A stretch of 64,000 nt of DNA from Hydrogenophaga sp. (GTDB lineage: Bacteria > Pseudomonadota > Gammaproteobacteria > Burkholderiales > Burkholderiaceae_C), in NCBI RefSeq assembly GCF_026125785.1, contig NZ_JAHCKL010000003.1, forward strand, positions 186,001 to 250,000, in the 5' to 3' direction. The position numbers and the translations under genes are program-made. Of the stretch, positions 1 to 64,000 are shown piece after piece. The notes under the pieces are model-generated. The model searched no databases. It had not been told where the DNA came from and was given only the letters and a program-made list of their open reading frames with translations. The first letter of the stretch is position 1; the number at the start of each line of letters is the position of its first letter.

Positions 1-761
1 TGCGCCGCGAATACGGTGGCTGCGCAGGCAACATCGCCTACGGCCTGCGCCAGCTGGGTGCACAAGCGGTGCCGCTGGCCATGCTGGGCAACGATGGCCA
101 GGAGTACCTCGACCGCCTGGCATCGCTCGGCGTCGACACGCGGCATGTGAGCACGGCGTCGGAAAGCTACACCGCGCAGGCGATGATCATGACCGACCGC
201 GACAACAACCAGATCACGGCCTTCCATCCGGGCGCGATGTCCATGGCGCACGACAACCCGGTGCCTTCGCGTGGCGACATCACGGTGGCCATCATCTCGC
301 CCGATGGCCGCGATGCCATGCTCACGCATGCACGCCAGTTGCACCGTGCCGGCGTTCCGTTCGTGTTCGACCCAGGCCAGGGCCTGCCCATGTTCAACGG
401 TGAGGAACTGCGCCAGTTCATCGAGCTGGCCGATTGGGTCACGCTCAACGACTACGAGGCCCGCATGCTCTGCGACCGGACGGGCCTCACGCTGGACGAG
501 ATCGCCGCCAAGGTGCGCGGCCTGATCGTGACGCTGGGGGAGCAGGGGTGTGATGTGTGGGACGGTGCGCACGCCGTGGTCCGCGTGCCAGGCGTGGCCG
601 CGGAGGCGGTGGTGGATCCCACGGGTTGTGGCGATGCCTTCCGCGCGGCCTTGCTGCATGGCTTGGAGCAAGGTTGGGCGCTGCAGCGCTGCGCTGAATT
701 GGGCAACCGCATCGGCGCACTCAAGATTGCCAGCCGGGGCGGCCAGAACTACACGCTCTGA
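1..761 (+). CDS. PfkB-family carbohydrate/nucleoside kinase, 5' end cut off
   Basis: This is the C-terminal part of a PfkB/ribokinase-superfamily kinase, which transfers phosphate from ATP to a sugar or nucleoside in the cytoplasm. The reading frame is already open at base 3 and encodes YGGCAGNIAYGLRQLG, the glycine-rich N-terminal PfkB motif, so only a short stretch of the N-terminus is missing. Near the C-terminus DPTGCGDAFRAALLHG is the second PfkB signature, containing the anion-hole glycines and the catalytic Asp. DPTGCGD is the form common in betaproteobacterial proteins annotated as adenosine kinase or carbohydrate kinase, but the substrate cannot be fixed from sequence. It converges on the H1-like gene, with a shared hairpin terminator between them. 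Confidence 0.88.
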   Translation, partial: RREYGGCAGNIAYGLRQLGAQAVPLAMLGNDGQEYLDRLASLGVDTRHVSTASESYTAQAMIMTDRDNNQITAFHPGAMSMAHDNPVPSRGDITVAIISPDGRDAMLTHARQLHRAGVPFVFDPGQGLPMFNGEELRQFIELADWVTLNDYEARMLCDRTGLTLDEIAAKVRGLIVTLGEQGCDVWDGAHAVVRVPGVAAEAVVDPTGCGDAFRAALLHGLEQGWALQRCAELGNRIGALKIASRGGQNYTL

Positions 762-794
762 CCGGCGTCCTGAACAGCGCCTGCCGACATGAAA

Positions 795-820
795 AAGCCC
801 GGCGCTTGCGCGCCGGGCTT
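795..820 (-). terminator. Rho-independent terminator of the H1-like gene
   Basis: An 11-bp perfect GC-rich stem (795-805 with 810-820, arm AAGCCCGGCGC) closes a TTGC loop. On the minus strand it is followed by five T residues (complement of 792-796), so it terminates the H1-like gene. It may also stop the convergent kinase transcript. Confidence 0.85.
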
Positions 821-842
821 GAACGTCAACTCAACGAAGGTA

Positions 843-1331
843 TCAGGGCTTGCTGGACGTGGGGAACGGCCAGGCTGCCTGAGGGTTGAGCTTCGTTTGC
901 GCCGCAGGCGCAGCAGGGGCTGCCGGCTTCTTGGCCGGCTCAGCTTTTTTTGCGGGGGCTGCCTTTTTCGCAGGGGCCTTCTTCGCAGCGGCCTTTTTCG
1001 CAGGAGCCTTCTTCGCCGGGGCCTTCTTGGCGACGGCCTTCTTCGCCGGAGCCTTCTTGGCAGCGGCCTTCTTCGCCGGGGCCTTCTTGGCGACGACCTT
1101 CTTCGCCGGGGCCTTCTTGGCAGCGGCCTTCTTCGCCGGAGCCTTCTTGGCGACGACCTTCTTCGCCGGAGCCTTCTTGGCGACGACCTTCTTCGCCGGG
1201 GCCTTCTTGGCAGCGGCCTTCTTCGCCGGAGCCTTCTTCGCCGGAGCTGCCTTCTTCGCAGCGGGTTTCTTGGCCGGAGCCTTCTTAGCCGGAGCGGCCT
1301 TCTTGGCCGGGGCTTTTTTTGCAGTTGCCAT
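843..1331 (-). CDS. Histone H1-like, Lys/Ala/Pro-rich repeat protein
   Basis: A 162-residue, extremely basic protein built almost entirely of KKAPAKK, KKAAAKK and KKVVAKK units after an MATAKK start, ending in a short non-repetitive tail ([10 protein letters not shown]). It resembles the eukaryotic H1 C-terminal tail and the AlgP/HctB-like nucleoid proteins of beta- and gammaproteobacteria, which bind DNA through lysines. An upstream in-frame start at 1349 is possible. I chose 1331 because AAGGAGAA sits 6-9 nt before that ATG and because MATAKK is the usual start. The tail is probably intrinsically disordered. The gene lies downstream of nrdB on the same strand behind a leader full of inverted repeats. 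Repeat number probably varies between strains. Confidence 0.82.
970..1300 (-). repeat. In-gene tandem 30-bp repeats encoding KKAPAKK(A/V)(A/V)A
   Basis: About ten imperfect copies of a 30-bp unit (two 15-bp halves; plus-strand half-unit GCCTTCTTCGCCGG(A/G)). Copies differ mostly at third positions and at the Ala/Val codons. The array stays in frame and encodes the decapeptide repeat of the H1-like protein. It is prone to slippage. Confidence 0.85.
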
Positions 1332-1360
1332 TGTTTTCTCCTTGATCAAGTTGCAAAGAG

Positions 1361-1495
1361 CACTTCAGCCGGTCTTGTCGCCGGTGAAGTGATTCAGCGC
1401 CCTGGAGCCACGTGGATGCATCCACGGCTGGCCCCAAGGTGTTGAATCCTGTGACAAGACCCCGCTGCCGGCGCCATGGCGTCGGGAGCAGGGTC
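1361..1495 (-). other. Cluster of nested inverted repeats, candidate structured leader
   Basis: The 216-bp spacer between nrdB and the H1-like gene holds three adjacent hairpins. Stem A pairs 1361-1372 with 1381-1391, with one bulge. Stem B pairs 1391-1418 with 1419-1448, is roughly 28 bp long and has a perfect 16-bp core, CGTGGATGCATCCACG, at 1411-1426. Stem C pairs about 1464-1476 with 1477-1489. In addition the loop of stem A (1371-1379, GGTCTTGTC) is perfectly complementary to 1453-1461 (GACAAGACC), which would allow a pseudoknot or an alternative fold around stem B. On the minus strand this would be the 3' end of nrdB mRNA and/or the leader of the H1-like mRNA. The function is unknown. 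Confidence 0.6.
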
Positions 1496-1547
1496 CTGAA
1501 TGTACGGAACACATGTCAATAGAGGGTCATTTCCCATTGGCGTGGCG

Positions 1548-2726
1548 TCAATCCCAGGAAAGCGCCCCGCCGGACTGGTACTCGATCACACGGGTTTCAA
1601 AGAAATTGCGTTCCTTCTTGAGATCGATCATCTCGCTCATCCAGGGGAACGGGTTTTCTTCGTTCGGAAACAATGGCTCCAGGCCGATCTGCGTGGCGCG
1701 CCGGTTGGCGATGTAGCGCAGATAGCCCTTGAACATGGAGGCGTTGAGGCCCAGCACGCCGCGCGGCATGGTGTCCTCGGCATAGCGGTACTCGAGTTCG
1801 ACGGCCTTGAGGAACAGGTCCTTGATCTCGGCTTTGAACTCGCTGGTCCACAGCATCGGGTTCTCCATCTTGATCGCATTGATCAGATCGATACCGAAGT
1901 TGCAGTGCATGGACTCGTCGCGCAGGATGTACTGGTATTGCTCGGCAGCACCGGTCATCTTGTTCTGGCGGCCCAGTGCAAGGATCTGTGTGAAGCCGAC
2001 ATAGAAGAACAGGCCTTCCATGAGGCAGGCGAAGACGATCAGGCTCTTGAGCAGCGTCTGGTCGTTCTCTGGCGAGCCGGTCCTGAAGTTCGGGTCCATG
2101 ATCGCGTCGATGAACGGAATCAGGAACTCGTCCTTGTCGCGGATCGACGTCACCTCGTTGTAGGCGTTGAAGATCTCGCCTTCGTCCAGGCCCAGCGATT
2201 CCACGATGTACTGGTAAGCGTGGGTGTGGATCGCTTCCTCGAAGGCCTGGCGCAGCAGGAACTGGCGGCACTCGGGTGCGGTGATGTGGCGGTAGGTGCC
2301 CAGGGTGATGTTGTTCGCCGCGAGCGAGTCGGCCGTGACGAAGAAGCCGAGGTTGCGCTTGACGATGCGGCGCTCGTCTTCGGTCAGGCCGTTGGGGTCC
2401 TTCCAGAGCGCGATGTCGCGGCTCATGTTCACTTCCTGCGGCATCCAGTGGTTGGCGCAGGTCGCCAAGTACTTCTCCCAGGCCCACTTGTACTTGAAGG
2501 GCACCAGTTGGTTGACGTCGGTCTGGCCGTTGATGATGCGCTTGTCGGCCACGTTGATGCGGCGAGGCGATGCCGAAGCGGCAGGCGTCTTGGCAACCGG
2601 AGTGGCCGCGTGAGTGGAAGAAGTGCGCTCACTGGACAGTGAGGGCTGCAGGCCCGACATGCCGGAGGGCTGTGGGCTGGTTGCTGGCTTCGATGAGGGC
2701 GTGACGTGATCGTCCCAGGTCAACAT
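1548..2726 (-). CDS. nrdB: Class Ia ribonucleotide reductase, small (radical) subunit
   Basis: The 392-residue R2 subunit holds the di-iron centre and tyrosyl radical used by NrdA to make deoxyribonucleotides. [13 protein letters not shown] carries iron ligands E164 and H167, and Y171 lies four residues after the histidine, as the radical tyrosine does in E. coli (H118/Y122). The other ligands sit in [20 protein letters not shown] and [11 protein letters not shown] chose the start giving MLTWDDHV, the usual N-terminus in this family of bacteria. A longer frame to 2849 would run back into the inverted-repeat spacer. The first 55 or so residues are low-complexity Ser/Pro/Thr. It lies 142 bp downstream of nrdA on the same strand. 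Confidence 0.96.
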
Positions 2727-2780
2727 AGTTGTGTCCAATGCTCGGATTATCAAAGTGTCTGCTTGAAATGCAAAGTGATC

Positions 2781-2863
2781 GTGTGCGATGAGCGCAATTT
2801 TTGTTGCGGTGTTGCATCGGATGCGTGCGTGTTGAAGAGCGCGACGCATGTCTCATCGCACAC
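2781..2863 (-). other. nrdA-nrdB spacer: 12-bp perfect inverted repeat enclosing two small hairpins
   Basis: GTGTGCGATGAG (2781-2792) and its exact reverse complement (2852-2863) are 59 bp apart and begin just after the nrdA stop. Between them lie two further hairpins: GCATCGGATGC (2814-2824) and a GCAA/TTGC stem (2794-2797 with 2804-2807). In nrdAB mRNA this would form a closed multibranch junction. It could adjust the nrdA to nrdB ratio by partial termination or 3'-end protection (inference). Confidence 0.6.
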
Positions 2864-2868
2864 ATGCA

Positions 2869-5775
2869 TCACTGGCAGGCCTCGCAGCCGGGGTCGTCGA
2901 TCGCGCAGAACTTGATGTCGGTGGCGGGCTCCATGGCCATCTCGGGTGCAGTTGTCATCACGGCTGCGCCGGCACTGCTGGCTGGCGTCGGATCCAATGA
3001 CACCGAGTTGAGCTGACCCGTGCGGCCAGTGGACTTCTCGATCTGCGTGGCCGAGGTGGTGCGCAGGTAGTAGGTGGTCTTGAGGCCACGCAGCCAAGCG
3101 AGCTTGTAGGTGTCATCCAGCTTCTTGCCCGATGCGCCTGCCATGTAGATGTTCAGGCTCTGGGCCTGGTCGATCCACTTCTGGCGGCGCGCGGCGGCTT
3201 CCACCAGCCACAGCGGCTCCACTTCGAACGCGGTGGCATACAGCGCTTTCACCTCCTGAGGCACGCGATCGATCGGACGCAGCGATCCGTCGAAGTGCTT
3301 GAGGTCCATGACCATCACGTCGTCCCAGAGGCCCAGGCGCTTGAGGTCTTTCACCAAGTAGCTGTTGATGACGGTGAATTCACCGGAGAGGTTGGACTTG
3401 ACCGAGAGGTTGCCGAAGCAGGGCTCGATGGACGCGTCCACGCCGATGATGTTGGAGATGGTGGCGGTGGGTGCGATGGCCACGCAGTTGGAGTTGCGCA
3501 TGCCATCGGTAGCGATCTTGCGGCGCAGCGCATCCCAGTCCAGGCTGCTGGAGCGGTCGACGTCCACATAACCACCGCGCTCGCGCGCCAGCAGGTCCAG
3601 CGTGTCCGGCGGCAGGATGCCCTTGTCCCACAGCGATCCGCGGTAGCTGGCGTAGCGGCCGCGCTCCTTGGCGAGTTCGGTCGATGCCCAGTAAGCGTAG
3701 TAGCAGACGGCCTCCATCGATCGGTCGGCGAACTCCACGGCTTCATTGGATGCGTAGGGAATGCGCAATTCGTAGAGCGCATCCTGGAAGCCCATCACAC
3801 CCAGGCCGACCGGGCGGTGGCGCAGGTTGGAATCGCGCGCCTTCTTGACCGCGTAGTAGTTGATGTCGATCACGTTGTCGAGCATGCGCATCGCGGTGGC
3901 GATGGTTTTCTGCAGCTTGGCGTGGTCGATCTGGCCGTTCTGGACATGGCGCAGCAGGTTGATCGAGCCCAGGTTGCAGACCGCGGTCTCGGTGTCGCTG
4001 GTGTTCAGCGTGATCTCGGTGCACAGGTTGGAAGAGTGCACCACGCCAGCGTGCTGCTGGGGGCTGCGCACGTTGCAGGCGTCCTTGAAGGTGATCCAGG
4101 GATGCCCGGTCTCGAACAGCATCGAGAGCATCTTGCGCCACAGGTCATTGGCGGACACCTTGCGGTAGGGCTTGATCTCGCCGCGTGCGGCCTTTTCTTC
4201 GTAGGCCAGGTAGGCTTTCTCGAAGTCGGTGCCGAACTTGTCGTGCAGGTCCGGGGTGTTGGACGGGGAGAACAGGCTCCATTCGCCTTTTTCGAGCACG
4301 CGCTTCATGAACAGGTCGGGAATCCAGTTCGCCGTGTTCATGTCGTGGGTGCGGCGGCGGTCGTCACCGGTGTTCTTGCGCAGCTCCAGGAACTCTTCGA
4401 TGTCCAGGTGCCAGGTTTCCAGGTAGGTGCAGACCGCACCCTTGCGCTTGCCGCCCTGGTTGACCGCCACGGCGGTGTCGTTGACGACCTTGAGGAAGGG
4501 CACGACGCCTTGAGATTCGCCGTTGGTGCCCTTGATGTGGGAGCCGAGGGCGCGCACGCGCGTCCAGTCGTTGCCCAGGCCGCCTGCGAACTTGGAGAGC
4601 AGGGCGTTCTCCTTGATGGACTCGTAGATGCCGTCCAGGTCGTCGGGAACCGTGGTCAGGTAGCAGCTGGAGAGCTGCGAGCGCAGCGTGCCGCTGTTGA
4701 ACAGCGTGGGCGTGGACGACATGAAGTCGAATGAGGAGAGCACCTCGTAGAACTCGATGGCGCGGGCTTCACGGTCGATCTCGTTGAGGGCCAGGCCCAT
4801 GGCCACGCGCATGAAGAAGGACTGGGGCAGCTCGATGCGGGTCTTGCGCACGTGCAGGAAGTAGCGGTCGTACAGGGTCTGCAGGCCCAGGTAGTCGAAC
4901 TGCAGGTCGCGCTCGGGCTTGAGCGCGGCGCCCAGCCGCTCCAGGTCGAACTGCAGCAGCTTCTCGTCCAGCAGCTCGTTGTCCACCCCCTTCTTGATGA
5001 AGGCCGGGAAATGCTCGGCGTAGCGCGCGCCCATCTGTGCGGCGGGCACTTCCTGGCCCAGCACTTCCTTGACGATGGTGTGCAGCAGCAGGCGGGCGGT
5101 GGCGTAGGTGTAGTCGGGGTCCTTTTCGATCAGCGTGCGCGCAGCCAGGATGGAGGCCTTGTAGACCTCTTCCATCGGCACGCCGTCGTACAGGTTGCGT
5201 TTGGTCTCGGCCACGATGGGGTCGGCCTTGACGTCCTGACCCAGACCGCTGCAGGCGGTGGCGATGATGTCCTGCAGGCGGCGCAGGTCCAGCGGTACGC
5301 GCTCGCCGTTGTCGACCACGTGCAGCACGGGCTCGGCAGGCTGGGCGGCCACGGCCTGGTGGGCACGTTCCTGGGTGCGGCGTTCGCGGTAGAGGACATA
5401 GGCACGCGCCACTTCGTGGTGGCCGCCGCGCATGAGGCCCAGCTCGACCTGATCTTGCACGTCCTCGATATGGAAGGTGCCGCCGCCAGGACGCGAACGC
5501 ATGAGCGCACGGGTCACGGCCTGCGTGAGTTCGTCCACCATTTCGCGCACGCTGGCGGAGGCCGCTCCCTGGGTGCCGTGCACGGCCAGGAAGGCTTTCA
5601 TCATCGCCACCGCGATCTTGCTCGGTTCGAAGGGCACCACGGCGCCGTTGCGGCGGATGATCTGGTAGTGGGCGAAAACCGAGCTGCTCGCTGCCGACGA
5701 AGCCGCGCCAGACGAACCGGCGGTGGGCTTCAGGGAGGCCTGTGCGGAAGGGGTGATGGGAGAAGCGGTCAGCAT
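2869..5775 (-). CDS. nrdA: Class Ia ribonucleotide reductase, large (catalytic) subunit
   Basis: The 968-residue R1 subunit reduces NDPs to dNDPs. It is about 200 residues longer than E. coli NrdA because it carries two ATP-cone modules in tandem. The first is at about 36-140 (YQIIRRNGAVVPFEPSKIAV) and the second at about 147-240 (HVVDNGERVPLDLRRLQDII). The same layout is known in Pseudomonas aeruginosa. Active-site elements are present: SSCYLTT (first redox Cys), NLCTEI (thiyl-radical Cys and the following Glu), TAVCNLGSIN (partner Cys), and a C-terminal GCEACQ tail pair for re-reduction. GAGGA lies 6 nt before the ATG. Transcription starts from the promoter with NrdR boxes about 180 bp upstream, so dATP/ATP levels probably control both the enzyme (cones) and the gene (NrdR). 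Confidence 0.97.
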   Translation of the reverse strand: MLTASPITPSAQASLKPTAGSSGAASSAASSSVFAHYQIIRRNGAVVPFEPSKIAVAMMKAFLAVHGTQGAASASVREMVDELTQAVTRALMRSRPGGGTFHIEDVQDQVELGLMRGGHHEVARAYVLYRERRTQERAHQAVAAQPAEPVLHVVDNGERVPLDLRRLQDIIATACSGLGQDVKADPIVAETKRNLYDGVPMEEVYKASILAARTLIEKDPDYTYATARLLLHTIVKEVLGQEVPAAQMGARYAEHFPAFIKKGVDNELLDEKLLQFDLERLGAALKPERDLQFDYLGLQTLYDRYFLHVRKTRIELPQSFFMRVAMGLALNEIDREARAIEFYEVLSSFDFMSSTPTLFNSGTLRSQLSSCYLTTVPDDLDGIYESIKENALLSKFAGGLGNDWTRVRALGSHIKGTNGESQGVVPFLKVVNDTAVAVNQGGKRKGAVCTYLETWHLDIEEFLELRKNTGDDRRRTHDMNTANWIPDLFMKRVLEKGEWSLFSPSNTPDLHDKFGTDFEKAYLAYEEKAARGEIKPYRKVSANDLWRKMLSMLFETGHPWITFKDACNVRSPQQHAGVVHSSNLCTEITLNTSDTETAVCNLGSINLLRHVQNGQIDHAKLQKTIATAMRMLDNVIDINYYAVKKARDSNLRHRPVGLGVMGFQDALYELRIPYASNEAVEFADRSMEAVCYYAYWASTELAKERGRYASYRGSLWDKGILPPDTLDLLARERGGYVDVDRSSSLDWDALRRKIATDGMRNSNCVAIAPTATISNIIGVDASIEPCFGNLSVKSNLSGEFTVINSYLVKDLKRLGLWDDVMVMDLKHFDGSLRPIDRVPQEVKALYATAFEVEPLWLVEAAARRQKWIDQAQSLNIYMAGASGKKLDDTYKLAWLRGLKTTYYLRTTSATQIEKSTGRTGQLNSVSLDPTPASSAGAAVMTTAPEMAMEPATDIKFCAIDDPGCEACQ

Positions 5776-5954
5776 GGTTCCTCTTTCATTTGTTGTGTGA
5801 TGACTGCACCGGGTGCGCGGCGTCAGGGAAGTCGGGTGTGATCAGGGAGCCGCGACCAAGGCGTGACGCGCTTGGGCTTCGGCGCTGGTCACCTGATGCC
5901 GGGTGATCAGGTGGGGCCGATAGGGATAGAGGTAGGCTCCGGAATGCACAGCGC

Positions 5955-6002
5955 ACACTATATCTGGTGTACAGGGGCCATTCAAGCCACTACCGGTAGT
6001 GT
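5955..6002. promoter_or_regulatory. Tandem NrdR boxes
   Basis: Box 1, ACACTATATCTGGTGT (5955-5970), matches the NrdR consensus acaCwAtATaTwGtgt at 14 of 16 positions. Box 2, CCACTACCGGTAGTGT (5987-6002), keeps the conserved outer palindrome. Their centres are 32 bp apart, about three helical turns, the usual spacing for NrdR repressor sites. Bound NrdR would cover the -10 element. Confidence 0.82.
5957..5985 (-). promoter_or_regulatory. Sigma-70 type promoter of nrdAB
   Basis: On the minus strand TTGAAT (5985-5980) and TATAGT (5962-5957) are separated by exactly 17 bp. The -10 hexamer lies inside NrdR box 1, and the -35 lies directly beside box 2. Confidence 0.75.
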
Positions 6003-6188
6003 TTGAAAAAAACCACCTGAGCTGATGCGCGGGCCGTGGGCACAGGTGGAGGTTCGCATGCCTGCACAGCACAGACGGTTGTTGAGGCCGTTGTCTGGAA
6101 TGCAGTGTGGCCGCGCCATCCGGGCCGATTTGCCGTGGCATGCCGCGCCGTTGCGTGGCACGTGGGCAACCTGCCCATGGGCGGTCCT

Positions 6189-6806
6189 TCACGTCGTCGC
6201 GGAACTCCGTTCGTCGCCCACCACCGATGAGGGAAAACACGCATGCGTCCAACCCAGCGCTCGGCGCAGCAGTGTCCAGTCGAATCCAGCGCCGGGGTCT
6301 AGCTTGCGCGAAGGTGCGATGTGTTCGTGCCCCGCGATCTGTGCCACCGGATACCGGCGCGCCAGTTCGGTGCACAGCCTGACCAGCGTCTCGTATTGCG
6401 CGGGCTCGAAGTGCTCGCCCTCCAGGCCTTCGAGTTCGATGCCGATGGAATCGTCGTTGCGGTTGTCGCGCCCCTGCCAGTGCGAACGGCCGGCGTGCCA
6501 GGCGCGTGCATCGGCATCCACGAACTGCACCAGTTCGCCATCGCGCCGGATGAAGAAATGGGCCGAGACCTCCATGCCGCGGATCTGTCCGAAGTACGGA
6601 TGGGCATCCCAGTCCAGCGTGTTGGTGAAGAGCTGCTCCACCTCCGGGCCGCCGTACTCGCCCGGTGGCAGGCTGATGGAATGGATCACGATGAGGTCGA
6701 TGTGGGCGCCCTCGGGCCGCGGGCCGTGGTTGGGTGACAGACGGTGCCGGGCGCCGAGGAGCCACCCGCCCTGCCAGCCGACCTGCGTCGGACGGGTGGT
6801 CGGCAT
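6189..6806 (-). CDS. ampD: 1,6-anhydro-N-acetylmuramyl-L-alanine amidase AmpD
   Basis: A 205-residue cytoplasmic zinc amidase of the N-acetylmuramoyl-L-alanine amidase 2 family. It removes the peptide from anhydromuropeptides during cell-wall recycling. IVIHSISLPPGEYGGP carries the first zinc His. GHEHIAPSRKLDPGAGFDW carries the second His and the Asp, the arrangement of Citrobacter AmpD. The start at 6806 (MPTTRPTQVGW) lies 4 bp after the pilR stop. An ATG at 6827 would overlap pilR. The arrangement pilS-pilR-ampD is common in betaproteobacteria and does not imply a shared function. Confidence 0.93.
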   Translation of the reverse strand: MPTTRPTQVGWQGGWLLGARHRLSPNHGPRPEGAHIDLIVIHSISLPPGEYGGPEVEQLFTNTLDWDAHPYFGQIRGMEVSAHFFIRRDGELVQFVDADARAWHAGRSHWQGRDNRNDDSIGIELEGLEGEHFEPAQYETLVRLCTELARRYPVAQIAGHEHIAPSRKLDPGAGFDWTLLRRALGWTHACFPSSVVGDERSSATT

Positions 6807-6810
6807 GGCG

Positions 6811-8301
6811 TCAGGTGGCGTCGTCATCGGCGGTCGGCATGGCGATGCCCAGCCGCTGAATGCGGTAGCGGATCTGCCGCAGGTTGAGGCCCAGGCGCGC
6901 CGCCGCAGCGGTGCGGTTGTAGTCGCATTCGCGCAGTGCCTTGAGCAGCACCTGGCGCTCCTGCTCGTCCAGGTAGGCCTGCAGGTCCACGGGGATGTCG
7001 TCGGGGGGGCGGGAAAACGACGAACCTTCGTCGTCGCGATCTTCGGGCAGCACGTCGGGCTGGGTGGGGATCTCGTCGTCGAAACCGTCGCCAAAGTCCT
7101 CCGGCTCCAGGGTGTCGCTGTTGCTCAGTGCCAGTGCACGCTGCAGCAGGTTCTCGAGTTCGCGCACATTGCCCGGCAGTTCACGTGCCTGCAGCCAGGC
7201 CAGTGCGCGCGGAGAAAGGGTGGGCACGCTCTGCGCCGACTCTGCGCACAGGCGCGCCAGCAGCGCGTCGACGAGCGCGGCCAGATCCTCGCGCCGCTCG
7301 CGCAGGGCGGGCGTGCGCAACTCGATCACGTTGAGCCGGTAGAAGAGGTCCTGCCGGAACAGCCCGTTCTGCACCAGCATGGCCAGGTCTCGGTGGGTGG
7401 CGCTGACCAGCCGCACGTCGACCGATTCCTCCTGCACGCCGCCGAGCGAGCGCACGCGGCGTTCCTGGATCACACGCAGCAGCTTGGCCTGCATGGCCAG
7501 TGGCAGATCGCCGATCTCGTCCAGGAACAGGGTGCCGCCGCGCGCGGCCTGGAAGTAGCCTTCGCGGTCCTGCGTCGCACCTGTGTAGGCGCCCTTGCGC
7601 GCTCCGAAGAACTCGGCTTCGATGAGGTTTTCGGGAATGGCACCGCAGTTCACCGCGACGAAGGGCCCGGTGCCGCGGTGGCTGCATTCATGCACCGCGC
7701 GGGCCACCAGTTCCTTGCCAGTGCCCGATTCACCGAGGATGAGCACTGGCGCCATGCTGGTGGCCACTTTCTCGATGCGGCCCTTGATCTGTTGGATGCT
7801 GGGTGAGCGCCCCACGATGCGATGGAGCGCCTGAGTGCCAGCGGCGCCGTGGCGGCGCACCGCCTCCCCCGGCCCCTGGGCCATGGCGGATGCGCCACCG
7901 TTGGCGCCCTGGGCCGGCCGGGGCTGCTGGCTCTGCACCGCAGCGGTGACGGCGCTGCGCAGTTGCTTGAGGTCCACTGGCTTGGTGAGGTAGTCGAAGG
8001 CACCGGACTTGAGGGCTTCCACCGCGTTCTCGGCCGACCCGTAGGCGGTGATGACGATGCACTTTTCGCTGCGCTGCTGTTCGCCGATCTCGCGCAGCAA
8101 TTCCAGGCCGAGGCCGTCGGGCAGCCGCATGTCGGTGATGAGCACGTCAAAGCGCCGCTGCGCGAGCCACTCGCGTGCCTGCGTGAGGTCAGGGGCGGCC
8201 ACCACCGAGTGGCCCTCACGCAGCAGCGTGAGTTCGTACAGGGTGCGCAGGTCGGGTTCGTCGTCGACGACCAGCACGGAAGCGGGGGCGGAGGCGTTCA
8301 T
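6811..8301 (-). CDS. pilR: Sigma-54 response regulator PilR
   Basis: A 496-residue activator with three parts. The receiver domain (1-120) has phospho-acceptor D57 in VLITDMRLP. The AAA+ domain has Walker A GESGTGKE, the sigma-54 contact loop as GAYTGA, and Walker B TLFLDEIGD. The C-terminal Fis-type helix-turn-helix contains NRTAAAARLGLNLRQIRYR. With PilS next door it is the regulator expected to drive sigma-54 transcription of the major pilin gene; that target is not in this window. A TTG at 8316 overlapping the pilS stop is an alternative start. I chose the ATG giving MNASAPASVLVVDDE. Confidence 0.92.
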   Translation of the reverse strand: MNASAPASVLVVDDEPDLRTLYELTLLREGHSVVAAPDLTQAREWLAQRRFDVLITDMRLPDGLGLELLREIGEQQRSEKCIVITAYGSAENAVEALKSGAFDYLTKPVDLKQLRSAVTAAVQSQQPRPAQGANGGASAMAQGPGEAVRRHGAAGTQALHRIVGRSPSIQQIKGRIEKVATSMAPVLILGESGTGKELVARAVHECSHRGTGPFVAVNCGAIPENLIEAEFFGARKGAYTGATQDREGYFQAARGGTLFLDEIGDLPLAMQAKLLRVIQERRVRSLGGVQEESVDVRLVSATHRDLAMLVQNGLFRQDLFYRLNVIELRTPALRERREDLAALVDALLARLCAESAQSVPTLSPRALAWLQARELPGNVRELENLLQRALALSNSDTLEPEDFGDGFDDEIPTQPDVLPEDRDDEGSSFSRPPDDIPVDLQAYLDEQERQVLLKALRECDYNRTAAAARLGLNLRQIRYRIQRLGIAMPTADDDAT

Positions 8302-8312
8302 CGGGTGCCCGG

Positions 8313-10106
8313 TCAATGGGTGGCCATGGGGGGATCGCCCGAGAGGGTGCTGCTGGCGCGCGTGGCGACCGAGTCCACCACCGGGTACGACAGGCTTTGC
8401 TGCACCGGTTGGCCGCCGGCCGTCGGCTGGGCCGCGGCAGGCATCAGCACATAGAACTCATTGCCTTCGCGTTGGTCGAGCCGCGTGCGCTGGTAGGCGA
8501 TCTGCGCGCCATAGCGCTCGCACAACTCCCGGCAGATGTACAGGCCCAGGCCGCTGGAGCGGCTTTCAGAGGAGAAGAAGGGTTCGAACAGATGGCGCAT
8601 CACGCTGGCCTCCAGCGGATGGCCATCGCTCCAGACCGAGAGACGGATGTGGTCGCCGCCGCTGGGCTGCGTGATCACGCGGATCGACGAGGGCTTGCCG
8701 CTGGCGTGGCGGATGGCGTTGTCCAGCAGGTTGACCAGCAGGCGGCGCAGGTGTTCGGGGTCGAAGGCGACGTGCGCGGCTGGCGCGTGCGTATGCACAC
8801 CCAGCACGCGTTCGGCCCGGCTCTGCCGCGTCCATTCGTGGGTGATCTGGCGAACCATCTGGTCCAGCGGCAGCGAGGTGGACGCCCCCAGACCCTGGCT
8901 GGGCTGGGCCCGCGCGACGTTGAGGATGTCGTCGACGATGCGAGACAGGCGCTGCGCATTCTGCTCGATCATGCTGGTCAGCCGCTTCTGCGCCGGCTCG
9001 CGCACCTCTTCGTCGAGCAGGGCGTTGGCCTGCGAGATGGCGGACAGCGGGTTGCGGATCTCATGCGCCACGGCCGCTGACATGCGCCCCATGGACGCCA
9101 GCTTCTCGGTGCGTACCCGTGCCTCCACCTCGCGCAGGTCTTCCAGGAAAAGCACGCACAGGCCCGAACGCCGGCCGGACTGTGCGGTGAGCTTGGTGCG
9201 CGCGTGCAGCCTCTGGCTGGGCCGATCCTCGTTGTCGATGGTGGTCTCCGCCTCCAGCGACTGGCCAGAGGCGAAGGTTTCGCTCACCAGAGCGGAGAGG
9301 TGGTGCCAGCTCGATCTTGCGGAAAGCAGCAACTTGGCGGGCTGCGCCGACACCTCGCCCAGCAGCATGGCCTGCGCGGCCGGGTTGGCGTTGCGCACCA
9401 CGCCATGCGGATCCACCACCAGTACGCCTACGCTCAGGTGTTCGATGACCAGTTCATTGACCTGTGCCTGGGTGCGCGCGGCGGCCTGGCTGCTGGCCAC
9501 CAGGGCCTCCTCGCGGGCCAGGCGGATGGCCAACTGGTTGGCCAGGGCCGCGACGAGGAAAAAGCCGGTGCCGGTCAGCGCGGTCTGCAGGAACCGGTTG
9601 GTGGAAACATCGCTGAGCAGCGGTGCGCTCAGCCATGCTTCCAGCAGCAGGTACAGGGTGACGCTGGCCGCGGTTCCCAGTGCCAGCATCAGCGGACCGA
9701 GGATGGCCGACATCAGCACCGGCAGTGCGAACAGGGGGATGTAGCTGATGTCGCTGACGTGGAAGTACTGAAGGATGGCGAACACCACCACATCGACGCC
9801 GATGGTCAGCAGCCACTGCGGGTGCATGGGCGAACCCTGCTCCACCGGCCGCCAGCCGTACAGCACGAAGATGGCCGCGCCCAGGTGCAGGGTGCAGACC
9901 GCCACCAGCCAAGTGGGACCGTTGGCGGTGATGGCCAGGAAGGCCTGCAGGGCCAGCAGCACGGCGGCGATGAACACGCGTGCCCGCATGAACGTGGTCC
10001 ACAGGCGCACGAAGGCCCGGGTGCGCTGCTCGCGGCTCTGCCGGTTTCCACCCTCGAAGGCGGAGTACCAGGACGGTGCGAATTGCGAGCTGACGTCGCG
10101 GGCCAT
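8313..10106 (-). CDS. pilS: Sensor histidine kinase PilS
   Basis: A 597-residue membrane kinase. About six hydrophobic segments between residues 42 and 192 match the PilS membrane domain. A PAS-like sensor follows at 215-320, then the dimerisation domain with phospho-acceptor H348 in AVAHEIRNPLS and a HATPase domain ending in SGLGLYICRELCERYG. It phosphorylates PilR and senses pilin levels in the membrane in known systems. The start at 10106 follows the stop of the small upstream gene by one base. A longer upstream frame lacks homology. Confidence 0.92.
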   Translation of the reverse strand: MARDVSSQFAPSWYSAFEGGNRQSREQRTRAFVRLWTTFMRARVFIAAVLLALQAFLAITANGPTWLVAVCTLHLGAAIFVLYGWRPVEQGSPMHPQWLLTIGVDVVVFAILQYFHVSDISYIPLFALPVLMSAILGPLMLALGTAASVTLYLLLEAWLSAPLLSDVSTNRFLQTALTGTGFFLVAALANQLAIRLAREEALVASSQAAARTQAQVNELVIEHLSVGVLVVDPHGVVRNANPAAQAMLLGEVSAQPAKLLLSARSSWHHLSALVSETFASGQSLEAETTIDNEDRPSQRLHARTKLTAQSGRRSGLCVLFLEDLREVEARVRTEKLASMGRMSAAVAHEIRNPLSAISQANALLDEEVREPAQKRLTSMIEQNAQRLSRIVDDILNVARAQPSQGLGASTSLPLDQMVRQITHEWTRQSRAERVLGVHTHAPAAHVAFDPEHLRRLLVNLLDNAIRHASGKPSSIRVITQPSGGDHIRLSVWSDGHPLEASVMRHLFEPFFSSESRSSGLGLYICRELCERYGAQIAYQRTRLDQREGNEFYVLMPAAAQPTAGGQPVQQSLSYPVVDSVATRASSTLSGDPPMATH

Positions 10107-10107
10107 G

Positions 10108-10353
10108 TCAGTGCGTGCTGCCTTCCTGCAGTTGGCGGTGTTCGGCGCTGCAGTAGCAGCTGCCATCGCGCCCCTGCACGGCCTCACTCTGCGGCAGATG
10201 GGTGCCGCACTGGCGGCAGGCCACCATGATGGCGGGCGTGGCCGGCCGGCGCGACGGGTTGGGCGGTGCCGCATCACCTCGATCGGCCAGCCGGTTGTTG
10301 CGCCATATATAGAAGGCCACCACCACGACAGCCAGTACAAGCAGGTATTTCAT
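10108..10353 (-). CDS. PP0621-family small membrane-anchored protein with Cys motifs
   Basis: An 81-residue protein: one N-terminal membrane segment (MKYLLVLAVVVVAFYIW), a proline-rich linker, then ACRQCGTHLP and SCYCSAEHR. These four cysteines with a His suggest a small zinc-ribbon-like domain on the cytoplasmic side. Its order upstream of pilS-pilR is conserved in betaproteobacteria and in Pseudomonas (PP_0621 type). No biochemical role is known to me. Confidence 0.82.
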   Translation of the reverse strand: MKYLLVLAVVVVAFYIWRNNRLADRGDAAPPNPSRRPATPAIMVACRQCGTHLPQSEAVQGRDGSCYCSAEHRQLQEGSTH

Positions 10354-10372
10354 GAGGGTCCCGGATGGAGGC

Positions 10373-11173
10373 TCAGCCGCGGTGCAGCAGCACTTCCAGC
10401 ACAAAGCGCGAACCGGCGTAGCTCAACAGCAGCAGGCCCGCGCCCAGGTAGAGCGTGCGCACCGCCGCGCGTCCGCGCCAACCCAGTTGCCAGCGGCCCC
10501 ACAGCAGGATGCCCATGGTCAGCCAGGCCAGCACCGAAAAGACCGTCTTGTGGTCCCAGACCCAGCGGTGGTTCAACTGCTCGGTGAAGTACCAGCCCGC
10601 CAGCAGCGTGGCGCTGAGCAGGGCGAAGCCCGCGGCGACGAAGCGAAAGGTCAGTCTCTCCAGCGTCAGCAGCGGCATCGCGGCTTCGTCCGACTGGCCC
10701 AGGCGCATGGCGCGTTCGGCGCGCTGCATCAGCCAGGCATGCACCACGGCGGCGGCGATGAGACCGTAGGACGCGATGCCCAGCGCCCAGTGCAGTGGCA
10801 GCCAGCTGGAATGCAGCGAAGGGTAGGGCGTGCCAGGAAAGGCCAGCGCGAGCAGGACCACCAGCGTGCCCAGCACCGACAGCGTCCAGCGGGCCCGCAT
10901 CTGCGGATACAGGCGGCTTTCGATCAGGTAGACGGTCAGCACCAGCCAGCCGGTGACGGAGAGCGCCGGCGCAAACCCGAAGCGTGCCGGTTGCTCGAAC
11001 AGGTTGACCACCAGCACGCCGAGGTGCAGCAGCCAGGCCAACCCCAGCAGACCACGGCTCTGGGTGGCGCCCATGCGGGGGTGGAAGACGGCGAGCGCTG
11101 CATAGGCCAGCGCCGCGAACACGGACAGCAGCACGGCCAGCGGGTTTGACGCAAACGCGGGCAGCAGGTTCAT
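10373..11173 (-). CDS. CcsA/YpjD-like inner-membrane protein (cytochrome c assembly family)
   Basis: A 266-residue polytopic protein with about eight hydrophobic segments. Conserved histidines occur in WLPLHWALG and RWVWDHKTVFSVLAW, typical of the CcmC/CcsA cytochrome c assembly domain. In betaproteobacteria and E. coli (YpjD) it sits beside ffh, and its role there is unclear. It need not be the haem lyase itself. It is the first gene of the minus-strand pil run and is divergent from ffh, with a 174-bp promoter region between them. Confidence 0.85.
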   Translation of the reverse strand: MNLLPAFASNPLAVLLSVFAALAYAALAVFHPRMGATQSRGLLGLAWLLHLGVLVVNLFEQPARFGFAPALSVTGWLVLTVYLIESRLYPQMRARWTLSVLGTLVVLLALAFPGTPYPSLHSSWLPLHWALGIASYGLIAAAVVHAWLMQRAERAMRLGQSDEAAMPLLTLERLTFRFVAAGFALLSATLLAGWYFTEQLNHRWVWDHKTVFSVLAWLTMGILLWGRWQLGWRGRAAVRTLYLGAGLLLLSYAGSRFVLEVLLHRG

Positions 11174-11347
11174 GCCGGAAAGGACACGCACGGTATGTGG
11201 GACAAGGAAGAGACCCCAGGCAGACTTTGAACAGGCTCTAGAATCATCTGCACAGTTTAACGGGCCTGTCGCGGCCCGGATGTGCCGGCCCGCCGGCTCC
11301 GATGGCCGCCTGGCGCGGCACCCCACTTCCCAACCGCAGCGCGCAGC

Positions 11348-12718
11348 ATGGCCTCAGCCCTTTCAGAACGTCTCTCACGCATCGTCAAGGAAATGCGCGG
11401 CCAGGCCCGCATCACCGAGAGCAATGTCAACGACATGCTGCGCGAAGTGCGCATGGCCCTGCTGGAGGCCGACGTGGCCTTGCCGGTGGTGCGCGACTTC
11501 ATCGCCCGCGTGAAGGAAAAAGCGCTGGGCCAGGAGGTGGTGGGTTCGCTCACGCCAGGGCAGGCATTGGTGGGCATCGTCAACCGCGAGCTCGCCGCCA
11601 CCATGGGCGATGGCGTGGCCGACCTCAACCTGGCGGCACAGCCACCGGCGGTGATCCTGATGGCCGGCCTGCAGGGCGCGGGCAAGACCACCACCACGGC
11701 CAAGCTGGCGCGCCACCTGATCGAGAAGCGCAAGAAGAAGGTGCTCACGGTGTCCGGTGACGTCTACCGGCCCGCGGCCATCGAACAGCTCAAGACCGTG
11801 ACCGCGCAGGCGGGTGCCGAATGGTTCCCCAGCACGCCGGACCAGAAGCCGGTGGACATCGCGCGCGCGGCGCTCGACCATGCGCGCCGCCACTACTTCG
11901 ACGTGCTGCTGGTCGATACCGCGGGTCGCCTGGCGATCGACGAGGCGCTGATGCGCGAGATCCAGGAACTGCACGCGGTGCTCAAGCCGGTGGAGACCCT
12001 GTTCGTGGTGGACGCCATGCAGGGTCAGGACGCGATCAACACCGCCAAGGCGTTCAAGGAGGCGCTGCCGTTGACCGGCATCGTGCTGACCAAGCTGGAC
12101 GGCGATTCGCGCGGTGGCGCCGCGTTGTCGGTGCGTGCAATCACTGGTGCGCCCATCAAGTTTGCGGGCGTGTCCGAGAAGATCGATGGCCTGGAGGTGT
12201 TCGACGCCGAACGCCATGCAGGGCGCGTGCTGGGCATGGGCGACATCGTGGCCCTGGTCGAGCAGGTGACGGCCGGCGTGGACATGGCCGCGGCCCAGAA
12301 GCTGGCCGCCAAGGTCAAGAGTGGCGAGGGCTTCGACCTCAACGATTTCCTCGACCAATTGCGCCAGATGAAGCAGATGGGCGGGCTCTCCAGCTTCATC
12401 GACAAACTGCCCAGCGCGATCGCGGCCAAGGCCGGCGAGGTCGACATGGGGCGCGCCGAGAAGGACATCCGGCGCAAGGAGGGGATCATCTGCAGCATGA
12501 CCTTTCAGGAGCGCCGCAGGCCCGACATCATCAAGGCCACACGCAAGCGCCGCATCGCCGCGGGGGCGGGCGTGCAGGTCCAGGAAGTCAACCGCCTGCT
12601 CAAGGAGTTCGAGCAGATGCAGGGCATGATGAAAAAGATGAAGGGTGGCGGCATGATGAAGATGATGAAACGCCTGGGCGGCATGAAAGGCATGCCCAAG
12701 CTACCGGGCATGGGCTGA
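11348..12718 (+). CDS. ffh: Signal recognition particle protein Ffh
   Basis: A 456-residue SRP54 GTPase that binds signal sequences on ribosomes and, with 4.5S RNA and FtsY, targets inner-membrane proteins. It has an N domain, then a G domain with GLQGAGKTTTTAKLA (P-loop), DTAGR and TKLDGDSRGG. A Met-rich M domain ends in MMKKMKGGGMMKMM repeats. The start MASALSERLSRIVKEMRG is the standard N-terminus. A possible -10 (TAGAAT, 11239-11244) lies about 100 bp upstream. The 4.5S RNA gene is not seen nearby. Confidence 0.97.
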   Translation: MASALSERLSRIVKEMRGQARITESNVNDMLREVRMALLEADVALPVVRDFIARVKEKALGQEVVGSLTPGQALVGIVNRELAATMGDGVADLNLAAQPPAVILMAGLQGAGKTTTTAKLARHLIEKRKKKVLTVSGDVYRPAAIEQLKTVTAQAGAEWFPSTPDQKPVDIARAALDHARRHYFDVLLVDTAGRLAIDEALMREIQELHAVLKPVETLFVVDAMQGQDAINTAKAFKEALPLTGIVLTKLDGDSRGGAALSVRAITGAPIKFAGVSEKIDGLEVFDAERHAGRVLGMGDIVALVEQVTAGVDMAAAQKLAAKVKSGEGFDLNDFLDQLRQMKQMGGLSSFIDKLPSAIAAKAGEVDMGRAEKDIRRKEGIICSMTFQERRRPDIIKATRKRRIAAGAGVQVQEVNRLLKEFEQMQGMMKKMKGGGMMKMMKRLGGMKGMPKLPGMG

Positions 12719-12738
12719 TCGGCCCGGAAGGCAGCGCG

Positions 12739-13371
12739 ATGGAGTTGGCACTGGAGGCCGCGCTGTCCATCGCCGCGCTGGCGTTGGCCTTGTCCCTGCG
12801 CCCCTGGCGCATGCTGGGTGGTCCCCTGCTCACGCCCGCGCTGGCGACCCTGGCCCTGCTGCCCTGGCTGTGGCTGTTGCCGCAGCGCCTGCCCGCCGGC
12901 CTTCCGGTGCAGTTCTCCGGTGCCAGCCTGCTGGTCCTGATGCTGGGCTGGCCACTGGCGGTGCCGGTGCTGGCGCTGGTCGCGCTGCAGGTCTGGCTGA
13001 TCGGTCAGACGGGTGCGGGGGACGTGCTGTCGCAGGGTTTCTGGCTGGGCCTGGTGCCGGCCACGCTGGTGCTGGCCATCGGCGCGGTGCTCAAGCGCTA
13101 CCTGCCGCCCAACCCCTTCGTCTACACCCTGGGGCGCGGTTTTCTAGGGACGGCCGCCGCCTTGTTCGTCTCCGGCTCGGTGATGGAGCTGCTGCACCAC
13201 GGCTTCAGCGGCGTGGCGCTGGAGCAGGCACTGGTGAGCCGCTGGCTCATGGCCTGGGGCGATGCGTTCCTCACCGGCATGCTGGTGGCGGTCTTCGTCG
13301 CGTTCCGGCCGCAGTGGCTGGCCACCTGGTCCGACGAGCGCTACCTGAAGCCCCCGCCACCGGGAGCCTGA
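12739..13371 (+). CDS. CbiM/ECF-like integral membrane protein
   Basis: A 210-residue, very hydrophobic protein with about six membrane segments. PPNPFVYTLGRGFLG and RWLMAWGDAFLTGM are the conserved patches of the CbiM-like 'energy-coupling factor permease' proteins found after ffh in Comamonadaceae. No ATPase or CbiQ partner lies nearby, and the N-terminal metal-binding histidines of true CbiM are not evident. Transport of cobalt or nickel is therefore unproven. It starts 20 bp after ffh and is probably co-transcribed. Confidence 0.7.
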   Translation: MELALEAALSIAALALALSLRPWRMLGGPLLTPALATLALLPWLWLLPQRLPAGLPVQFSGASLLVLMLGWPLAVPVLALVALQVWLIGQTGAGDVLSQGFWLGLVPATLVLAIGAVLKRYLPPNPFVYTLGRGFLGTAAALFVSGSVMELLHHGFSGVALEQALVSRWLMAWGDAFLTGMLVAVFVAFRPQWLATWSDERYLKPPPPGA

Positions 13372-13394
13372 GCGAACGGCGCCACGCCGCGCGC

Positions 13395-14156
13395 TCAGCC
13401 CAGCGTGCGCGCCAGCGCTTGCGCGGCCAGCGTCAGACGGGGCAGTTGCAGCCGCGCCTGGGCCAGTGTCATGCGGGCCGCGGGGGCTTGCAGGGCCAGC
13501 GCGCAGCGCACTGTGCGTTGGCCAGGGGCGAACACCGGAACCGCCACACACACCAGCCCATCGACAAACTCCTCGGCATCCACCGCGTGCCCATCGCGGC
13601 GGATCACCTGCAGTTCCGCCTCCAGCGCGGCGCGCTCGGTGAGCGTGTTCGCGGTGTAGCGCGGCAACGCCATGCCATCGAGCAGTGTGCGCCGCTGCCG
13701 TGCATTCATCCAGGCCAGGAACAGCTTGCCGCTGGCCGAGCAGTGCATGGGCACGCGGGTGCCCGGGCGCAGTTCCAGGCGCAGCGGAAAGGCCGACTCC
13801 ACCCGATCGAGGTAGACCACGTCCGCGCCCGACAGGGCGGTGAGGTTGCAGCTTTCGCCCACCTCGCTGACCAGTTGGCGCAGCACCGCATGGCGCACCC
13901 CCTGGCGGGCGCTGGTGCTCAGGGCCGCCTCCGACAGGCGCAGCAAGCGAGGTGCCAGCGCGAAATGGCGCCCACCGGGCTCGCGCTGCAGCCAGCCACC
14001 GGTTTCCAGCTGTGCCAGCATGCGGTGTACCGTGGGTTTGGGCCAGCCGGTGAGTGCGACGAGTTCGGGCAGCGCCAGCGCCTTGTCCTGGCGGGTGATC
14101 AGGTCCAGCAACTCCATGAGCCGCAGGCCGGGGCTGCTCTCGGTGTCGGTGTTCAT
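13395..14156 (-). CDS. IclR-family transcriptional regulator
   Basis: A 253-residue regulator. The N-terminal winged helix-turn-helix (about 10-70) contains LALPELVALTGWPKPTVHRML. The C-terminal IclR effector domain (about 80-245) contains MHCSASGKLFLAW and DAEEFVDGLVCVAVPV, typical of the ligand pocket. It is divergent from the SDR-FMO-BASS operon with about 100 bp between starts. The AT-rich intergenic DNA carries paired CGAGA-type repeats. It most likely controls that operon in response to its substrate; activation or repression cannot be told. Confidence 0.88.
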   Translation of the reverse strand: MNTDTESSPGLRLMELLDLITRQDKALALPELVALTGWPKPTVHRMLAQLETGGWLQREPGGRHFALAPRLLRLSEAALSTSARQGVRHAVLRQLVSEVGESCNLTALSGADVVYLDRVESAFPLRLELRPGTRVPMHCSASGKLFLAWMNARQRRTLLDGMALPRYTANTLTERAALEAELQVIRRDGHAVDAEEFVDGLVCVAVPVFAPGQRTVRCALALQAPAARMTLAQARLQLPRLTLAAQALARTLG

Positions 14157-14157
14157 A

Positions 14158-14205
14158 TCTCGGAAAACGAGACGAATTGAATAAATATTTCGAGATGAAT
14201 TCTAG
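14158..14205. promoter_or_regulatory. Candidate IclR operator and promoter of the SDR operon
   Basis: CGAGACGAATT (14168-14178) and CGAGATGAATT (14191-14201) are near-identical direct repeats 23 bp apart. The first also forms an inverted repeat, TCTCG-N5-CGAGA (14158-14172). They flank a possible plus-strand -35, TTGAAT (14177-14182), with a weak -10, TCTAGT, 18 bp on. The patch is AT-rich unlike its surroundings. Confidence 0.6.
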
Positions 14206-14256
14206 TGGCGCCTACAGTCTCCCCACAAGCGGTGGCGTGCAACGAGGAGACGGGTT

Positions 14257-15072
14257 TTGAGACGGTCGAGCTTTCACAACGCGGTGGTGACCGGTGCCTG
14301 TGGCGGTCTCGGACAAGCGCTGGCACAGGCGCTCATCGCCTCGGGTGCGCGCGTGGCCCTGGTGGGACTGCGCACACCCGTGCTCGATGCCCTGGCCGCG
14401 CAGGCTCCGGAGCGCTGCGCGGTCTACCGGCCGGACGTGTCCGACGCGCTGGCCGTGCAGGCCATGGCCGCCGATTGGATGGCGCGCGCGGGCGTGCCGG
14501 ACCTGGTCATCGCCAATGCCGGCGTGGCAGGGGGTTTTGACACGGCAGAAGCCGAGGACCTTGTGGTGATGCGCCGCATGCTGGAGATCAACCTGCTGGG
14601 CGTGGCCACCACGTTCCAGCCCTTTCTGGCGCCCATGCGGGAGAGCGGGCGCCCCGGCGCGCTGGTGGGCGTGGCCAGCATCGCCGGCTGGCGCGGCATG
14701 CCGGGCAACGGAGCCTATTGCGCGAGCAAGGCCGGCCTGATCGCCTACCTGCAGAGCCTTCGCGCCGAGCTGCGGCCCACGGGCTTGACGGTGCACACGG
14801 TCAGCCCCGGCTACCTGCGCACCGCGCTCACCGCGGGCAACCGTTTCGCCATGCCCGGCCTGCTGGAGCCCGACGAGGCCGCCGGGCGCCTGCTGGCCGG
14901 CGTCGCGGCTGGCGCCGAACACATCGTGCTGCCGCGCCGCGTGGGCTGGCTCTCCCGCCTGCTGGGGCTGCTCCCGGCGCGGCTGCACGACCGCATCCTG
15001 CTGGGCCAGCCGCGCAAGCCCCGCGTCGGCGAAGCGGGCGCCACCGAGATCCCTGGCATCGAGAAACCATGA
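14257..15072 (+). CDS. Short-chain dehydrogenase/reductase (SDR), TTG start
   Basis: A 271-residue classical SDR, an NAD(P)-dependent alcohol/ketone oxidoreductase. TGACGGLGQAL is the TGxxxGxG cofactor motif, NAG occurs in VIANAGV, and the catalytic Ser and YxxxK are in VASIAG and YCASKAG. The start is TTG. It is supported by GAGGAG at 14244-14249, 7 nt upstream, the same ribosome site (AACGAGGAGA) that precedes the BASS gene in this operon. It is the first gene of a coupled operon whose regulator is the divergent IclR protein. The substrate is unknown; the neighbouring FMO suggests an alcohol/ketone pair. Confidence 0.88.
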   Translation: MRRSSFHNAVVTGACGGLGQALAQALIASGARVALVGLRTPVLDALAAQAPERCAVYRPDVSDALAVQAMAADWMARAGVPDLVIANAGVAGGFDTAEAEDLVVMRRMLEINLLGVATTFQPFLAPMRESGRPGALVGVASIAGWRGMPGNGAYCASKAGLIAYLQSLRAELRPTGLTVHTVSPGYLRTALTAGNRFAMPGLLEPDEAAGRLLAGVAAGAEHIVLPRRVGWLSRLLGLLPARLHDRILLGQPRKPRVGEAGATEIPGIEKP

Positions 15073-16379
15073 CCCACACCACCGAACAGATCGCCCTCAT
15101 TGGCGCCGGCCCGTCCGGCCTGGCGGGCGCGCGCTGCCTGCAGAAACACGGCATCCCCTTCCAGGGCTTCGAGGCCCACACCGACGTGGGCGGCCTGTGG
15201 AACATCGGCAACCCGCGTTCCACGGTGTACCGGTCGGCGCACCTGATCTCCAGCAAGCGCATGACCGAGTTCAGCGAATTCCCCATGGACGAGCGGGTCG
15301 CCGACTACCCCAGCCACCGCGAACTGCTGTCCTACTTTCGCGCCTTCGCCGACCATTTCGGGCTGCGTGGGCATTTCCGCTTTGGCACCCGCGTGCTGAA
15401 GGTCGAGCCGGTGAGCGATGCACCCGACACCCTCTGGCGCGTGAGCACCGAGTCGGCGGACGGTGTGCGCGAGAGCGCAGAGTACAAGGGGGTGGTCATT
15501 GCCAATGGCACGCTGGCCGAGCCCAACATGCCGAGCTTCGAGGGCCACTTTGATGGCGAGCTGCTGCACACCTCGGCCTACAAGGACGCCAGCCTCTTCA
15601 AGGACAAGCGCGTGCTCATCGTGGGCGCCGGCAATTCCGGTTGCGACATCGCCGTCGATGCGGTCCACCAGGCGCGCAGCGTGGACATCTCGGTGCGGCG
15701 CGGCTACTACTTCGTGCCCAAGTACGTGTTCGGCAAGCCGGCCGACAGCATCGGCGGCAGGATCACGCTGCCGCCCTGGCTCAAGCAGCGCATCGACAGC
15801 ACCATCCTCAAGTGGTTCACCGGTGACCCGGTGCGCTTCGGCTTTCCGAAGCCCGCCTACAGAATGTACGAGTCGCATCCCGTGGTGAACTCGCTGATCC
15901 TCTACCACATCGGCCATGGCGACGTCGGCGTGCGTGCCGACATCGCGCGCCTGGATGGCCGCACCGTGCACTTCCGCGATGGCAGCGCGCGCGACTACGA
16001 CCTCATCCTTGCCGCCACTGGCTACAAGCTGCACTACCCCTTCCTGGACCGCGCGCTGCTCAACTGGCAGGGCATGGCGCCGGCGCTCTACCTCAACATC
16101 TTCGCGCCACGCTTTGACCGCCTGGCGGTGCTGGGCATGGTGGAGGCCAGCGGCCTGGGCTGGCAAGGCCGCTACGAGCAGGCCGAACTGGTGGCGCGCT
16201 ACCTCAAGGGACTGGACGAAGGGCGCGCCAGCGCGGCCGCGCTCAAGGCCGCCAAGGCCGGCCCGCCGCCAGATCTCTCCGGCGGCTACACATACCTGCA
16301 GCTCGAACGGATGGCCTACTACGTGAACAAGGACGCGTACCGCAAGGCGGTGCGCGAAGCCGCCGCTGCGCAGGGCTGA
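15069..16379 (+). CDS. Flavin-containing monooxygenase (FMO/Baeyer-Villiger type)
   Basis: A 436-residue FAD/NADPH enzyme. It has two Rossmann motifs, LIGAGPSGLAGARCL near the N-terminus (FAD) and LIVGAGNSGCDIAVD near residue 180 (NADPH). Between them FDGELLHTSAY fits the FMO fingerprint FxGxxxHxxx(Y/F). It oxygenates a nucleophilic N or S atom or a ketone. The fingerprint ends in Tyr rather than the Trp of classical Baeyer-Villiger enzymes. The ATG overlaps the SDR stop (ATGA), so the two are translationally coupled and may act in sequence on one substrate. Confidence 0.87.
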   Translation: MTHTTEQIALIGAGPSGLAGARCLQKHGIPFQGFEAHTDVGGLWNIGNPRSTVYRSAHLISSKRMTEFSEFPMDERVADYPSHRELLSYFRAFADHFGLRGHFRFGTRVLKVEPVSDAPDTLWRVSTESADGVRESAEYKGVVIANGTLAEPNMPSFEGHFDGELLHTSAYKDASLFKDKRVLIVGAGNSGCDIAVDAVHQARSVDISVRRGYYFVPKYVFGKPADSIGGRITLPPWLKQRIDSTILKWFTGDPVRFGFPKPAYRMYESHPVVNSLILYHIGHGDVGVRADIARLDGRTVHFRDGSARDYDLILAATGYKLHYPFLDRALLNWQGMAPALYLNIFAPRFDRLAVLGMVEASGLGWQGRYEQAELVARYLKGLDEGRASAAALKAAKAGPPPDLSGGYTYLQLERMAYYVNKDAYRKAVREAAAAQG

Positions 16380-16403
16380 CCACCCCCCAACGAGGAGACC
16401 CCC

Positions 16404-17330
16404 ATGCTGCCCGTGGACGAAATACGCCTGAACTTCAACCCGGCCTCGCTGGCCGTGCTCAACGCGGTGCTGGCTTTCCTCATGTTCGGCATCGCGCTGG
16501 ACACCCGCATCGAGGACTTTCGCCGCGTGCTGCGCATGCCGCTGGCTTTCACGGTGGGCATCGTCGCGCAGTTCGTCGCGCTGCCCGCCATCACCTATGT
16601 GCTCACGCTGCTGCTCCAGCCTGGCCCCAGCATCGCGCTGGGCATGATCCTGGTAGCCTGCTGCCCGCCGGGCAACGTGAGCAACATCCTCACGCACCGC
16701 GCCAACGGCAACGTGGCGCTCAGCGTGTCGATGACGGCGGTCTCCAACGCCATCGCCATCGTGGCCATGCCGCTGAACTTCGCGTTCTGGGGTGGCATCC
16801 ACCCGACGGCCGCGCCTCTGCTCAAGACCATCGCCCTGGATCCGCTGGAGATGGTCGGCCACATCCTGCTCATCATTGGCGTGCCCTTCGCGCTGGGCCT
16901 GTGGTGCGCGCACCGCTTCCCCGCCTGGACCGCGCGTTTCAAGAAGCCGGTGCGCATCCTGAGTTTCCTGGCGCTCATCGCCTTCATCGTCGGCGCCATC
17001 GCGGGCAACTGGCGCTACTTCCTCGACTACGTGGGCCTGGTGCTGCTGGCGGTCGTCATCCACGACGCGCTGGCCTTCGGCACGGGGTACGCCATTGCCC
17101 GTGCCGCCGGCCTGCCGGACTACGACCGGCGCGCCCTGTCCATCGAGGTCGGCATCCGCAATGCCGGCCTGGGGCTGGTGCTCATCTTCAGCTTCTTCGG
17201 TGGCCTTGGCGGCATGGCCGTGGTCGCGGGCGTCTGGGGTTTCTGGGACATCATCGCCGGCCTGCTGCTGGCGCACTGGTGGTCGCGCAAGCCCTTGCGG
17301 GGTGGCCGCCCGACCGAGGTGCGGACGTGA
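16404..17330 (+). CDS. Bile acid:sodium symporter (BASS) family transporter
   Basis: A 308-residue inner-membrane protein with nine to ten hydrophobic segments. The family motifs ACCPPGNVSNILTHRANGNVAL (substrate/Na+ site) and EVGIRNAGLGL (crossover helix) are clear. BASS carriers take up organic anions such as bile acids, pantoate or keto acids with Na+. Here it probably imports the substrate of the operon. GAGGAG at 16392-16397 precedes the ATG. Confidence 0.9.
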   Translation: MLPVDEIRLNFNPASLAVLNAVLAFLMFGIALDTRIEDFRRVLRMPLAFTVGIVAQFVALPAITYVLTLLLQPGPSIALGMILVACCPPGNVSNILTHRANGNVALSVSMTAVSNAIAIVAMPLNFAFWGGIHPTAAPLLKTIALDPLEMVGHILLIIGVPFALGLWCAHRFPAWTARFKKPVRILSFLALIAFIVGAIAGNWRYFLDYVGLVLLAVVIHDALAFGTGYAIARAAGLPDYDRRALSIEVGIRNAGLGLVLIFSFFGGLGGMAVVAGVWGFWDIIAGLLLAHWWSRKPLRGGRPTEVRT

Positions 17331-18325
17331 CGCGGAGCCACGCCGCGCGGCGCGTGCTGGTCACCGGGGCCGACGGTTTTCTGGGCCGCGGTCTGGTGGC
17401 TGCGCTCGTGCGCCAGCCGGCCGTGGAACAGGTGGTGGCGGTGGACGTGCGCGAGGTACCGCAGGAGCGCCGGCTGCCCGACGTCATCTACGTGACGCAG
17501 GACGTGCGCGACCGCGCGCTGGGTGCCAGCGTGGCCGCGCACGGCATCGACAGCGTCGTGCACCTGGCCTCCATCGTGACGCCCGGTAAAGGGTCCAACC
17601 GGGAGTTCGAGTACGCGGTGGACGTGGGCGGCACGCGCAACGTGATCGACGCCTGCCTGGCCCATGGCGTGGGCCACCTCGTGGTGTCCAGCAGTGGCGC
17701 GGCCTACGGCTACCACGCCGACAACCCGGCCTGGCTCACCGAAGACCATCCCCTGCGCGGCAACGAGGTGTTTGCCTACGCCCACCACAAGCGCCTGATG
17801 GAGGAGATGCTGGCCGAGACGCGGGCCGCCCATCCCGCGCTGCGCCAGACGGTGCTGCGCATCGGCACCATCCTGGGCGAGCGCGTGGACAACCAGATCA
17901 CGGCGCTGTTCGAGAAACCCCGCATCCTGGCGATCGCCGGCAGCGACAGTCCCTTCGTGTTCATCTGGGACGAGGACGTGACCGGCGCCATCCTGCACGC
18001 GCTGAGCGAGCACGGCGTGCCCGGCTGCTACAACCTCGCGGGCGACGGCGCGCTGACCCTCGCTGAGATCGCGCGGCGCCTGAACAAGCCGCTGCGCGTG
18101 CTGCCGGCTGGCCTGCTGCGCACCGCGCTGCGCATCGGTTCCGCCCTGGGGGTGAGCCGCTACGGGCCAGAGCAACTGGACTTTCTGCGCTACCGGCCCG
18201 TGTTGCTGAACACCGCGCTCAAGGAGCGTCTGGGCTACCGTCCGCGCAAGACCAGCGCGCAGGCCTTTGACGCTTTCGTGGCCGCGCGCACGGCGCAGGG
18301 CCGGCCGGTCAGGGTACCCGCATGA
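17327..18325 (+). CDS. NAD-dependent epimerase/dehydratase (extended SDR), GTG start
   Basis: A 332-residue extended SDR. VLVTGADGFLGRGL is the TGxxGxxG nucleotide site. HLVVSSSGAAYG and YAHHK give the catalytic Ser and YxxxK. The GTG start overlaps the BASS stop (GTGA), and the frame has no better start. It resembles sugar-nucleotide epimerases and 3-beta-hydroxysteroid dehydrogenase-like proteins. In this catabolic context a hydroxy/keto conversion is more likely than a sugar epimerase role (inference). Confidence 0.85.
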   Translation: MTRSHAARRVLVTGADGFLGRGLVAALVRQPAVEQVVAVDVREVPQERRLPDVIYVTQDVRDRALGASVAAHGIDSVVHLASIVTPGKGSNREFEYAVDVGGTRNVIDACLAHGVGHLVVSSSGAAYGYHADNPAWLTEDHPLRGNEVFAYAHHKRLMEEMLAETRAAHPALRQTVLRIGTILGERVDNQITALFEKPRILAIAGSDSPFVFIWDEDVTGAILHALSEHGVPGCYNLAGDGALTLAEIARRLNKPLRVLPAGLLRTALRIGSALGVSRYGPEQLDFLRYRPVLLNTALKERLGYRPRKTSAQAFDAFVAARTAQGRPVRVPA

Positions 18326-19236
18326 GCGACGCGCAGCCACTCTCGCGCGGCGACCTGCTGCGCGCGTTGGGCGTGGTCGTGATCTGGGGGCTGAACTTCG
18401 TGGTCATGAAGGTGGGGCTGCGCGACGTGAGCCCCATGTTGCTGGGTGCCCTGCGCTTCACGCTGGCGGCCTTGCCCTTTCTGCTGCTGGTGCGCTTTCC
18501 ACGCCTGCCCTGGCACTGCGTGGCCGCGTATGGCCTGGCGCAAGGCCTGGGCCAGTTCGGTTTTCTCTTTCTGGGCCTGAAGCTGGGCATGACGGCGGGC
18601 ATGGCCTCGGTGGTCATGCAGACGCAGGCCTTCTTCACGCTGCTGCTCGCCATGCCGCTGCTGGGTGAGCGTGCGCGCAAGGCGCAGTGGGTGGGGCTCG
18701 CGGTGGCGCTGGCCGGCCTGCTGTTGATCGCCACCGCGCACGGCGACGGGCCGGGCCAGATGACGCTGGCCGGCTTTGTGCTCACCCTCTCGGCCGCCTT
18801 CATGTGGGCGGTCTCCAATGTGGTGGCCCGCCTGGCCAACCGGCAGGCCGACTACGACCCCTTCGGCTTCATCGTCTGGAGCAGCGTGTTTCCCATCCTG
18901 CCGTTTCTCGCACTCGCCTTGTGGACCGACGGGCCGCCACAGGTGTGGCAACAGGTGACGGGCCTGCGTCTGGGGGCCATCCTGTCGGTGCTGTTCCTGG
19001 CCTGGTTGGCCACGCTGTTGGCCTACAGCCTGTGGACGCGCCTGCTCAAGCGCCATCCAGCCGGGCGCGTCACGCCGTTTTCGTTGCTGGTGCCGGTGGT
19101 GGGCCTGACGGCCGCCTGGGTCTTCTTCGGCGAGATGCCGCTGCCCCAGCAGTGGCTGGGCACGGGGCTGGTGCTTGTCGGGTTGGTGGTGAACCAGCTC
19201 GGCGGCGCGTGGCTGGGGTGGTGGCGGCGGTCCTGA
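18322..19236 (+). CDS. DMT-superfamily (EamA) transporter
   Basis: A 304-residue protein with ten predicted membrane helices in two EamA repeats. ALGVVVIWGLNFVVMKVGL starts repeat one and LTLSAAFMWAVSNVVARLA repeat two. EamA proteins commonly export amino acids or metabolites; E. coli EamA exports cysteine. It is the last gene of the IclR-linked operon, joined to the epimerase by an ATGA overlap, and could export a product or toxic intermediate. Confidence 0.88.
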   Translation: MSDAQPLSRGDLLRALGVVVIWGLNFVVMKVGLRDVSPMLLGALRFTLAALPFLLLVRFPRLPWHCVAAYGLAQGLGQFGFLFLGLKLGMTAGMASVVMQTQAFFTLLLAMPLLGERARKAQWVGLAVALAGLLLIATAHGDGPGQMTLAGFVLTLSAAFMWAVSNVVARLANRQADYDPFGFIVWSSVFPILPFLALALWTDGPPQVWQQVTGLRLGAILSVLFLAWLATLLAYSLWTRLLKRHPAGRVTPFSLLVPVVGLTAAWVFFGEMPLPQQWLGTGLVLVGLVVNQLGGAWLGWWRRS

Positions 19237-19262
19237 GGGCCTTGCCCGAAGACCTCCCGCCA

Positions 19263-19296
19263 GGACAGGGTTGCCGGTCGCTGGCCGGCGCTGTCC
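19263..19296. terminator. Hairpin between convergent operons
   Basis: GGACAG (19263-19268) pairs with CTGTCC (19291-19296), with an inner GCCGG/CCGGC stem, in the 81-bp gap between the convergent DMT and opgH genes. There is no T-run, so termination may need Rho or rely on the hairpin as an RNA 3' barrier. Confidence 0.45.
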
Positions 19297-19317
19297 GTGC
19301 CTCAGCGCGGCAGGCGA

Positions 19318-21279
19318 TCAGGCGGCGGATGCCAGCGAGAAACGGCTCGCATGCCGCCAGGCCCGGCGCAGCACCGCGGGCGACCACGATTCCTCGGGGA
19401 TCAGCAGCACGCCGCGCGAACGCATCCAGGCGCCCAGTTCCACGTGGCTGGTGGCCACGGTGAGCGGCACGGCCAGCAGCAACGGCAGGGCCACCGGTGC
19501 CAGCCAGATCAGGGCCTGGGCATTGATGGCGGTCACGCCCACCGCGAGCAGGCCGATGACCAGGGTCATGGGCGCCAGGCGGGCGGCGGCATCGCGCCAG
19601 CGCACGCCGGCGGCTTCCCGCGGCGGCGACTTCCAGTCCAGCTGGATGCCGGTGATGGCCACCAGCACGAACAGCGAGTGCGCCAGCATGCGGATGGGCG
19701 CCTGCAGCAGAGCCAGCACGGTCTCCACCGCCGCGCTGCCCAGCAGCGTGCCGGTGCCGCCGAAGTTCTTCTGTTCGCGCCGCAGGAACACCGCCAGCAG
19801 ACCCAGCACGCGGGGCATGAACAGCATGCACAGCGTCCAGGCCCACAGGCCGCGCAGCTCGCTGGGCACCGTGTGCCAGAAGGTCGCCACGCTTTCGTCC
19901 GACATCCACAGCGCGGTACCGAAGCTCAGGAAGGCCAGCCACAGCGGCGCCGAGACATAGGACATGGCGCCAATGGCGAACATGGCCCGGTGCACGCGGT
20001 GGATGCCGGGCTCGGCCATCAGCCGCGAGTTCTGCAGGTTGCCCTGGCACCAGCGGCGGTCGCGCTGCAGTTCGCTCAGCAGGTCGGGGGGCTGCTGCTC
20101 GTAGCTGCCGCTGAGGTCCGAGACCAGCCAGACGTGGTAGCCGGCGCGGCGCATCAATGCGGCTTCCACGAAGTCGTGCGACATGATGCCGCCGGACATG
20201 CCACCCGTGCCCTTGATGGGCGCCAGGGCGCAGTGCTGCATGAAGGGCTCCACGCGGATGATGGCGTTGTGACCCCAGTAGTGCGACTCGCCCAACTGCC
20301 AGAACTGCATGCCCAGCGTGAACAGGCGGCCGGTCACGCGCGAGGCGAATTGCTGGGCGCGGGCGTGCAGCGTGGCGTGGCCGATGGCCTGGGTGGCGGT
20401 CTGGATGATGCCGGCCTTGGGATGGGCCTCCATGAGCTTGACCATGGAGACGATGCACGAGCCGCTCATCACGCTGTCGGCGTCGAGCACCACCATGTAG
20501 CGGTAGTCCTTGCCCCAGCGGCGGCAGAAGTCGGCCACGTTGCCGGCCTTGCGGTGGGTGCGGCGCGTGCGCAGGCGGTAGTACACCTCGATCTGCGGCA
20601 GTTCCGTTTGCGCGGCCAGCGCGGCGCGCAGGTCTTCCCAGGCCCGGCGCTCGGCCCGGGCGATCGCGGGGTCGTAGCTGTCGGAGAGCACGAACACGTC
20701 GAACTGGCGCGCGTGACCGGTGGCCGCCAGCGACTCGCAGGTCGCGCGCAGGCCGGCGAACACGGTGGCCACGTCCTCGTTGCAGATCGGCATGATGATG
20801 GCCGTGCGTGCGTCCGGGTTCATGGGGTTGTCGCGCACGGCGGCGGCCGACAGCGTGTGGGCGTCACCGCGCAGCGAGACCCAGAAGCCCATGAGCGCGG
20901 TCACGAAGCCCGTGACCACCCAGGCCGAAAGCAGGCCGAACAAGGCGAGCTGGCCGTACTGCAGCCAGGTGTTGTGGTGTTCGGGCTGCGCGTCGGCGAA
21001 CAGGCTGGTGGCGAAGGCGGTGCTCAACACCGTGAGCAACGCGAACACCAGCCGGCGGCGGTTGGCCGCGTGCTCCCAGGCCTGCAGGGCGGGCCTGGGT
21101 GTTTCGGTCGGCGCAGCCCAGGGCGGCAGCAGACCGCTGGCCGTGCTCAGCAGCGCGGTGCCGATGCTGTTCCAGAAACCGCGCCACGGGCGGGGCACCA
21201 TGGAGCCGCGGTGGATCGGCGGTGCGGTCACCGAATTCGGATGGCGCTCGGCGCGCACGGTGGTGCGGGCGGTGCTCAT
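19318..21279 (-). CDS. opgH: Glucan biosynthesis glucosyltransferase OpgH (MdoH)
   Basis: A 653-residue inner-membrane glycosyltransferase of family GT2. It polymerises UDP-glucose into beta-1,2 glucan and exports it as osmoregulated periplasmic glucan. LDADSVMSGSC is the DxD region, and LQRDRRWCQGNLQN is the Q(Q/R)xRW processivity motif. Hydrophobic segments lie near 85-140 and in the C-terminal third. I chose the ATG that overlaps the opgG stop (ATGA). An ATG eight codons upstream, at 21303, would overlap opgG by 28 nt and is possible. Confidence 0.95.
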   Translation of the reverse strand: MSTARTTVRAERHPNSVTAPPIHRGSMVPRPWRGFWNSIGTALLSTASGLLPPWAAPTETPRPALQAWEHAANRRRLVFALLTVLSTAFATSLFADAQPEHHNTWLQYGQLALFGLLSAWVVTGFVTALMGFWVSLRGDAHTLSAAAVRDNPMNPDARTAIIMPICNEDVATVFAGLRATCESLAATGHARQFDVFVLSDSYDPAIARAERRAWEDLRAALAAQTELPQIEVYYRLRTRRTHRKAGNVADFCRRWGKDYRYMVVLDADSVMSGSCIVSMVKLMEAHPKAGIIQTATQAIGHATLHARAQQFASRVTGRLFTLGMQFWQLGESHYWGHNAIIRVEPFMQHCALAPIKGTGGMSGGIMSHDFVEAALMRRAGYHVWLVSDLSGSYEQQPPDLLSELQRDRRWCQGNLQNSRLMAEPGIHRVHRAMFAIGAMSYVSAPLWLAFLSFGTALWMSDESVATFWHTVPSELRGLWAWTLCMLFMPRVLGLLAVFLRREQKNFGGTGTLLGSAAVETVLALLQAPIRMLAHSLFVLVAITGIQLDWKSPPREAAGVRWRDAAARLAPMTLVIGLLAVGVTAINAQALIWLAPVALPLLLAVPLTVATSHVELGAWMRSRGVLLIPEESWSPAVLRRAWRHASRFSLASAA

Positions 21280-22847
21280 TCGGGTAGCAGCAGATGTGTC
21301 CATGTTTCGCTCACGGTGTCGTTGAGGTGTTGCAGAAAGGCGCGCAGCTCGACCGGTTGGGCCGGATCGATGCGTTCCACGCGCAGGCTCACGCGCCAGG
21401 TGCGCGTGGCGGGGTTGGGGTAGGCCAGTGCTTCGAGCACGCGGCCATTGGTGTTGGTGGTGACCACGGCACGCACCTGCGCACCGGCGGGCAGGGCGTC
21501 CAGTGCCGGGCCGGCGAAGTCCAGCACGTACTGCGGCTGGCGCGCCTGCTCGGCCGGCGTGAGGCGGGTGAAGCCGTAGCCACGCCGGCTTTGCGTGACC
21601 CAGCTCGACGGCGGGCGCTGTTGGTCGTCGCCTTGCCAGGCCATCTCATAGGCGAACTCCATGGCCTGGCCCGGCGCGGGCAGGGCGGCGGGGACCCAGT
21701 AGGCCACCACGTTGTCGTGCGTCTCGTCCGGCGTGGGCAACTGCACCAGTTCCACGCGGCCATCGCCCCAGTCGCCCAGTGGCTTGATCCAGGCGCTGGG
21801 TCGGCGTTCGTAGCGGGCCTCCACGTCCTCGTAGCTGGCGAAGCTGCGGTCGCGCTGCATCAGGCCGAAGCCGCGCGGGTTGCGCATGCCGAAGGAGCTC
21901 ACCGTCACCGCCTGGGGGCGCTGCAGCGGACGCCACAGCCATTCGCCCTCGCCGTTGACCATCATCAGGCCGTCGGAGTCGTGCACCTCGGGGCGGAAGT
22001 CGCCCGGCATCGGTTGGTTCTCACCCGAGAGGAACATGCTGGTGAGCGGCGCGATGCCCAGGGTGTTCACCGGGCCGGCACCGGCGCGCAGAAAGACGCG
22101 CGCGGTCACGGTGGTCAGCGTCTGGCGGCCAGGGCGGATCACGAAGCGGTAGGCGCCGGTGGCGCGTGGCGACTCCAGCAGGGCCAGCACGGTGACCTCG
22201 GTGGCGTTGGCGGCCGGGCGCTGGATCCAGAACTCGGTGAAGCGCGGGAACTCCTCGCCGGTGCCGCCCACGGTGTCGATGGCCAGGCCGCGCGCCGACA
22301 GGCCGTACTGCTGACCGGCACCGAGCGCGCGGAAGTAGCTCGCGCCCTGGAAGACCACCAACTCGTCCTTGTAGGCGGTGCTGTTGAGCGGGAAATGCAG
22401 GCGGAAGCCGGCGTGGCCGAGATCGCCCCAGGGGCGGGGGTCGAAGGAGTTCTGCCCGTAGTCGAAGTCGCTGGTCCGGTAGGGCACGTGGCGCACGGTG
22501 CCGTCGGCCAGCAGCTCGTGGATGCGCACCGGCTCGGTCTGGTACAGCCCGAGGTGAAAGAACTGGGCTTCGAAGGGCAGGCCCTCGGCCCGCCAGAGCG
22601 AGCGCTCGGGACGGAAACGGATGTCGCGCAGCTGGTCGTAGGTGATGTTGGCCAGCTCGGGCGGCAGCTTGTCGCCGTTTGCCTGAAACGGCTGGCGCGC
22701 GCGTGTCTGCGCCAGCTCGCTCAGGCTGTTCCAGTCGAAGCGCGGCGTTTGCGCCGACGCCCCGGCCAGCGTGGCCAGCAGCACACCCAGCACGGTCCAG
22801 GCGCGCAGACGGCGCAGGCTGGAGAAAGGGGTGAAAAGCGAGGACAT
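21276..22847 (-). CDS. opgG: Periplasmic glucan biosynthesis protein OpgG (MdoG)
   Basis: A 523-residue exported protein. A signal peptide ending in LAGASA precedes the MdoG domain. Long stretches match E. coli OpgG, for example GASYFRALGAGQQYGLSARG, PRFTEFWIQRP and SPRATGAYRFV. It acts on the glucan backbone in the periplasm and is required with OpgH. AGGAAGG lies 4-5 nt before the ATG. A sigma-54 promoter match sits immediately upstream, with two GlrR-type sites further out. The neighbouring glrR gene is transcribed in the same direction. Confidence 0.95.
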   Translation of the reverse strand: MSSLFTPFSSLRRLRAWTVLGVLLATLAGASAQTPRFDWNSLSELAQTRARQPFQANGDKLPPELANITYDQLRDIRFRPERSLWRAEGLPFEAQFFHLGLYQTEPVRIHELLADGTVRHVPYRTSDFDYGQNSFDPRPWGDLGHAGFRLHFPLNSTAYKDELVVFQGASYFRALGAGQQYGLSARGLAIDTVGGTGEEFPRFTEFWIQRPAANATEVTVLALLESPRATGAYRFVIRPGRQTLTTVTARVFLRAGAGPVNTLGIAPLTSMFLSGENQPMPGDFRPEVHDSDGLMMVNGEGEWLWRPLQRPQAVTVSSFGMRNPRGFGLMQRDRSFASYEDVEARYERRPSAWIKPLGDWGDGRVELVQLPTPDETHDNVVAYWVPAALPAPGQAMEFAYEMAWQGDDQQRPPSSWVTQSRRGYGFTRLTPAEQARQPQYVLDFAGPALDALPAGAQVRAVVTTNTNGRVLEALAYPNPATRTWRVSLRVERIDPAQPVELRAFLQHLNDTVSETWTHLLLPE

Positions 22848-22859
22848 GCCCTTCCTAGG

Positions 22860-22874
22860 GCAAACCCTGTGCCA
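22860..22874 (-). promoter_or_regulatory. Sigma-54 promoter match upstream of opgG
   Basis: On the minus strand TGGCAC-AGGGT-TTGC fits the -24/-12 consensus TGGCAC-N5-TTGC exactly. The expected transcript start, about 12 nt downstream (about 22848), falls at the opgG ATG (22847). The mRNA would then be leaderless and would lack the AGGAAGG site. Either the start codon is used leaderless, or a second promoter makes the leader. Confidence 0.6.
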
Positions 22875-22969
22875 GCCTGGAAAAATCCTTTCAGATCAAT
22901 GGCTTATGCTTGAAAATCCATGTCCAGTCGCGGCCATCGCCGCCACAGAGGCCTCTCAGCCCTGTTTTT

Positions 22970-22987
22970 TGTCGCCGATCAGCGACA
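22970..22987. promoter_or_regulatory. GlrR-type activator site 1
   Basis: TGTCGCCGATCAGCGACA is an exact TGTC-N10-GACA, the binding motif described for E. coli GlrR at glmY. Its centre lies about 130 bp upstream of the predicted sigma-54 start of opgG. Confidence 0.65.
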
Positions 22988-23036
22988 GCTCACTTGGCGT
23001 CTGGAGAAAACTCCAGGAAAAACAAGGCCTTGTGCG

Positions 23037-23054
23037 TGTCACTCATCGGCGACA
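23037..23054. promoter_or_regulatory. GlrR-type activator site 2, overlapping the glrR stop
   Basis: TGTCACTCATCGGCGACA is a second exact TGTC-N10-GACA. Its centre is 67 bp from site 1 and about 197 bp from the predicted opgG start. It includes the last codons and stop of glrR. A perfect CTGGAG-AAAA-CTCCAG hairpin (23001-23016) lies between the two sites. Confidence 0.6.
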
Positions 23055-24475
23055 GGGTCCACGCCGACCCCATTCCCACCGGCCGGGGCGTCGCTCTTGA
23101 ACAGGCCGGGCGTGAGCGCATGCTTCTGCAGCAGCCGGTAGAACTCGGTGCGGTTGCGCTGCGCCAGCCGGGCCGCATCCGCCACGTTGCCGTCGGTCAT
23201 CTTCAGCAGGCCGACCAGGTACTCGCGTTCGAAGCGCTGCTTGGCGTCCGCAAAGCTCAGCACCTCCACCGAAGAAGGCACGCGCAGCGCGCGTTGCACC
23301 AGCGCCAGCGAGACCAGCGGCGTGGTGGACAGGGCACACACCTGCTCGACCACGTTGTAGAGCTGGCGCACGTTGCCTGGCCAGGGCGCCATGGTCAGTG
23401 CCTTGAGCGCCTCGGGCGCGAAACCCGAACTGCGCTTGCCGTACTTGGCCGCCAGCCGCGCCAGGAAGTGGTTGGCGAGCAGAGCGATGTCCTCGCGGCG
23501 CTCCGCCAGGGTGGGCAGGGTGAGCGTCACCACGTTGAGGCGGTAGTACAGGTCCTCGCGGAACTGACCTTCGGCCATCGCGGCTTCCAGGTCGCGGTGG
23601 GTGGCGGAGATGATGCGCACGTCCACCGGCAACGACAGGCTCGACCCCAGTGGGCGCACCGCGCGTTCCTGCAGCACGCGCAGCAGCTTCACCTGCAGCG
23701 CGGGCGGCATGTCGCCGATCTCGTCGAGCAGCAGCGTGCCACCGTCGGCGGTCTGGAACAGGCCCTTGTGGTTGCTCACCGCGTCGGTGAACGCGCCCTT
23801 GACGTGCCCGAACAGCTCGGACTCCAGCAGCGCCTCGGGAATGGCGCCGCAGTTCACCGCCACGAAAGGCTTGTTGGCCCGCGCGCTGGCCTTGTGGATG
23901 GCGCGCGCCAGCATCTCCTTGCCGGTACCCGAGTCGCCGCGCAGCAGCACGCTGGCATCGGACTGCGCCACCATGCGCGCTTCGGCCAGCAGATCCGCCA
24001 TGCGGTTGGAGCGGCTCACGATCTCGCTGCGCCAGGCCTCGTCGATATGAGGGCTGTCGCCGGCCGGCGCGCTCAGGGCCAGTGCCTGCGCGATCTTCTC
24101 CAGCAGTTCCTTGGCGTCGTAGGGCTTGGTGAGGTAGGTGAACACGCCGCGCGCGGTGGCCTCCACCGCATCCGGAATGGTGCCGTGCGCGGTGAGCAAA
24201 ATCACCGGCAGCGAAGGGTGCCGCGCCCGGATCTCGTCGAACAGGGCCAGGCCGTCGCGCCCGGGCAGGCGCACGTCCGAGAGCACGAGCTGCGGCCGCT
24301 GGATGTCCAACTGCGCCAGCGCCGCTTCGGCGGAGCCGACCGAGGTGACCTGGTAGCCGGCGGAGCCCAGGCGCATGGCCAGCAGGCGCAGCATGTCGGC
24401 GTCGTCGTCGACCACCAGCAGCCGCGCGCGCGGCGCACCGGCGACGGGCGAGGTGGACGAGACGGCGGCGTTCAT
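23039..24475 (-). CDS. glrR: Sigma-54 response regulator GlrR (QseF)
   Basis: A 478-residue activator with three parts. The receiver domain has D67 in LVLSDVRLPG. The AAA+ domain has Walker A GDSGTGKE and TLLLDEIGDMP. The C-terminal Fis-type helix contains ADAARLAQRNRTEFYRLLQ. Sequence blocks such as VSNHKGLFQTADGG and NRTEFY, plus the glrK-qseG-glrR order, match E. coli QseF/GlrR rather than other NtrC-family proteins. The sigma-54 contact loop reads GAFTDA instead of GAFTGA. The start overlaps the qseG stop by 4 nt. Two matching DNA sites lie directly downstream, in front of opgG. Confidence 0.9.
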   Translation of the reverse strand: MNAAVSSTSPVAGAPRARLLVVDDDADMLRLLAMRLGSAGYQVTSVGSAEAALAQLDIQRPQLVLSDVRLPGRDGLALFDEIRARHPSLPVILLTAHGTIPDAVEATARGVFTYLTKPYDAKELLEKIAQALALSAPAGDSPHIDEAWRSEIVSRSNRMADLLAEARMVAQSDASVLLRGDSGTGKEMLARAIHKASARANKPFVAVNCGAIPEALLESELFGHVKGAFTDAVSNHKGLFQTADGGTLLLDEIGDMPPALQVKLLRVLQERAVRPLGSSLSLPVDVRIISATHRDLEAAMAEGQFREDLYYRLNVVTLTLPTLAERREDIALLANHFLARLAAKYGKRSSGFAPEALKALTMAPWPGNVRQLYNVVEQVCALSTTPLVSLALVQRALRVPSSVEVLSFADAKQRFEREYLVGLLKMTDGNVADAARLAQRNRTEFYRLLQKHALTPGLFKSDAPAGGNGVGVDPVADE

Positions 24476-25215
24476 GGCGCCGGCCGGCCGGCGCCCGGCG
24501 CGGATGCGGGGGGAACCGGCGCCGCGCTGGGCCGTGAGTTGATGCTGCGCTCGATGGCGCGCATGGCTTCCAGGCGGTCGTTGAGCTGGTCGATGCGGCG
24601 CTGGCTGTCGCGCAACTGCTGCGTCTGGCGGTCCACCACCTCTTCCAGCCGGCGTTGCTCCAGCAGCCGCGCGGCCAGCAGGCGGGCCAGGGGCTTGAAG
24701 GGCACGCTCTCAGGGCCGGTGTGGTTGACCACGCGCTGCACCAGGCCCAGGGCCTTGGCGGTGTCCACCGCCTGGTGCGTGTGGATCAGGGCCAGCGCCA
24801 ACTGCATCTGGCGCAGCGGCGCGTTGCCCGGGTCGCCCTGCAGCACGATCTCGGCCGTGAGCTCCGCGGGGCTGAGCACGCGCAGGCGCTCGGCATAGGT
24901 CAGCAGCGCGGTCACCAGGTCCGGAACCGCCGGTGCCTCCGCATCCAGCACCATGGGCGACGGCGCCTGCGTGCTCTGCACCGGCATCACCAGCAAGGGC
25001 GGTGCCGCGGTATCGGCGGCCTGCGCCGTCACGATGTTGGTGGGCGGGCCCGCGGGTTCGGGCACGCTGGGCGCGGCCGGAACCGAGCCGCACGCGGCCA
25101 GGCCGATGGCCAGCGCGGCCAGCAGGCCGGCGCCGGCGGCGCGAGGTGCCGCCAGGGGCGTTGGTGCGGTGGCGGGGCCGCAGGGCGCGCTCGCCACGAA
25201 GGGGTTGTTCAACAT
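24472..25215 (-). CDS. qseG: QseG-like outer-membrane lipoprotein
   Basis: A 247-residue predicted lipoprotein with a lipobox, IGLAACGS, at Cys42 after an unusually long N-region. The middle of the protein is helical (LTYAERLRVLSPAEL). A C-terminal coiled coil follows (EEVVDRQTQQLRDSQRRIDQL) and then a Pro/Ala tail. Overall similarity to E. coli QseG is weak. Its position between the kinase and the regulator, its lipobox and the coiled coil support the call. In E. coli QseG contacts the periplasmic part of the kinase and activates it. Confidence 0.72.
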   Translation of the reverse strand: MLNNPFVASAPCGPATAPTPLAAPRAAGAGLLAALAIGLAACGSVPAAPSVPEPAGPPTNIVTAQAADTAAPPLLVMPVQSTQAPSPMVLDAEAPAVPDLVTALLTYAERLRVLSPAELTAEIVLQGDPGNAPLRQMQLALALIHTHQAVDTAKALGLVQRVVNHTGPESVPFKPLARLLAARLLEQRRLEEVVDRQTQQLRDSQRRIDQLNDRLEAMRAIERSINSRPSAAPVPPASAPGAGRPAP

Positions 25216-26621
25216 GGAAGTTCGATCCGGAAGTGGGCGCCCTGGCGCTGCGCCAGCAGCTCGATGCGTCCCCCGTGGGCCACAATGTACTCGTGCACGA
25301 TGGACAGGCCGATGCCGGTGCCGCGCGCGGCACCCTCGGGCTGGCGCTCGCCGCGGTAGAAGGGCTCGAAAATGCGGTCGCGGTCCGCCTCCGCCACGCC
25401 GGGGCCCTGGTCGATGATGTCCAGGCAGGCGCGCCCGGGCAGTTCCAGCAGCACCAGGCGGATCAGTCCGCCTCGCGGTGAATAGCGGATCGCGTTGGAG
25501 AGCAGGTTGCCCACGGCCGAGGCGATCTTCTCCCGGTCCAGCGGCAGCGTCACCGCCACCCCCTCGGCCCGCACCTGCAGGCCCTGGGCCTGCCACTGCA
25601 GGCGCTGGGTGTCGATCTGGTCTTCCACCAGCGCCATCAGGTCGGTGCGCTCGCGCCTGAGCTGGCGCGCCTCGAAGGCGGCGGCGTTGAAGCGCAGCAG
25701 CGCCTCGATCTGGTGCTGCAGCAGCTGCGTGTTGTGCCGCAGGATGTGCACCACCTCGGCCTGGCTGGGCGTCAGGGCGCCGGCCACGCCATCGCCCAGC
25801 ACCGCCACGCCTTCGTGCATCGACGCCAGCGGTGTCTTGAGCTCGTGCGACACGTGCCGCAGGAAGCGGGCCTTGTCGGCGTCGAGCTCGGTCAGGCGCA
25901 GGCGAAGCCAATCCAGTTGCTGGCTCACGCGCCGCACGTCGGATGGGCCGGGAATGTCGATCGGCAGGTCCAGCCGGTTTTCGCCCAGGCCCTGGATGGC
26001 CTTTTCCAGCCGCTTGAACGGCCGCGCCAGCCAGATGCCGAAGGCCAGCGCCAGGATCGCGGCCACGCCGATCGAACCCACGACCTGCTGCGCGAGCTCC
26101 TGCCGGCTGGTCTCGAAGCGGGCCTGCAACGCGTCGTTGCGGCTGGCGATGATGGACTGCACCTTCTGCGCGATCGAGGCACTGTGGCCGTCGATCTCGC
26201 GGAACACGCGGGCCACCTCGCGCTCGCGGTCCAGCGCTGTCTCGGACGGGCCATCGAGCAGATCGGTGATGACGTCCAGACGCTCGCGCCAGTTGGTTGC
26301 GTACTCGGGTGGCAACTCGTTGTCTTCCAGACGCCGCAAAATGTCGCGCGCGTTGCCGGCCGCTTCATTGAACCGCTGGCGCAGCTGGTTGTCGCGCAGC
26401 ACCAGCGACTGGCGCGCCGCGCGCTCCATGGTCAGGCTGCGCTCGGAGAGCGACTGCGCCGCGGTGGACAGCGCGATCGCCTGCGCCGCGCTCTCGCGGC
26501 TCTGCGCCATCAGCGTCTCCAGCGAGAACAGCGCGCGCAGCGCGGCCGCGCCCAGCAGGGCGCCGATCAGCAGGAACGCGACCAGCAGCAACTGCTGGAA
26601 GGAAAAGCGCGAAGGCTTCAC
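25209..26621 (-). CDS. glrK: Sensor histidine kinase GlrK (QseE)
   Basis: A 470-residue kinase. TM1 lies at about 8-33, a helical periplasmic domain at 34-180, TM2 at 181-199, then HAMP, a dimerisation domain with H259 in [19 protein letters not shown], and a HATPase with [13 protein letters not shown]. The GTG start overlaps the miaB stop (GTGA). An upstream frame would run inside miaB. It should phosphorylate GlrR in response to envelope stress, with QseG as partner. In E. coli this system drives glmY and rpoE. No glmY-like RNA is visible here. Confidence 0.88.
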
Positions 26622-27961
26622 GCGGACTCGCGCACCAGCACCTCGGCACGCAGCGAATGCGGCAGGGCTTCGGTGATGCGCACGTCGATCATCTCGCCGA
26701 CCAGCCGCGCGGCCTGCGGGCCACCGTCGAAGTTGACGATGCGGTTGCACTCGGTGCGGCCCATGAGCTCGGCCGCGTTGCGCCGCGACGGGCCCTCGAC
26801 CAGGATGCGCTGCACCGTGCCTGCACGGCTGGCGCTGATGCGGCGCACGTTGTCCTCGATGGTGGCCTGCAGGTGCTGCAGGCGCTTGAGCTTGACCTCG
26901 TGCGGCGTGTCGTCGGGCAGGTTGGCCGCTGGCGTGCCTGGGCGCGGGCTGAAGATGAAACTGAAGCTGGCGTCGAAGCCGATGTCGGTGATCAGCTTCA
27001 TCATCTTCTGGAAGTCGTCCTCGGTCTCACCGGGGAAACCGACGATGAAGTCGCTGCTCATGGCCATGTCCGGCCGGATGGCACGCAGCTTGCGGACGGT
27101 GCTCTTGTACTCCATGGCGGTGTAGCCGCGCTTCATCGCCATCAGGATGCGGTCGCTGCCGTGCTGCACCGGCAGGTGCAGGTGGTTCACCAGCTTCGGC
27201 ACCCGGCCATAGGCCTCGATCAGGCGCGGCGTGAATTCATTGGGGTGGCTGGTGGTGTAGCGGATGCGCTCGATGCCGGGAATGTCCGCCACGTACTCAA
27301 GCAGCAGCGCGAAATCGGCGATCTCGGCGGTGCCTCCCATCGCGCCGCGGTAGGCGTTGACGTTCTGCCCAAGCAGGGTCACTTCCTTCACGCCCTGGTC
27401 GGCCAGCCCGGCCACTTCCACCAGCACGTCGTCGAAGGGGCGGCTGACCTCTTCACCTCGCGTGTAGGGCACCACGCAGTAGCTGCAGTACTTGGAGCAG
27501 CCCTCCATGATGCTGACGAAGGCGCTCGCGCCTTCGACGCGGGCCGGCGGCAGGTGGTCGAACTTCTCGATTTCAGGGAAGCTGATGTCCACCTGGGGCT
27601 GGTCCTGGCGCGTGCGCTGGTTCAACAGCTCGGGCAGGCGGTGCAGGGTCTGCGGGCCGAACACCACGTCCACATACGGCGCGCGCTTGATGATCTCGGC
27701 CCCTTCCTGGCTGGCCACGCAGCCCCCCACGCCGATCAGCACCCCCTTCTTCTTGAGGTGCTTGACGCGGCCCAGGTCGGAAAACACCTTCTCCTGGGCC
27801 TTCTCGCGCACCGAGCAGGTGTTGAAGAGGATCAGGTCGGCCTCCTCCACGTCCTGCGTGGGTTCGTAGCCCTGGGCGGCGCCCAGCACGTCGGCCATCT
27901 TGTCCGAGTCGTACTCGTTCATCTGGCAGCCAAAAGTTTTGATGAAGACTTTGCGGGTCAT
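26618..27961 (-). CDS. miaB: tRNA-2-methylthio-N6-dimethylallyladenosine synthase MiaB
   Basis: A 447-residue radical-SAM methylthiotransferase that modifies A37 of tRNAs reading UNN codons. The N-terminal UPF0004 domain holds the auxiliary cluster cysteines ([39 protein letters not shown]). CSKYCSYC is the radical-SAM CxxxCxxC. A TRAM domain ends the protein. ATG 27961 ([13 protein letters not shown]) is the usual start; ATG 27973 in the same frame is possible. It shares translational coupling with glrK downstream. Confidence 0.95.
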
Positions 27962-28030
27962 GGTGAGGTCCATCAGGGAAACAGGGGTTCGCCCGCGTGC
28001 GACGCGCGGGCGCGTGCAGGCAGGGGTGCC

Positions 28031-28474
28031 TCAGTTGGCGCGGGTGCCGCTGGTCGCGGCTTCGGTCTGCTGCGACTCGAAGGTGAAGTTGCGTTGCGTG
28101 CCGAAGCCCGCGCGCTTTTCCTTGGCCTCGGCGTCGGTCAGCAGCCACACCTGGTGCACCTGGCCGCGCTGGTCCAGCGTGTAGTTCACCGTCCGCTCCT
28201 GGTTGATCAGGGTGGAGGGCATCACCAGCTTGTTGCTGGCATCCAGGATGCGCGCGCCCGGCGCCAGGCGGGTGGCGCGGTCGTCCATGGTGACCAGGGG
28301 CGGCTGCGTCACCACCATCGCGCCGCGCAGGGCCTTGGCGGGAAAGCTGCGCTGCACCGCCTGGGCCTGGGCCTGGCCCGTGGCCAGCAGGCCCAGGCAG
28401 CCGGCCAGGGCCAGCGATGCCGCGATGCGGCGGCGCGTGGGGAGGGGGGAAGTCGTGGAGAGGCAGCGGTTCAT
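28031..28474 (-). CDS. Small exported protein of unknown function
   Basis: A 147-residue protein. A twin-Arg-containing n-region (PTRRRIAASLALAGCLGLL) and cleavage after QAQA suggest export to the periplasm. The mature part contains RGAMVVTQPPLVTMDDRATRLAPG and QRGQVHQVWLLTDAEAKEKR. Similar short proteins occur in Comamonadaceae genomes, and I know no function. It lies between miaB and an aminotransferase, all on the minus strand. Confidence 0.75.
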   Translation of the reverse strand: MNRCLSTTSPLPTRRRIAASLALAGCLGLLATGQAQAQAVQRSFPAKALRGAMVVTQPPLVTMDDRATRLAPGARILDASNKLVMPSTLINQERTVNYTLDQRGQVHQVWLLTDAEAKEKRAGFGTQRNFTFESQQTEAATSGTRAN

Positions 28475-28562
28475 GGTATGTGTCCAGAGGCTGTGGTGGC
28501 GTGAGCGTGGCACGCGAGCGCGGGATTGTCTCACGCGGGGCGACGGGCGGCCCGCTGGCGGG

Positions 28563-29882
28563 TCAACCGGCCAGCAGCGCGCCGTGGCGCCGCGCGAAGT
28601 CCTCGAACGCGGCGACGTAGCGCCCGGTGTCGGCTTCGGTGATGGGCAGCGAGAGCACGGTGAAGCCGCGCCGGGCCACGTAGAGGCCCGCTTCCAGCAT
28701 GTGGAAGAAGAACAGGTCGCGCACGCGCGCATCGGTGCCCGCAAGGTCGCCCACGTTCCGGATATCGCTGGCCGTGGCATGCAGGTTCATCAGCGAGCCC
28801 AGGCCGGTGAACTGCAGTGCGACGCCCTGCGCGCGGCAGACCGCGTTGAGGCGTTCGCGCAGGCTGTCGCCCAGCGCATTGAGCGTCAGCGCGGCTTCAG
28901 GGGTGTAGATGTCGCGCAGCCCCGCGATGCCGGCCGCCATCGTGAGCACGTTGTTGTTGAAAGTGCCGGCATGCGCGAGCGCGCCAGGGCGGCGCGGGTC
29001 GAACAGCGCCATGATGTCGGCGCGGCCACCAAAGGCGCCGAAGGACATGCCTCCGCCGATGTACTTGCCCAGCGTGGTGAGGTCCGGCGCGATGCCCAGC
29101 TGGCCCTGGCGCCCGTGTGGTCCCAGGCGCGAGGTCATGACCTCGTCGAACACCAGCAGCGCGCCCGCCTCGGCCGTGGCCTGCCGCAGCGCCGCCAGGA
29201 ACGCGGGCTCGGCCGGGATGCAGCCCCCCGAGCCCTGCATGGGCTCCACCAGCACAGCCGCCAGATCGGCGGCGTTCTCGCGGATCAGCGCCAGCGCGCC
29301 TTCGGTGTCGTTGTAGCGGCCGATGAGGAAATCGTGTGGCACGTTGACCGGTGAGTGACCGGCGCCGAACGTGAGCACGCCGCCGTGGTAGGCGCCCCGG
29401 AAGACCAGGATGCGGCGTCGCTTCGTGAAGGCTGTGGCCACAGCCAGCGCCATCAGGTTGGCCTCGGTACCGGAGTTGGTGAAGCGCACCTGAGCAATGG
29501 ACGGGAAGCGCTCGCAGACCAGGCGGGCCAACTCGCTCTCCAGCAGGTTGTGGCCGGTGAGGTTGATGCCGTTTTCCAGCGCGGCCAGCACCGCCGCACG
29601 GATCACCGGGTGCGAGTGGCCATACAGGCCGGCGGTGAACTCGGCGAGAAAGTCGGTGTATTCATGGTCGTCTGCGTCCCAGAGCCGGCAGCCCTCGCCG
29701 CGGCGGATCGCCAGCGGGAAGGGTTCGTAGAACAGCACACTGCGCGTGTTGCCCCCGGGCATGACCTGCTGCGCGCGTTCGTACTGGGCGCGGCTGGCCG
29801 GGTGGCGCTGCGCATAGCGGGCCGTGGCCTGGGCGAGGGCGTCGGACAGCGCGGCGTCGCGCGTGGGGGCGGAAGTGGGCAT
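28563..29882 (-). CDS. Class III PLP aminotransferase, HemL-like paralogue
   Basis: A 439-residue PLP enzyme of the glutamate-1-semialdehyde aminomutase group. It has NSGTEANLMALAVAT, AYHGG, FDEVMTSR (Asp to PLP nitrogen) and Schiff-base Lys273 in TTLGKYIGGG. The true HemL lies at 48.1-49.4 kb in this window. This copy differs at the substrate side (MPGGNTRSVLFYEPFPL, HAGTFNNN). It probably acts on a different omega- or beta-amino substrate; such proteins are often annotated 'aspartate aminotransferase family'. The gene ends a minus-strand run with yaeQ 15 bp upstream. Confidence 0.85.
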   Translation of the reverse strand: MPTSAPTRDAALSDALAQATARYAQRHPASRAQYERAQQVMPGGNTRSVLFYEPFPLAIRRGEGCRLWDADDHEYTDFLAEFTAGLYGHSHPVIRAAVLAALENGINLTGHNLLESELARLVCERFPSIAQVRFTNSGTEANLMALAVATAFTKRRRILVFRGAYHGGVLTFGAGHSPVNVPHDFLIGRYNDTEGALALIRENAADLAAVLVEPMQGSGGCIPAEPAFLAALRQATAEAGALLVFDEVMTSRLGPHGRQGQLGIAPDLTTLGKYIGGGMSFGAFGGRADIMALFDPRRPGALAHAGTFNNNVLTMAAGIAGLRDIYTPEAALTLNALGDSLRERLNAVCRAQGVALQFTGLGSLMNLHATASDIRNVGDLAGTDARVRDLFFFHMLEAGLYVARRGFTVLSLPITEADTGRYVAAFEDFARRHGALLAG

Positions 29883-29897
29883 GGGAGTCTCCTCGGG

Positions 29898-30458
29898 CTA
29901 TTTCCAGCGCACCGGCTCGGCGTGCACGCTGCCGCGTTCGCTGCTCAGGGTGATCGCACCCTCCTGGACCGTGGCCTGCAACTGCATGCTGCGCTCCGCG
30001 AGTTCGGCCAGCGCCGGGGCCACCTCGGTGGGCAGGCGCCAGACCTGCAGGCGGTCGAGCCGGGTGAGCTTGTTTTCGATGCCGCGCCACCAGACGTCGG
30101 CCGCGCTGCCGAAGGCCAGCACCACCACCGCATCGGCCTTGCTGCAGGCCTTGGCCAGCGGCTTTTCCTCGGGTTGGCCGACCTCGATCCACAGCCGTTT
30201 GCGGCCGGTGAAATCGGTCAGGGAGACATCGGGGTCGTCGGGGTCGGACAGGCCGGCACCAAAGGCCAGCGTGCCGTCGCCGTGGCAGGTGTCCTGCAGT
30301 TCATGGGCGTGCAGCGCCAGCGCCACCAGCCGCACCATCATGCGCTCGTCGGTCTCGCTCGGGTGGCGGGCCAGGGTGAGCGCATGGTCGGCGTAGTAGC
30401 CGTGGTCGATGTCGGCGAGTTGCAGGTTCGCCTTGAAGATGGTCGATTTCAAGGCCAT
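29898..30458 (-). CDS. yaeQ: YaeQ family protein
   Basis: A 186-residue protein matching YaeQ, a fold related to PD-(D/E)XK nucleases with no settled function. It was once linked to RfaH suppression in E. coli. Typical blocks are ALKSTIFKANLQLADIDHGYY, LTLARHPSETDERMMVRL and KRLWIEVGQPEEKPLAKAC. The start at MALKST lies downstream of the tRNA-Met terminator. A longer frame would run into the tRNA gene. Confidence 0.92.
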   Translation of the reverse strand: MALKSTIFKANLQLADIDHGYYADHALTLARHPSETDERMMVRLVALALHAHELQDTCHGDGTLAFGAGLSDPDDPDVSLTDFTGRKRLWIEVGQPEEKPLAKACSKADAVVVLAFGSAADVWWRGIENKLTRLDRLQVWRLPTEVAPALAELAERSMQLQATVQEGAITLSSERGSVHAEPVRWK

Positions 30459-30475
30459 TCGGAATGCCCAATGAA

Positions 30476-30507
30476 AGAAGCGGGCCCCGTTGCCGGAGCC
30501 CGCTTCT
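30476..30507 (-). terminator. Terminator of the tRNA-Met gene
   Basis: AGAAGCGGGC (30476-30485) is exactly complementary to 30498-30507. On the minus strand the stem is followed by the T-rich TTTCATT and begins 8 nt after the tRNA CCA end. Confidence 0.75.
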
Positions 30508-30515
30508 GAAAGTGC

Positions 30516-30592
30516 TGGTGGCGATAGGTGGACTTGAACCACCGACATCAGCATTATGAATGCTGCGCTCTAACCAACTGAGCTATATCGCC
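30516..30592 (-). tRNA. tRNA-Met (CAT), elongator type, CCA encoded
   Basis: A cloverleaf can be drawn by eye. The 7-bp acceptor is GGCGATA/TATCGCC, the D stem GCTC/GAGC, the anticodon stem CAGCA/TGCTG with loop TTCATAA (anticodon CAT), and the T stem GGTGG/CCACC with loop TTCAAGT. Discriminator A and an encoded CCA follow. The G1-C72 pair argues against an initiator. A tRNA-Ile with modified CAT is the alternative, but the arms resemble E. coli elongator tRNA-Met. Confidence 0.93.
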
Positions 30593-30661
30593 AGCGAAGC
30601 GCGCATTATAGCGAGCTTTTTGGGGCGCTTCACGGGCTCCGCTTCGCGGGGGATGTCCTGC

Positions 30662-31447
30662 TCAGCGGTGCTTGAAGACCGCCGCGCGCTTGTTCACGAA
30701 AGCATCCATGCCTTCCTTCTGGTCCTCGGTGGCGAACAGCGCGTGGAACATGCGGCGTTCGAACATCACGCCATCGGACAGGCTGCCCTCGAAGGCGCGG
30801 TTGACCGATTCCTTAGCCGCCATCACGCTGGGCAGCGAGAAACCGCTGATGACCAGCGCCGCGCCCAGGGCCTCGTCCATCAGCTTGTCCAGCGGCACCA
30901 CGCGGCTGACCAGACCGGCGCGCTCGGCCTCGGCCGCGTCCATCATGCGGCTGGTCAACACCATGTCCATGGCCTTGGACTTGCCGATGGCGCGCGGCAG
31001 GCGCTGCGTGCCACCCGCGCCGGGGATGATGCCCAGCTTGATCTCGGGCTGGCCGAACTTCGCGTTGTCGGCGGCGATGATGAAGTCGCACATCATGGCC
31101 AGCTCGCAGCCGCCGCCCAGGGCGAAGCCGCTGACGGCCGCGATCACCGGCTTGCGGATGGAGCGGATGGTCTCCCAGTTGCGTGTGATGTAGTCGCCGT
31201 TGTAGACATCGGCGAAGGTGTAGCCGGCCATGGCGCCGATGTCGGCCCCGGCGGCAAAGGCCTTCTCACTGCCGGTGACGATCATGCAGCCAATGCCCTC
31301 GTCGGCGTCGAACGCCTTGAGCGCGGCGCCGAGCTCGTCCATGAGCGGGTTGTTCAGTGCGTTGAGCTGCTTGGGCCGGTTCAGTGTGACGATGCCCACG
31401 CGACCCTCGGTGCGCACGGTGATGAACTCAGGGGAGGCGGCTGTCAT
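30662..31447 (-). CDS. Enoyl-CoA hydratase (crotonase), PaaF-like
   Basis: A 261-residue crotonase. The oxyanion-hole region is [10 protein letters not shown] and [15 protein letters not shown]. The two catalytic Glu are at CEL and QPEI, followed by [12 protein letters not shown]. It hydrates trans-2-enoyl-CoA. The divergent paaG-paaI-paaK genes and a PaaR-like site between them suggest the 2,3-dehydroadipyl-CoA hydratase step (PaaF) of phenylacetate degradation. A general beta-oxidation role is also possible. AGGAG stands 9-10 nt before the ATG. Confidence 0.85.
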
Positions 31448-31519
31448 GGATGGTTTCTCCTGTAGGTCGAAGGGGCTGCGAGCCACGCACTATAGCGGCC
31501 GGAACTCCGGGAAAACATT

Positions 31520-31535
31520 AACCGACCGATTGGTT
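31520..31535. promoter_or_regulatory. PaaR-like operator
   Basis: AACCGACCGATTGGTT lies between the divergent crotonase genes. It matches the TetR-type PaaR motif known from betaproteobacteria (AACCGACCG-N-TCGGTT) with one mismatch. It is the only such site I see in the window. The paaR gene itself is not present. Confidence 0.65.
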
Positions 31536-31588
31536 GGCGAATGGTACATTGCATCGCAACGAGAACGATCACAGGAGACCAGCCGATC

Positions 31589-32383
31589 ATGACCGCCGCC
31601 ACCGTCGTGTACGAAGAGCGTGGGCCCGTGGCCCTGCTTACCCTCAACCGCCCCGAAACCCTCAACAGCTTCACCCGCCAGATGCACCGCGACCTCTGGG
31701 CCGCGCTGGACCGCGCCGAGGCCAACGAAGCGGTGCGCGCGCTGGTCATCACCGGCGCGGGACGCGGCTTCTGCGCGGGTGCCGACCTGGCCGAATTCGA
31801 CTTCGAGCCCGGCCCGGGCCTGGTCGAGCGCGCCGACCCGGGGCCTGTGATCGACCAGGCTTTCAACCCCACGGTACGCCGCCTGCAGGGCCTGCGCATG
31901 CCCACCGTGGCCGCGGTCAACGGCGTGGCGGCGGGCGCCGGCGCGTCGCTGGCCATGACCTGCGACATTGCCATCGCCGCGCCGGGCGCGAGCTTCATCC
32001 AGGCCTTCAGCAAGATCGGCCTGATCCCGGATGCCGGTGGGAGTTGGTTCCTGGTCGAGCGCCTGGGCCTGGCCCGCGCCATGGCCCTGGCCATGACGGG
32101 CGACAAGCTGCCTGCCGCGCAGGCGCGCGACTGGGGCATGGTCTGGGACGTGGCCGAGGACTGCGTCGGCGCCTCCCTGGCCCTGGCCGAACGCCTGGCA
32201 GCCATGCCCACCAAGGCCCTGGTGGCCACCCGTGCGCTGCTGCGCGACGCCAGCACCCGCACGCTCAACCAGCAGCTCGACGCCGAGCGCGACACCCAGT
32301 CGGCACTGGGCCGCACGCACGACTACATCGAAGGCGTGATGGCCTTTCGCGAGAAGCGCCCAGCCCGCTTCAAGGGGGCCTGA
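31589..32383 (+). CDS. paaG: PaaG, ring-epoxide isomerase (oxepin-CoA forming)
   Basis: A 264-residue crotonase-fold isomerase that converts 1,2-epoxyphenylacetyl-CoA to oxepin-CoA. CAGADLAEFD and NGVAAGAGASLAMTCD form the oxyanion hole. SKIGLIPDAGGSWFL places an Asp where hydratases have the second Glu, as in PaaG. AGGAG at 31573-31577 supports ATG 31589; an upstream ATG at 31541 lies in the operator region. The paaI and paaK genes follow with overlaps, which supports the phenylacetate assignment. Confidence 0.88.
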   Translation: MTAATVVYEERGPVALLTLNRPETLNSFTRQMHRDLWAALDRAEANEAVRALVITGAGRGFCAGADLAEFDFEPGPGLVERADPGPVIDQAFNPTVRRLQGLRMPTVAAVNGVAAGAGASLAMTCDIAIAAPGASFIQAFSKIGLIPDAGGSWFLVERLGLARAMALAMTGDKLPAAQARDWGMVWDVAEDCVGASLALAERLAAMPTKALVATRALLRDASTRTLNQQLDAERDTQSALGRTHDYIEGVMAFREKRPARFKGA

Positions 32384-32819
32384 TGAGCCCGCAGGAGAAG
32401 GCCCGCAGGGTGGGCGAAACCATGTTCGCGGTCGACACCGCGAGCAAGGACACCATGGGCATGGAGTTGCTGGCCTGCGAGCCGGGGCGCGCCGTGCTGC
32501 GCATGGAGGTGCGGCCCTTGCACCTCAACGGCCACCAGATCTGCCATGGCGGCTTCATCTTCACGCTGGCGGACTCGACCTTCGCCTTCGCCTGCAACAG
32601 CCACAACCGCGTCACCGTGGCGGCAGGCTGCAGCATCGAGTTCCTGCGGCCCGCGCACGCGGGCGACGTGCTGACGTGCGAGGGCCTTGAGCAGACCTTG
32701 AGCGGGCGCCACGGAATCTACGACATGAAGGTCAGCAACCAGCGTGGCGAGGTGGTGGCGATGTTCCGCGGCAAGAGCGCCACCATCGCCGGTACCGTGT
32801 TTCCCGAGGAGGGCAGGCC

Positions 32820-32823
<4 letters not shown>
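32383..32823 (+). CDS. paaI: PaaI hotdog-fold acyl-CoA thioesterase
   Basis: A 146-residue hotdog thioesterase. NGHQICHGGFIFTLADSTFAF carries the HGG loop and the catalytic Asp of the PaaI subfamily. It releases CoA from stalled hydroxyphenylacetyl-CoA intermediates, relieving CoA depletion. Its ATG shares one base with the paaG stop (TGATG), and its own stop overlaps paaK. Confidence 0.92.
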
Positions 32824-34115
<1,292 letters not shown>

Positions 34116-34266
34116 GGTACCGTGGTTCTGCGGGGGCGTGCGAAAAGTCCGTGTTCGCGCCTTGCAAGCGCCCTGCGGTCGGTCTGGGGCGACCGGCTGC
34201 ACCCCGTACCCGGTCTAACCCGGTTGGCACGGGCTGGGGCTGGGCCTACATTTCGGCAAACTCTGT

Positions 34267-34803
34267 ATGGCCATGGAACCCACAACCCTGTTCGCCAAGA
34301 CCGACAAGGGGCGCGAAGCGCTGACCAGTCGGCCCGCCGGTCTCGCTCCCCGTCTGCGCATGCTGCTCATCATGGTGGATGGCAAGCGCACCGTTGCCGA
34401 CCTGGATCCACTCGTCGCAGGCGAGGGCAGTGCCGCGCCGCTGCTGGAGCAGTTGCAGGCATCGGGCTGGGTGGAAGCCGTCGACCCCAGTGGCCGGCCG
34501 CTATCGGCCTTGCCACCGGCCCCACCGGAGGCGGGCGAGCCGGCCTCCGCGCCGCCGCCTGTGGATCCTCCTCGCACGCCAGCCTTGCCCTTTGGCGAGG
34601 CACGGCGGCTGGTGGTGCGTTTCATCAACGACCAGCTCGGGCCCATGGGCGAACAGCTCGCCTTGCGCGTGGAGTCCTGCAAGTCGCCGGTCGACCTGCA
34701 GGCCCTGCTGCCGCGCGTTCGAGATGGGCTGGCGAACTTCAAAGGCGGCGCCACGGCGCAGCGCTTTGACCAGGAGGTGTTCCCGCGCCTGCCGCGCTTC
34801 TGA
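34267..34803 (+). CDS. Conserved hypothetical protein, 178 aa
   Basis: A soluble protein with two ordered halves joined by a Pro/Ala linker (about 76-105). The N-terminal half (TDKGREALTSRPAGLAPRLR, LLIMVDGKRTVADLDPLV) resembles short winged-helix-like domains seen in Comamonadaceae proteins of unknown role. The C-terminal half (ARRLVVRFINDQLGPMGEQL) is helical. I recognise no family. It has its own 151-bp upstream region and converges on the M61 peptidase gene. Confidence 0.75.
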   Translation: MAMEPTTLFAKTDKGREALTSRPAGLAPRLRMLLIMVDGKRTVADLDPLVAGEGSAAPLLEQLQASGWVEAVDPSGRPLSALPPAPPEAGEPASAPPPVDPPRTPALPFGEARRLVVRFINDQLGPMGEQLALRVESCKSPVDLQALLPRVRDGLANFKGGATAQRFDQEVFPRLPRF

Positions 34804-34812
34804 ACGCGGCGC

Positions 34813-36621
34813 TCAGCCCGTCAGCCAGGCGGCGAGCTTCGTGGCATCACCCACGCCCAGACGCACGGTGTGCGAAGCGGTGGGCCAGTCCAGTGCACAG
34901 CGCAGCAGCCGCCGGTCGCGTGAGACCAGGGCCGTGAGGCGGTTGCTGCGACCGCGCAGCGCATCGACATCGTCCAGGCGCTGGATGCGCCAGGCCTCCA
35001 CAGCCGCGCCCCGCCGGGGCGGTGGCAGTTCGATGCCGATCCATTCGTCGCCAGGCGCCATGCCCGCCGCCTCGGCGGCACCGGAGCGCAGCACGCTCTT
35101 GAGCACCACGTTGCCACCGGACTCGGCCACGCGCAGGCCCAGTTGCTGGGCCACGGGCGCTTTCTCCAGCGTGGCCTTGGCACCCATGTCTTCCAGCAGG
35201 GAGGGCAGCGGCAACTCGTCCGTGCTGTGCACCCAGGCGGCGATCTCTCGCTCGTAGCTTCTTCCACCGACCTGCTTGAGCACGCGCATCAGGTCGGCTT
35301 CGCGCATCGGACCGCCCGCGCAGCGCCGCCAGAGTTCGCGCATCACAGTGTCCAGCGAACCGCGGCCTTCGCGGCGCAGCGTGAGGTCCAGGCACAGGGC
35401 CACCAGAGCGCCCTTGGTGTAGTAACTCACCGTGGCGTTGGGCGTGTTCTCGTTCACGCGGTAGTACTTCACCCAGGCGTCGAAACTGGCCTGCGCCACC
35501 GTCTGCACCAGCCGGCCGGGGGTCTGGCGCACCTGGTTGAGCGTCTTGGCGACCAGTTGCAGGTAGGTCGCATCGTCGATCAGGCCGGCGCGGCGCAGCA
35601 TCAGGTCGTCGTAGTAGCTGGTGAAGCCCTCGAAGAACCACAGCAGCTCGGTGTGGTTCTCGGCGTCGTAGTCGTAACGCGCGAACTCCGCCGGCCGCAG
35701 GCGCTTGACGTTCCAGGTGTGGAAGTACTCATGGCTGATCAGCCCGAGCAGCGTGGTGGTGCCGTCGGTGGCCTTCAGTGGTGCGGCCTTTTCGCCCGGC
35801 GCTCGCAGGCGCGGCAGGTCGGCGCGCTGACAGATCAGCGCGGTGGAGTTGCGGTGCTCCAGGCCGCCATAGCCTTCGCCTGTGGCCCAGAGCATGAACA
35901 CGTAGCGCTCGAAGGGGGGCTTCTCGCCGGTCTGTCCGTGCCAGAAGCGGATCTGCGCTTCACAGATGCGCCGGGTGTCGGCCAGCAGGCGCTCGCCGTC
36001 GACCCAGTCGCCCGCACCGCTGACCACGAAGCGGTGCGGCACACCGCCGGCGGTGAACTCGCCGCTCCAGAAGCGGCCCATCTCCACCGGGCAGTCGGCC
36101 AGTTCGTCGTAGTTCGCCGCCTCGTAGCGGCCGAAGCCGTCGGCGTCCACGCGCCGGGGCGCGAGGCCGGTGGCCACCTGCCAGCCCTGGGTGGCCTCGT
36201 GCGGCGTGATGTCCAGGCCGTGTGGCAGGTCTTCCTGGCCGACCACGCGCAGGCACAGGCTGGTGGCGTTGAAGAAGCCGCGCGTGGCGTCGAGGAAAGC
36301 GGTGCGCACCGAGGCGTCGAAGGCATAGACCTCGCAGCGGACTTCCAGTGGCTTGCCGGCTTCGCAGCGCGCCTGCCAGCGGTGCTTGTCGATCTGGCGC
36401 AAGTCGATGCCGCGCCCACCCTGGCGGGCCGAGAGGTTCTGCAGGTGCTGCGAAAACTCGCGCACCAGGTAGCTGCCCGGAATCCAGACGGGCAGGCTCA
36501 GGCGCTGGTCCTTGGCTGGCCGTTGCACGCGCAGCGTCACCTGGAACAGGTGCGCATGCGCGTCGAGGACGGAGACGCTGTAGTGCACCGCCGCAGTGGC
36601 GGCCGAACTGCGCCTTGCCAT
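34813..36621 (-). CDS. M61-family metallopeptidase with PDZ domain
   Basis: A 602-residue glycyl-aminopeptidase-like enzyme. The zinc motif is HEYFH (H297, E298, H301) in LISHEYFHTWNVKRLRP, with a downstream Glu in FFEGFTSYYDDL. An N-terminal beta domain (about 1-170) and a C-terminal PDZ domain (about 490-580; VVLKSVLRSGAAEAAGMAPG) complete the family layout. No signal peptide is obvious at the chosen start. The ATG shares one base with the dsbC stop (TGATG). Confidence 0.9.
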   Translation of the reverse strand: MARRSSAATAAVHYSVSVLDAHAHLFQVTLRVQRPAKDQRLSLPVWIPGSYLVREFSQHLQNLSARQGGRGIDLRQIDKHRWQARCEAGKPLEVRCEVYAFDASVRTAFLDATRGFFNATSLCLRVVGQEDLPHGLDITPHEATQGWQVATGLAPRRVDADGFGRYEAANYDELADCPVEMGRFWSGEFTAGGVPHRFVVSGAGDWVDGERLLADTRRICEAQIRFWHGQTGEKPPFERYVFMLWATGEGYGGLEHRNSTALICQRADLPRLRAPGEKAAPLKATDGTTTLLGLISHEYFHTWNVKRLRPAEFARYDYDAENHTELLWFFEGFTSYYDDLMLRRAGLIDDATYLQLVAKTLNQVRQTPGRLVQTVAQASFDAWVKYYRVNENTPNATVSYYTKGALVALCLDLTLRREGRGSLDTVMRELWRRCAGGPMREADLMRVLKQVGGRSYEREIAAWVHSTDELPLPSLLEDMGAKATLEKAPVAQQLGLRVAESGGNVVLKSVLRSGAAEAAGMAPGDEWIGIELPPPRRGAAVEAWRIQRLDDVDALRGRSNRLTALVSRDRRLLRCALDWPTASHTVRLGVGDATKLAAWLTG

Positions 36622-37337
36622 CACGGCTTGGCGTCGTTGAGCATCTTCTCGATGCGGTCGGCGCCGATCGCGCCCGGCACGCGCGTGCCGTCGGCGAACA
36701 CGATGGTGGGCGTGCCGGTGATGCGGGCTTTCTTGCCGTACTCGAAGTTGCGTGCCACGGCGGCGTCGTCGCAGGTGGCCTCGGGCGGCGTCACGTCGCG
36801 CACCATCCAGTCCACAAAGGTCTTGCCCTTGTCCTTGGCGCACCAGATATGGCGCGACTTCTCCGCCGAATCGGCGCTCAGGATGGGGTAGAGGAACACG
36901 TGCACCGTCACGTCCTTGACCTTGAGCAGGTCGCGCTCGAAGCGCTTGCAGTAGCCGCAATTGGGGTCCTCGAACACCGCCAGCTTGCGCTTGCCATTGC
37001 CGCGCACGATGGTGAACGAGTCCTTGAACGGCAGGTCCTTGAACGCGATGGCGGTCAGCTTCTGCTGGCGCTGCTCGGTCAGGTCCACGCGCGCCTGGGT
37101 GTCGATGAGCGAACCCTGGATCAGGTAGTTGCCCTCGGCGTCGGTGTAGAACAGGTCGCTGTGGTTGACGCGCACCTCGAAGATGCCCGGCAGCGGCGTC
37201 TTGCTCACCTCATCGATGGGCGGCAGGTTGGGCAGGCGTTCGGCCAGGTTCTTGCGGATGGTCGCTTCCTGCGCGAAGGCGCCCAGGGACAGCAGAGCGG
37301 CCAGGGCAGCGATCAGGAGGGGTTTGAGGCGTTTCAT
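36621..37337 (-). CDS. dsbC: Thiol:disulfide isomerase DsbC
   Basis: A 238-residue periplasmic protein. The signal peptide MKRLKPLLIAALAALLSLGA is cleaved after AFA. It has an N-terminal dimerisation domain and a thioredoxin fold with active site C127-GY-C130 in FEDPNCGYCKRF. A second cysteine pair (IWCAKDKG, EATCDDAAV) and the cis-Pro region TGTPTIVF are present. It corrects wrong disulfides and is kept reduced by DsbD. It lies between an ubiquinone hydroxylase gene and a peptidase gene on the same strand. Confidence 0.95.
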   Translation of the reverse strand: MKRLKPLLIAALAALLSLGAFAQEATIRKNLAERLPNLPPIDEVSKTPLPGIFEVRVNHSDLFYTDAEGNYLIQGSLIDTQARVDLTEQRQQKLTAIAFKDLPFKDSFTIVRGNGKRKLAVFEDPNCGYCKRFERDLLKVKDVTVHVFLYPILSADSAEKSRHIWCAKDKGKTFVDWMVRDVTPPEATCDDAAVARNFEYGKKARITGTPTIVFADGTRVPGAIGADRIEKMLNDAKP

Positions 37338-37373
37338 CGGTGAGGGTGGTTCGTTCGGAAGTGGTGGGCGCGC

Positions 37374-38540
37374 TCAGGTACTCTGGCCCATGGCCTGGCG
37401 GGCGACCCAGCGCTTGAGCGGGGCCATGCGGTCGAAGCCGCTCATGCCCCAGTTGCGCAGCGCCTGCAGGCGTGTGTCGTCGTGCGAGAACAGGCCGAAC
37501 AGGCGGTCGGTCACCCAGCTCATGGTGCCCACCTCGGCCGCACGCGCGCGCTCGTAGCGGCGCAGCAGTTTGAGGTCGCCCAGCTCGCGCCAGTACTCGC
37601 GCCCGTGCAGCACGCGGGCGAGTTCGGCCACGTCGGCCAGGCCCACGTTGAGGCCCTGTCCGGCCAGCGGGTGCATGGCGTGGGCCGCATCACCGGCCAG
37701 CGCCACGCCGCCGCCCGCGGTGCGGGCGATCCAGCGCTGGGCGCGGGAGAGTTCGAGGGGCCAGGCCTGTGCGGGGCTTTCCATGTGCATGGCGCCCAGG
37801 GCGAGCGCGCAGCGGGTCTGCACGGCCTGGGCCAGGGTTTCGGGATCGGCTTGCAGCCAGGTGTCGGCCTGCTGTGTGGGAACTGACCACACCAAGGCAA
37901 CGGAGTTCCCTTGTTCGCCGCCCAGCGGCAGCAGGGCCATCACTTCACCCTGCGAGAACCACTGGCGGGCCACGCCACCGTGCGGTTTTTCGCAGCGCAG
38001 GCGCGCGGCGATGGCCTTGTGCGGGTAGGGCCGCACGTCGAACTCCAGCCCCAGCTCGGCGCGCGTCTGGCTGCGCTTGCCTTCGCAGACCACGGTCAGG
38101 GCAGCGGGCGGGGCCTCGTCCAGACGCTCGATGCTGGCCTGGAAGCCCACCGCATCGCCCAGGCGCTGCTCCAGCGCGGGCACGTCCACGATCCAGGTGA
38201 GCGCCTCGCTGCCCTGGTCCTGCGCCGAGAACCGAAGTTCACCGCCGTCGTCGCCCCAGACTTCCATGGCCGTGACCGGTGTGACGGCCACCGGGCCTGC
38301 GTCTGCTTCGGCGCGCTCGGGCCAGGCGCGCACCGAACGCAGCAGTTCGCGCGAGGCCGCGTTGAGGGCATAGGCGCGCACGTCGGGTTGGCCGTTGCCG
38401 GGGCGCGCCGCGCCGACCAGGGCCACCCGCAGGCGCTCGCGGGCCAGCAGCAGCGCCAGGGTCTGGCCCACCACGCCGGCTCCGCGGATGGCGACATCGA
38501 AGCGCCGGGTCTGGCTGGCGCGGGAGGCGGTCGAGTTCAT
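37374..38540 (-). CDS. UbiH/UbiF-family FAD-dependent hydroxylase
   Basis: A 388-residue flavoprotein monooxygenase. VAIRGAGVVGQTLALLLA is the FAD-binding GxGxxG. GDAAHAMHPLAGQGLNVGLAD is the second FAD motif with the family's GQGxN. The family hydroxylates the ring of ubiquinone precursors. Which ring position (UbiH, UbiF or a broad UbiM-like enzyme) cannot be decided here. The product is close to 'UbiH/UbiF family hydroxylase' proteins of Comamonadaceae. A TAAAAT hexamer lies just upstream of the ATG. It is divergent from the MOSC gene. Confidence 0.88.
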   Translation of the reverse strand: MNSTASRASQTRRFDVAIRGAGVVGQTLALLLARERLRVALVGAARPGNGQPDVRAYALNAASRELLRSVRAWPERAEADAGPVAVTPVTAMEVWGDDGGELRFSAQDQGSEALTWIVDVPALEQRLGDAVGFQASIERLDEAPPAALTVVCEGKRSQTRAELGLEFDVRPYPHKAIAARLRCEKPHGGVARQWFSQGEVMALLPLGGEQGNSVALVWSVPTQQADTWLQADPETLAQAVQTRCALALGAMHMESPAQAWPLELSRAQRWIARTAGGGVALAGDAAHAMHPLAGQGLNVGLADVAELARVLHGREYWRELGDLKLLRRYERARAAEVGTMSWVTDRLFGLFSHDDTRLQALRNWGMSGFDRMAPLKRWVARQAMGQST

Positions 38541-38630
38541 GCCTGGGATTTTAGGAGCAGGGCACAATCCGGGCCTTCTCGCTCGCGCCATCCGCGCCAG
38601 CCGTCCGTCGCTCCCAACGCCCAGCCCGCC

Positions 38631-39530
38631 ATGACCACCAGCCCCACCAGTCCCGACGCCGACGTGAAAGCGACCATCGACCAGCTCTGGGTGTACCCCG
38701 TGAAGTCCTGCGCTGGCGTGGCCCTGACCGAAGCGGAGCTGACGGACACCGGCCTGCTGTACGACCGTGCCTGGATGGTGGTCGATGCTCAGGGTGAGTT
38801 CGTGACCCAGCGCGAACTGCCGCGCATGGCCCTGATCCAGCCTTCGTTCCGCATGGGCCAACTGGTGCTGCGCGCGCCGGGCATGCTGTCCCTGCACCTC
38901 GAATTGAACGCGGCCGAGGAGCCGATGAAGGTGCGCGTATGGGACGACGAAGTCCAGGCCTGCGACATGGGCGACCTCGCGGCGCAGTGGTTCAGCGACT
39001 TCCTCGGCGCCGACGCGCCCGAAGGCCTGCGGCGTCTGCGCCTGGCCCGTTTCGACCCCGAAGTCCGCCGCCCCAGCAGCGCGCGCTGGCTGAGCGGCCG
39101 CGAAGCCGGCACGCAGTTCGCCGACGGCTTCGCCCTGCTGGTGACCAGCACCGCGTCGCTCGATGGACTCAACGAACGCCTCGCCGCCGCCGGGCAGGCA
39201 CCGGTGGACATGCGGCGCTTCCGGCCCAACATCGTGCTGCGCGGCGTGGAGGCGCACGACGAGGACCGCGTCGGACCCCTGCGCATCGCCACCGAGGGCA
39301 GCGGTGCGCAGATCGAGACCGTCAAGCCCTGCGCGCGCTGCCCCATTCCCAACATCGACCCCGACCGCGCGACCTCCAGCCCCGAGGTCAACGACACCCT
39401 GCAAGGCTACCGGCAGGACCCGCGCCTGAACGGGGCCGTGACCTTCGGCATGAACGCCATCGTCATCGAAGGCGATGGCCAGATGCTGCGCGTGGGGCAG
39501 GCGGTGACGGCGGACTGGCGTTTCGACTGA
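38631..39530 (+). CDS. MOSC-domain protein (YcbX-like)
   Basis: A 299-residue protein with an N-terminal beta-barrel domain (IDQLWVYPVKSCAGVAL) and a C-terminal MOSC domain. The conserved Cys lies in VKPCARCPIPNIDPDRA. The family binds the molybdenum cofactor and in E. coli (YcbX) reduces N-hydroxylated bases together with a CysJ-like reductase. No separate 2Fe-2S ferredoxin domain is present here, so an external electron donor is needed (inference). Confidence 0.9.
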   Translation: MTTSPTSPDADVKATIDQLWVYPVKSCAGVALTEAELTDTGLLYDRAWMVVDAQGEFVTQRELPRMALIQPSFRMGQLVLRAPGMLSLHLELNAAEEPMKVRVWDDEVQACDMGDLAAQWFSDFLGADAPEGLRRLRLARFDPEVRRPSSARWLSGREAGTQFADGFALLVTSTASLDGLNERLAAAGQAPVDMRRFRPNIVLRGVEAHDEDRVGPLRIATEGSGAQIETVKPCARCPIPNIDPDRATSSPEVNDTLQGYRQDPRLNGAVTFGMNAIVIEGDGQMLRVGQAVTADWRFD

Positions 39531-39550
39531 ACGCCGAAGGGGCCGACCCG

Positions 39551-39556
39551 TAAAAT
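39551..39556 (+). promoter_or_regulatory. Possible -10 element of ychF
   Basis: TAAAAT lies 34 bp before the ychF ATG inside a small ACCCG/CGGGT hairpin. The -35 is weak. Confidence 0.4.
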
Positions 39557-39589
39557 CGCGGGTTTCCCCGATCGACCCGAAAGTTTTCC

Positions 39590-40681
39590 ATGAGCCTCCA
39601 ATGCGGCATCGTGGGCCTGCCCAACGTCGGCAAGTCCACCCTTTTCAACGCGCTGACCAAGGCCGGCATCGCGGCCGAGAACTACCCCTTCTGCACCATC
39701 GAGCCCAACACCGGCGTGGTGGAGGTGCCGGACCCGCGCCTGCAGCAACTGGCCGAGATCGTCAAACCCGAGCGCATCGTGCCGGCCATCGTGGAGTTCG
39801 TGGACATCGCCGGCCTGGTGGCGGGCGCCAGCACCGGCGAAGGCCTGGGCAACAAGTTCCTGGCCCACATCCGCGAGACCGACGCCATCGTCAACGTGGT
39901 GCGCTGCTTCGAGGACCCCAACGTCGTGCACGTGGCGGGCCGCGTGGACCCGATCGCCGACATCGAAGTCATCCAGACCGAGCTATGCCTGGCCGACCTG
40001 GCTTCGGTGGAGAAAGCCCTGCAGCGGGTGACCAAGATCGCCCGCTCGGGCGACAAGGAGGCGGCCAAGCAGGTCGCCATCCTGGAGAAGTGCCAGACCG
40101 CGCTCAACGACACCAAGCCCGTGCGCACCATCGACTTCAGCAAGGAAGAGCGCGCGCAGCTCAAGCAGTTCTTCCTCATCACCGCCAAGCCCGCCATGTT
40201 CGTGGCCAACGTGGCCGAAGACGGTTTCGAGAACAACCCGCTGCTCGATCGCCTCAAGGCCTTCGCCGCCGCGCAGAACGCGCCCGTGGTGGCCATCTGC
40301 GCCAAGATCGAGGCCGAGCTGTCCGAGATGGACGATGCCGACCGGCTCGAATTCCTCAAGGAACTGGGCCAGGAAGAGCCGGGCCTCAACCGCCTGATCC
40401 GTGCCGCCTACCAGTTGCTGGGCCTGCAGACCTATTTCACCGCCGGCGTGAAGGAAGTGCGCGCCTGGACCATCCGCGTGGGCGACACCGGTCCGCAGGC
40501 GGCCGGCGTGATCCACACCGATTTCGAGAAGGGCTATATCCGCGCCCAGACCATCGCCTTCGACGACTTCATCGCCTACAAGGGCGAGCAGGGCGCCAAG
40601 GACGCCGGCAAGATGCGCGCCGAAGGCAAGGACTACGTCGTTAAGGATGGCGACGTGATGAACTTCCTCTTCAGCAGTTGA
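39590..40681 (+). CDS. ychF: Redox-regulated ATPase YchF (OLA1 type)
   Basis: A 363-residue Obg-like P-loop protein. [18 protein letters not shown] is the G1 motif, [10 protein letters not shown] the switch region, and [19 protein letters not shown] the G3 region. [10 protein letters not shown] occupies the place of NKxD, which explains its preference for ATP over GTP. A C-terminal TGS domain contains [19 protein letters not shown]. It binds ribosomes and affects stress responses and translation initiation fidelity. Confidence 0.97.
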
Positions 40682-40718
40682 GCGCGCCAGGGCGTGGCTG
40701 GGCGGGCTGGGGCTCGTC

Positions 40719-40960
40719 TATACTGCGCGCGTTGTACAACTAAAGTACAACCGAGATTGGCATCTCGAAGACGATCGTTCGACCAAATGGCGGCAATGCT
40801 CGGTGTTGCGGCTATTGTTATCGGTCCCCTTTTGGTGGCCCGGATGGGGAGCCGTATGGCTCGCCGGTCCTGAGCGATCGTCCCGGTATGCCAACCCGTC
40901 TGGGCCACCGCCACCTTCGCCGGGTGCCGGTGGCGTCGTGTCATCGACTGGGAGGTATCC
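40719..40960 (+). promoter_or_regulatory. Promoter and long structured leader of the NYN gene
   Basis: TATACT (40719-40724) is a good -10. GTTGTACAAC (40731-40740, a perfect palindrome) with GTACAAC (40745-40751) overlaps the expected start. The following 220 nt contain a row of stems: CGAGAT-TGGC-ATCTCG (40752-40767); a long arm 40834-40848 paired with 40895-40909 and enclosing GAGCC-GTAT-GGCTC (40849-40862); and CGCCACC/GGTGGCG (40909-40915 with 40929-40935). A GGGAGG site precedes the ATG. No known riboswitch class is recognised. Confidence 0.55.
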
Positions 40961-41437
40961 ATGCAAGCTCCGTCACCATCGTCCCCACCCCAGCGCCGCT
41001 TGGCGCTGCTCATCGACGCCGAGAACCTGAGCGGCGAGTACGCGCCGCAATTGATGAAGCGGGTGCAGGCCCTGGGCCAGCCCATCGTGCGCCGCGCGTA
41101 CGGCGACTGGACCACGCCGCAGCTCAACCTGTGGAAGAACGTGCTGCATCCGTTGGCCATCCGCCCCTTCCAGCAGTTCCACTACCGGCGCGGCCGCAAT
41201 GCGACGGACGCGGCGCTGATCATGGACGCGATGGATCTGCTGCACCAGCGCAGCGTGGACGGCTTCTGCCTGGGGTCTTCCGACAGCGACTTCACCGGCC
41301 TGGCCGCGCGCATCCAGGAGGCCGGTCTGCCGGTGTACGGCTTTGGCCAGCGCAACGCGGCGCGGGCCTTCGTGGCCGCTTGCGACGAGTTCGTGTACCT
41401 GGACGTGGCCCCCGAGAGTGTCGAACTGCATGCCTGA
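40961..41437 (+). CDS. NYN-domain (PIN-like) putative ribonuclease
   Basis: A 158-residue protein of the LabA/DUF88 type. RRLALLIDAENLSGEYAP carries the first acidic residue (Asp of the IDxxN motif). NATDAALIMDAMDLL carries the central Asp pair. CLGSSDSDFTGLAARIQEAG carries the SxDSDF motif. These acidic residues bind Mg2+ in PIN/NYN nucleases. It consists of one domain without the C-terminal OST-HTH domain of longer relatives. Its unusually long, hairpin-rich leader raises the possibility that it acts on its own mRNA (inference). Confidence 0.88.
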   Translation: MQAPSPSSPPQRRLALLIDAENLSGEYAPQLMKRVQALGQPIVRRAYGDWTTPQLNLWKNVLHPLAIRPFQQFHYRRGRNATDAALIMDAMDLLHQRSVDGFCLGSSDSDFTGLAARIQEAGLPVYGFGQRNAARAFVAACDEFVYLDVAPESVELHA

Positions 41438-42200
41438 CGTGAACGACCCCACCCAGCGCCTGGCCAAACGCCTGGCGACCGAACTCGGCTGCTCGCGGCG
41501 CGACGCGGAGCTCTACATCGCCGGTGGCTGGGTGCGGGTCGATGGCGCGTTGGTGGAAGAACCGATGGCGCGCGTGCATGCGGCGCAGGCCGTGGCGCTG
41601 GATGCGAAGGCGCGCTGCGAGCCGCTGCCGCCGGTCACGGTGGTCTGGCACAAGCCTGCCGGCGAAGCGCTGCCCGATGTGCCGCTGCTGCCGGACGACC
41701 TAGCCGCGGCCTGGTTCGATGCCGGTCGGCGATCGCCTGCCGATCGCTCCGGGGTGCGCGGGCTCAAGGTCCATCGCCACCGCCTGTTCGCGCTGGCGCC
41801 GCTGGATGCGCAGGCCAGCGGTTTGCAGGCCTTCACGCAGAACCCCGGTGTGCAGCGCCGTGTGGACGACCGCGCCACGCCGCTGGAGCACGAGTGGCTG
41901 GTGCAGGTGCAGGACGACGCGGCGCTGGATGCGCCCGAGCGGCGCGCGGCGGTGCTGCAGTCTCTGACACAGCCGCTGTTCTTCGAGGGACAGCGGCTGC
42001 CCGATGCGCGCGCGAGCTGGCAGAGCGAGCGCCGCCTGCGGCTGGCGATCAAAGGCAGCCTGCCGGGCCAGGTGGCCTTTCTGGCCGAGCGCGCCGGCCT
42101 GCAGCTGGCAGCGCTGCGGCGCCAGCGCCTGGGGCGCATCGGGCTCGATGGCCTGCAGGCCGGGCAGTGGCGCTACCTGGGCGCGCTCGAGCGCTTCTGA
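41430..42200 (+). CDS. Divergent RsuA/RluB-family pseudouridine synthase
   Basis: A 256-residue protein. An S4 RNA-binding domain at about 8-60 contains RLAKRLATELGCSRRDAELYIAGG and VRVDGALVEEP. A catalytic domain follows. The usual GRLDxxTSGL motif is replaced by LAPLDAQASGLQAFTQ, which keeps the catalytic Asp but loses the preceding Arg. It is closest to RluF/RluE-like enzymes. Substrate and activity are uncertain. The ATG overlaps the end of the NYN gene by 8 nt, and its 3' end overlaps the convergent MFS gene by 28 bp. Confidence 0.8.
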   Translation: MPDVNDPTQRLAKRLATELGCSRRDAELYIAGGWVRVDGALVEEPMARVHAAQAVALDAKARCEPLPPVTVVWHKPAGEALPDVPLLPDDLAAAWFDAGRRSPADRSGVRGLKVHRHRLFALAPLDAQASGLQAFTQNPGVQRRVDDRATPLEHEWLVQVQDDAALDAPERRAAVLQSLTQPLFFEGQRLPDARASWQSERRLRLAIKGSLPGQVAFLAERAGLQLAALRRQRLGRIGLDGLQAGQWRYLGALERF

Positions 42201-43357
42201 GTGTGCGCGGCCCACACGCTCAGGGCCATTGAAACAAGCAGCAGCACGAAGCCCACCTGGTGCAGTTGCAGCATGTGCCCCTGCGCGATCATGACGCCGC
42301 CCAGCGCCGCCCCCAGCGCCTGCCCGCCATAGATGCCCGAGCTGTTGAGCGCGACGGTGGCCGGAGCGAGCGCTGGCGCCATGTGCACCAGCCGGGCCTG
42401 CTGGGCCGAGTTCATGGCGAAGCAGCCCAGGGCCCAGGGCACCACCACCAGGCCCTGCTGCCAGATGCCCAGGCGGCCCAGCGGCCACAGCAGCAGGCTC
42501 AAGGCCATGGCCGCTGCCGCGATCAGCACGGCGCGGCTGGCGCCGATGCGGTCGATCCAGCGCGACATCAGCATGTTGCCCGCCAGGCCGAAGGCGCCAA
42601 ACCACAGAAACATCAGCGAGAGCATGCCGCCGCGCACGCCCAGCGTTTCCTGGAAGTACGGTGCCATGTAGGAAAACAGCACGAACTGCCCGAAGCCCGC
42701 CAGCAGGGTCACGCCGACGGCCATCATCAAGGGGGCGGAGCCCAGGGTCTGCGCCCAGGCCTGGCGCGAGAGCGCGGCGGGGCGTATGCCGTCGGGCATC
42801 TCACGCCATACCCACCAGCCGCTGGCCAGGGACATGAGTCCCACCAGGCCAAAGGCCCAGCGCCAGCCGAGCTCGCCACCGATCCAGGCCGCCAGCGGCA
42901 TGCCCATGACCGAGGCCACCGACCAGCCCAGGAAGATGAAGGTGATGGCCCGCCCGCGCTGTGCCGCGGGCACCAGCAGGCCGACGCTGGCGGCGGCCTG
43001 GGGCGTGAAGATGGCGGGTGCGATCACGGCCAGCACGCGCAAGGGCAGCAGACTGGCGTAGTTGGGCGCGAGCGCGCAGGCGCCGTTGAGCAAGCCATAC
43101 CAGAGCAGCGAGAGCGCGAGCAGGCGCCGCCGGTCCCAGCCGGCCACCAGCGAGGCGAACACCGGTGCGCCCACCCCCATGAGGATGGCCGCTGCCGTGA
43201 TGAGTTGGCCCGCCTGCGGGATGGACACGCCCAGGGCGTGGCTGATTTCGTTCAGCGTGCCCGGGACGGCCATCACGCCGGTGCCGATCACGAAGTTGCC
43301 CACCATCAGCGCCCACAGGGCGCGGGGCAGTGCATGGGAGGAGGCTGGATGGCTCAT
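42173..43357 (-). CDS. MFS transporter, YdhP/AraJ-like
   Basis: A 394-residue, 12-helix major facilitator of the drug:H+ antiporter type with the AraJ/YdhP layout. Motifs include VASLVAGWDRRRLLALSLLW (loop 2-3, motif A variant) and FIFLGWSVASVMGMPLAAWIG (motif C-like). Related proteins export arabinose derivatives, purines or drugs, and the substrate here is unknown. The start at MSHPASSHALPRALW overlaps the YqaA stop (ATGA). Confidence 0.88.
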   Translation of the reverse strand: MSHPASSHALPRALWALMVGNFVIGTGVMAVPGTLNEISHALGVSIPQAGQLITAAAILMGVGAPVFASLVAGWDRRRLLALSLLWYGLLNGACALAPNYASLLPLRVLAVIAPAIFTPQAAASVGLLVPAAQRGRAITFIFLGWSVASVMGMPLAAWIGGELGWRWAFGLVGLMSLASGWWVWREMPDGIRPAALSRQAWAQTLGSAPLMMAVGVTLLAGFGQFVLFSYMAPYFQETLGVRGGMLSLMFLWFGAFGLAGNMLMSRWIDRIGASRAVLIAAAAMALSLLLWPLGRLGIWQQGLVVVPWALGCFAMNSAQQARLVHMAPALAPATVALNSSGIYGGQALGAALGGVMIAQGHMLQLHQVGFVLLLVSMALSVWAAHTQKRSSAPR

Positions 43358-43836
43358 GGATGGAAGGTGCCGGGAAAAACCCACAGCAGGGCCGCGGTCA
43401 TGGTGAGGTAGCGCAGGAACTTGCCGATGGCCATGTAGGCCACGCAGGGCCAGAACGGGAAACGCAGCCAGCCCGCGACCGCGCACAGCGGATCGCCGAC
43501 GACGGGCAGCCAGCTCAGCAGGCAGGCCTTGGGCCCGAAGCGTTCCAGCCAGGCCAGCGCGCGCAGTTCGGTCGGGCTGCCGCGTGCGCGGTCCACCACC
43601 TTGTGGGTGCCCAGGCCCATGAGCCAGCTCAGCGCGCCACCGGCGGTGTTGCCGGCGGTGGCCACCAGAATGGCGGGCCAGAACAGCTCCGGGTTGAGCT
43701 TGATGAGGCCGAACACCGCCGGCTCCGAGCCCATGGGCAGCAGCGTGGCCGAGATGAAGGCAACGATGAACACCGTGCTCAACCCGAACTCGGGCAAGGA
43801 CAGCAGTTCCAGCAGGGAGGTCAGCCAGTCGGGCAT
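43354..43836 (-). CDS. YqaA-family membrane protein (DedA/SNARE-associated)
   Basis: A 160-residue inner-membrane protein with four to five hydrophobic segments. STVFIVAFISATLLPMGSEP, ATAGNTAGGALSWLMG and LSWLPVVGDPLCAVAGWLR are the typical YqaA/VTT-domain blocks, including the GxPLxxxxG-like element. Larger DedA proteins flip polyprenyl phosphate or phospholipid; YqaA itself has no assigned role. It is coupled to the MFS gene downstream and divergent from dusB. Confidence 0.87.
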   Translation of the reverse strand: MPDWLTSLLELLSLPEFGLSTVFIVAFISATLLPMGSEPAVFGLIKLNPELFWPAILVATAGNTAGGALSWLMGLGTHKVVDRARGSPTELRALAWLERFGPKACLLSWLPVVGDPLCAVAGWLRFPFWPCVAYMAIGKFLRYLTMTAALLWVFPGTFHP

Positions 43837-44004
43837 GAAGGGGCGGCGTGGCGCTCGCGATCGGGTCGGGCAGGTGGATGGAAAAAAACTGGGCAAGGAT
43901 ATCGTCTGCTGAAAAAACAGGCAGATACAATGCCCTTCCTTTCGCACCCTGCGCTGGCAGGGTTCGCGGCAGTTCCACCGCTCGACACCCATTCTCCCAC
44001 CGCC

Positions 44005-45036
44005 ATGCAGCTCGGGGCCTTCACCCTGCCCAATGCCCTGTTTGTCGCGCCCATGGCGGGGGTGACGGACCGGCCGTTCCGCAAGCTGTGCAAGCGGCTC
44101 GGCGCGGGTTATGCGGTGAGCGAGATGGTGACCTCGCGGCCGGACCTGCAGGACAGTCTCAAGACTTCTCGTCGCGCCAACCACGAGGGCGAGGCCTCAC
44201 CGATCGCGGTGCAGATCGCCGGCACCGACGCGCCGATGATGGCCGACGCGGCGCGCTACAACATCGACCGCGGTGCGCAGATCATCGACATCAACATGGG
44301 CTGCCCGGCCAAGAAGGTCTGCAACAAATGGGCAGGCTCGGCACTGATGCAGGACGAGGCGCTGGCCATCTCCATCGTCGAGGCGGTGGTGGCGGCCTGT
44401 GAACCGCATGGCGTGCCGGTCACCCTCAAGATGCGCACCGGCTGGTGCGCCGGTGTACGCAACGCACCCACGCTGGCGCTGGCCGCCGAGGCGGCCGGCG
44501 TGCGCATGCTCACCGTGCACGGCCGCACACGCGAGCAGGGCTACAAGGGCCAGGCCGAGCACGACACCGTGGCCCACATCAAGAGCCGGGTGCGCATCCC
44601 GGTGGTGGCCAACGGCGACATCGATTCACCCGAGCAGGCGCGCGAGGTGCTGCGGCGCACCGGCGCCGACGCCATCATGGTCGGCCGGGCGGCACAGGGT
44701 CGGCCCTGGATATTCCGCGAGATCGCGCACTTCCTGGCCACTGGCGAACACCTGCCGCCGCCAGCGCTGCAAGAGGTCCGGCATTGGCTGCTCGATCACC
44801 TGCACGATCACTATGACCTGTATGGCGAGTTCACCGGCGTGCGCAGCGCGCGCAAGCACCTGGGCTGGTACGCGCAGTCGCTGCCGCTGCCGCCGGGCGC
44901 AGCAGCGCTGTTCCGCTCGCGGGTGAATGCAGCCACCTCCATCGACGCGCAGTTGCGCTGCGTGAGCGAGAGCCTGGACGAATGGTCGTCGCAAGCCACC
45001 ACCCCTTCGAGAGACAACTGGAAACTGGCCGCATGA
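44005..45036 (+). CDS. dusB: tRNA-dihydrouridine synthase B
   Basis: A 343-residue FMN enzyme that reduces uridine in the tRNA D-loop. APMAGVTDRPFRKLC (FMN site), catalytic C100 in INMGCPAKKVCNKWAGSALM, HGRTREQGYKGQA and GADAIMVGRAAQGRPWIF are family hallmarks. I chose ATG 44005. An in-frame ATG at 43930 overlaps a TACAAT -10 hexamer (43925-43930) and would leave no leader. dusB and fis form a conserved operon in proteobacteria. Confidence 0.95.
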   Translation: MQLGAFTLPNALFVAPMAGVTDRPFRKLCKRLGAGYAVSEMVTSRPDLQDSLKTSRRANHEGEASPIAVQIAGTDAPMMADAARYNIDRGAQIIDINMGCPAKKVCNKWAGSALMQDEALAISIVEAVVAACEPHGVPVTLKMRTGWCAGVRNAPTLALAAEAAGVRMLTVHGRTREQGYKGQAEHDTVAHIKSRVRIPVVANGDIDSPEQAREVLRRTGADAIMVGRAAQGRPWIFREIAHFLATGEHLPPPALQEVRHWLLDHLHDHYDLYGEFTGVRSARKHLGWYAQSLPLPPGAAALFRSRVNAATSIDAQLRCVSESLDEWSSQATTPSRDNWKLAA

Positions 45037-45272
45037 AACCGCAACAGAACACACTGCACGATTGCGTGCGCGCCAGCCTGGAAGCGTTCTTCCGCGACCT
45101 GGACGGTACCGATCCCGCCAACCTGCACGACATGCTGGTCAAGGCGGTGGAGAAACCGTTGCTGGAAGTCGTGATGGAACAGGCCCAGCACAACCAGTCG
45201 CGCGCCGCGCAGTGGCTGGGCCTGAACCGCAACACCCTGCGCAAGAAGCTCGTCGAACACCAATTGCTCTGA
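45033..45272 (+). CDS. fis: Fis-family DNA-binding protein
   Basis: A 79-residue nucleoid protein, shorter at the N-terminus than the 98-residue enterobacterial Fis. The C-terminal helix-turn-helix is HNQSRAAQWLGLNRNTLRKKL. It shapes DNA and activates rRNA and growth genes. It is translationally coupled to dusB by ATGA, the standard arrangement. purH follows after a repeat-rich spacer. Confidence 0.95.
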   Translation: MKPQQNTLHDCVRASLEAFFRDLDGTDPANLHDMLVKAVEKPLLEVVMEQAQHNQSRAAQWLGLNRNTLRKKLVEHQLL

Positions 45273-45274
45273 CA

Positions 45275-45354
45275 GAGGTGGCGCGTTGGGCGTTCGGCGT
45301 TCAGCGTGTCTTCCTCGCTCAACGTCCAATACCCAACATCCAACGCTCAACCTC
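45275..45354. repeat. Degenerate GCGTT microrepeats forming a quasi-palindrome
   Basis: The fis-purH spacer consists of short GCGTT(G/C)GGC-like units on the left (45275-45306) and their complements on the right (45316-45354; CAACGTCCAATACCCAAC-like). The two halves form an imperfect inverted repeat. It is unlike ordinary intergenic DNA here. I believe similar microrepeat blocks occur in other Comamonadaceae spacers (memory, not verified). Confidence 0.6.
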
Positions 45355-45362
45355 CGAACCCC

Positions 45363-46949
45363 ATGCGCGCACTCATCTCCGTTTCCGACAAGACCGGCAT
45401 CGTCGAACTGGCCCAGTCCCTGCATCAGTTGGGTGTGGCCCTGATTTCCACCGGCGGTACCGCCAAGCTGCTGGCCGAGCAGGGGCTGCCCGTGACCGAA
45501 GTGGCCGAGGTCACCGGTTTCCCCGAGATGCTCGATGGCCGCGTGAAGACCCTGCATCCCAAGGTGCACGGCGGCCTGCTGGCGCGCCGCGACCTGCCCG
45601 AACACATGGCGGCGCTCGAAGCCCACGGCATCGCCACCATCGACCTGCTGGTCGTCAACCTCTATCCGTTCGAGGCCACGGTGGCCAAGGCCGGCTGCAC
45701 GCTGGAGGACGCGATCGAGAACATCGACATCGGCGGGCCCGCCATGGTGCGCAGCGCTGCCAAGAACTGGAAGGACGTGGCGGTGCTGACCGATGCCTCG
45801 CAGTACGCCGGCGTGGTCGAGGAGCTCCGGCACCAGGGCCGGCTGTCCTTGAAGACGCGGTTCGCGCTGTCGGTCGCTGCCTTCAACCGCATCAGCAACT
45901 ACGACGCCGCGATCAGCGACTACCTGTCCTCGATCGAGTTCGACGAGTCCGCCAGCGTGCCGCGCCGCAGCGAGTACCCGGGCCAGTCCAATGGCCGCTT
46001 CGTCAAGCTGCAGGACCTGCGCTACGGCGAGAACCCGCACCAGACGGCCGCCTTCTACCGCGACCTGTGGCCGGCGCCCGGTTCGCTGGTAACGGCCCGC
46101 CAGTTGCAAGGCAAGGAACTGAGCTACAACAACATCGCCGACGCCGATGCCGCCTGGGAATGCGTGAAGAGCTTTGACACGCCGGCCTGCGTGATCGTCA
46201 AGCACGCCAACCCCTGCGGCGTGGCCGTGGGCAAGGACGCCCACGAGGCCTATGCCAAGGCTTTCCAGACCGATCCCACCAGCGCCTTCGGCGGCATCAT
46301 CGCGTTCAACCGTCCGCTGGACAAGGCCGCTGCCGAAGCGGTGAGCAAGCAGTTCGTCGAGGTGCTGATGGCGCCGGGCTACAGCGACGAGGCGCTGGCG
46401 GTCTTCAAGGCCAAGGTGAATGTGCGCGTGCTGGAGATCGCGCTGCCGCCGGGCGGGCCCACCGCATGGGACAAGGGCCTGAACCTGAGCGACGTCAAGC
46501 GCATCGGCTCGGGCCTGCTGATCCAAAGTGCCGACAACCACGTGCTGCGCCGCGAGGACCTCAAGGTGGTGACGAAGCTGCAGCCCACGGCGCAGCAGAT
46601 CGAAGACCTGCTGTTCGCCTGGAAGGTCGCCAAGTTCGTCAAATCCAACGCCATCGTCTTCTGCAAGGACGGCATGACCATGGGCGTGGGGGCGGGGCAG
46701 ATGAGCCGGCTGGACTCGGCGCGCATCGCCAGCATCAAGGCGGGCCATGCCCAGCTTTCGCTGCAGGGCACGGCGGTGGCCAGCGACGCCTTCTTCCCGT
46801 TCCGCGACGGACTGGACGTGGTGGTCGACGCCGGTGCGACCTGCGTCATCCAGCCGGGTGGTTCCATGCGCGACCAGGAGGTCATCGACGCGGCCGACGA
46901 GCGCGGCGTGGTGATGGTCTATTCCGGCGTGCGCCACTTCCGGCACTGA
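45363..46949 (+). CDS. purH: Bifunctional AICAR formyltransferase/IMP cyclohydrolase PurH
   Basis: A 528-residue enzyme for the last two steps of purine synthesis. The N-terminal MGS-like cyclohydrolase (1-200) contains [19 protein letters not shown] and [12 protein letters not shown]. The C-terminal formyltransferase contains [11 protein letters not shown] (catalytic Lys-His) and [10 protein letters not shown]. The start [12 protein letters not shown] is standard. An in-frame upstream ATG at 45306 would translate the microrepeat spacer and is rejected. No ZTP-riboswitch motif is seen upstream. Confidence 0.97.
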
Positions 46950-46973
46950 AGAAGACAGCGCCTTCGTGACCGA

Positions 46974-47063
46974 TTGCGCGCGGGGCGCGCAACCAACCCC
47001 CTGAACGCGGGGTAGGCGCCTTTCGTGGGCCTGCGAAGAATCGGGACAGTCTTGTCTGTCCCG
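46974..47063 (+). other. Row of hairpins between purH and the lipoprotein gene
   Basis: TTGCGCGC-GGG-GCGCGCAA (46974-46992) is a perfect 8-bp stem. CCCC-N8-GGGG and an AGGCGCC/GGGCCT stem follow. CGGGACAG-TCTTGT-CTGTCCCG (47042-47063) is another perfect 8-bp stem ending 19 bp before the lipoprotein ATG. None has a T-run. They could terminate purH mRNA or structure the lipoprotein leader. Confidence 0.55.
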
Positions 47064-47082
47064 TCTTCCGGAGTCCCCGACC

Positions 47083-48108
47083 ATGCCCTGTTTTCCCCGT
47101 TCGCACGTTCTTCTTTCCGTGGCGCTTGGCGCCTTGATGCTTTCAGGCTGCGTGGCCACCGGCGGCAGCGGCCAGCCCGCCGTGGCGCGAGGCGCGTTCG
47201 GTGTGCCGCTGGGCAATGTGGAGAGCTCGGGCACCAGTTCCATCAAGGGCGAGAACAAGGTGGTGCTGGCCTCGTTCCGCGTGGCCTTCAACCAGTCGGT
47301 GAAGGCGTCCGCGCAGAGCAGCGCGCTGTTCAGTGCCAATACCGCGTCCGCCCAGATGAAGGGCAAGCTCCTGGGCGTGGAGCCGCGCGTGTACCAGGCC
47401 ATTGTCGATGCCGCCTACGCCGATTTCGTGCGCAAGCTCAGGGCCTCGGGGCTGACGGTGGTCGAGCCCACGGCCCTGGGTTCATCGCCCGCCTACGCGC
47501 GCCTCTCCAGCGTGCCCAATCCGGCGGCGCTGGACTCGTCAACCACCGGCGACGTGCTCATGGTGGCGGCCAGCGGCACCAAGCTCACCCTGTTCCCGGG
47601 CGATGCTGGCGTGGCCTCGGGCTTCTCCGGTTTTGACACGGCGAGCCCGATCCGCGTCTTTCCCGACCTGATCAAGGAACAGGAAGCCGGCGTGATGCAC
47701 GTGACCTATTACGTGGACTTCCTCAACGCTTCCAGCAGCGGGCGCTCGATGGTCAAGGGCGGCAACGCCGAGGTGGCGATGGGGCAGGGCCTGTCGGTGC
47801 GCACCGGCAGCGGCATCAGCTACACGACGCTGTCGGGCAGCCGCTGCGTGGGCTACTGCCCGAATGCCATCAGCAGCGTCAAACTGGGGCAGGCGGTGTT
47901 CTCGGAACAGGCCTATGGCGTGAGCAAGGACGTGACCGATTCGTCGGTCAACGCCATCGGCTTCCTCTCGGGCGTGCTCAGCGGCCAGAGCTTCTCGCGC
48001 AAGGACATCGAGATCCATGCGGACCCGGGGCGCTACAGCGCCATCACCACGCAGTTGCTGGCCGACACCAATTCGGCCCTGATCGATGTGGTGAAGCAGT
48101 CTCGCTGA
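47083..48108 (+). CDS. Lipoprotein of unknown function, 341 aa
   Basis: The signal peptide ends in the lipobox LMLSGCVA (Cys23). The mature protein contains KVVLASFRVAFNQSVKASAQ, a short Cys pair (GSRCVGYCPN), and GVMHVTYYVDFLNASSSGRSM. Such blocks resemble secreted proteins with a repeated beta layout, but I do not recognise the family. It probably sits in the outer-membrane inner leaflet (residue +2 is Val, not Asp). It converges on hemL, with 18 bp between stops. Confidence 0.8.
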   Translation: MPCFPRSHVLLSVALGALMLSGCVATGGSGQPAVARGAFGVPLGNVESSGTSSIKGENKVVLASFRVAFNQSVKASAQSSALFSANTASAQMKGKLLGVEPRVYQAIVDAAYADFVRKLRASGLTVVEPTALGSSPAYARLSSVPNPAALDSSTTGDVLMVAASGTKLTLFPGDAGVASGFSGFDTASPIRVFPDLIKEQEAGVMHVTYYVDFLNASSSGRSMVKGGNAEVAMGQGLSVRTGSGISYTTLSGSRCVGYCPNAISSVKLGQAVFSEQAYGVSKDVTDSSVNAIGFLSGVLSGQSFSRKDIEIHADPGRYSAITTQLLADTNSALIDVVKQSR

Positions 48109-48126
48109 GGAACGCCCGCCCCGGCC

Positions 48127-49428
48127 TCAGCGCGGCAGCCGGCGGAACGCCTCGCGCGCCGCGGCCAGGGTGTCCTCGACGTCCTGCGCCGTGTGGGCCG
48201 CGCTCACGAACCCGGCTTCGTACAGGGCCGGGGCGATGTAGACGCCGCGCTCCAGCAGGCCATGGAAGAGGCTGTTGAAGCGGGCGCCGTCGGTGGTGAG
48301 GACACGCGCGTAGTTCTGCGGCAATTCGTCGAGCAGGAAGAAGCCGAACATGCCCCCCTCGCTGTCGCCGCACAGCGTCACACCTTCTTCTGCCGCCACG
48401 CGGCTGAGGCCTTCGACCAGCGAGCGTGTGGTGGCCGAGAGCGCCTCGTAGAAGCCGGGTTTGCGGATCTCGCGCAGGGTGGCCAGGCCACAGGCCGTGG
48501 CCACCGGGTTGCCCGACAGCGTACCGGCCTGGTAAACCGGGCCCAGAGGTGCGAGGTGCTCCATGACCGCGCGCTTGGCACCGAAGGCCGCCAGCGGCAT
48601 GCCGCCACCAATCACCTTGCCCATCACCGTCATGTCCGGCTCGAAACCCGGGATCAGCCTGGCGTACACGCTTTGCGCGCCACCGAGGGCAACACGAAAG
48701 CCCGTCATCACTTCGTCAAAGGCCAGCAGGGCGCCGTGCTGCGTGCACAGCTCGCGGCAGCGCTTCATGAAGGGCACCGAGGCGCGCACGAAGTTCATGT
48801 TGCCCGCGATCGGCTCGATGATCAGACAGGCGATGTCGGCGCCGTGCTCGGCGAACGCGGCCTCGAGTTGCGCCACATTGTTGTACTCCAGCACCAGCGT
48901 GTGCTGCACCACCTCGGGCGGCACGCCCGCGCTGGTGGGGTTGCCGAAGGTGGCCAGGCCCGAGCCCGCCTTGACCAGCAATGCGTCGGCATGGCCGTGG
49001 TAGCAGCCTTCGAACTTGATGATCTTCTTGCGGCCCGTGGCCCCGCGCGCGAGCCGGATGGTGCTCATGCCCGCCTCGGTGCCCGAACTCACCAGGCGCA
49101 CCATCTCGATGCTGGGCACCAGCTCGACGATGGCCTCGGCCAGCTCGACCTCGCGTTCGGTCGGCGCGCCGTAGGACAGTCCTTCGAGCACCGCCTGCTG
49201 GACCGCTTCCACCACTGCGGGGTGGCCATGGCCCAGGATCATCGGGCCCCAGGAGCCGATGTAGTCGATGTAGCGCTGGCCGTTGGCGTCCCAGAAGTGG
49301 GCGCCCTGGGCGCGCTGCACGAAGCGCGGCGTGCCGCCAACGGCGCGGAATGCGCGCACCGGCGAGTTCACGCCACCGGGAATCAGGGCCCTGGCACGGT
49401 CAAAGAGTTGCTGGTTGCGGTCGGTCAT
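48127..49428 (-). CDS. hemL: Glutamate-1-semialdehyde 2,1-aminomutase HemL
   Basis: A 433-residue PLP enzyme that makes 5-aminolevulinate for haem in the C5 pathway. [15 protein letters not shown] near the N-terminus, [46 protein letters not shown] and Schiff-base K271 in [15 protein letters not shown] are diagnostic. It lies 6 bp after thiD on the same strand, a conserved pairing in betaproteobacteria. Confidence 0.97.
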
Positions 49429-49434
49429 GGGTGT

Positions 49435-50370
49435 TCAGTGTCGGGTGGTGTCCAGGGGAAAGTCGTCGGCGTCGAGCGTGCTGTCGGTCTGGTCCTCGCC
49501 ATCGGTGCCCGCGGCTTCGTCTTCATGGGCCCAGAACAGGCGGTCCGGCACGGCGTGACCCATGCCGGGCTGGAAGCCGGCGTCCAGGCATTGGTCCAGG
49601 TAGGTCAGGGCCTCGGCGCAGGCGGTCTGCAGGTCCTGGCCACCGGCGATGAGTGCGCACAGGGCGGCCGAGAGCGTGTCGCCCGCGCCGCTGAAGGTGG
49701 CCTCGAAGCGTTCGTAGCGTGCCGTCGCCAGCACCGTTTCCGGTGACGCGAGATGGCTCTCCAGGTGCTGGTCGGCGGCATTGAAGCCGGTGACCAGCGT
49801 GTAAGGCACGCCGTGCACGGCGGCGGCGCGCGCCACCTCGCGCGCGCTCGGCGGACGGTCGCCCTCCCACTCCGGCAGCAGCCAGCGCGAGAGCGTGCTG
49901 TGGTTGCCCACCAGCACCGTGGTCTGCGGCAGCAGCAGTTCCACGCAGGCGTCGAGGTAGGTCTCGATCTCCACCTCGTCCCACCAGGACAGGTCCGGCA
50001 TGTAGGTGATCACCGGTACCTCGGCGTAGTCACTCGTGATGCCGGCGATGGTGCTCAGGTTTTCCGGGCTGCCGACGAAGCCGACCTTGAAGGCCTGCAC
50101 CGGCATGTCCTCCAGCGCGCAGCGCGCCTGGTCGGCCACGGCCTCCTCGTCAAAGGGCAGGTGGTCGTGTACCTCGGAGGTGTCGCGCACGTAGGCGCCA
50201 GTGACCACCGGCAGCACGTGCGCCGATGCGCTGGACATGGCCGTGATGTCCGCGCTCAGCCCACCCGCGCCGCTGGGGTCGCTGGCGTTGAAGACCATCA
50301 CGCAGGGCAGTGAGGATTCGCCAGGCGCCTCGGTCGGGGGGGCGGTGCGGGATTCGGGTGTATCGGGCAT
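49435..50370 (-). CDS. thiD: Hydroxymethylpyrimidine/phosphomethylpyrimidine kinase
   Basis: A 311-residue ribokinase-fold kinase of thiamine synthesis. VFNASDPSGAGGLSADI is the HMP-binding N-terminus. FKVGFVGSPENL and TFSGAGDTLSAALCALI (anion hole and catalytic Asp) are the family motifs. It has a short acidic C-terminal extension. It lies divergent from rubredoxin and upstream of hemL. No other thi gene or TPP riboswitch is nearby. Confidence 0.9.
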   Translation of the reverse strand: MPDTPESRTAPPTEAPGESSLPCVMVFNASDPSGAGGLSADITAMSSASAHVLPVVTGAYVRDTSEVHDHLPFDEEAVADQARCALEDMPVQAFKVGFVGSPENLSTIAGITSDYAEVPVITYMPDLSWWDEVEIETYLDACVELLLPQTTVLVGNHSTLSRWLLPEWEGDRPPSAREVARAAAVHGVPYTLVTGFNAADQHLESHLASPETVLATARYERFEATFSGAGDTLSAALCALIAGGQDLQTACAEALTYLDQCLDAGFQPGMGHAVPDRLFWAHEDEAAGTDGEDQTDSTLDADDFPLDTTRH

Positions 50371-50486
50371 GGAAGGGGAGGGGGATCGGGTGGGCGCGGA
50401 GCCCGTTCGGGCCGCACATCATGCCGCGTGGCAGAGGTGATCGACAGCCGGCCTGAACGGCCTGTGGAGCGGTAAACATCGCTCGA

Positions 50487-50492
50487 TACAAT
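50487..50492 (+). promoter_or_regulatory. Possible -10 element of the rubredoxin gene
   Basis: TACAAT lies 33 bp before the chosen ATG, followed by the palindrome ATGCTTGCAT (50491-50500). The -35 (GTGGAG) is weak. Confidence 0.4.
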
Positions 50493-50524
50493 GCTTGCAT
50501 TCTAAGACAATGCCTCCTATAACC

Positions 50525-50698
50525 ATGACCGAATCCAAGACTTGGATGTGCCTGATCTGCGGGTGGATCTACGACGAGGCGGCGGGTGCGCCGGACCACG
50601 GCGTCGCACCCGGCACACCCTGGGCTGAAGTACCGATGAACTGGACCTGCCCCGAGTGCGGTGCACGCAAGGAAGACTTCGAGATGGTGCAGATCTGA
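50525..50698 (+). CDS. Rubredoxin
   Basis: A 57-residue iron electron carrier. Its four ligands are C9, C12, C42 and C45, in WMCLICGWIYDE and WTCPECGARKEDF. Upstream in-frame ATGs exist at 50495 and 50510; I chose MTESKTWMC, the usual N-terminus. In many beta- and gammaproteobacteria it lies at this spot upstream of the pilG operon, with no known link to pili. Confidence 0.92.
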   Translation: MTESKTWMCLICGWIYDEAAGAPDHGVAPGTPWAEVPMNWTCPECGARKEDFEMVQI

Positions 50699-50793
50699 TG
50701 CCCGCTTGAGGTTTCTGCCGGTCTTGTAAGGGGCCGAGTCGATGTGGTCGATCCTGCCCTTGCCCCCTGTCCTTCATCTGGAGCCAGTGAACC

Positions 50794-51201
50794 GTGAGCA
50801 CAGCACCTGCCCTGAAAGTCCTGGTGGTTGACGACAGCAACACCATTCGCCGAAGCGCCGAGATTTTCCTCAAGCAGGGGGGCCACGAGGTCCTGCTGGC
50901 CGACGACGGCTTCGATGCCCTGGCCAAGATCAACGACTACCAGCCCGACCTGGTGTTCTGCGACATCCTCATGCCGCGCCTGGACGGCTACCAGACCTGC
51001 GCGATCATCAAGCGCAACCTGCGCTTTGCCAGCATCCCGGTTGTGATGCTCTCCTCCAAGGACGGTGTTTTCGACAAGGCGCGCGGCCGCATGGTCGGCT
51101 CGCAGGACTACCTCACCAAGCCTTTCACCAAAGACCAGCTTCTGCAGGCCGTGCAGCAGTTCGGTGCCGCCCCGGCCGTTTCTTCCTCTACGGAGCACTG
51201 A
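50794..51201 (+). CDS. pilG: Twitching-motility response regulator PilG, GTG start
   Basis: A 135-residue stand-alone CheY-like receiver. VLVVDDSNTIRRSAEIFL holds the acidic pair, LVFCDILMPRLDG the phospho-acceptor Asp, and DYLTKPF the conserved Lys. The NTIRRSAEIFLKQGGHEV block is typical of PilG, which promotes pilus extension through PilB/FimV. The start is GTG with GGAG (50781-50784) 9 nt upstream. It is the first gene of the chemosensory operon. Confidence 0.93.
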   Translation: MSTAPALKVLVVDDSNTIRRSAEIFLKQGGHEVLLADDGFDALAKINDYQPDLVFCDILMPRLDGYQTCAIIKRNLRFASIPVVMLSSKDGVFDKARGRMVGSQDYLTKPFTKDQLLQAVQQFGAAPAVSSSTEH

Positions 51202-51202
51202 G

Positions 51203-51568
51203 ATGCCCATTCGCAAGATCCTCGTGGTCGATGACTCCAAGACCGAACTGATGGTGCTCTCCGACCTGCTGGGAAAAAACGGCTACACCGTGCGCACCGC
51301 TGAGAATGCGGACGAGGCCTTTCGTCGGATCGGGGAGGAAAAGCCCGACTTGATCCTGATGGACGTGGTGATGCCCGGTCAGAATGGTTTTCAGCTCACG
51401 CGTGCCATCACGCGGGACCCGCAGTTCTCGAGTATTCCGATCGTCATGTGCACCAGCAAGAACCTGGAGACCGACCGTGTATGGGGCATGCGCCAGGGCG
51501 CGCGCGACTACGTCACCAAGCCGGTCAACGCGGAAGAGCTGCTGTCCAAGATCCGGGCGCTCGGCTGA
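51203..51568 (+). CDS. pilH: Twitching-motility response regulator PilH
   Basis: A 121-residue receiver-only protein. KILVVDDSKTELMVLSDLL, LILMDVVMPGQNGFQLTRAI and DYVTKPVNAEELL match PilH, the receiver that opposes PilG, affecting PilT-driven retraction or acting as a phosphate sink. It starts one base after the pilG stop. Confidence 0.93.
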   Translation: MPIRKILVVDDSKTELMVLSDLLGKNGYTVRTAENADEAFRRIGEEKPDLILMDVVMPGQNGFQLTRAITRDPQFSSIPIVMCTSKNLETDRVWGMRQGARDYVTKPVNAEELLSKIRALG

Positions 51569-51595
51569 AGGCTGCCTTGTTCTGAACAGACCCTA

Positions 51596-52138
51596 ATGGC
51601 CAACCGTCAGTCCCTCAAGGAGCTCCAGGAACGATTGGCCCAGCGCTTGACGGTCGCCAAGACCGAAGCCGTCACGGCAACCTGGCTCGCGGTGGAGGCC
51701 GCAGGCCAGCGGTACCTGCTTCCGCTGGTGCAGTCCGGTGAGATCTTTCCCTGGTTCCCCGTGCAGCGGGTGCCCTACACCAAACCCTGGTACGCCGGGG
51801 TGGCCAGCCTGCGCGGCGGCTTGCATGGCGTGGTCGACCTGGCGGGACTGGTGGCCGGGGCCCTGGGGAGCGAGCGGCCCGTCTCCGGGGCGGAACGCGT
51901 CACCTCCGAATCGCGTCTGGTCAGCCTGCACGCCGCACTGGGCATCAATGCGGTGATCTGGATCGATCGCCTGCTGGGTTTGCGCAACCCCGCCATGTTC
52001 CATGCCGTTGGCGCCAGCCCACCGGGCGCGCCGGGCTACTTCACCCGTTCGCTGGTGGACCTGCAAGGACAGTCCTGGCAGGAACTGGACCTGCAGGCCC
52101 TGGTGGCCGAACCCGAGTTCCTCGCGATCGCGGCCTGA
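51596..52138 (+). CDS. pilI: CheW-like adaptor PilI
   Basis: A 180-residue CheW-domain protein (about 30-175) linking PilJ to the kinase ChpA. Characteristic blocks are [35 protein letters not shown] and [14 protein letters not shown]. It lies between pilH and pilJ, the standard order. Confidence 0.92.
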
Positions 52139-52205
52139 TGGTTCAGGCCCTCGGTGCGACGAGGCGCTTTCTGTCGTTACGTTTTCTGTTGGAAGGTTGA
52201 AACAC

Positions 52206-54461
52206 ATGGCCATGCTTGATCGATTCCAAGGTCTCTTCAAGAAGAAGGCCGGTGACGACCCCGATCTCGCGCTCGCCTCCGATCAGGAGGTCGCGGAGTT
52301 GGCGGCGGCGCGTCTGGCACCGGTCATCTCGAACGACGGTTTCCTCGGCGGCGCCAGCACCGAGGACGACGACGACGGATCGGATGGCGCCGCGGGCCTG
52401 GTGTCCGTGCCGCTGCTGGGCCGCCGTCCGGCCGAGCAGCACCAGCGCACGCTGGCCGTGCTGCTGGCGTTCGGCCTGGTGGTGCTCGGTTCGGTGACGC
52501 TGTTTGCCCTCAGCCAGACCGAGCGTGTCGGTCAGCAGGTGGCCGCCAGCGGCCAGGCGCTGATGCAGTCGCAGCGGCTGGCCAAGAGCGTGTCGCAGGC
52601 GCTGGTGGGCAGCGCCTCAGCCTTCCCGGAAGTCCGCGAAAGCTCGGACGTGCTGGTCCGCACGGCGCGCGGCCTCAAGCAGGGCGATACGGACATGGCG
52701 CTCGATGCGCTCGCGCCCCAGTACGCCGCGGGCCTCGACGAGTTGATGCCCCGCATCGAGCAGGCCGAGCGCAACGCCTCGACCGTGCTGGCGCAGCAGA
52801 ACACCCTGACCCAGGTGGGCAACGCGCTGCGCACCATCAACCGCCAGTCCTCGGACCTGCTGGAGATCGCCGAGACAGTGTCCTCGCTCAAGCTGCAGCA
52901 GAACGCGCCGGCGGCGGAGATCTCCGCATCGGGCCAGCTCGTGATGCTCACGCAGCGCATCGGCAAGTCGGCCAACGAATTCCTGACCATGGAAGGCGTG
53001 AGCCCGGAGGCGGTGTTCCTGCTGGGCAAGGACCTGAACTCGTTCAAGGAGATTGCCGAGGGCCTGCTCAAGGGCAGCGACGAGCTGCGCCTGCGCGCGG
53101 CGTCGGACGCGCAGGTGCGCGAGCGCCTGGAGTCCCTGCTCAAGCTCTACGAAGAGACCCGCGTGGAGGCTGGCGCCATCCTGGGCAACCTGCAAGGCCT
53201 GGTGGCTGCGCGCGAGGCGCAGGCCGGCATCGTTGCCGACAGCGAACCGTTGCGCCTGGGTCTGGAGAAGCTGCAGAGCGAACTGTCCTCCCGTTCCGGT
53301 CTCGGTGGCGGCGAGGTGCTTGCGCTGGCTCTCTCGGCGCTGTTCGCGCTGCTGTGCGCCGCGGGCCTGGCTTATGTGCAACTGCAGGACAGCCGCCAGC
53401 GCCAGGCGGCCGCTGAAAACCAGCGTCTGGCCGCCGAGGCGCAGCAGCAGGACGCCAAGCGGGTCAACGACGCGAACCAGGCGGCCATTCTGCGGCTCAT
53501 GAACGAACTCCAGACGGTGGCTGAAGGCGACCTCACGCAGGAAGCCACGGTGACCGAGGACATCACCGGCGCCATCGCCGACTCGGTGAACTACACGGTG
53601 GAGGAACTGCGTTCGCTGGTGGGCAACGTGCAGGCCACGGCCACCCGCGTGGCACAGACCACGTCGGCGGTGGAAAGCACGTCCACGGAACTGCTCGCCG
53701 CGTCCACCGAACAGCTGCGCGAGATCCGCGAAACCGGCCAGTCGGTGCTGGACATGGCGCAGCGCATCAACCAGGTGTCCGGCCAGGCGCAGGAGTCGGC
53801 CTCGGTGGCCCGCGCCTCTCTGCAGGCCGCCGAATCCGGCCTGCAGGCGGTGCAGAACGCCATCGGCGGCATGAACGCGATCCGCGACCAGATCCAGGAG
53901 ACGTCCAAGCGCATCAAGCGGCTGGGTGAGTCTTCGCAGGAGATCGGTGAAATCACGGAGCTGATCTCGGACATTACCGAGCAGACCAACGTGCTCGCCC
54001 TCAATGCCGCCATCCAGGCCGCGTCCGCCGGTGAAGCGGGCCGGGGCTTCTCGGTGGTGGCGGAAGAAGTGCAGCGCCTGGCCGAGCGTTCTGCCGACGC
54101 CACGCGCCAGATCGCCGCGCTGGTGAAGGCCATTCAGACCGATACGCAGGATGCGGTGGCCGCCATGGAGCGCTCCACGCAGGGTGTGGTCGAGGGGGCC
54201 AAGCTGTCGGACAACGCCGGTACGGCGCTCTCCGAGATCGACCGCGTGTCGCGACGCCTGGCCGACCTGATTGAACAGATCTCCGCCGCCGCGTCCCGCG
54301 AGGCCGATTCGGCCAACGAGGTGGCCGGCAACATCCAGCACATCTTCGCGGTGACCGAACAGACCGGCGAAGGCACACGTTCCACAGCGCAGCAGGTGCG
54401 TGAACTCTCGGCCATGGCCGAGGAACTGCGTCAGTCGGTGGCGCGGTTCAAGATTGCCTGA
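52206..54461 (+). CDS. pilJ: Type IV pilus methyl-accepting chemoreceptor PilJ
   Basis: A 751-residue receptor. A long cytoplasmic N-terminal extension (1-80, acidic EDDDDGSD) precedes TM1 (about 82-103). The periplasmic part has two PilJ/NarX-like helical domains, with TM2 near 360-382. HAMP and a signalling domain follow, with the hairpin tip [21 protein letters not shown]. It senses surface contact or pilin in Pseudomonas. The N-terminal extension is typical of betaproteobacterial PilJ. Confidence 0.93.
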
Positions 54462-54484
54462 CGCCCCTTAGGACCAGACCCGGG

Positions 54485-57400
54485 ATGACCATGTTCGACA
54501 ACGCCGCCGAGACCGACAGCCAGCCGATGGACACGGTCGCCGACCTCGGGCCGCTGGCCTGGGTTTTCGATGAACTGCGCAAGTCCCTCGATGGGGCCAA
54601 CAAGGCCATCAGACGCTTCGTGCGCGAGACCGAGCAGTCGCGCCACAACGACCTTGAGGCGGTCGACCCCGGTTCCCTGCGCCTGGCTCGCCAGCAGTTG
54701 CACCAGGCCGTGGGTGCGCTGGAGATGGTGGGCCTGGGCGCGCCAGCCCAGGTGCTGCGTGCCATGGAGGCGGCGGTGCAGCGTTTTGTGCAGCGTCCCA
54801 ACACCTGCACCGAGGATGCGGCCGCCAAGGTCGAGCGCGCGAGCTTCGCGATGGTCGAGTACCTGGAGGCGGTGCTCAACAACAAGCCGGTGCAGCCGGT
54901 GGCCCTGTTCGCGCAGTACCGCGAGGTGCAGGAACTGGCCGCGGCCGAGCGCGTGCACCCCGCCGACCTCTGGCCGTTCGAGCACCGCGGTATCGACGTG
55001 GGCGCGCCCGCCGACGTGGCGCCGCTGCAGGGCAATCCGGCCATGCGCTCGCTGTTCGACCGGCTGGTGCTGCTGGTGGTCAAAACCCAGAGTCCGGCCG
55101 CTGCGCAGCAACTGGCCAAGCTCAGCGCTGGCCTGAGCGCCGGGGCGGACGACGCGCGCGTGCGCACCTTCTGGCGCGTCTGCGCCGCCCATTTCGAGAG
55201 CGTGGCGCAGCGGCTGTTGCCGTCCGACCTCTACGTCAAGCGCGCGGCCTCGCGCATCCTGCTGCAGTTCGCGGGCCTGGCCCAGGGCAAGAGCCAGGTA
55301 TCGGAGACGCTGCTGCACGACCTGCTTTTCTTCTGCGCCCAGGCCCATGGCGCCACGGCCGAGGCGGCGCCGCATCTGACGGCGGTGCGCCAGGCCTTCG
55401 GCCTCGGACAACAACCGGCGGTGGACTACCACCAGGCCACGCTGGGCCGCTACGACCCGGCGGTGCTGGCGCAGGCGCGCAAGCGCATCCACGCCGCCAA
55501 GGAGGTGTGGTCGCTTTTCTCCGGCGGGGACACCACGCGCGCGCGCCAGGTGACCGACCAGTTCAGTCTGATCGGCGACTCGCTGCTCAAGCTGCATCCG
55601 GCCAGCACGCGCCTGGCGCAGGCGCTGGTGAAGGCCGCGGACCACGCGGTGCACGAAGCCGCCGGCGTGAGCCCGGAACTGGCGATGGAGGTGGCCACCA
55701 CCACGCTGTACCTGGAAGCCGCCTTCGAGGACTTCGACCCCAGCGCACCGGAACTTACCGAGCGCACCCAGGCCCTGGCCGAACGCCTGGAGGGCGTGCT
55801 GGCCGGCGAGCACGCGCGCCCGCTGGATGCCTGGATGGAGCAGCTCTACCGCCGCGTGAGCGACCGCCAGACCATGGGCAGCGTGGTGGGCGAGCTCAAG
55901 GTGTCGCTGGGCGAAGTGGAGAAGTCGCTCGACCAGTTCTTCCGCGCGCCACAGGAAAAGGCAGGCCTGCACGTCGCCGTTTCGCAACTGGCCCAGATGC
56001 GTGGTGTGCTGTCCGTGCTGGGCCTGGAGCAGGCCGAACACACCGTGGCGCGCATGCGCAACACGGTGGACCAGATCCTCGACACCGAAGTGGATGAAGC
56101 CATGGCCCGCGAGGCCGGCACCTTCCAGCAACTGGGCAACAACCTCAGTGCCTTGAGCTTCCTGGTGGACATGCTCAACTACCAGCCCGCGCTGGCCCGC
56201 AAGCTGTTCGTGTTCGATGAGGAAAAGGGCGAACTGCTGCCACTCATGGGCCGCTCCGAGGGTGCCCGGCCGCTGCCACCGCCTTCGCACGCCGACGCGC
56301 GGGCGATCAGCGATGGCGTGGCGCGCGTGGTGGAAAGTGTGCAAGGTGGCGCCAGCCTGGCCGACCTCAGCCTGCAGCTCGACTCGCTGGCCGAACAGGC
56401 GTCGCTCGCGGAACAGTCCGGCGTGGCGCGCGCCGCGCGCGAAGCCGCCGAGGCGGTGGTCAGCCACAACGCGGCCGCCGGAGCGCAGGCGCTGGTGGGC
56501 CTGACGGAGACCGCTCCGCTGGTGCCGGCCGAACCGCAGCCCGCAGCGCTTGCGGCCGAAGACAACGACGAAGACGACCTGCTCGACATCTTCCTGGAGG
56601 AGGCGCGCGAGGTGGTGGCCAATGGCCTGGACGCGGTCTCGCACCTGCAGGAGCATGCGGGCGACCTCGAATACCTCACCACGCTGCGCCGAGCTTTCCA
56701 CACCCTCAAGGGCAGTTCCCGCATGGTCGGGCTGGACGAGTTCGGTGAAGCCGCGTGGGCGATGGAGCAACTGCTCAACACCGTGCTGGCCGAACAGCGT
56801 TCGGCCCATCCACCGCTGCTGACGCTGGCTGGCGAGGCCATGCAGGCCTTCGGCCGCTGGGTGGGCGACATCGCGGCCCGGCGTGCCGAGGCCTGGCGCT
56901 CGCAGCCTTTCCGGGCCAGCGCCGAGGTCCTGCGCGAGCAGGGCCAGTACCTGCCGCTGGCCTTGCCGCCCCAGGGGCTGGCGGAGGTTCCCGACGATGC
57001 CGTGCCCGCCGAGGATGGGCCGCCCGGCGTGCCCGATCTGGTGTTCGACCTCGAACCCCAGCCCGAATCCGAGGTCTCCCTGCCCGAGGCAATGCCCGAG
57101 GCCGTCGCACCCACGCAAGCCGTGGAGCCCGACTTCAGCTTCGACCTGGATGCACTGGCCCAGCCTGCGCCGGCTTTGCCCGAGGCCGAAGCGGCGGTGC
57201 CCGAGCCGGTGGTGCAGGAGTCTGTGGGCGAATGGCCCGAGGTCGCCGATTTCCCGCCGACCGATCTGCAGTTCCTGCCGGAAGAACCGGCGGTTGCAGC
57301 GCCGAGTTCCGAGGCGCCGCCCCTGCTGGCCGACATCGACTTCGACCTTCTGGCCAGCGCGCCCGCCGAAGCGCCCGCACCGGTGCCGCAGGAGATGGAA

Positions 57401-60400
57401 GCGGCTGTGCCCGAACCCGAGCCCGAGCCGGTGGCCGCCGAGCCCGAGGTGGCGCCAGCGCTGACCGCCGAGTCCCTGCTGCCGGAGGCCGGCGAGCCGC
57501 AGGTCTCGGCCCCCGCGCCACTGGAGGCGGAGGCCATGCCCGACGACCAGACGCGCGTCATCGGGCCGCTGCGCATCGCACACAAGCTCTACAACGTCTA
57601 CCTCAACGAGGCCGACGAATGGTCGCGTCGCCTCAACACCGTGCTGGGCGAGTGGGCGCTGGAACACCATGAGCCGGTGCCCGAACAGGCCGAGGCTCTG
57701 GCGCATTCGCTGGCCGGCAGTTCGGCCACCGTCGGCTTCGATCCGCTGTCGCAGATCGCGCGCGCGTTGGAGCACGCCATCGAAACCGTGGCGCTGCACC
57801 AGCAGGAAGGCCATGCGGCCACGCCCGAGCAGGCGCAACTCTTCGTGCAGGCGGCCGATGACATTCGCCGCCTGCTGCACCAGTTCGCGGCCGGCTTCCT
57901 CAAGGAGCCGCACGCCGAACTGCTGGAGGCCCTGCACCGGGTGGTGCACGAGCCGCCTGCGGCGATCGTCGCCGAAGCGCCGGTCCCCGAGGTCGAGGAC
58001 ACTGCGGTGGCCGAAGCGGTGTCGCCGGTGCTGCCGCTCACCGGTTTCGAAGCCACCACCAGCCACGGTGAACTGCTGGAACCCTTCATTGCGCCACAGC
58101 CCGATGCCGAGCGAGCGCCGAGCGCACCGGTGCAGGACATCGACGACGACATTGACGTCGTCGACACCATCGACGTCGACCTGTTCCCGATCTTTGCCGA
58201 AGAGGCGATGGAACTGCTGCCGCAACTCGCGGGGGCATTGCGGCAATGGGTGGCGCGGCCCGACAACGGCAGCGCCCGTGCCGAGGTGCTGCGCAACCTG
58301 CACACGCTCAAGGGCAGTGCCCGCTTGGCGGGTGCCCTGCGCCTGGGTGAGATGGCGCACCGCATGGAGACCACGGCCGAGCGGCTGGGGTCGGACGTGC
58401 AGCGCAGCGCCGACCTGGAACCGCTGCAGACCGCTTTCGACGCGATCAGCGCGCGCTTCGAGGTGCTGCGCCATGCGGACGCCCATCCCGCGCAGGACGT
58501 GGTGCAAACCACCCCCGAGCAGTTGGGCGCACCCACTGCGGCTCCCTTGTTGGATGAAGAGGTGCCCGCGCCCGCAGCCGAGAGCCCGGCCATCGCCGAC
58601 GCCAGCCCGGCCGGCCTGAGCGGACTGCAACTGCCGCAGGCCCCGACGCCCGTCCAGATCCGCGCCGGTGCGGCGGTGCGCGTGCGCCCGGAACTGCTCG
58701 ACCGGCTGGTCAACCAGACCGGCGAGGTCATGATCACCCGCTCGCGCATGGAGGCCGAACTCGTCACGCTGCGCGGCTCGCTCAAGGACCTCACGGGCAA
58801 CCTCGACCGCCTGCGCCAGCAACTGCGCGACATCGAGCTGCAGGCCGAGACGCAGATGCAGTCGCGCCTGGCCCAGGCGCGCGATGCCGACCAGTCGTTC
58901 GACCCGCTGGAATTCGACCGCTTCACGCGCGTGCAGGAACTCACCCGCATGATGGCCGAGTCGGTGAACGACGTGGCCACCGTGCAGCGCAACCTGCAGC
59001 GCGCCGTGGAAGCCACGGAAGACAGCCTGGTGGCCCAGGCGCGGCAAACGCGCGAACTGCAGCGCGACCTGCTGCGCACGCGCATGGTGGAGTTTGAAGG
59101 CATCTCCGAGCGCCTCTACCGGGTGGTGCGGCAGGCGTCCAAGGAAACCGGCAAGCAGGTGCGCCTGGACATCACGGGCGGCAACATCGAAATGGACCGT
59201 GGCGTGCTCGATCGCATGACCGCTGCGTTCGAGCACCTGCTGCGCAACAGCGTGGTGCACGGCATCGAGGCGCCCGACGTGCGGCAACAGGCCGAGAAGC
59301 CGGCCGAAGGCCAGATCGAGATCCGCCTGGTGCAGGAGCTCAACGACGTCTCCGTGGTGTTTTCCGACGACGGTGCCGGCCTGGACCTGGACCGCCTGCG
59401 CGACAAGGCGCAGACCCTGGGTCTGGTGGCACCGGGCACCGCGCTGGGCGACGATGAAGCCGCGCACCTGGTGTTCGAGCCTGGCATCAGCACCGCGCGG
59501 GAAGTGTCCGAACTGGCGGGCCGTGGCATTGGCATGGACGTGGTGCGCAACGACGTGGTGGCCTTGGGCGGCCGCGTCGAGATCGAAAGCAAACGTGGCG
59601 AGGGCGCGAAGTTCACCCTCGTGCTCCCATTGACCACCGCCGTCACCCAGGTGGTGATGCTGCGCGCCGGTGCGCTCACCGTGGGCGTGCCGTCCAACCT
59701 GGTGGAGGTGGTGCGCCGCATTGGCAACGAAGACCTGGGCCGCGCCTATGCCAGCGGTGCCCTCAACCTGGGTGGCGAGGACGTGCCCTTCTACTGGGCT
59801 GGCGCCCTGCTGCAGTCCTCACCGGCCTCGCAGGAAACCCACGGACGCACCCAGCCGGTGGTGATCTTCCGAAGCGCCGCACAACGCGTGGCCCTGCACG
59901 TGGACGAGGTGCTGGGCAACCAGGAAGTGGTGGTGAAGAACCTGGGCTCTCAGCTCTCGCGCCTGCCAGGCCTGGCCGGCATGTCGGTGCTGGCCTCGGG
60001 TGCGGTGGTGCTGATCTACAACCCGGTGGCGCTGGCCACCGTCTACGGCGGCCAGGTGCCGGCCTGGATCGCCAGCCAGCAGCGCCATGCCAGCGCGTCC
60101 TCGCTGGCGACGGAGACCAGCGGGGAACTCGACGTCAGCACCGTACCCCTGGTGCTGGTGGTCGACGATTCCATCACCGTCCGCCGCGTGACCCAACGTC
60201 TGCTGCAGCGTGAGGGCTACCGTGTCGTGCTGGCCGCCGACGGCCTGCAGGCGCTGGAGAAGCTGCAGATGGAGCGGCCAGCGGTTGTGCTGTCGGACAT
60301 CGAGATGCCGCGCATGGACGGTTTCGATCTGGTGCGCAACATCCGCAGCGACGTGCGGCTCTCCGACCTGCCGGTGATCATGATCACCTCGCGCATTGCG

Positions 60401-60514
60401 GAGAAGCACCGCGAGCATGCGCGCGAACTGGGTGTGGACCACTACCTGGGCAAGCCGTACTCGGAAGACGAACTGCTGGCCTTGATCGGCCACTACGCCA
60501 AGGTAGAGGTGTAG
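54485..60514 (+). CDS. chpA: Giant hybrid chemosensory kinase ChpA (PilL)
   Basis: A 2009-residue CheA-type kinase. The N-terminal half carries helical degenerate Hpt-like regions. Recognisable Hpt histidines are H739 (FHTLKGSSRM), H1074 (AHSLAGSSATVG) and H1273 (LHTLKGSARLAG). Long Pro/Glu/Ala linkers separate them. Then come a dimerisation helix, HATPase (HLLRNSVVHGIEAP, DDGAGLDLDRL, GRGIGMDVVRNDV), CheW domain, and a C-terminal receiver with D1938 (VLSDIEMPRMDGFD). It phosphorylates PilG and PilH. ATG 54485 or 54491 may start it. No pilK, chpB or chpC follows; the next gene is convergent. Confidence 0.94.
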   Translation: MTMFDNAAETDSQPMDTVADLGPLAWVFDELRKSLDGANKAIRRFVRETEQSRHNDLEAVDPGSLRLARQQLHQAVGALEMVGLGAPAQVLRAMEAAVQRFVQRPNTCTEDAAAKVERASFAMVEYLEAVLNNKPVQPVALFAQYREVQELAAAERVHPADLWPFEHRGIDVGAPADVAPLQGNPAMRSLFDRLVLLVVKTQSPAAAQQLAKLSAGLSAGADDARVRTFWRVCAAHFESVAQRLLPSDLYVKRAASRILLQFAGLAQGKSQVSETLLHDLLFFCAQAHGATAEAAPHLTAVRQAFGLGQQPAVDYHQATLGRYDPAVLAQARKRIHAAKEVWSLFSGGDTTRARQVTDQFSLIGDSLLKLHPASTRLAQALVKAADHAVHEAAGVSPELAMEVATTTLYLEAAFEDFDPSAPELTERTQALAERLEGVLAGEHARPLDAWMEQLYRRVSDRQTMGSVVGELKVSLGEVEKSLDQFFRAPQEKAGLHVAVSQLAQMRGVLSVLGLEQAEHTVARMRNTVDQILDTEVDEAMAREAGTFQQLGNNLSALSFLVDMLNYQPALARKLFVFDEEKGELLPLMGRSEGARPLPPPSHADARAISDGVARVVESVQGGASLADLSLQLDSLAEQASLAEQSGVARAAREAAEAVVSHNAAAGAQALVGLTETAPLVPAEPQPAALAAEDNDEDDLLDIFLEEAREVVANGLDAVSHLQEHAGDLEYLTTLRRAFHTLKGSSRMVGLDEFGEAAWAMEQLLNTVLAEQRSAHPPLLTLAGEAMQAFGRWVGDIAARRAEAWRSQPFRASAEVLREQGQYLPLALPPQGLAEVPDDAVPAEDGPPGVPDLVFDLEPQPESEVSLPEAMPEAVAPTQAVEPDFSFDLDALAQPAPALPEAEAAVPEPVVQESVGEWPEVADFPPTDLQFLPEEPAVAAPSSEAPPLLADIDFDLLASAPAEAPAPVPQEMEAAVPEPEPEPVAAEPEVAPALTAESLLPEAGEPQVSAPAPLEAEAMPDDQTRVIGPLRIAHKLYNVYLNEADEWSRRLNTVLGEWALEHHEPVPEQAEALAHSLAGSSATVGFDPLSQIARALEHAIETVALHQQEGHAATPEQAQLFVQAADDIRRLLHQFAAGFLKEPHAELLEALHRVVHEPPAAIVAEAPVPEVEDTAVAEAVSPVLPLTGFEATTSHGELLEPFIAPQPDAERAPSAPVQDIDDDIDVVDTIDVDLFPIFAEEAMELLPQLAGALRQWVARPDNGSARAEVLRNLHTLKGSARLAGALRLGEMAHRMETTAERLGSDVQRSADLEPLQTAFDAISARFEVLRHADAHPAQDVVQTTPEQLGAPTAAPLLDEEVPAPAAESPAIADASPAGLSGLQLPQAPTPVQIRAGAAVRVRPELLDRLVNQTGEVMITRSRMEAELVTLRGSLKDLTGNLDRLRQQLRDIELQAETQMQSRLAQARDADQSFDPLEFDRFTRVQELTRMMAESVNDVATVQRNLQRAVEATEDSLVAQARQTRELQRDLLRTRMVEFEGISERLYRVVRQASKETGKQVRLDITGGNIEMDRGVLDRMTAAFEHLLRNSVVHGIEAPDVRQQAEKPAEGQIEIRLVQELNDVSVVFSDDGAGLDLDRLRDKAQTLGLVAPGTALGDDEAAHLVFEPGISTAREVSELAGRGIGMDVVRNDVVALGGRVEIESKRGEGAKFTLVLPLTTAVTQVVMLRAGALTVGVPSNLVEVVRRIGNEDLGRAYASGALNLGGEDVPFYWAGALLQSSPASQETHGRTQPVVIFRSAAQRVALHVDEVLGNQEVVVKNLGSQLSRLPGLAGMSVLASGAVVLIYNPVALATVYGGQVPAWIASQQRHASASSLATETSGELDVSTVPLVLVVDDSITVRRVTQRLLQREGYRVVLAADGLQALEKLQMERPAVVLSDIEMPRMDGFDLVRNIRSDVRLSDLPVIMITSRIAEKHREHARELGVDHYLGKPYSEDELLALIGHYAKVEV

Positions 60515-60545
60515 TCCGGAAGGAGCACCACTGGGCGGCGAGGGA

Positions 60546-62747
60546 TCAAAACCCGCGCCGGACCACCTCCACGCCGACGAACACCGCTCTGCGGCCACCG
60601 GGCTCGAAGTACCGACCATTGCCTTCGTTGACGATCACCGAACCGGCGTGGCTGCGGTCGGTCAGGTTGTCGATCCGCAGGAACTGCCGCCAGGTCCATT
60701 CGCCGCGCTGCTGTTCGAAACGCACCCCGGCATGGAACAGCGTGGCCGGCTCGGTGAAGTCGGTGTTGCGGTCGTTCACCGCCATGCGGCCGGTGTGCAC
60801 CGCTTCCAGGGTGAACACGCTGCCGGCCCAGCCAGGTGTCCAGGCCAGTTGCAGCCAGGCCTGCTGCCGTGCCAGGCCGGGCATGCGGTTGCCCGCGGCC
60901 ACGGGCGTGTTGGGTGCCGCGCACGGCGTGGCGGTGCAGGTGAGAAAGCCGTCGCGGTAGCGCGCGTCCATCCAGGTGTAGGCCGGCGTGAGGGTGACCT
61001 GCTCGCCCCACTGGAACAGGCCCGAGAGTTCCAGGCCATGGCGGCGCGTGCGGCCGGCGTTCTGGAAGGTGGAGCGGCCACCGGTGTTGGAGAGCACCAC
61101 GATCTCGTCGCGCGTGCGGGTCTCGAACAGTGTGGCGCTCCAGGTGCCCCAGGTATGGCGGCCTCGCAGGCCGGTTTCCGCGCTCAGGCCGCGCGCCGCG
61201 GCCAGGGAAGGGTTGAGACCGCTCTGACCGGAAGTCCGGTAGGCCACCTCGTTGAGCGTCGGCGTTTCGAGGCTGCGCCCCAGGCTGGCGAAGGCCTGCA
61301 ACCGCGGGGTGATCGCGTGGCGGATCCCCAGCACCGGGCTGAAGCCGTTGAAGCGCACGCTGCCGCTGTCGTCGGGATTGCCGGCGACCATGTAGCGGTC
61401 GGCCGAGCTCAGGCGCACGCGGCTGTGCCGCAGCCCGGCGGTGAAGGTGCTGGCCTCGCTGCGCCATTCGGCCTGCGCATAGGGGTCCAGCGTGGCCGCA
61501 CGGTTGGTCTCGTCGCGGCGCAGCCGGCCTTGCACGCCCAGCGTGGTGCCGACGAAGTTTTCATAGCCCAGCCGCTGTTCGCTCTGCCGGTCCATGGCCA
61601 GACCGGCGCTCACGGTGAGGCGGCCCGTGCCCAGATCACGGTCGTGTCGCCAGCGCGCGTTCCACCCCCAATAGTCGCGCGCCAGGTCGATCACGCCGCC
61701 CGCGCTGCCCGGTGGCGTCTGCGCGCCAACCGGGATGGCCTGGAACTGCCGCACGCTGCGCTGGCCGCCATACCCCATGAGCTCGACGCGGTGGCCACCG
61801 CCCAGCGACTGTTCCCAGGCCAGGCCGAGCTGGCCTTGCGCCACCGTCTTGCGGGTATCGAACTGCGTGGCCGCCGCCGTGGTCTGGCCCGGGTCGGTGT
61901 CGAACTCGGCGCGGGTCAGGCCCAACGGATCTTGCGCGCGGCTGTCCTGCCGGTTGAACAGGATCACGCTGCGCCCGCCCTCGTGCGCGCGCGCCAGCTT
62001 CAGGTTGATGGTGGTGCGCATGGCGGCGGACTGGGGTCGTTGCCCGTCGGTGCCAAATCGGCCGGCATCGAGCACATAGGACCAGCCGGGCTGCTCGGGC
62101 GTGCCGGTGCGCCCGCTGAGCTGGGAGGACAGGCGCCAAAGGCCATCGGCGCCGGTGGCCATGCCCGTGCGCCATTCGCCCTGCGGCAGGCCGTCCTGCG
62201 TGTACAGCGCGATCACGCCGCCGGCCGATGCGCCGTACAGCGCGGAGAAGGGGCCGCGCACGACCTCGATGCGGTCGGCGCTGCCCAGGGGGAAGTTGGC
62301 GGCCTGCCCCTGGCCGTCGGGCGCACTCGCGGGTATGCCGTCGACATAGAGACGCACGCCGCGCACGCCGAACGGCGCCCGTGCGCCGTAGCCGCGCGAG
62401 GCTATCTGCAGATCTTGCGCGTAGTTCTGGCGGTTGCGCACCACCAGGCCGGGCACGCGCCCCAGGCTCTCGGACAGGTTGATCTGCAACTGCCCGGCGC
62501 GCAGCTCTTCGCCATCCACCACATCCACCGAGCCGGGCGCGAGCCAGACCTGTTCCCAGGCGCTCTCGCCCGTGACGACGACCGGCGCCAGGGCGCCGGC
62601 AGGAACCTCCTGCGCCCCGGCAGGCCACGCCCAACCCAAGATCAACGCACCCCAGACAAGCCAGCACGCGGCCACCGGGCCTCCCCAAGGCAGGCTTCGA
62701 CCCCTCGGGAAACCGTGACCCGCGCAGCGGTGGAGCTTGGGGGCCAT
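60546..62747 (-). CDS. pqqU: TonB-dependent receptor, PqqU (YncD) orthologue
   Basis: A 733-residue outer-membrane receptor at the chosen start. After a signal peptide (WLVWGALILGWAWPAGA) come the plug domain and a 22-strand barrel ending in Phe. Many blocks match E. coli YncD/PqqU as I remember it: INLSESLGRVPGL, NRQNYAQDLQIASRGYGAR, LYVDGIPASAPDGQGQ, FETRTRDEIVVLSNTGGRST and VIVNEGNGRYFEP. PqqU imports the cofactor PQQ, and the adjacent gene encodes a PQQ enzyme. The start is uncertain. ATG 62747 lies inside a tandem repeat; GTG 62675 (GGGGAGG upstream) is an alternative that lacks a basic n-region. Confidence 0.88.
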   Translation of the reverse strand: MAPKLHRCAGHGFPRGRSLPWGGPVAACWLVWGALILGWAWPAGAQEVPAGALAPVVVTGESAWEQVWLAPGSVDVVDGEELRAGQLQINLSESLGRVPGLVVRNRQNYAQDLQIASRGYGARAPFGVRGVRLYVDGIPASAPDGQGQAANFPLGSADRIEVVRGPFSALYGASAGGVIALYTQDGLPQGEWRTGMATGADGLWRLSSQLSGRTGTPEQPGWSYVLDAGRFGTDGQRPQSAAMRTTINLKLARAHEGGRSVILFNRQDSRAQDPLGLTRAEFDTDPGQTTAAATQFDTRKTVAQGQLGLAWEQSLGGGHRVELMGYGGQRSVRQFQAIPVGAQTPPGSAGGVIDLARDYWGWNARWRHDRDLGTGRLTVSAGLAMDRQSEQRLGYENFVGTTLGVQGRLRRDETNRAATLDPYAQAEWRSEASTFTAGLRHSRVRLSSADRYMVAGNPDDSGSVRFNGFSPVLGIRHAITPRLQAFASLGRSLETPTLNEVAYRTSGQSGLNPSLAAARGLSAETGLRGRHTWGTWSATLFETRTRDEIVVLSNTGGRSTFQNAGRTRRHGLELSGLFQWGEQVTLTPAYTWMDARYRDGFLTCTATPCAAPNTPVAAGNRMPGLARQQAWLQLAWTPGWAGSVFTLEAVHTGRMAVNDRNTDFTEPATLFHAGVRFEQQRGEWTWRQFLRIDNLTDRSHAGSVIVNEGNGRYFEPGGRRAVFVGVEVVRRGF

Positions 62748-62911
62748 GATCCACCGCAGGGCCGCCCCAAGGAGGATCATCCACCCCCTCGGGGGGCAGC
62801 GACCCGCGCAGCGGCGGAGCGTGGGGGCCATGATCCACCGCAGGGCCGCCCCAAGGAGGATCATCCACCCCCTCGGGGGGCAGCGACCCGCGCAGCGGTG
62901 GAGCGTGGGGG
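62670..62911 (-). repeat. Three tandem copies of an 84-bp Comamonadaceae-type repeat
   Basis: Two near-identical units (62744-62827 and 62828-62911; 84 bp apart) and one decayed copy (about 62670-62743) fill the space between the alcohol dehydrogenase stop and the receptor. Each holds CCCCCTCGGGGGG (a self-complementary hairpin), CGACCCGCGCAGCGG and GCCGCCCCAAGG. Single units of this kind are familiar to me from downstream of genes in Comamonadaceae, where they look like terminators. Because 84 is a multiple of three, they extend the receptor frame without a stop. Confidence 0.8.
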
Positions 62912-62916
62912 CCTTC

Positions 62917-64000
62917 TCACTCTTTCGGCCGAATGGCATCGGCCGTGCCCTGGATGAATGCCTTGATTTTCTGGACATCGTCCGGCGAGAGCTTACCGGT
63001 GAAGTCCGGCATGCCGCGCGCCATGGCCGGACCCTTGAAGACGAACCTGTCGAGGTTGTCGATGAAGGCCGCGTCCATGTAGCCCAGGTTGGGAATGTTG
63101 CCGCCACGGTCTACGCCCGGTACGCCATGGCAGAACACGCAGTTGCTGACGTAGAGCGCGGTGCCTTCGGGCACATGCGCAGGGTCGTACTTCACACCAG
63201 CGACCAGCTTGCCCAACTGCACTTTCACGAAGGCGGGTGCCTGTGCCTTGCCGCCGATGGCGAAGGTGTAGACCGTGCCGGGTCCCTGGCGGTCGGTGGC
63301 GCGCTGGGCCAGACCGTACACGCCACCCCAGCCCACGGCGATGGAGACGTACTGCTTGCCATCGACCAGGTAGGTGGAGGGCGCGGCGATCACGCCGGTG
63401 CCGGTGGGCGTTTCCCACAGCTTGTCGCCGGTGGTGGCGTTGTAGGCGATGAAGCGCCCGTCGGCCGTGCCCTGGAAGACCAGGTTGCCGGCGGTGGTCA
63501 GTGTGCCCCCGTTCCACGGAGAGATCTGTTCCTGCGTCCAGCGCGCCTCCTGCTTCACCGGGTCCCAGGCCACCAGGCGGCCGAAGGGCTTGCTGGCAGG
63601 CGGTTCGACGTTGGCGAAGGTGGCCAGATTCCAGCCCATGTTGCTGTGCGGCTCACCCGGCCGCACGCCGTTGAACTTCCAGTCCTTGTTGTCCATGAGG
63701 GTGAGCGGCACGCTTTGCACCGGCATGTAGGCCAGGCCGGTCGCGGGGTTGTAGGACATGGAGTGCCAGTTGCGCGCGCCAAAGGCGCTGGGGATGATCT
63801 CGCGCGGCCGGTCGGCGGTGCGCGCAATGGCCGTCTCGATCGGCCGGCCGTTCTTGTCGTAGCCGCTGGCCCAGTTCACATCGACGAAGTTCTTGGCCGA
63901 GATGAACTTGCCGTTGGTGCGGTCGATGACGAAGAAGAAGCCGTTCTTGGGGGCATGCAGGATCACCTTGCGAGGCTTGTTGTCGACCTTGATGTCGGCC
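62917..64000 (-). CDS. PQQ-dependent quinohemoprotein alcohol dehydrogenase, 5' part missing
   Basis: The C-terminal 360 residues of a type II quinohemoprotein alcohol dehydrogenase; the frame runs off the right edge. Propeller repeats include KNGFFFVIDRTNGKF, GRLVAWDPVKQEARW, NLVFQGTADGRFIAYNA and YVSIAVGWGGVYG. The C-terminal cytochrome c domain has the haem motif CVFCH, with a likely axial Met in MARGMPDF. Periplasmic oxidation of alcohols passes electrons to the haem and on to cytochromes. The catalytic Asp and the residue deciding Ca versus lanthanide lie just outside the window. The gene ends four bases from the repeat array that leads into pqqU. Confidence 0.92.
   Translation of the reverse strand, partial: ADIKVDNKPRKVILHAPKNGFFFVIDRTNGKFISAKNFVDVNWASGYDKNGRPIETAIARTADRPREIIPSAFGARNWHSMSYNPATGLAYMPVQSVPLTLMDNKDWKFNGVRPGEPHSNMGWNLATFANVEPPASKPFGRLVAWDPVKQEARWTQEQISPWNGGTLTTAGNLVFQGTADGRFIAYNATTGDKLWETPTGTGVIAAPSTYLVDGKQYVSIAVGWGGVYGLAQRATDRQGPGTVYTFAIGGKAQAPAFVKVQLGKLVAGVKYDPAHVPEGTALYVSNCVFCHGVPGVDRGGNIPNLGYMDAAFIDNLDRFVFKGPAMARGMPDFTGKLSPDDVQKIKAFIQGTADAIRPKE

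Follow-up and report, generated by a model that had tools for sequence, protein, structure and literature searches.

The window analysed here, a stretch of 64,000 nucleotides from Hydrogenophaga sp., carries on its minus strand a gene cluster in the order glrK, a qseG-like gene, glrR, opgG and opgH (Table 1). GlrR is an envelope-stress regulator, and the products of opgGH make protective periplasmic sugars (periplasmic glucans). A cognate glrR is present in the same genome, its product having GlrR (NF011695) as the best NCBIfam match, at 609.6 bits and under the equivalog cut-off of 763, and sharing 58% identity with E. coli GlrR in an alignment of 444 columns. A glrK-like gene was found upstream of glrR in the fetched loci that extend far enough, and the place of the qseG-like gene agrees with the qseEGF order described in the available portion of PMC12691602; a longer ORF in the same frame (24472-25911) had no match in Pfam or NCBIfam.

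Table 1. Genes and putative promoter elements of the glrR-opgG region of the window, and loci with a small ORF at the promoter.
Feature	Coordinates or loci	Strand	Remarks
glrK/qseE-like sensor histidine kinase gene	25209..26750	-	Pfam HisKA and HATPase_c; listed GTG start, uncertain
qseG-like lipoprotein gene	24472..25215	-	between glrK and glrR; ORF and lipobox (LAAC) by eye
glrR, sigma-54 activator (response regulator, AAA+)	23039..24475	-	Pfam Response_reg and Sigma54_activat
UAS1, TGTCGCCGATGAGTGACA	23037..23054	-	exact TGTC-N10-GACA
IHF-like site 1, CAAGGCCTTGTTT	23020..23032	-	1 mismatch to YAANNNNTTGATW
UAS2, TGTCGCTGATCGGCGACA	22970..22987	-	exact TGTC-N10-GACA
IHF-like site 2, TAAGCCATTGATC	22894..22906	-	1 mismatch to YAANNNNTTGATW
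sigma-54 promoter -24/-12, TGGCACAGGGTTTGC	22860..22874	-	TGGCAC-N5-TTGC pattern
Predicted transcription start	22847..22848	-	at the A of the opgG ATG or 1 nt before it; glmY spacing as ruler
opgG (mdoG)	21276..22847	-	PF04349, E 7.5e-192
opgH (mdoH)	19318..21303	-	overlaps the end of opgG; NF003960, 1163.9 bits (cut-off 829)
66-70-aa ORF at the promoter position of glrR-opgH loci (19)	L038-L042, L044, L046-L054, L060, L065, L073, L077		L202 is the locus of genome G513

Two palindromes and a -24/-12 element at a working distance from them precede opgG; glrR ends at 23039, so that UAS1 overlaps its stop codon. The initial annotation had placed both palindromes and the -24/-12 element exactly, and its distances of 130 and 197 bp upstream are right when taken as centre distances to a start at 22848; its list of sites was incomplete in that two IHF-like sites, each 1 mismatch away from the IHF consensus YAANNNNTTGATW, had been overlooked. 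Directly after UAS2 on the minus strand is a run of A (22965-22969), which also occurs in most of the places displayed from the motif-only scan described below and is possibly an extension of UAS2 or a DNA bend. Taken as motifs in one sequence, these elements are weak evidence, and conservation is decisive. The window has 3 matches to TGTC-N10-GACA where 0.67 would be expected, a count attained in 3 of 100 shuffles, and across the genome exact palindromes are barely enriched (43, versus 32 for the reversed pattern), no other two of the 43 lying within 100 bp of each other. The -24/-12 pattern, with 8 matches at no more than 1 mismatch, 3 of them exact, against 8.7 expected, is not enriched in the window. 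The other exact TGGCAC-N5-TTGC matches lie at 13943-13957 (minus strand) and 27079-27093 (plus strand), with no exact TGTC-N10-GACA near either. Since enrichment in a single sequence is slight or absent, a comparative test was required.

We fetched 110 loci from relatives and this genome, 80 via GlrR and 30 via OpgG. The analysed set comprised the 88 in which glrR is followed by opgG (62) or opgH (26), with the window counted once (duplicate L001 dropped); the other 22, which lack a glrR-opg pair, were kept outside (L028-L030, L090, L091, L093-L102 and L104-L110). The 88 include near-duplicates between the two collections, 13 of which a filter at 85% identity removes, so that 75 remain. Both UAS and the -24/-12 element are all kept, with at most 1 mismatch each, in 84 of the 88 loci. 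At that threshold UAS1 and UAS2 are each found in 86, and the -24/-12 element has no mismatch in 73 and a single one in 14. UAS1 and UAS2 are 67 bp apart in 72 loci and 65 bp in 8, and UAS2 lies 110-113 bp from -24 in 80. Palindrome pairs 64-69 bp apart, neither member with more than 1 mismatch, are found in 81 of the 88 spacers and in none of the 88 glrR interiors, and shuffled spacers yield them in a mean of 0.01 of 88, with a maximum of 1, over 100 rounds. The position of UAS1 slides relative to the glrR stop, from -45 to +32 (85/88), while its distance to UAS2 is nearly fixed. In an alignment of the 75 spacers, the conserved islands are UAS1, AAG..TTGAT, UAS2, a second TTGAT, the -24/-12 element and CATG, with little conservation between them; the palindromes conform to TGTC-N10-GACA with a variable centre. 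Both TTGAT islands fit the IHF consensus. IHF-like site 1 is present with at most 1 mismatch in 68 of the 88 loci, always 21-22 bp past the start of UAS1, and site 2 in 83, in 82 of them 30-32 bp before -24, whereas the reversed IHF pattern is found at site 1 in a single locus and at site 2 in none.

Two further samples were drawn independently of gene order. A scan of 299 genomes of the family for the motifs alone (one palindrome followed by a -24/-12 element) was positive in 36, at a single place in each, and the reversed pattern gave 0; a GlrR relative is present in all 36. Among the 30 places that were read, 15 face opgG, 13 opgH and 2 another gene, and glrR adjoins 28. In the second sample, selected by GlrR from 200 family genomes, 53 genomes had matches with E no greater than 1e-150, at 55 places in all. 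Of the 54 places outside this genome, all of which were read, 43 lead to opgG (22) or opgH (21), the site set being complete in 36 of them. The remaining 7 comprise 2 without the arrangement, 4 in which UAS1 is lost by our criterion and 1 with a promoter at 2 mismatches. Of the 11 places that do not lead to opg genes, 7 carry the site set.

A natural break in synteny occurs in genus g270, in which glrR lies beside opgG in genome G651, 49 kb away in G562 and on another contig in G720. In both G562 and G720, opgG retains two palindromes 68 bp apart, the CAAGTCGTTGAT element and TGGCACA-N4-TTGC upstream, and the site set was not found downstream of the G562 glrR (L214). Because opgG keeps the module away from glrR in these genomes, the putative promoter module is one that goes with opgG and not with the end of glrR. 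The proposal of the initial annotation, direct GlrR/sigma-54 control of opgGH in a regulon devoid of glmY, is supported by this retention at unlinked opgG genes and by conservation of the palindromes and the -24/-12 element with glrR-opg synteny, which it had named as a check, both in the 88 loci and in the GlrR-chosen sample. We regard opgGH as a well-supported predicted new target of GlrR.

The closest known counterpart of the arrangement is the promoter of glmY. Counted from the 5' end annotated in the E. coli record, the UAS of E. coli K-12 glmY begin at -230, -197 and -134, its IHF-like sites lie at -177 and -58, and TGGCACAGTTACTGC is at -27. The glmY promoter measures 63 bp from UAS to UAS, 20 bp from UAS to IHF1, 107 bp from UAS to -24 and 31 bp from IHF2 to -24, against 67, 22, 113 and 32 bp in the window; with the first UAS of glmY left aside, all its elements, both IHF-like sites included, are spaced within 1 to 6 bp of those of opgG. 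The 12 nt from the -12 C to the annotated +1 of glmY equal the 12 nt from the -12 C to the opgG ATG. The two systems differ in that glmY has three UAS and the opgG promoter of the window two, IHF2 has the opposite orientation, and glmY precedes glrK whereas opgG follows glrR; the glmY promoter yields an sRNA, and that of the window would yield a protein-coding mRNA with AUG at the place of +1. According to the accessible text of PMC6075780, QseF acts at glmY with the help of IHF, and excerpts of PMC8745638 describe TGTCN10GACA, three putative QseF sites and two IHF sites in Proteus mirabilis. In line with the initial annotation, which saw no glmY, glmY itself was not found: RF00128 had no match in the genome (93.8% complete), with the E. 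coli control detected. A glmY-like RNA at the promoter was likewise discarded, none scoring above the gathering threshold in the window, where the opgG ORF is found instead.

The homologous opgGH (mdoGH) genes of E. coli are in the same order as in the window, yet the approximately 394 bp upstream of E. coli opgG contain no palindrome at up to 1 mismatch and no -24/-12 element at up to 3, only one palindrome-like stretch (2 mismatches) and one IHF-like site. A table in the available part of PMC10100675 lists RpoE for opgG and, in a separate row, GlrR among the regulators of rpoE; a link between GlrR and opgG in E. coli would thus be indirect, via RpoE. That paper is the sole one with both terms among the literature matches listed, mostly non-subscription, none of which proposes direct control of opgG by GlrR/QseF. 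QseF-like activators are listed in PMC3162934, in the available main text of which glucan and opg do not appear, and PMC12316311 contains no mention of opgG, mdoG, glucan, GlrR, QseF or Comamonad.

The ATG lies 12 nt after the -12 C in the window and 11-13 nt after it in 59 of the 62 opgG loci (11 nt in 8, 12 nt in 47, 13 nt in 4), and within this interval the middle bases are barely conserved and the first three and last three moderately so. From the -12 spacing and with glmY as a ruler, the AUG is predicted to be at the transcription start, as the initial annotation had also placed it. The leaderless mRNA that would follow had been regarded there as a tension, a concern that falls away with the AUG at this position in so many loci. 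Shine-Dalgarno sequences are not enriched at these starts, a match of at least 4 nt preceding 16 of 82 starts at the promoter position, versus 28% of random coding windows; among other genes of the same loci, too few for a comparison, opgH has one in 5 of 9 cases and glrR in 1 of 7. In the 36 complete loci of the GlrR-chosen sample, the start position opens an opg gene in 22, the 66-70-aa ORF of Table 1 in 3 and an unrelated short ORF (21-32 aa) in another 3; 8 have no ATG at 10-15 nt (L203, L206-L209, L212, L217 and L221). In view of these 8 loci and the 3 with an unrelated ORF, a leaderless start would be a property of most of these loci, not a universal one. The start can lie farther off when another gene faces the sites, as in L125 (36 nt) and L131 (68 nt).

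The alternative that survives best accepts the GlrR/sigma-54 promoter as real and holds that opgG is mainly translated from longer mRNAs, arising by read-through from glrR or from an unseen sigma-70 start, or from a downstream start codon, and is not leaderless. It draws on the purine-rich AGGAAGGG that precedes the ATG in the window, with which a transcript from further upstream could be translated in the ordinary way, on another in-frame start codon before the hydrophobic core of the signal peptide in 17 of 59 loci, and on the 8 complete loci in which no ATG is suitably placed. We nonetheless consider this alternative unlikely, given the narrow AUG spacing and the lack of Shine-Dalgarno enrichment, the 42 of 59 loci with no alternative start before the core, the absence of a sigma-70-like promoter from 22700-23300 in a simple consensus scan, and the fact that the same position opens a different ORF, or opgH, in other genera.

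These other genera make up most of the 26 glrR-opgH loci. In 19 of them, from Variovorax, Xenophilus, Pseudacidovorax and their kin, position 12 opens an ORF of 66-70 aa (Table 1), many copies of which carry CVFKRFPAIGDTP; the likely ATG of opgH then follows 218-230 nt after the promoter, in most loci in a frame other than that of the small ORF. In 4 loci, three of them from Pseudorhodoferax and one with a Variovorax label, opgH itself begins with this ATG, which there lies at 14 nt, and in the remaining 3 neither the small ORF nor opgH is found at the start position. The pattern of variation shows coding constraint on this putative gene: pN/pS is 0.53 (170 pairs, which are not independent), the frequencies of non-consensus bases at codon positions 1, 2 and 3 are 0.14, 0.12 and 0.25, a bias matched by none of 5,000 column shuffles, and amino-acid conservation is 0.79, versus 0.69 (sd 0.014) in shuffles. 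No Pfam family scored above the cut-off for the one member scanned, and no NCBIfam family was found for nine members; the conserved ORF is apparently undescribed. With E 0.001 as the limit, a search of the 299 family genomes returned 10 matches, of which 7, with E <1e-13, are clear. In G513, glrR and both palindromes precede the small ORF, and the approximately 2.2 kb read beyond it gave no match to opgH or opgG. Variovorax-type genomes have not lost opgG altogether, for an OpgG/OpgD-like protein (39-47% identity) was found in each of the 18 searched; opgG is therefore missing at this locus only.

Beyond the family, the paired-site pattern was detected in 24 of 399 genomes of the order, and the reversed pattern never. 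Of 27 places, 24 were read. In 16 of these, glrR ends within 90 bp of the pair, and 14 of the 16 have a downstream -24/-12 element with no more than 1 mismatch. The pair leads to opgG or opgH in 4 of the 16 loci and to a different ORF in the others. The 8 pairs without adjacent glrR (L116-L118, L120, L124 and L126-L128) may be targets in other families that are not linked to glrR. GlrR-type sites and a -24/-12-like element also follow glrR in betaproteobacteria, Thiobacillus-like and others (L099, L102, L104 and L107), where the next gene on the same strand encodes EF-hand and BON domains. Further palindromes were noted 378-466 bp past the glrR stop in L102, L104, L105, L107 and L110. Across this order, GlrR facing its following gene thus looks widespread, opgGH being the form that it takes in Comamonadaceae, and the arrangement may be ancestral.

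The same survey bears on a second alternative, in which the sites serve another activator or the autoregulation of glrR and stand before opgG only incidentally. The variety of genes that paired sites face behind glrR in other families, and the pairs that have no glrR beside them, would suit it. We judge it very improbable, because every motif-positive genome of the family has a GlrR relative, the UAS of E. coli glmY have the same pattern, and the sites follow opgG rather than glrR in G562 and stand at opgG away from glrR in G720. A third reading, in which the palindromes would act in RNA, as hairpins or as a terminator separating glrR from opgG, rather than as protein sites, is scarcely credible and was rejected: the sites are near-inverted copies of each other and pair in the predicted RNA (z = -4.2), but no terminator-like site was found in 22700-23300, the run after UAS2 is of A and not T in the direction of transcription, the motif has a variable centre, and opgG keeps the module even with glrR elsewhere.

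We thus favour with considerable confidence a reading in which a GlrR-activated, IHF-assisted sigma-54 promoter would drive opgGH as a leaderless mRNA. Its mechanism is modelled on what the available parts of PMC6075780 and PMC8745638 report for enteric GlrR and on sigma-54 activation in general; binding of GlrR and IHF, the requirement for sigma-54, the exact 5' end and the mode of translation are all predicted by analogy. Signalling through GlrK/QseG would phosphorylate GlrR, which would then occupy both palindromes, approximately 130 and 197 bp upstream. IHF would bend the DNA in the two gaps, between UAS1 and UAS2 and between UAS2 and the promoter, letting GlrR remodel sigma-54 RNA polymerase at TGGCACAGGGTTTGC. 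Transcription of opgG would begin at, or within approximately 1 nt of, the A of the AUG, and ribosomes would load without a Shine-Dalgarno sequence. Leaderless starts have a precedent in Sinorhizobium meliloti, for which the accessible text of PMC3616915 reports 171 mapped cases, with AUG at the 5' end as predicted here; in that text no sigma-54 activator is linked to a leaderless start, whereas the spacing described here is conserved across genera and belongs to a single module.

More broadly, we are inclined to see in these loci an ancestral GlrR-IHF-sigma-54 module whose output has been swapped, being an sRNA in E. coli and the next coding gene in Burkholderiales, often with AUG at +1 (in much of Comamonadaceae) and with the small ORF in that place in Variovorax, Xenophilus and Pseudacidovorax. 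If so, a sigma-54 activator would make leaderless mRNAs in much of Comamonadaceae, and the loci form a natural series in which the activator and promoter are kept while an sRNA gives way to an mRNA as the product. The literature that we found says little about what GlrK-QseG-GlrR does outside enteric bacteria; in many Comamonadaceae the system would be tied directly to periplasmic glucan synthesis, to which it would be connected in E. coli only through RpoE. A leaderless mRNA under sigma-54 control is a testable prediction that raises the question of how such messages are translated in envelope stress, and the small ORF of Variovorax is a candidate new small protein.

One other place in the genome drew attention as a potential GlrR target: between uppP and a membrane-protein gene (L147:1587-1629, genome G000, contig C34), a perfect TGTCGC-N6-GCGACA stands 10 bp before TGGCATCACGCTTGC, which has the form TGGCAT-N5-TTGC. 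It was set aside, approximately 0.5 perfect extended palindromes being expected by chance (an estimate from base composition) and 10 bp looking too short for an enhancer; at 2 mismatches the extended palindrome is not enriched (424, versus 720 for the reversed pattern). Elsewhere in the window, a C4 antisense RNA (RF01695), a phage-type regulatory RNA, scores above the gathering threshold at 40828-40915, which suggests a prophage region.
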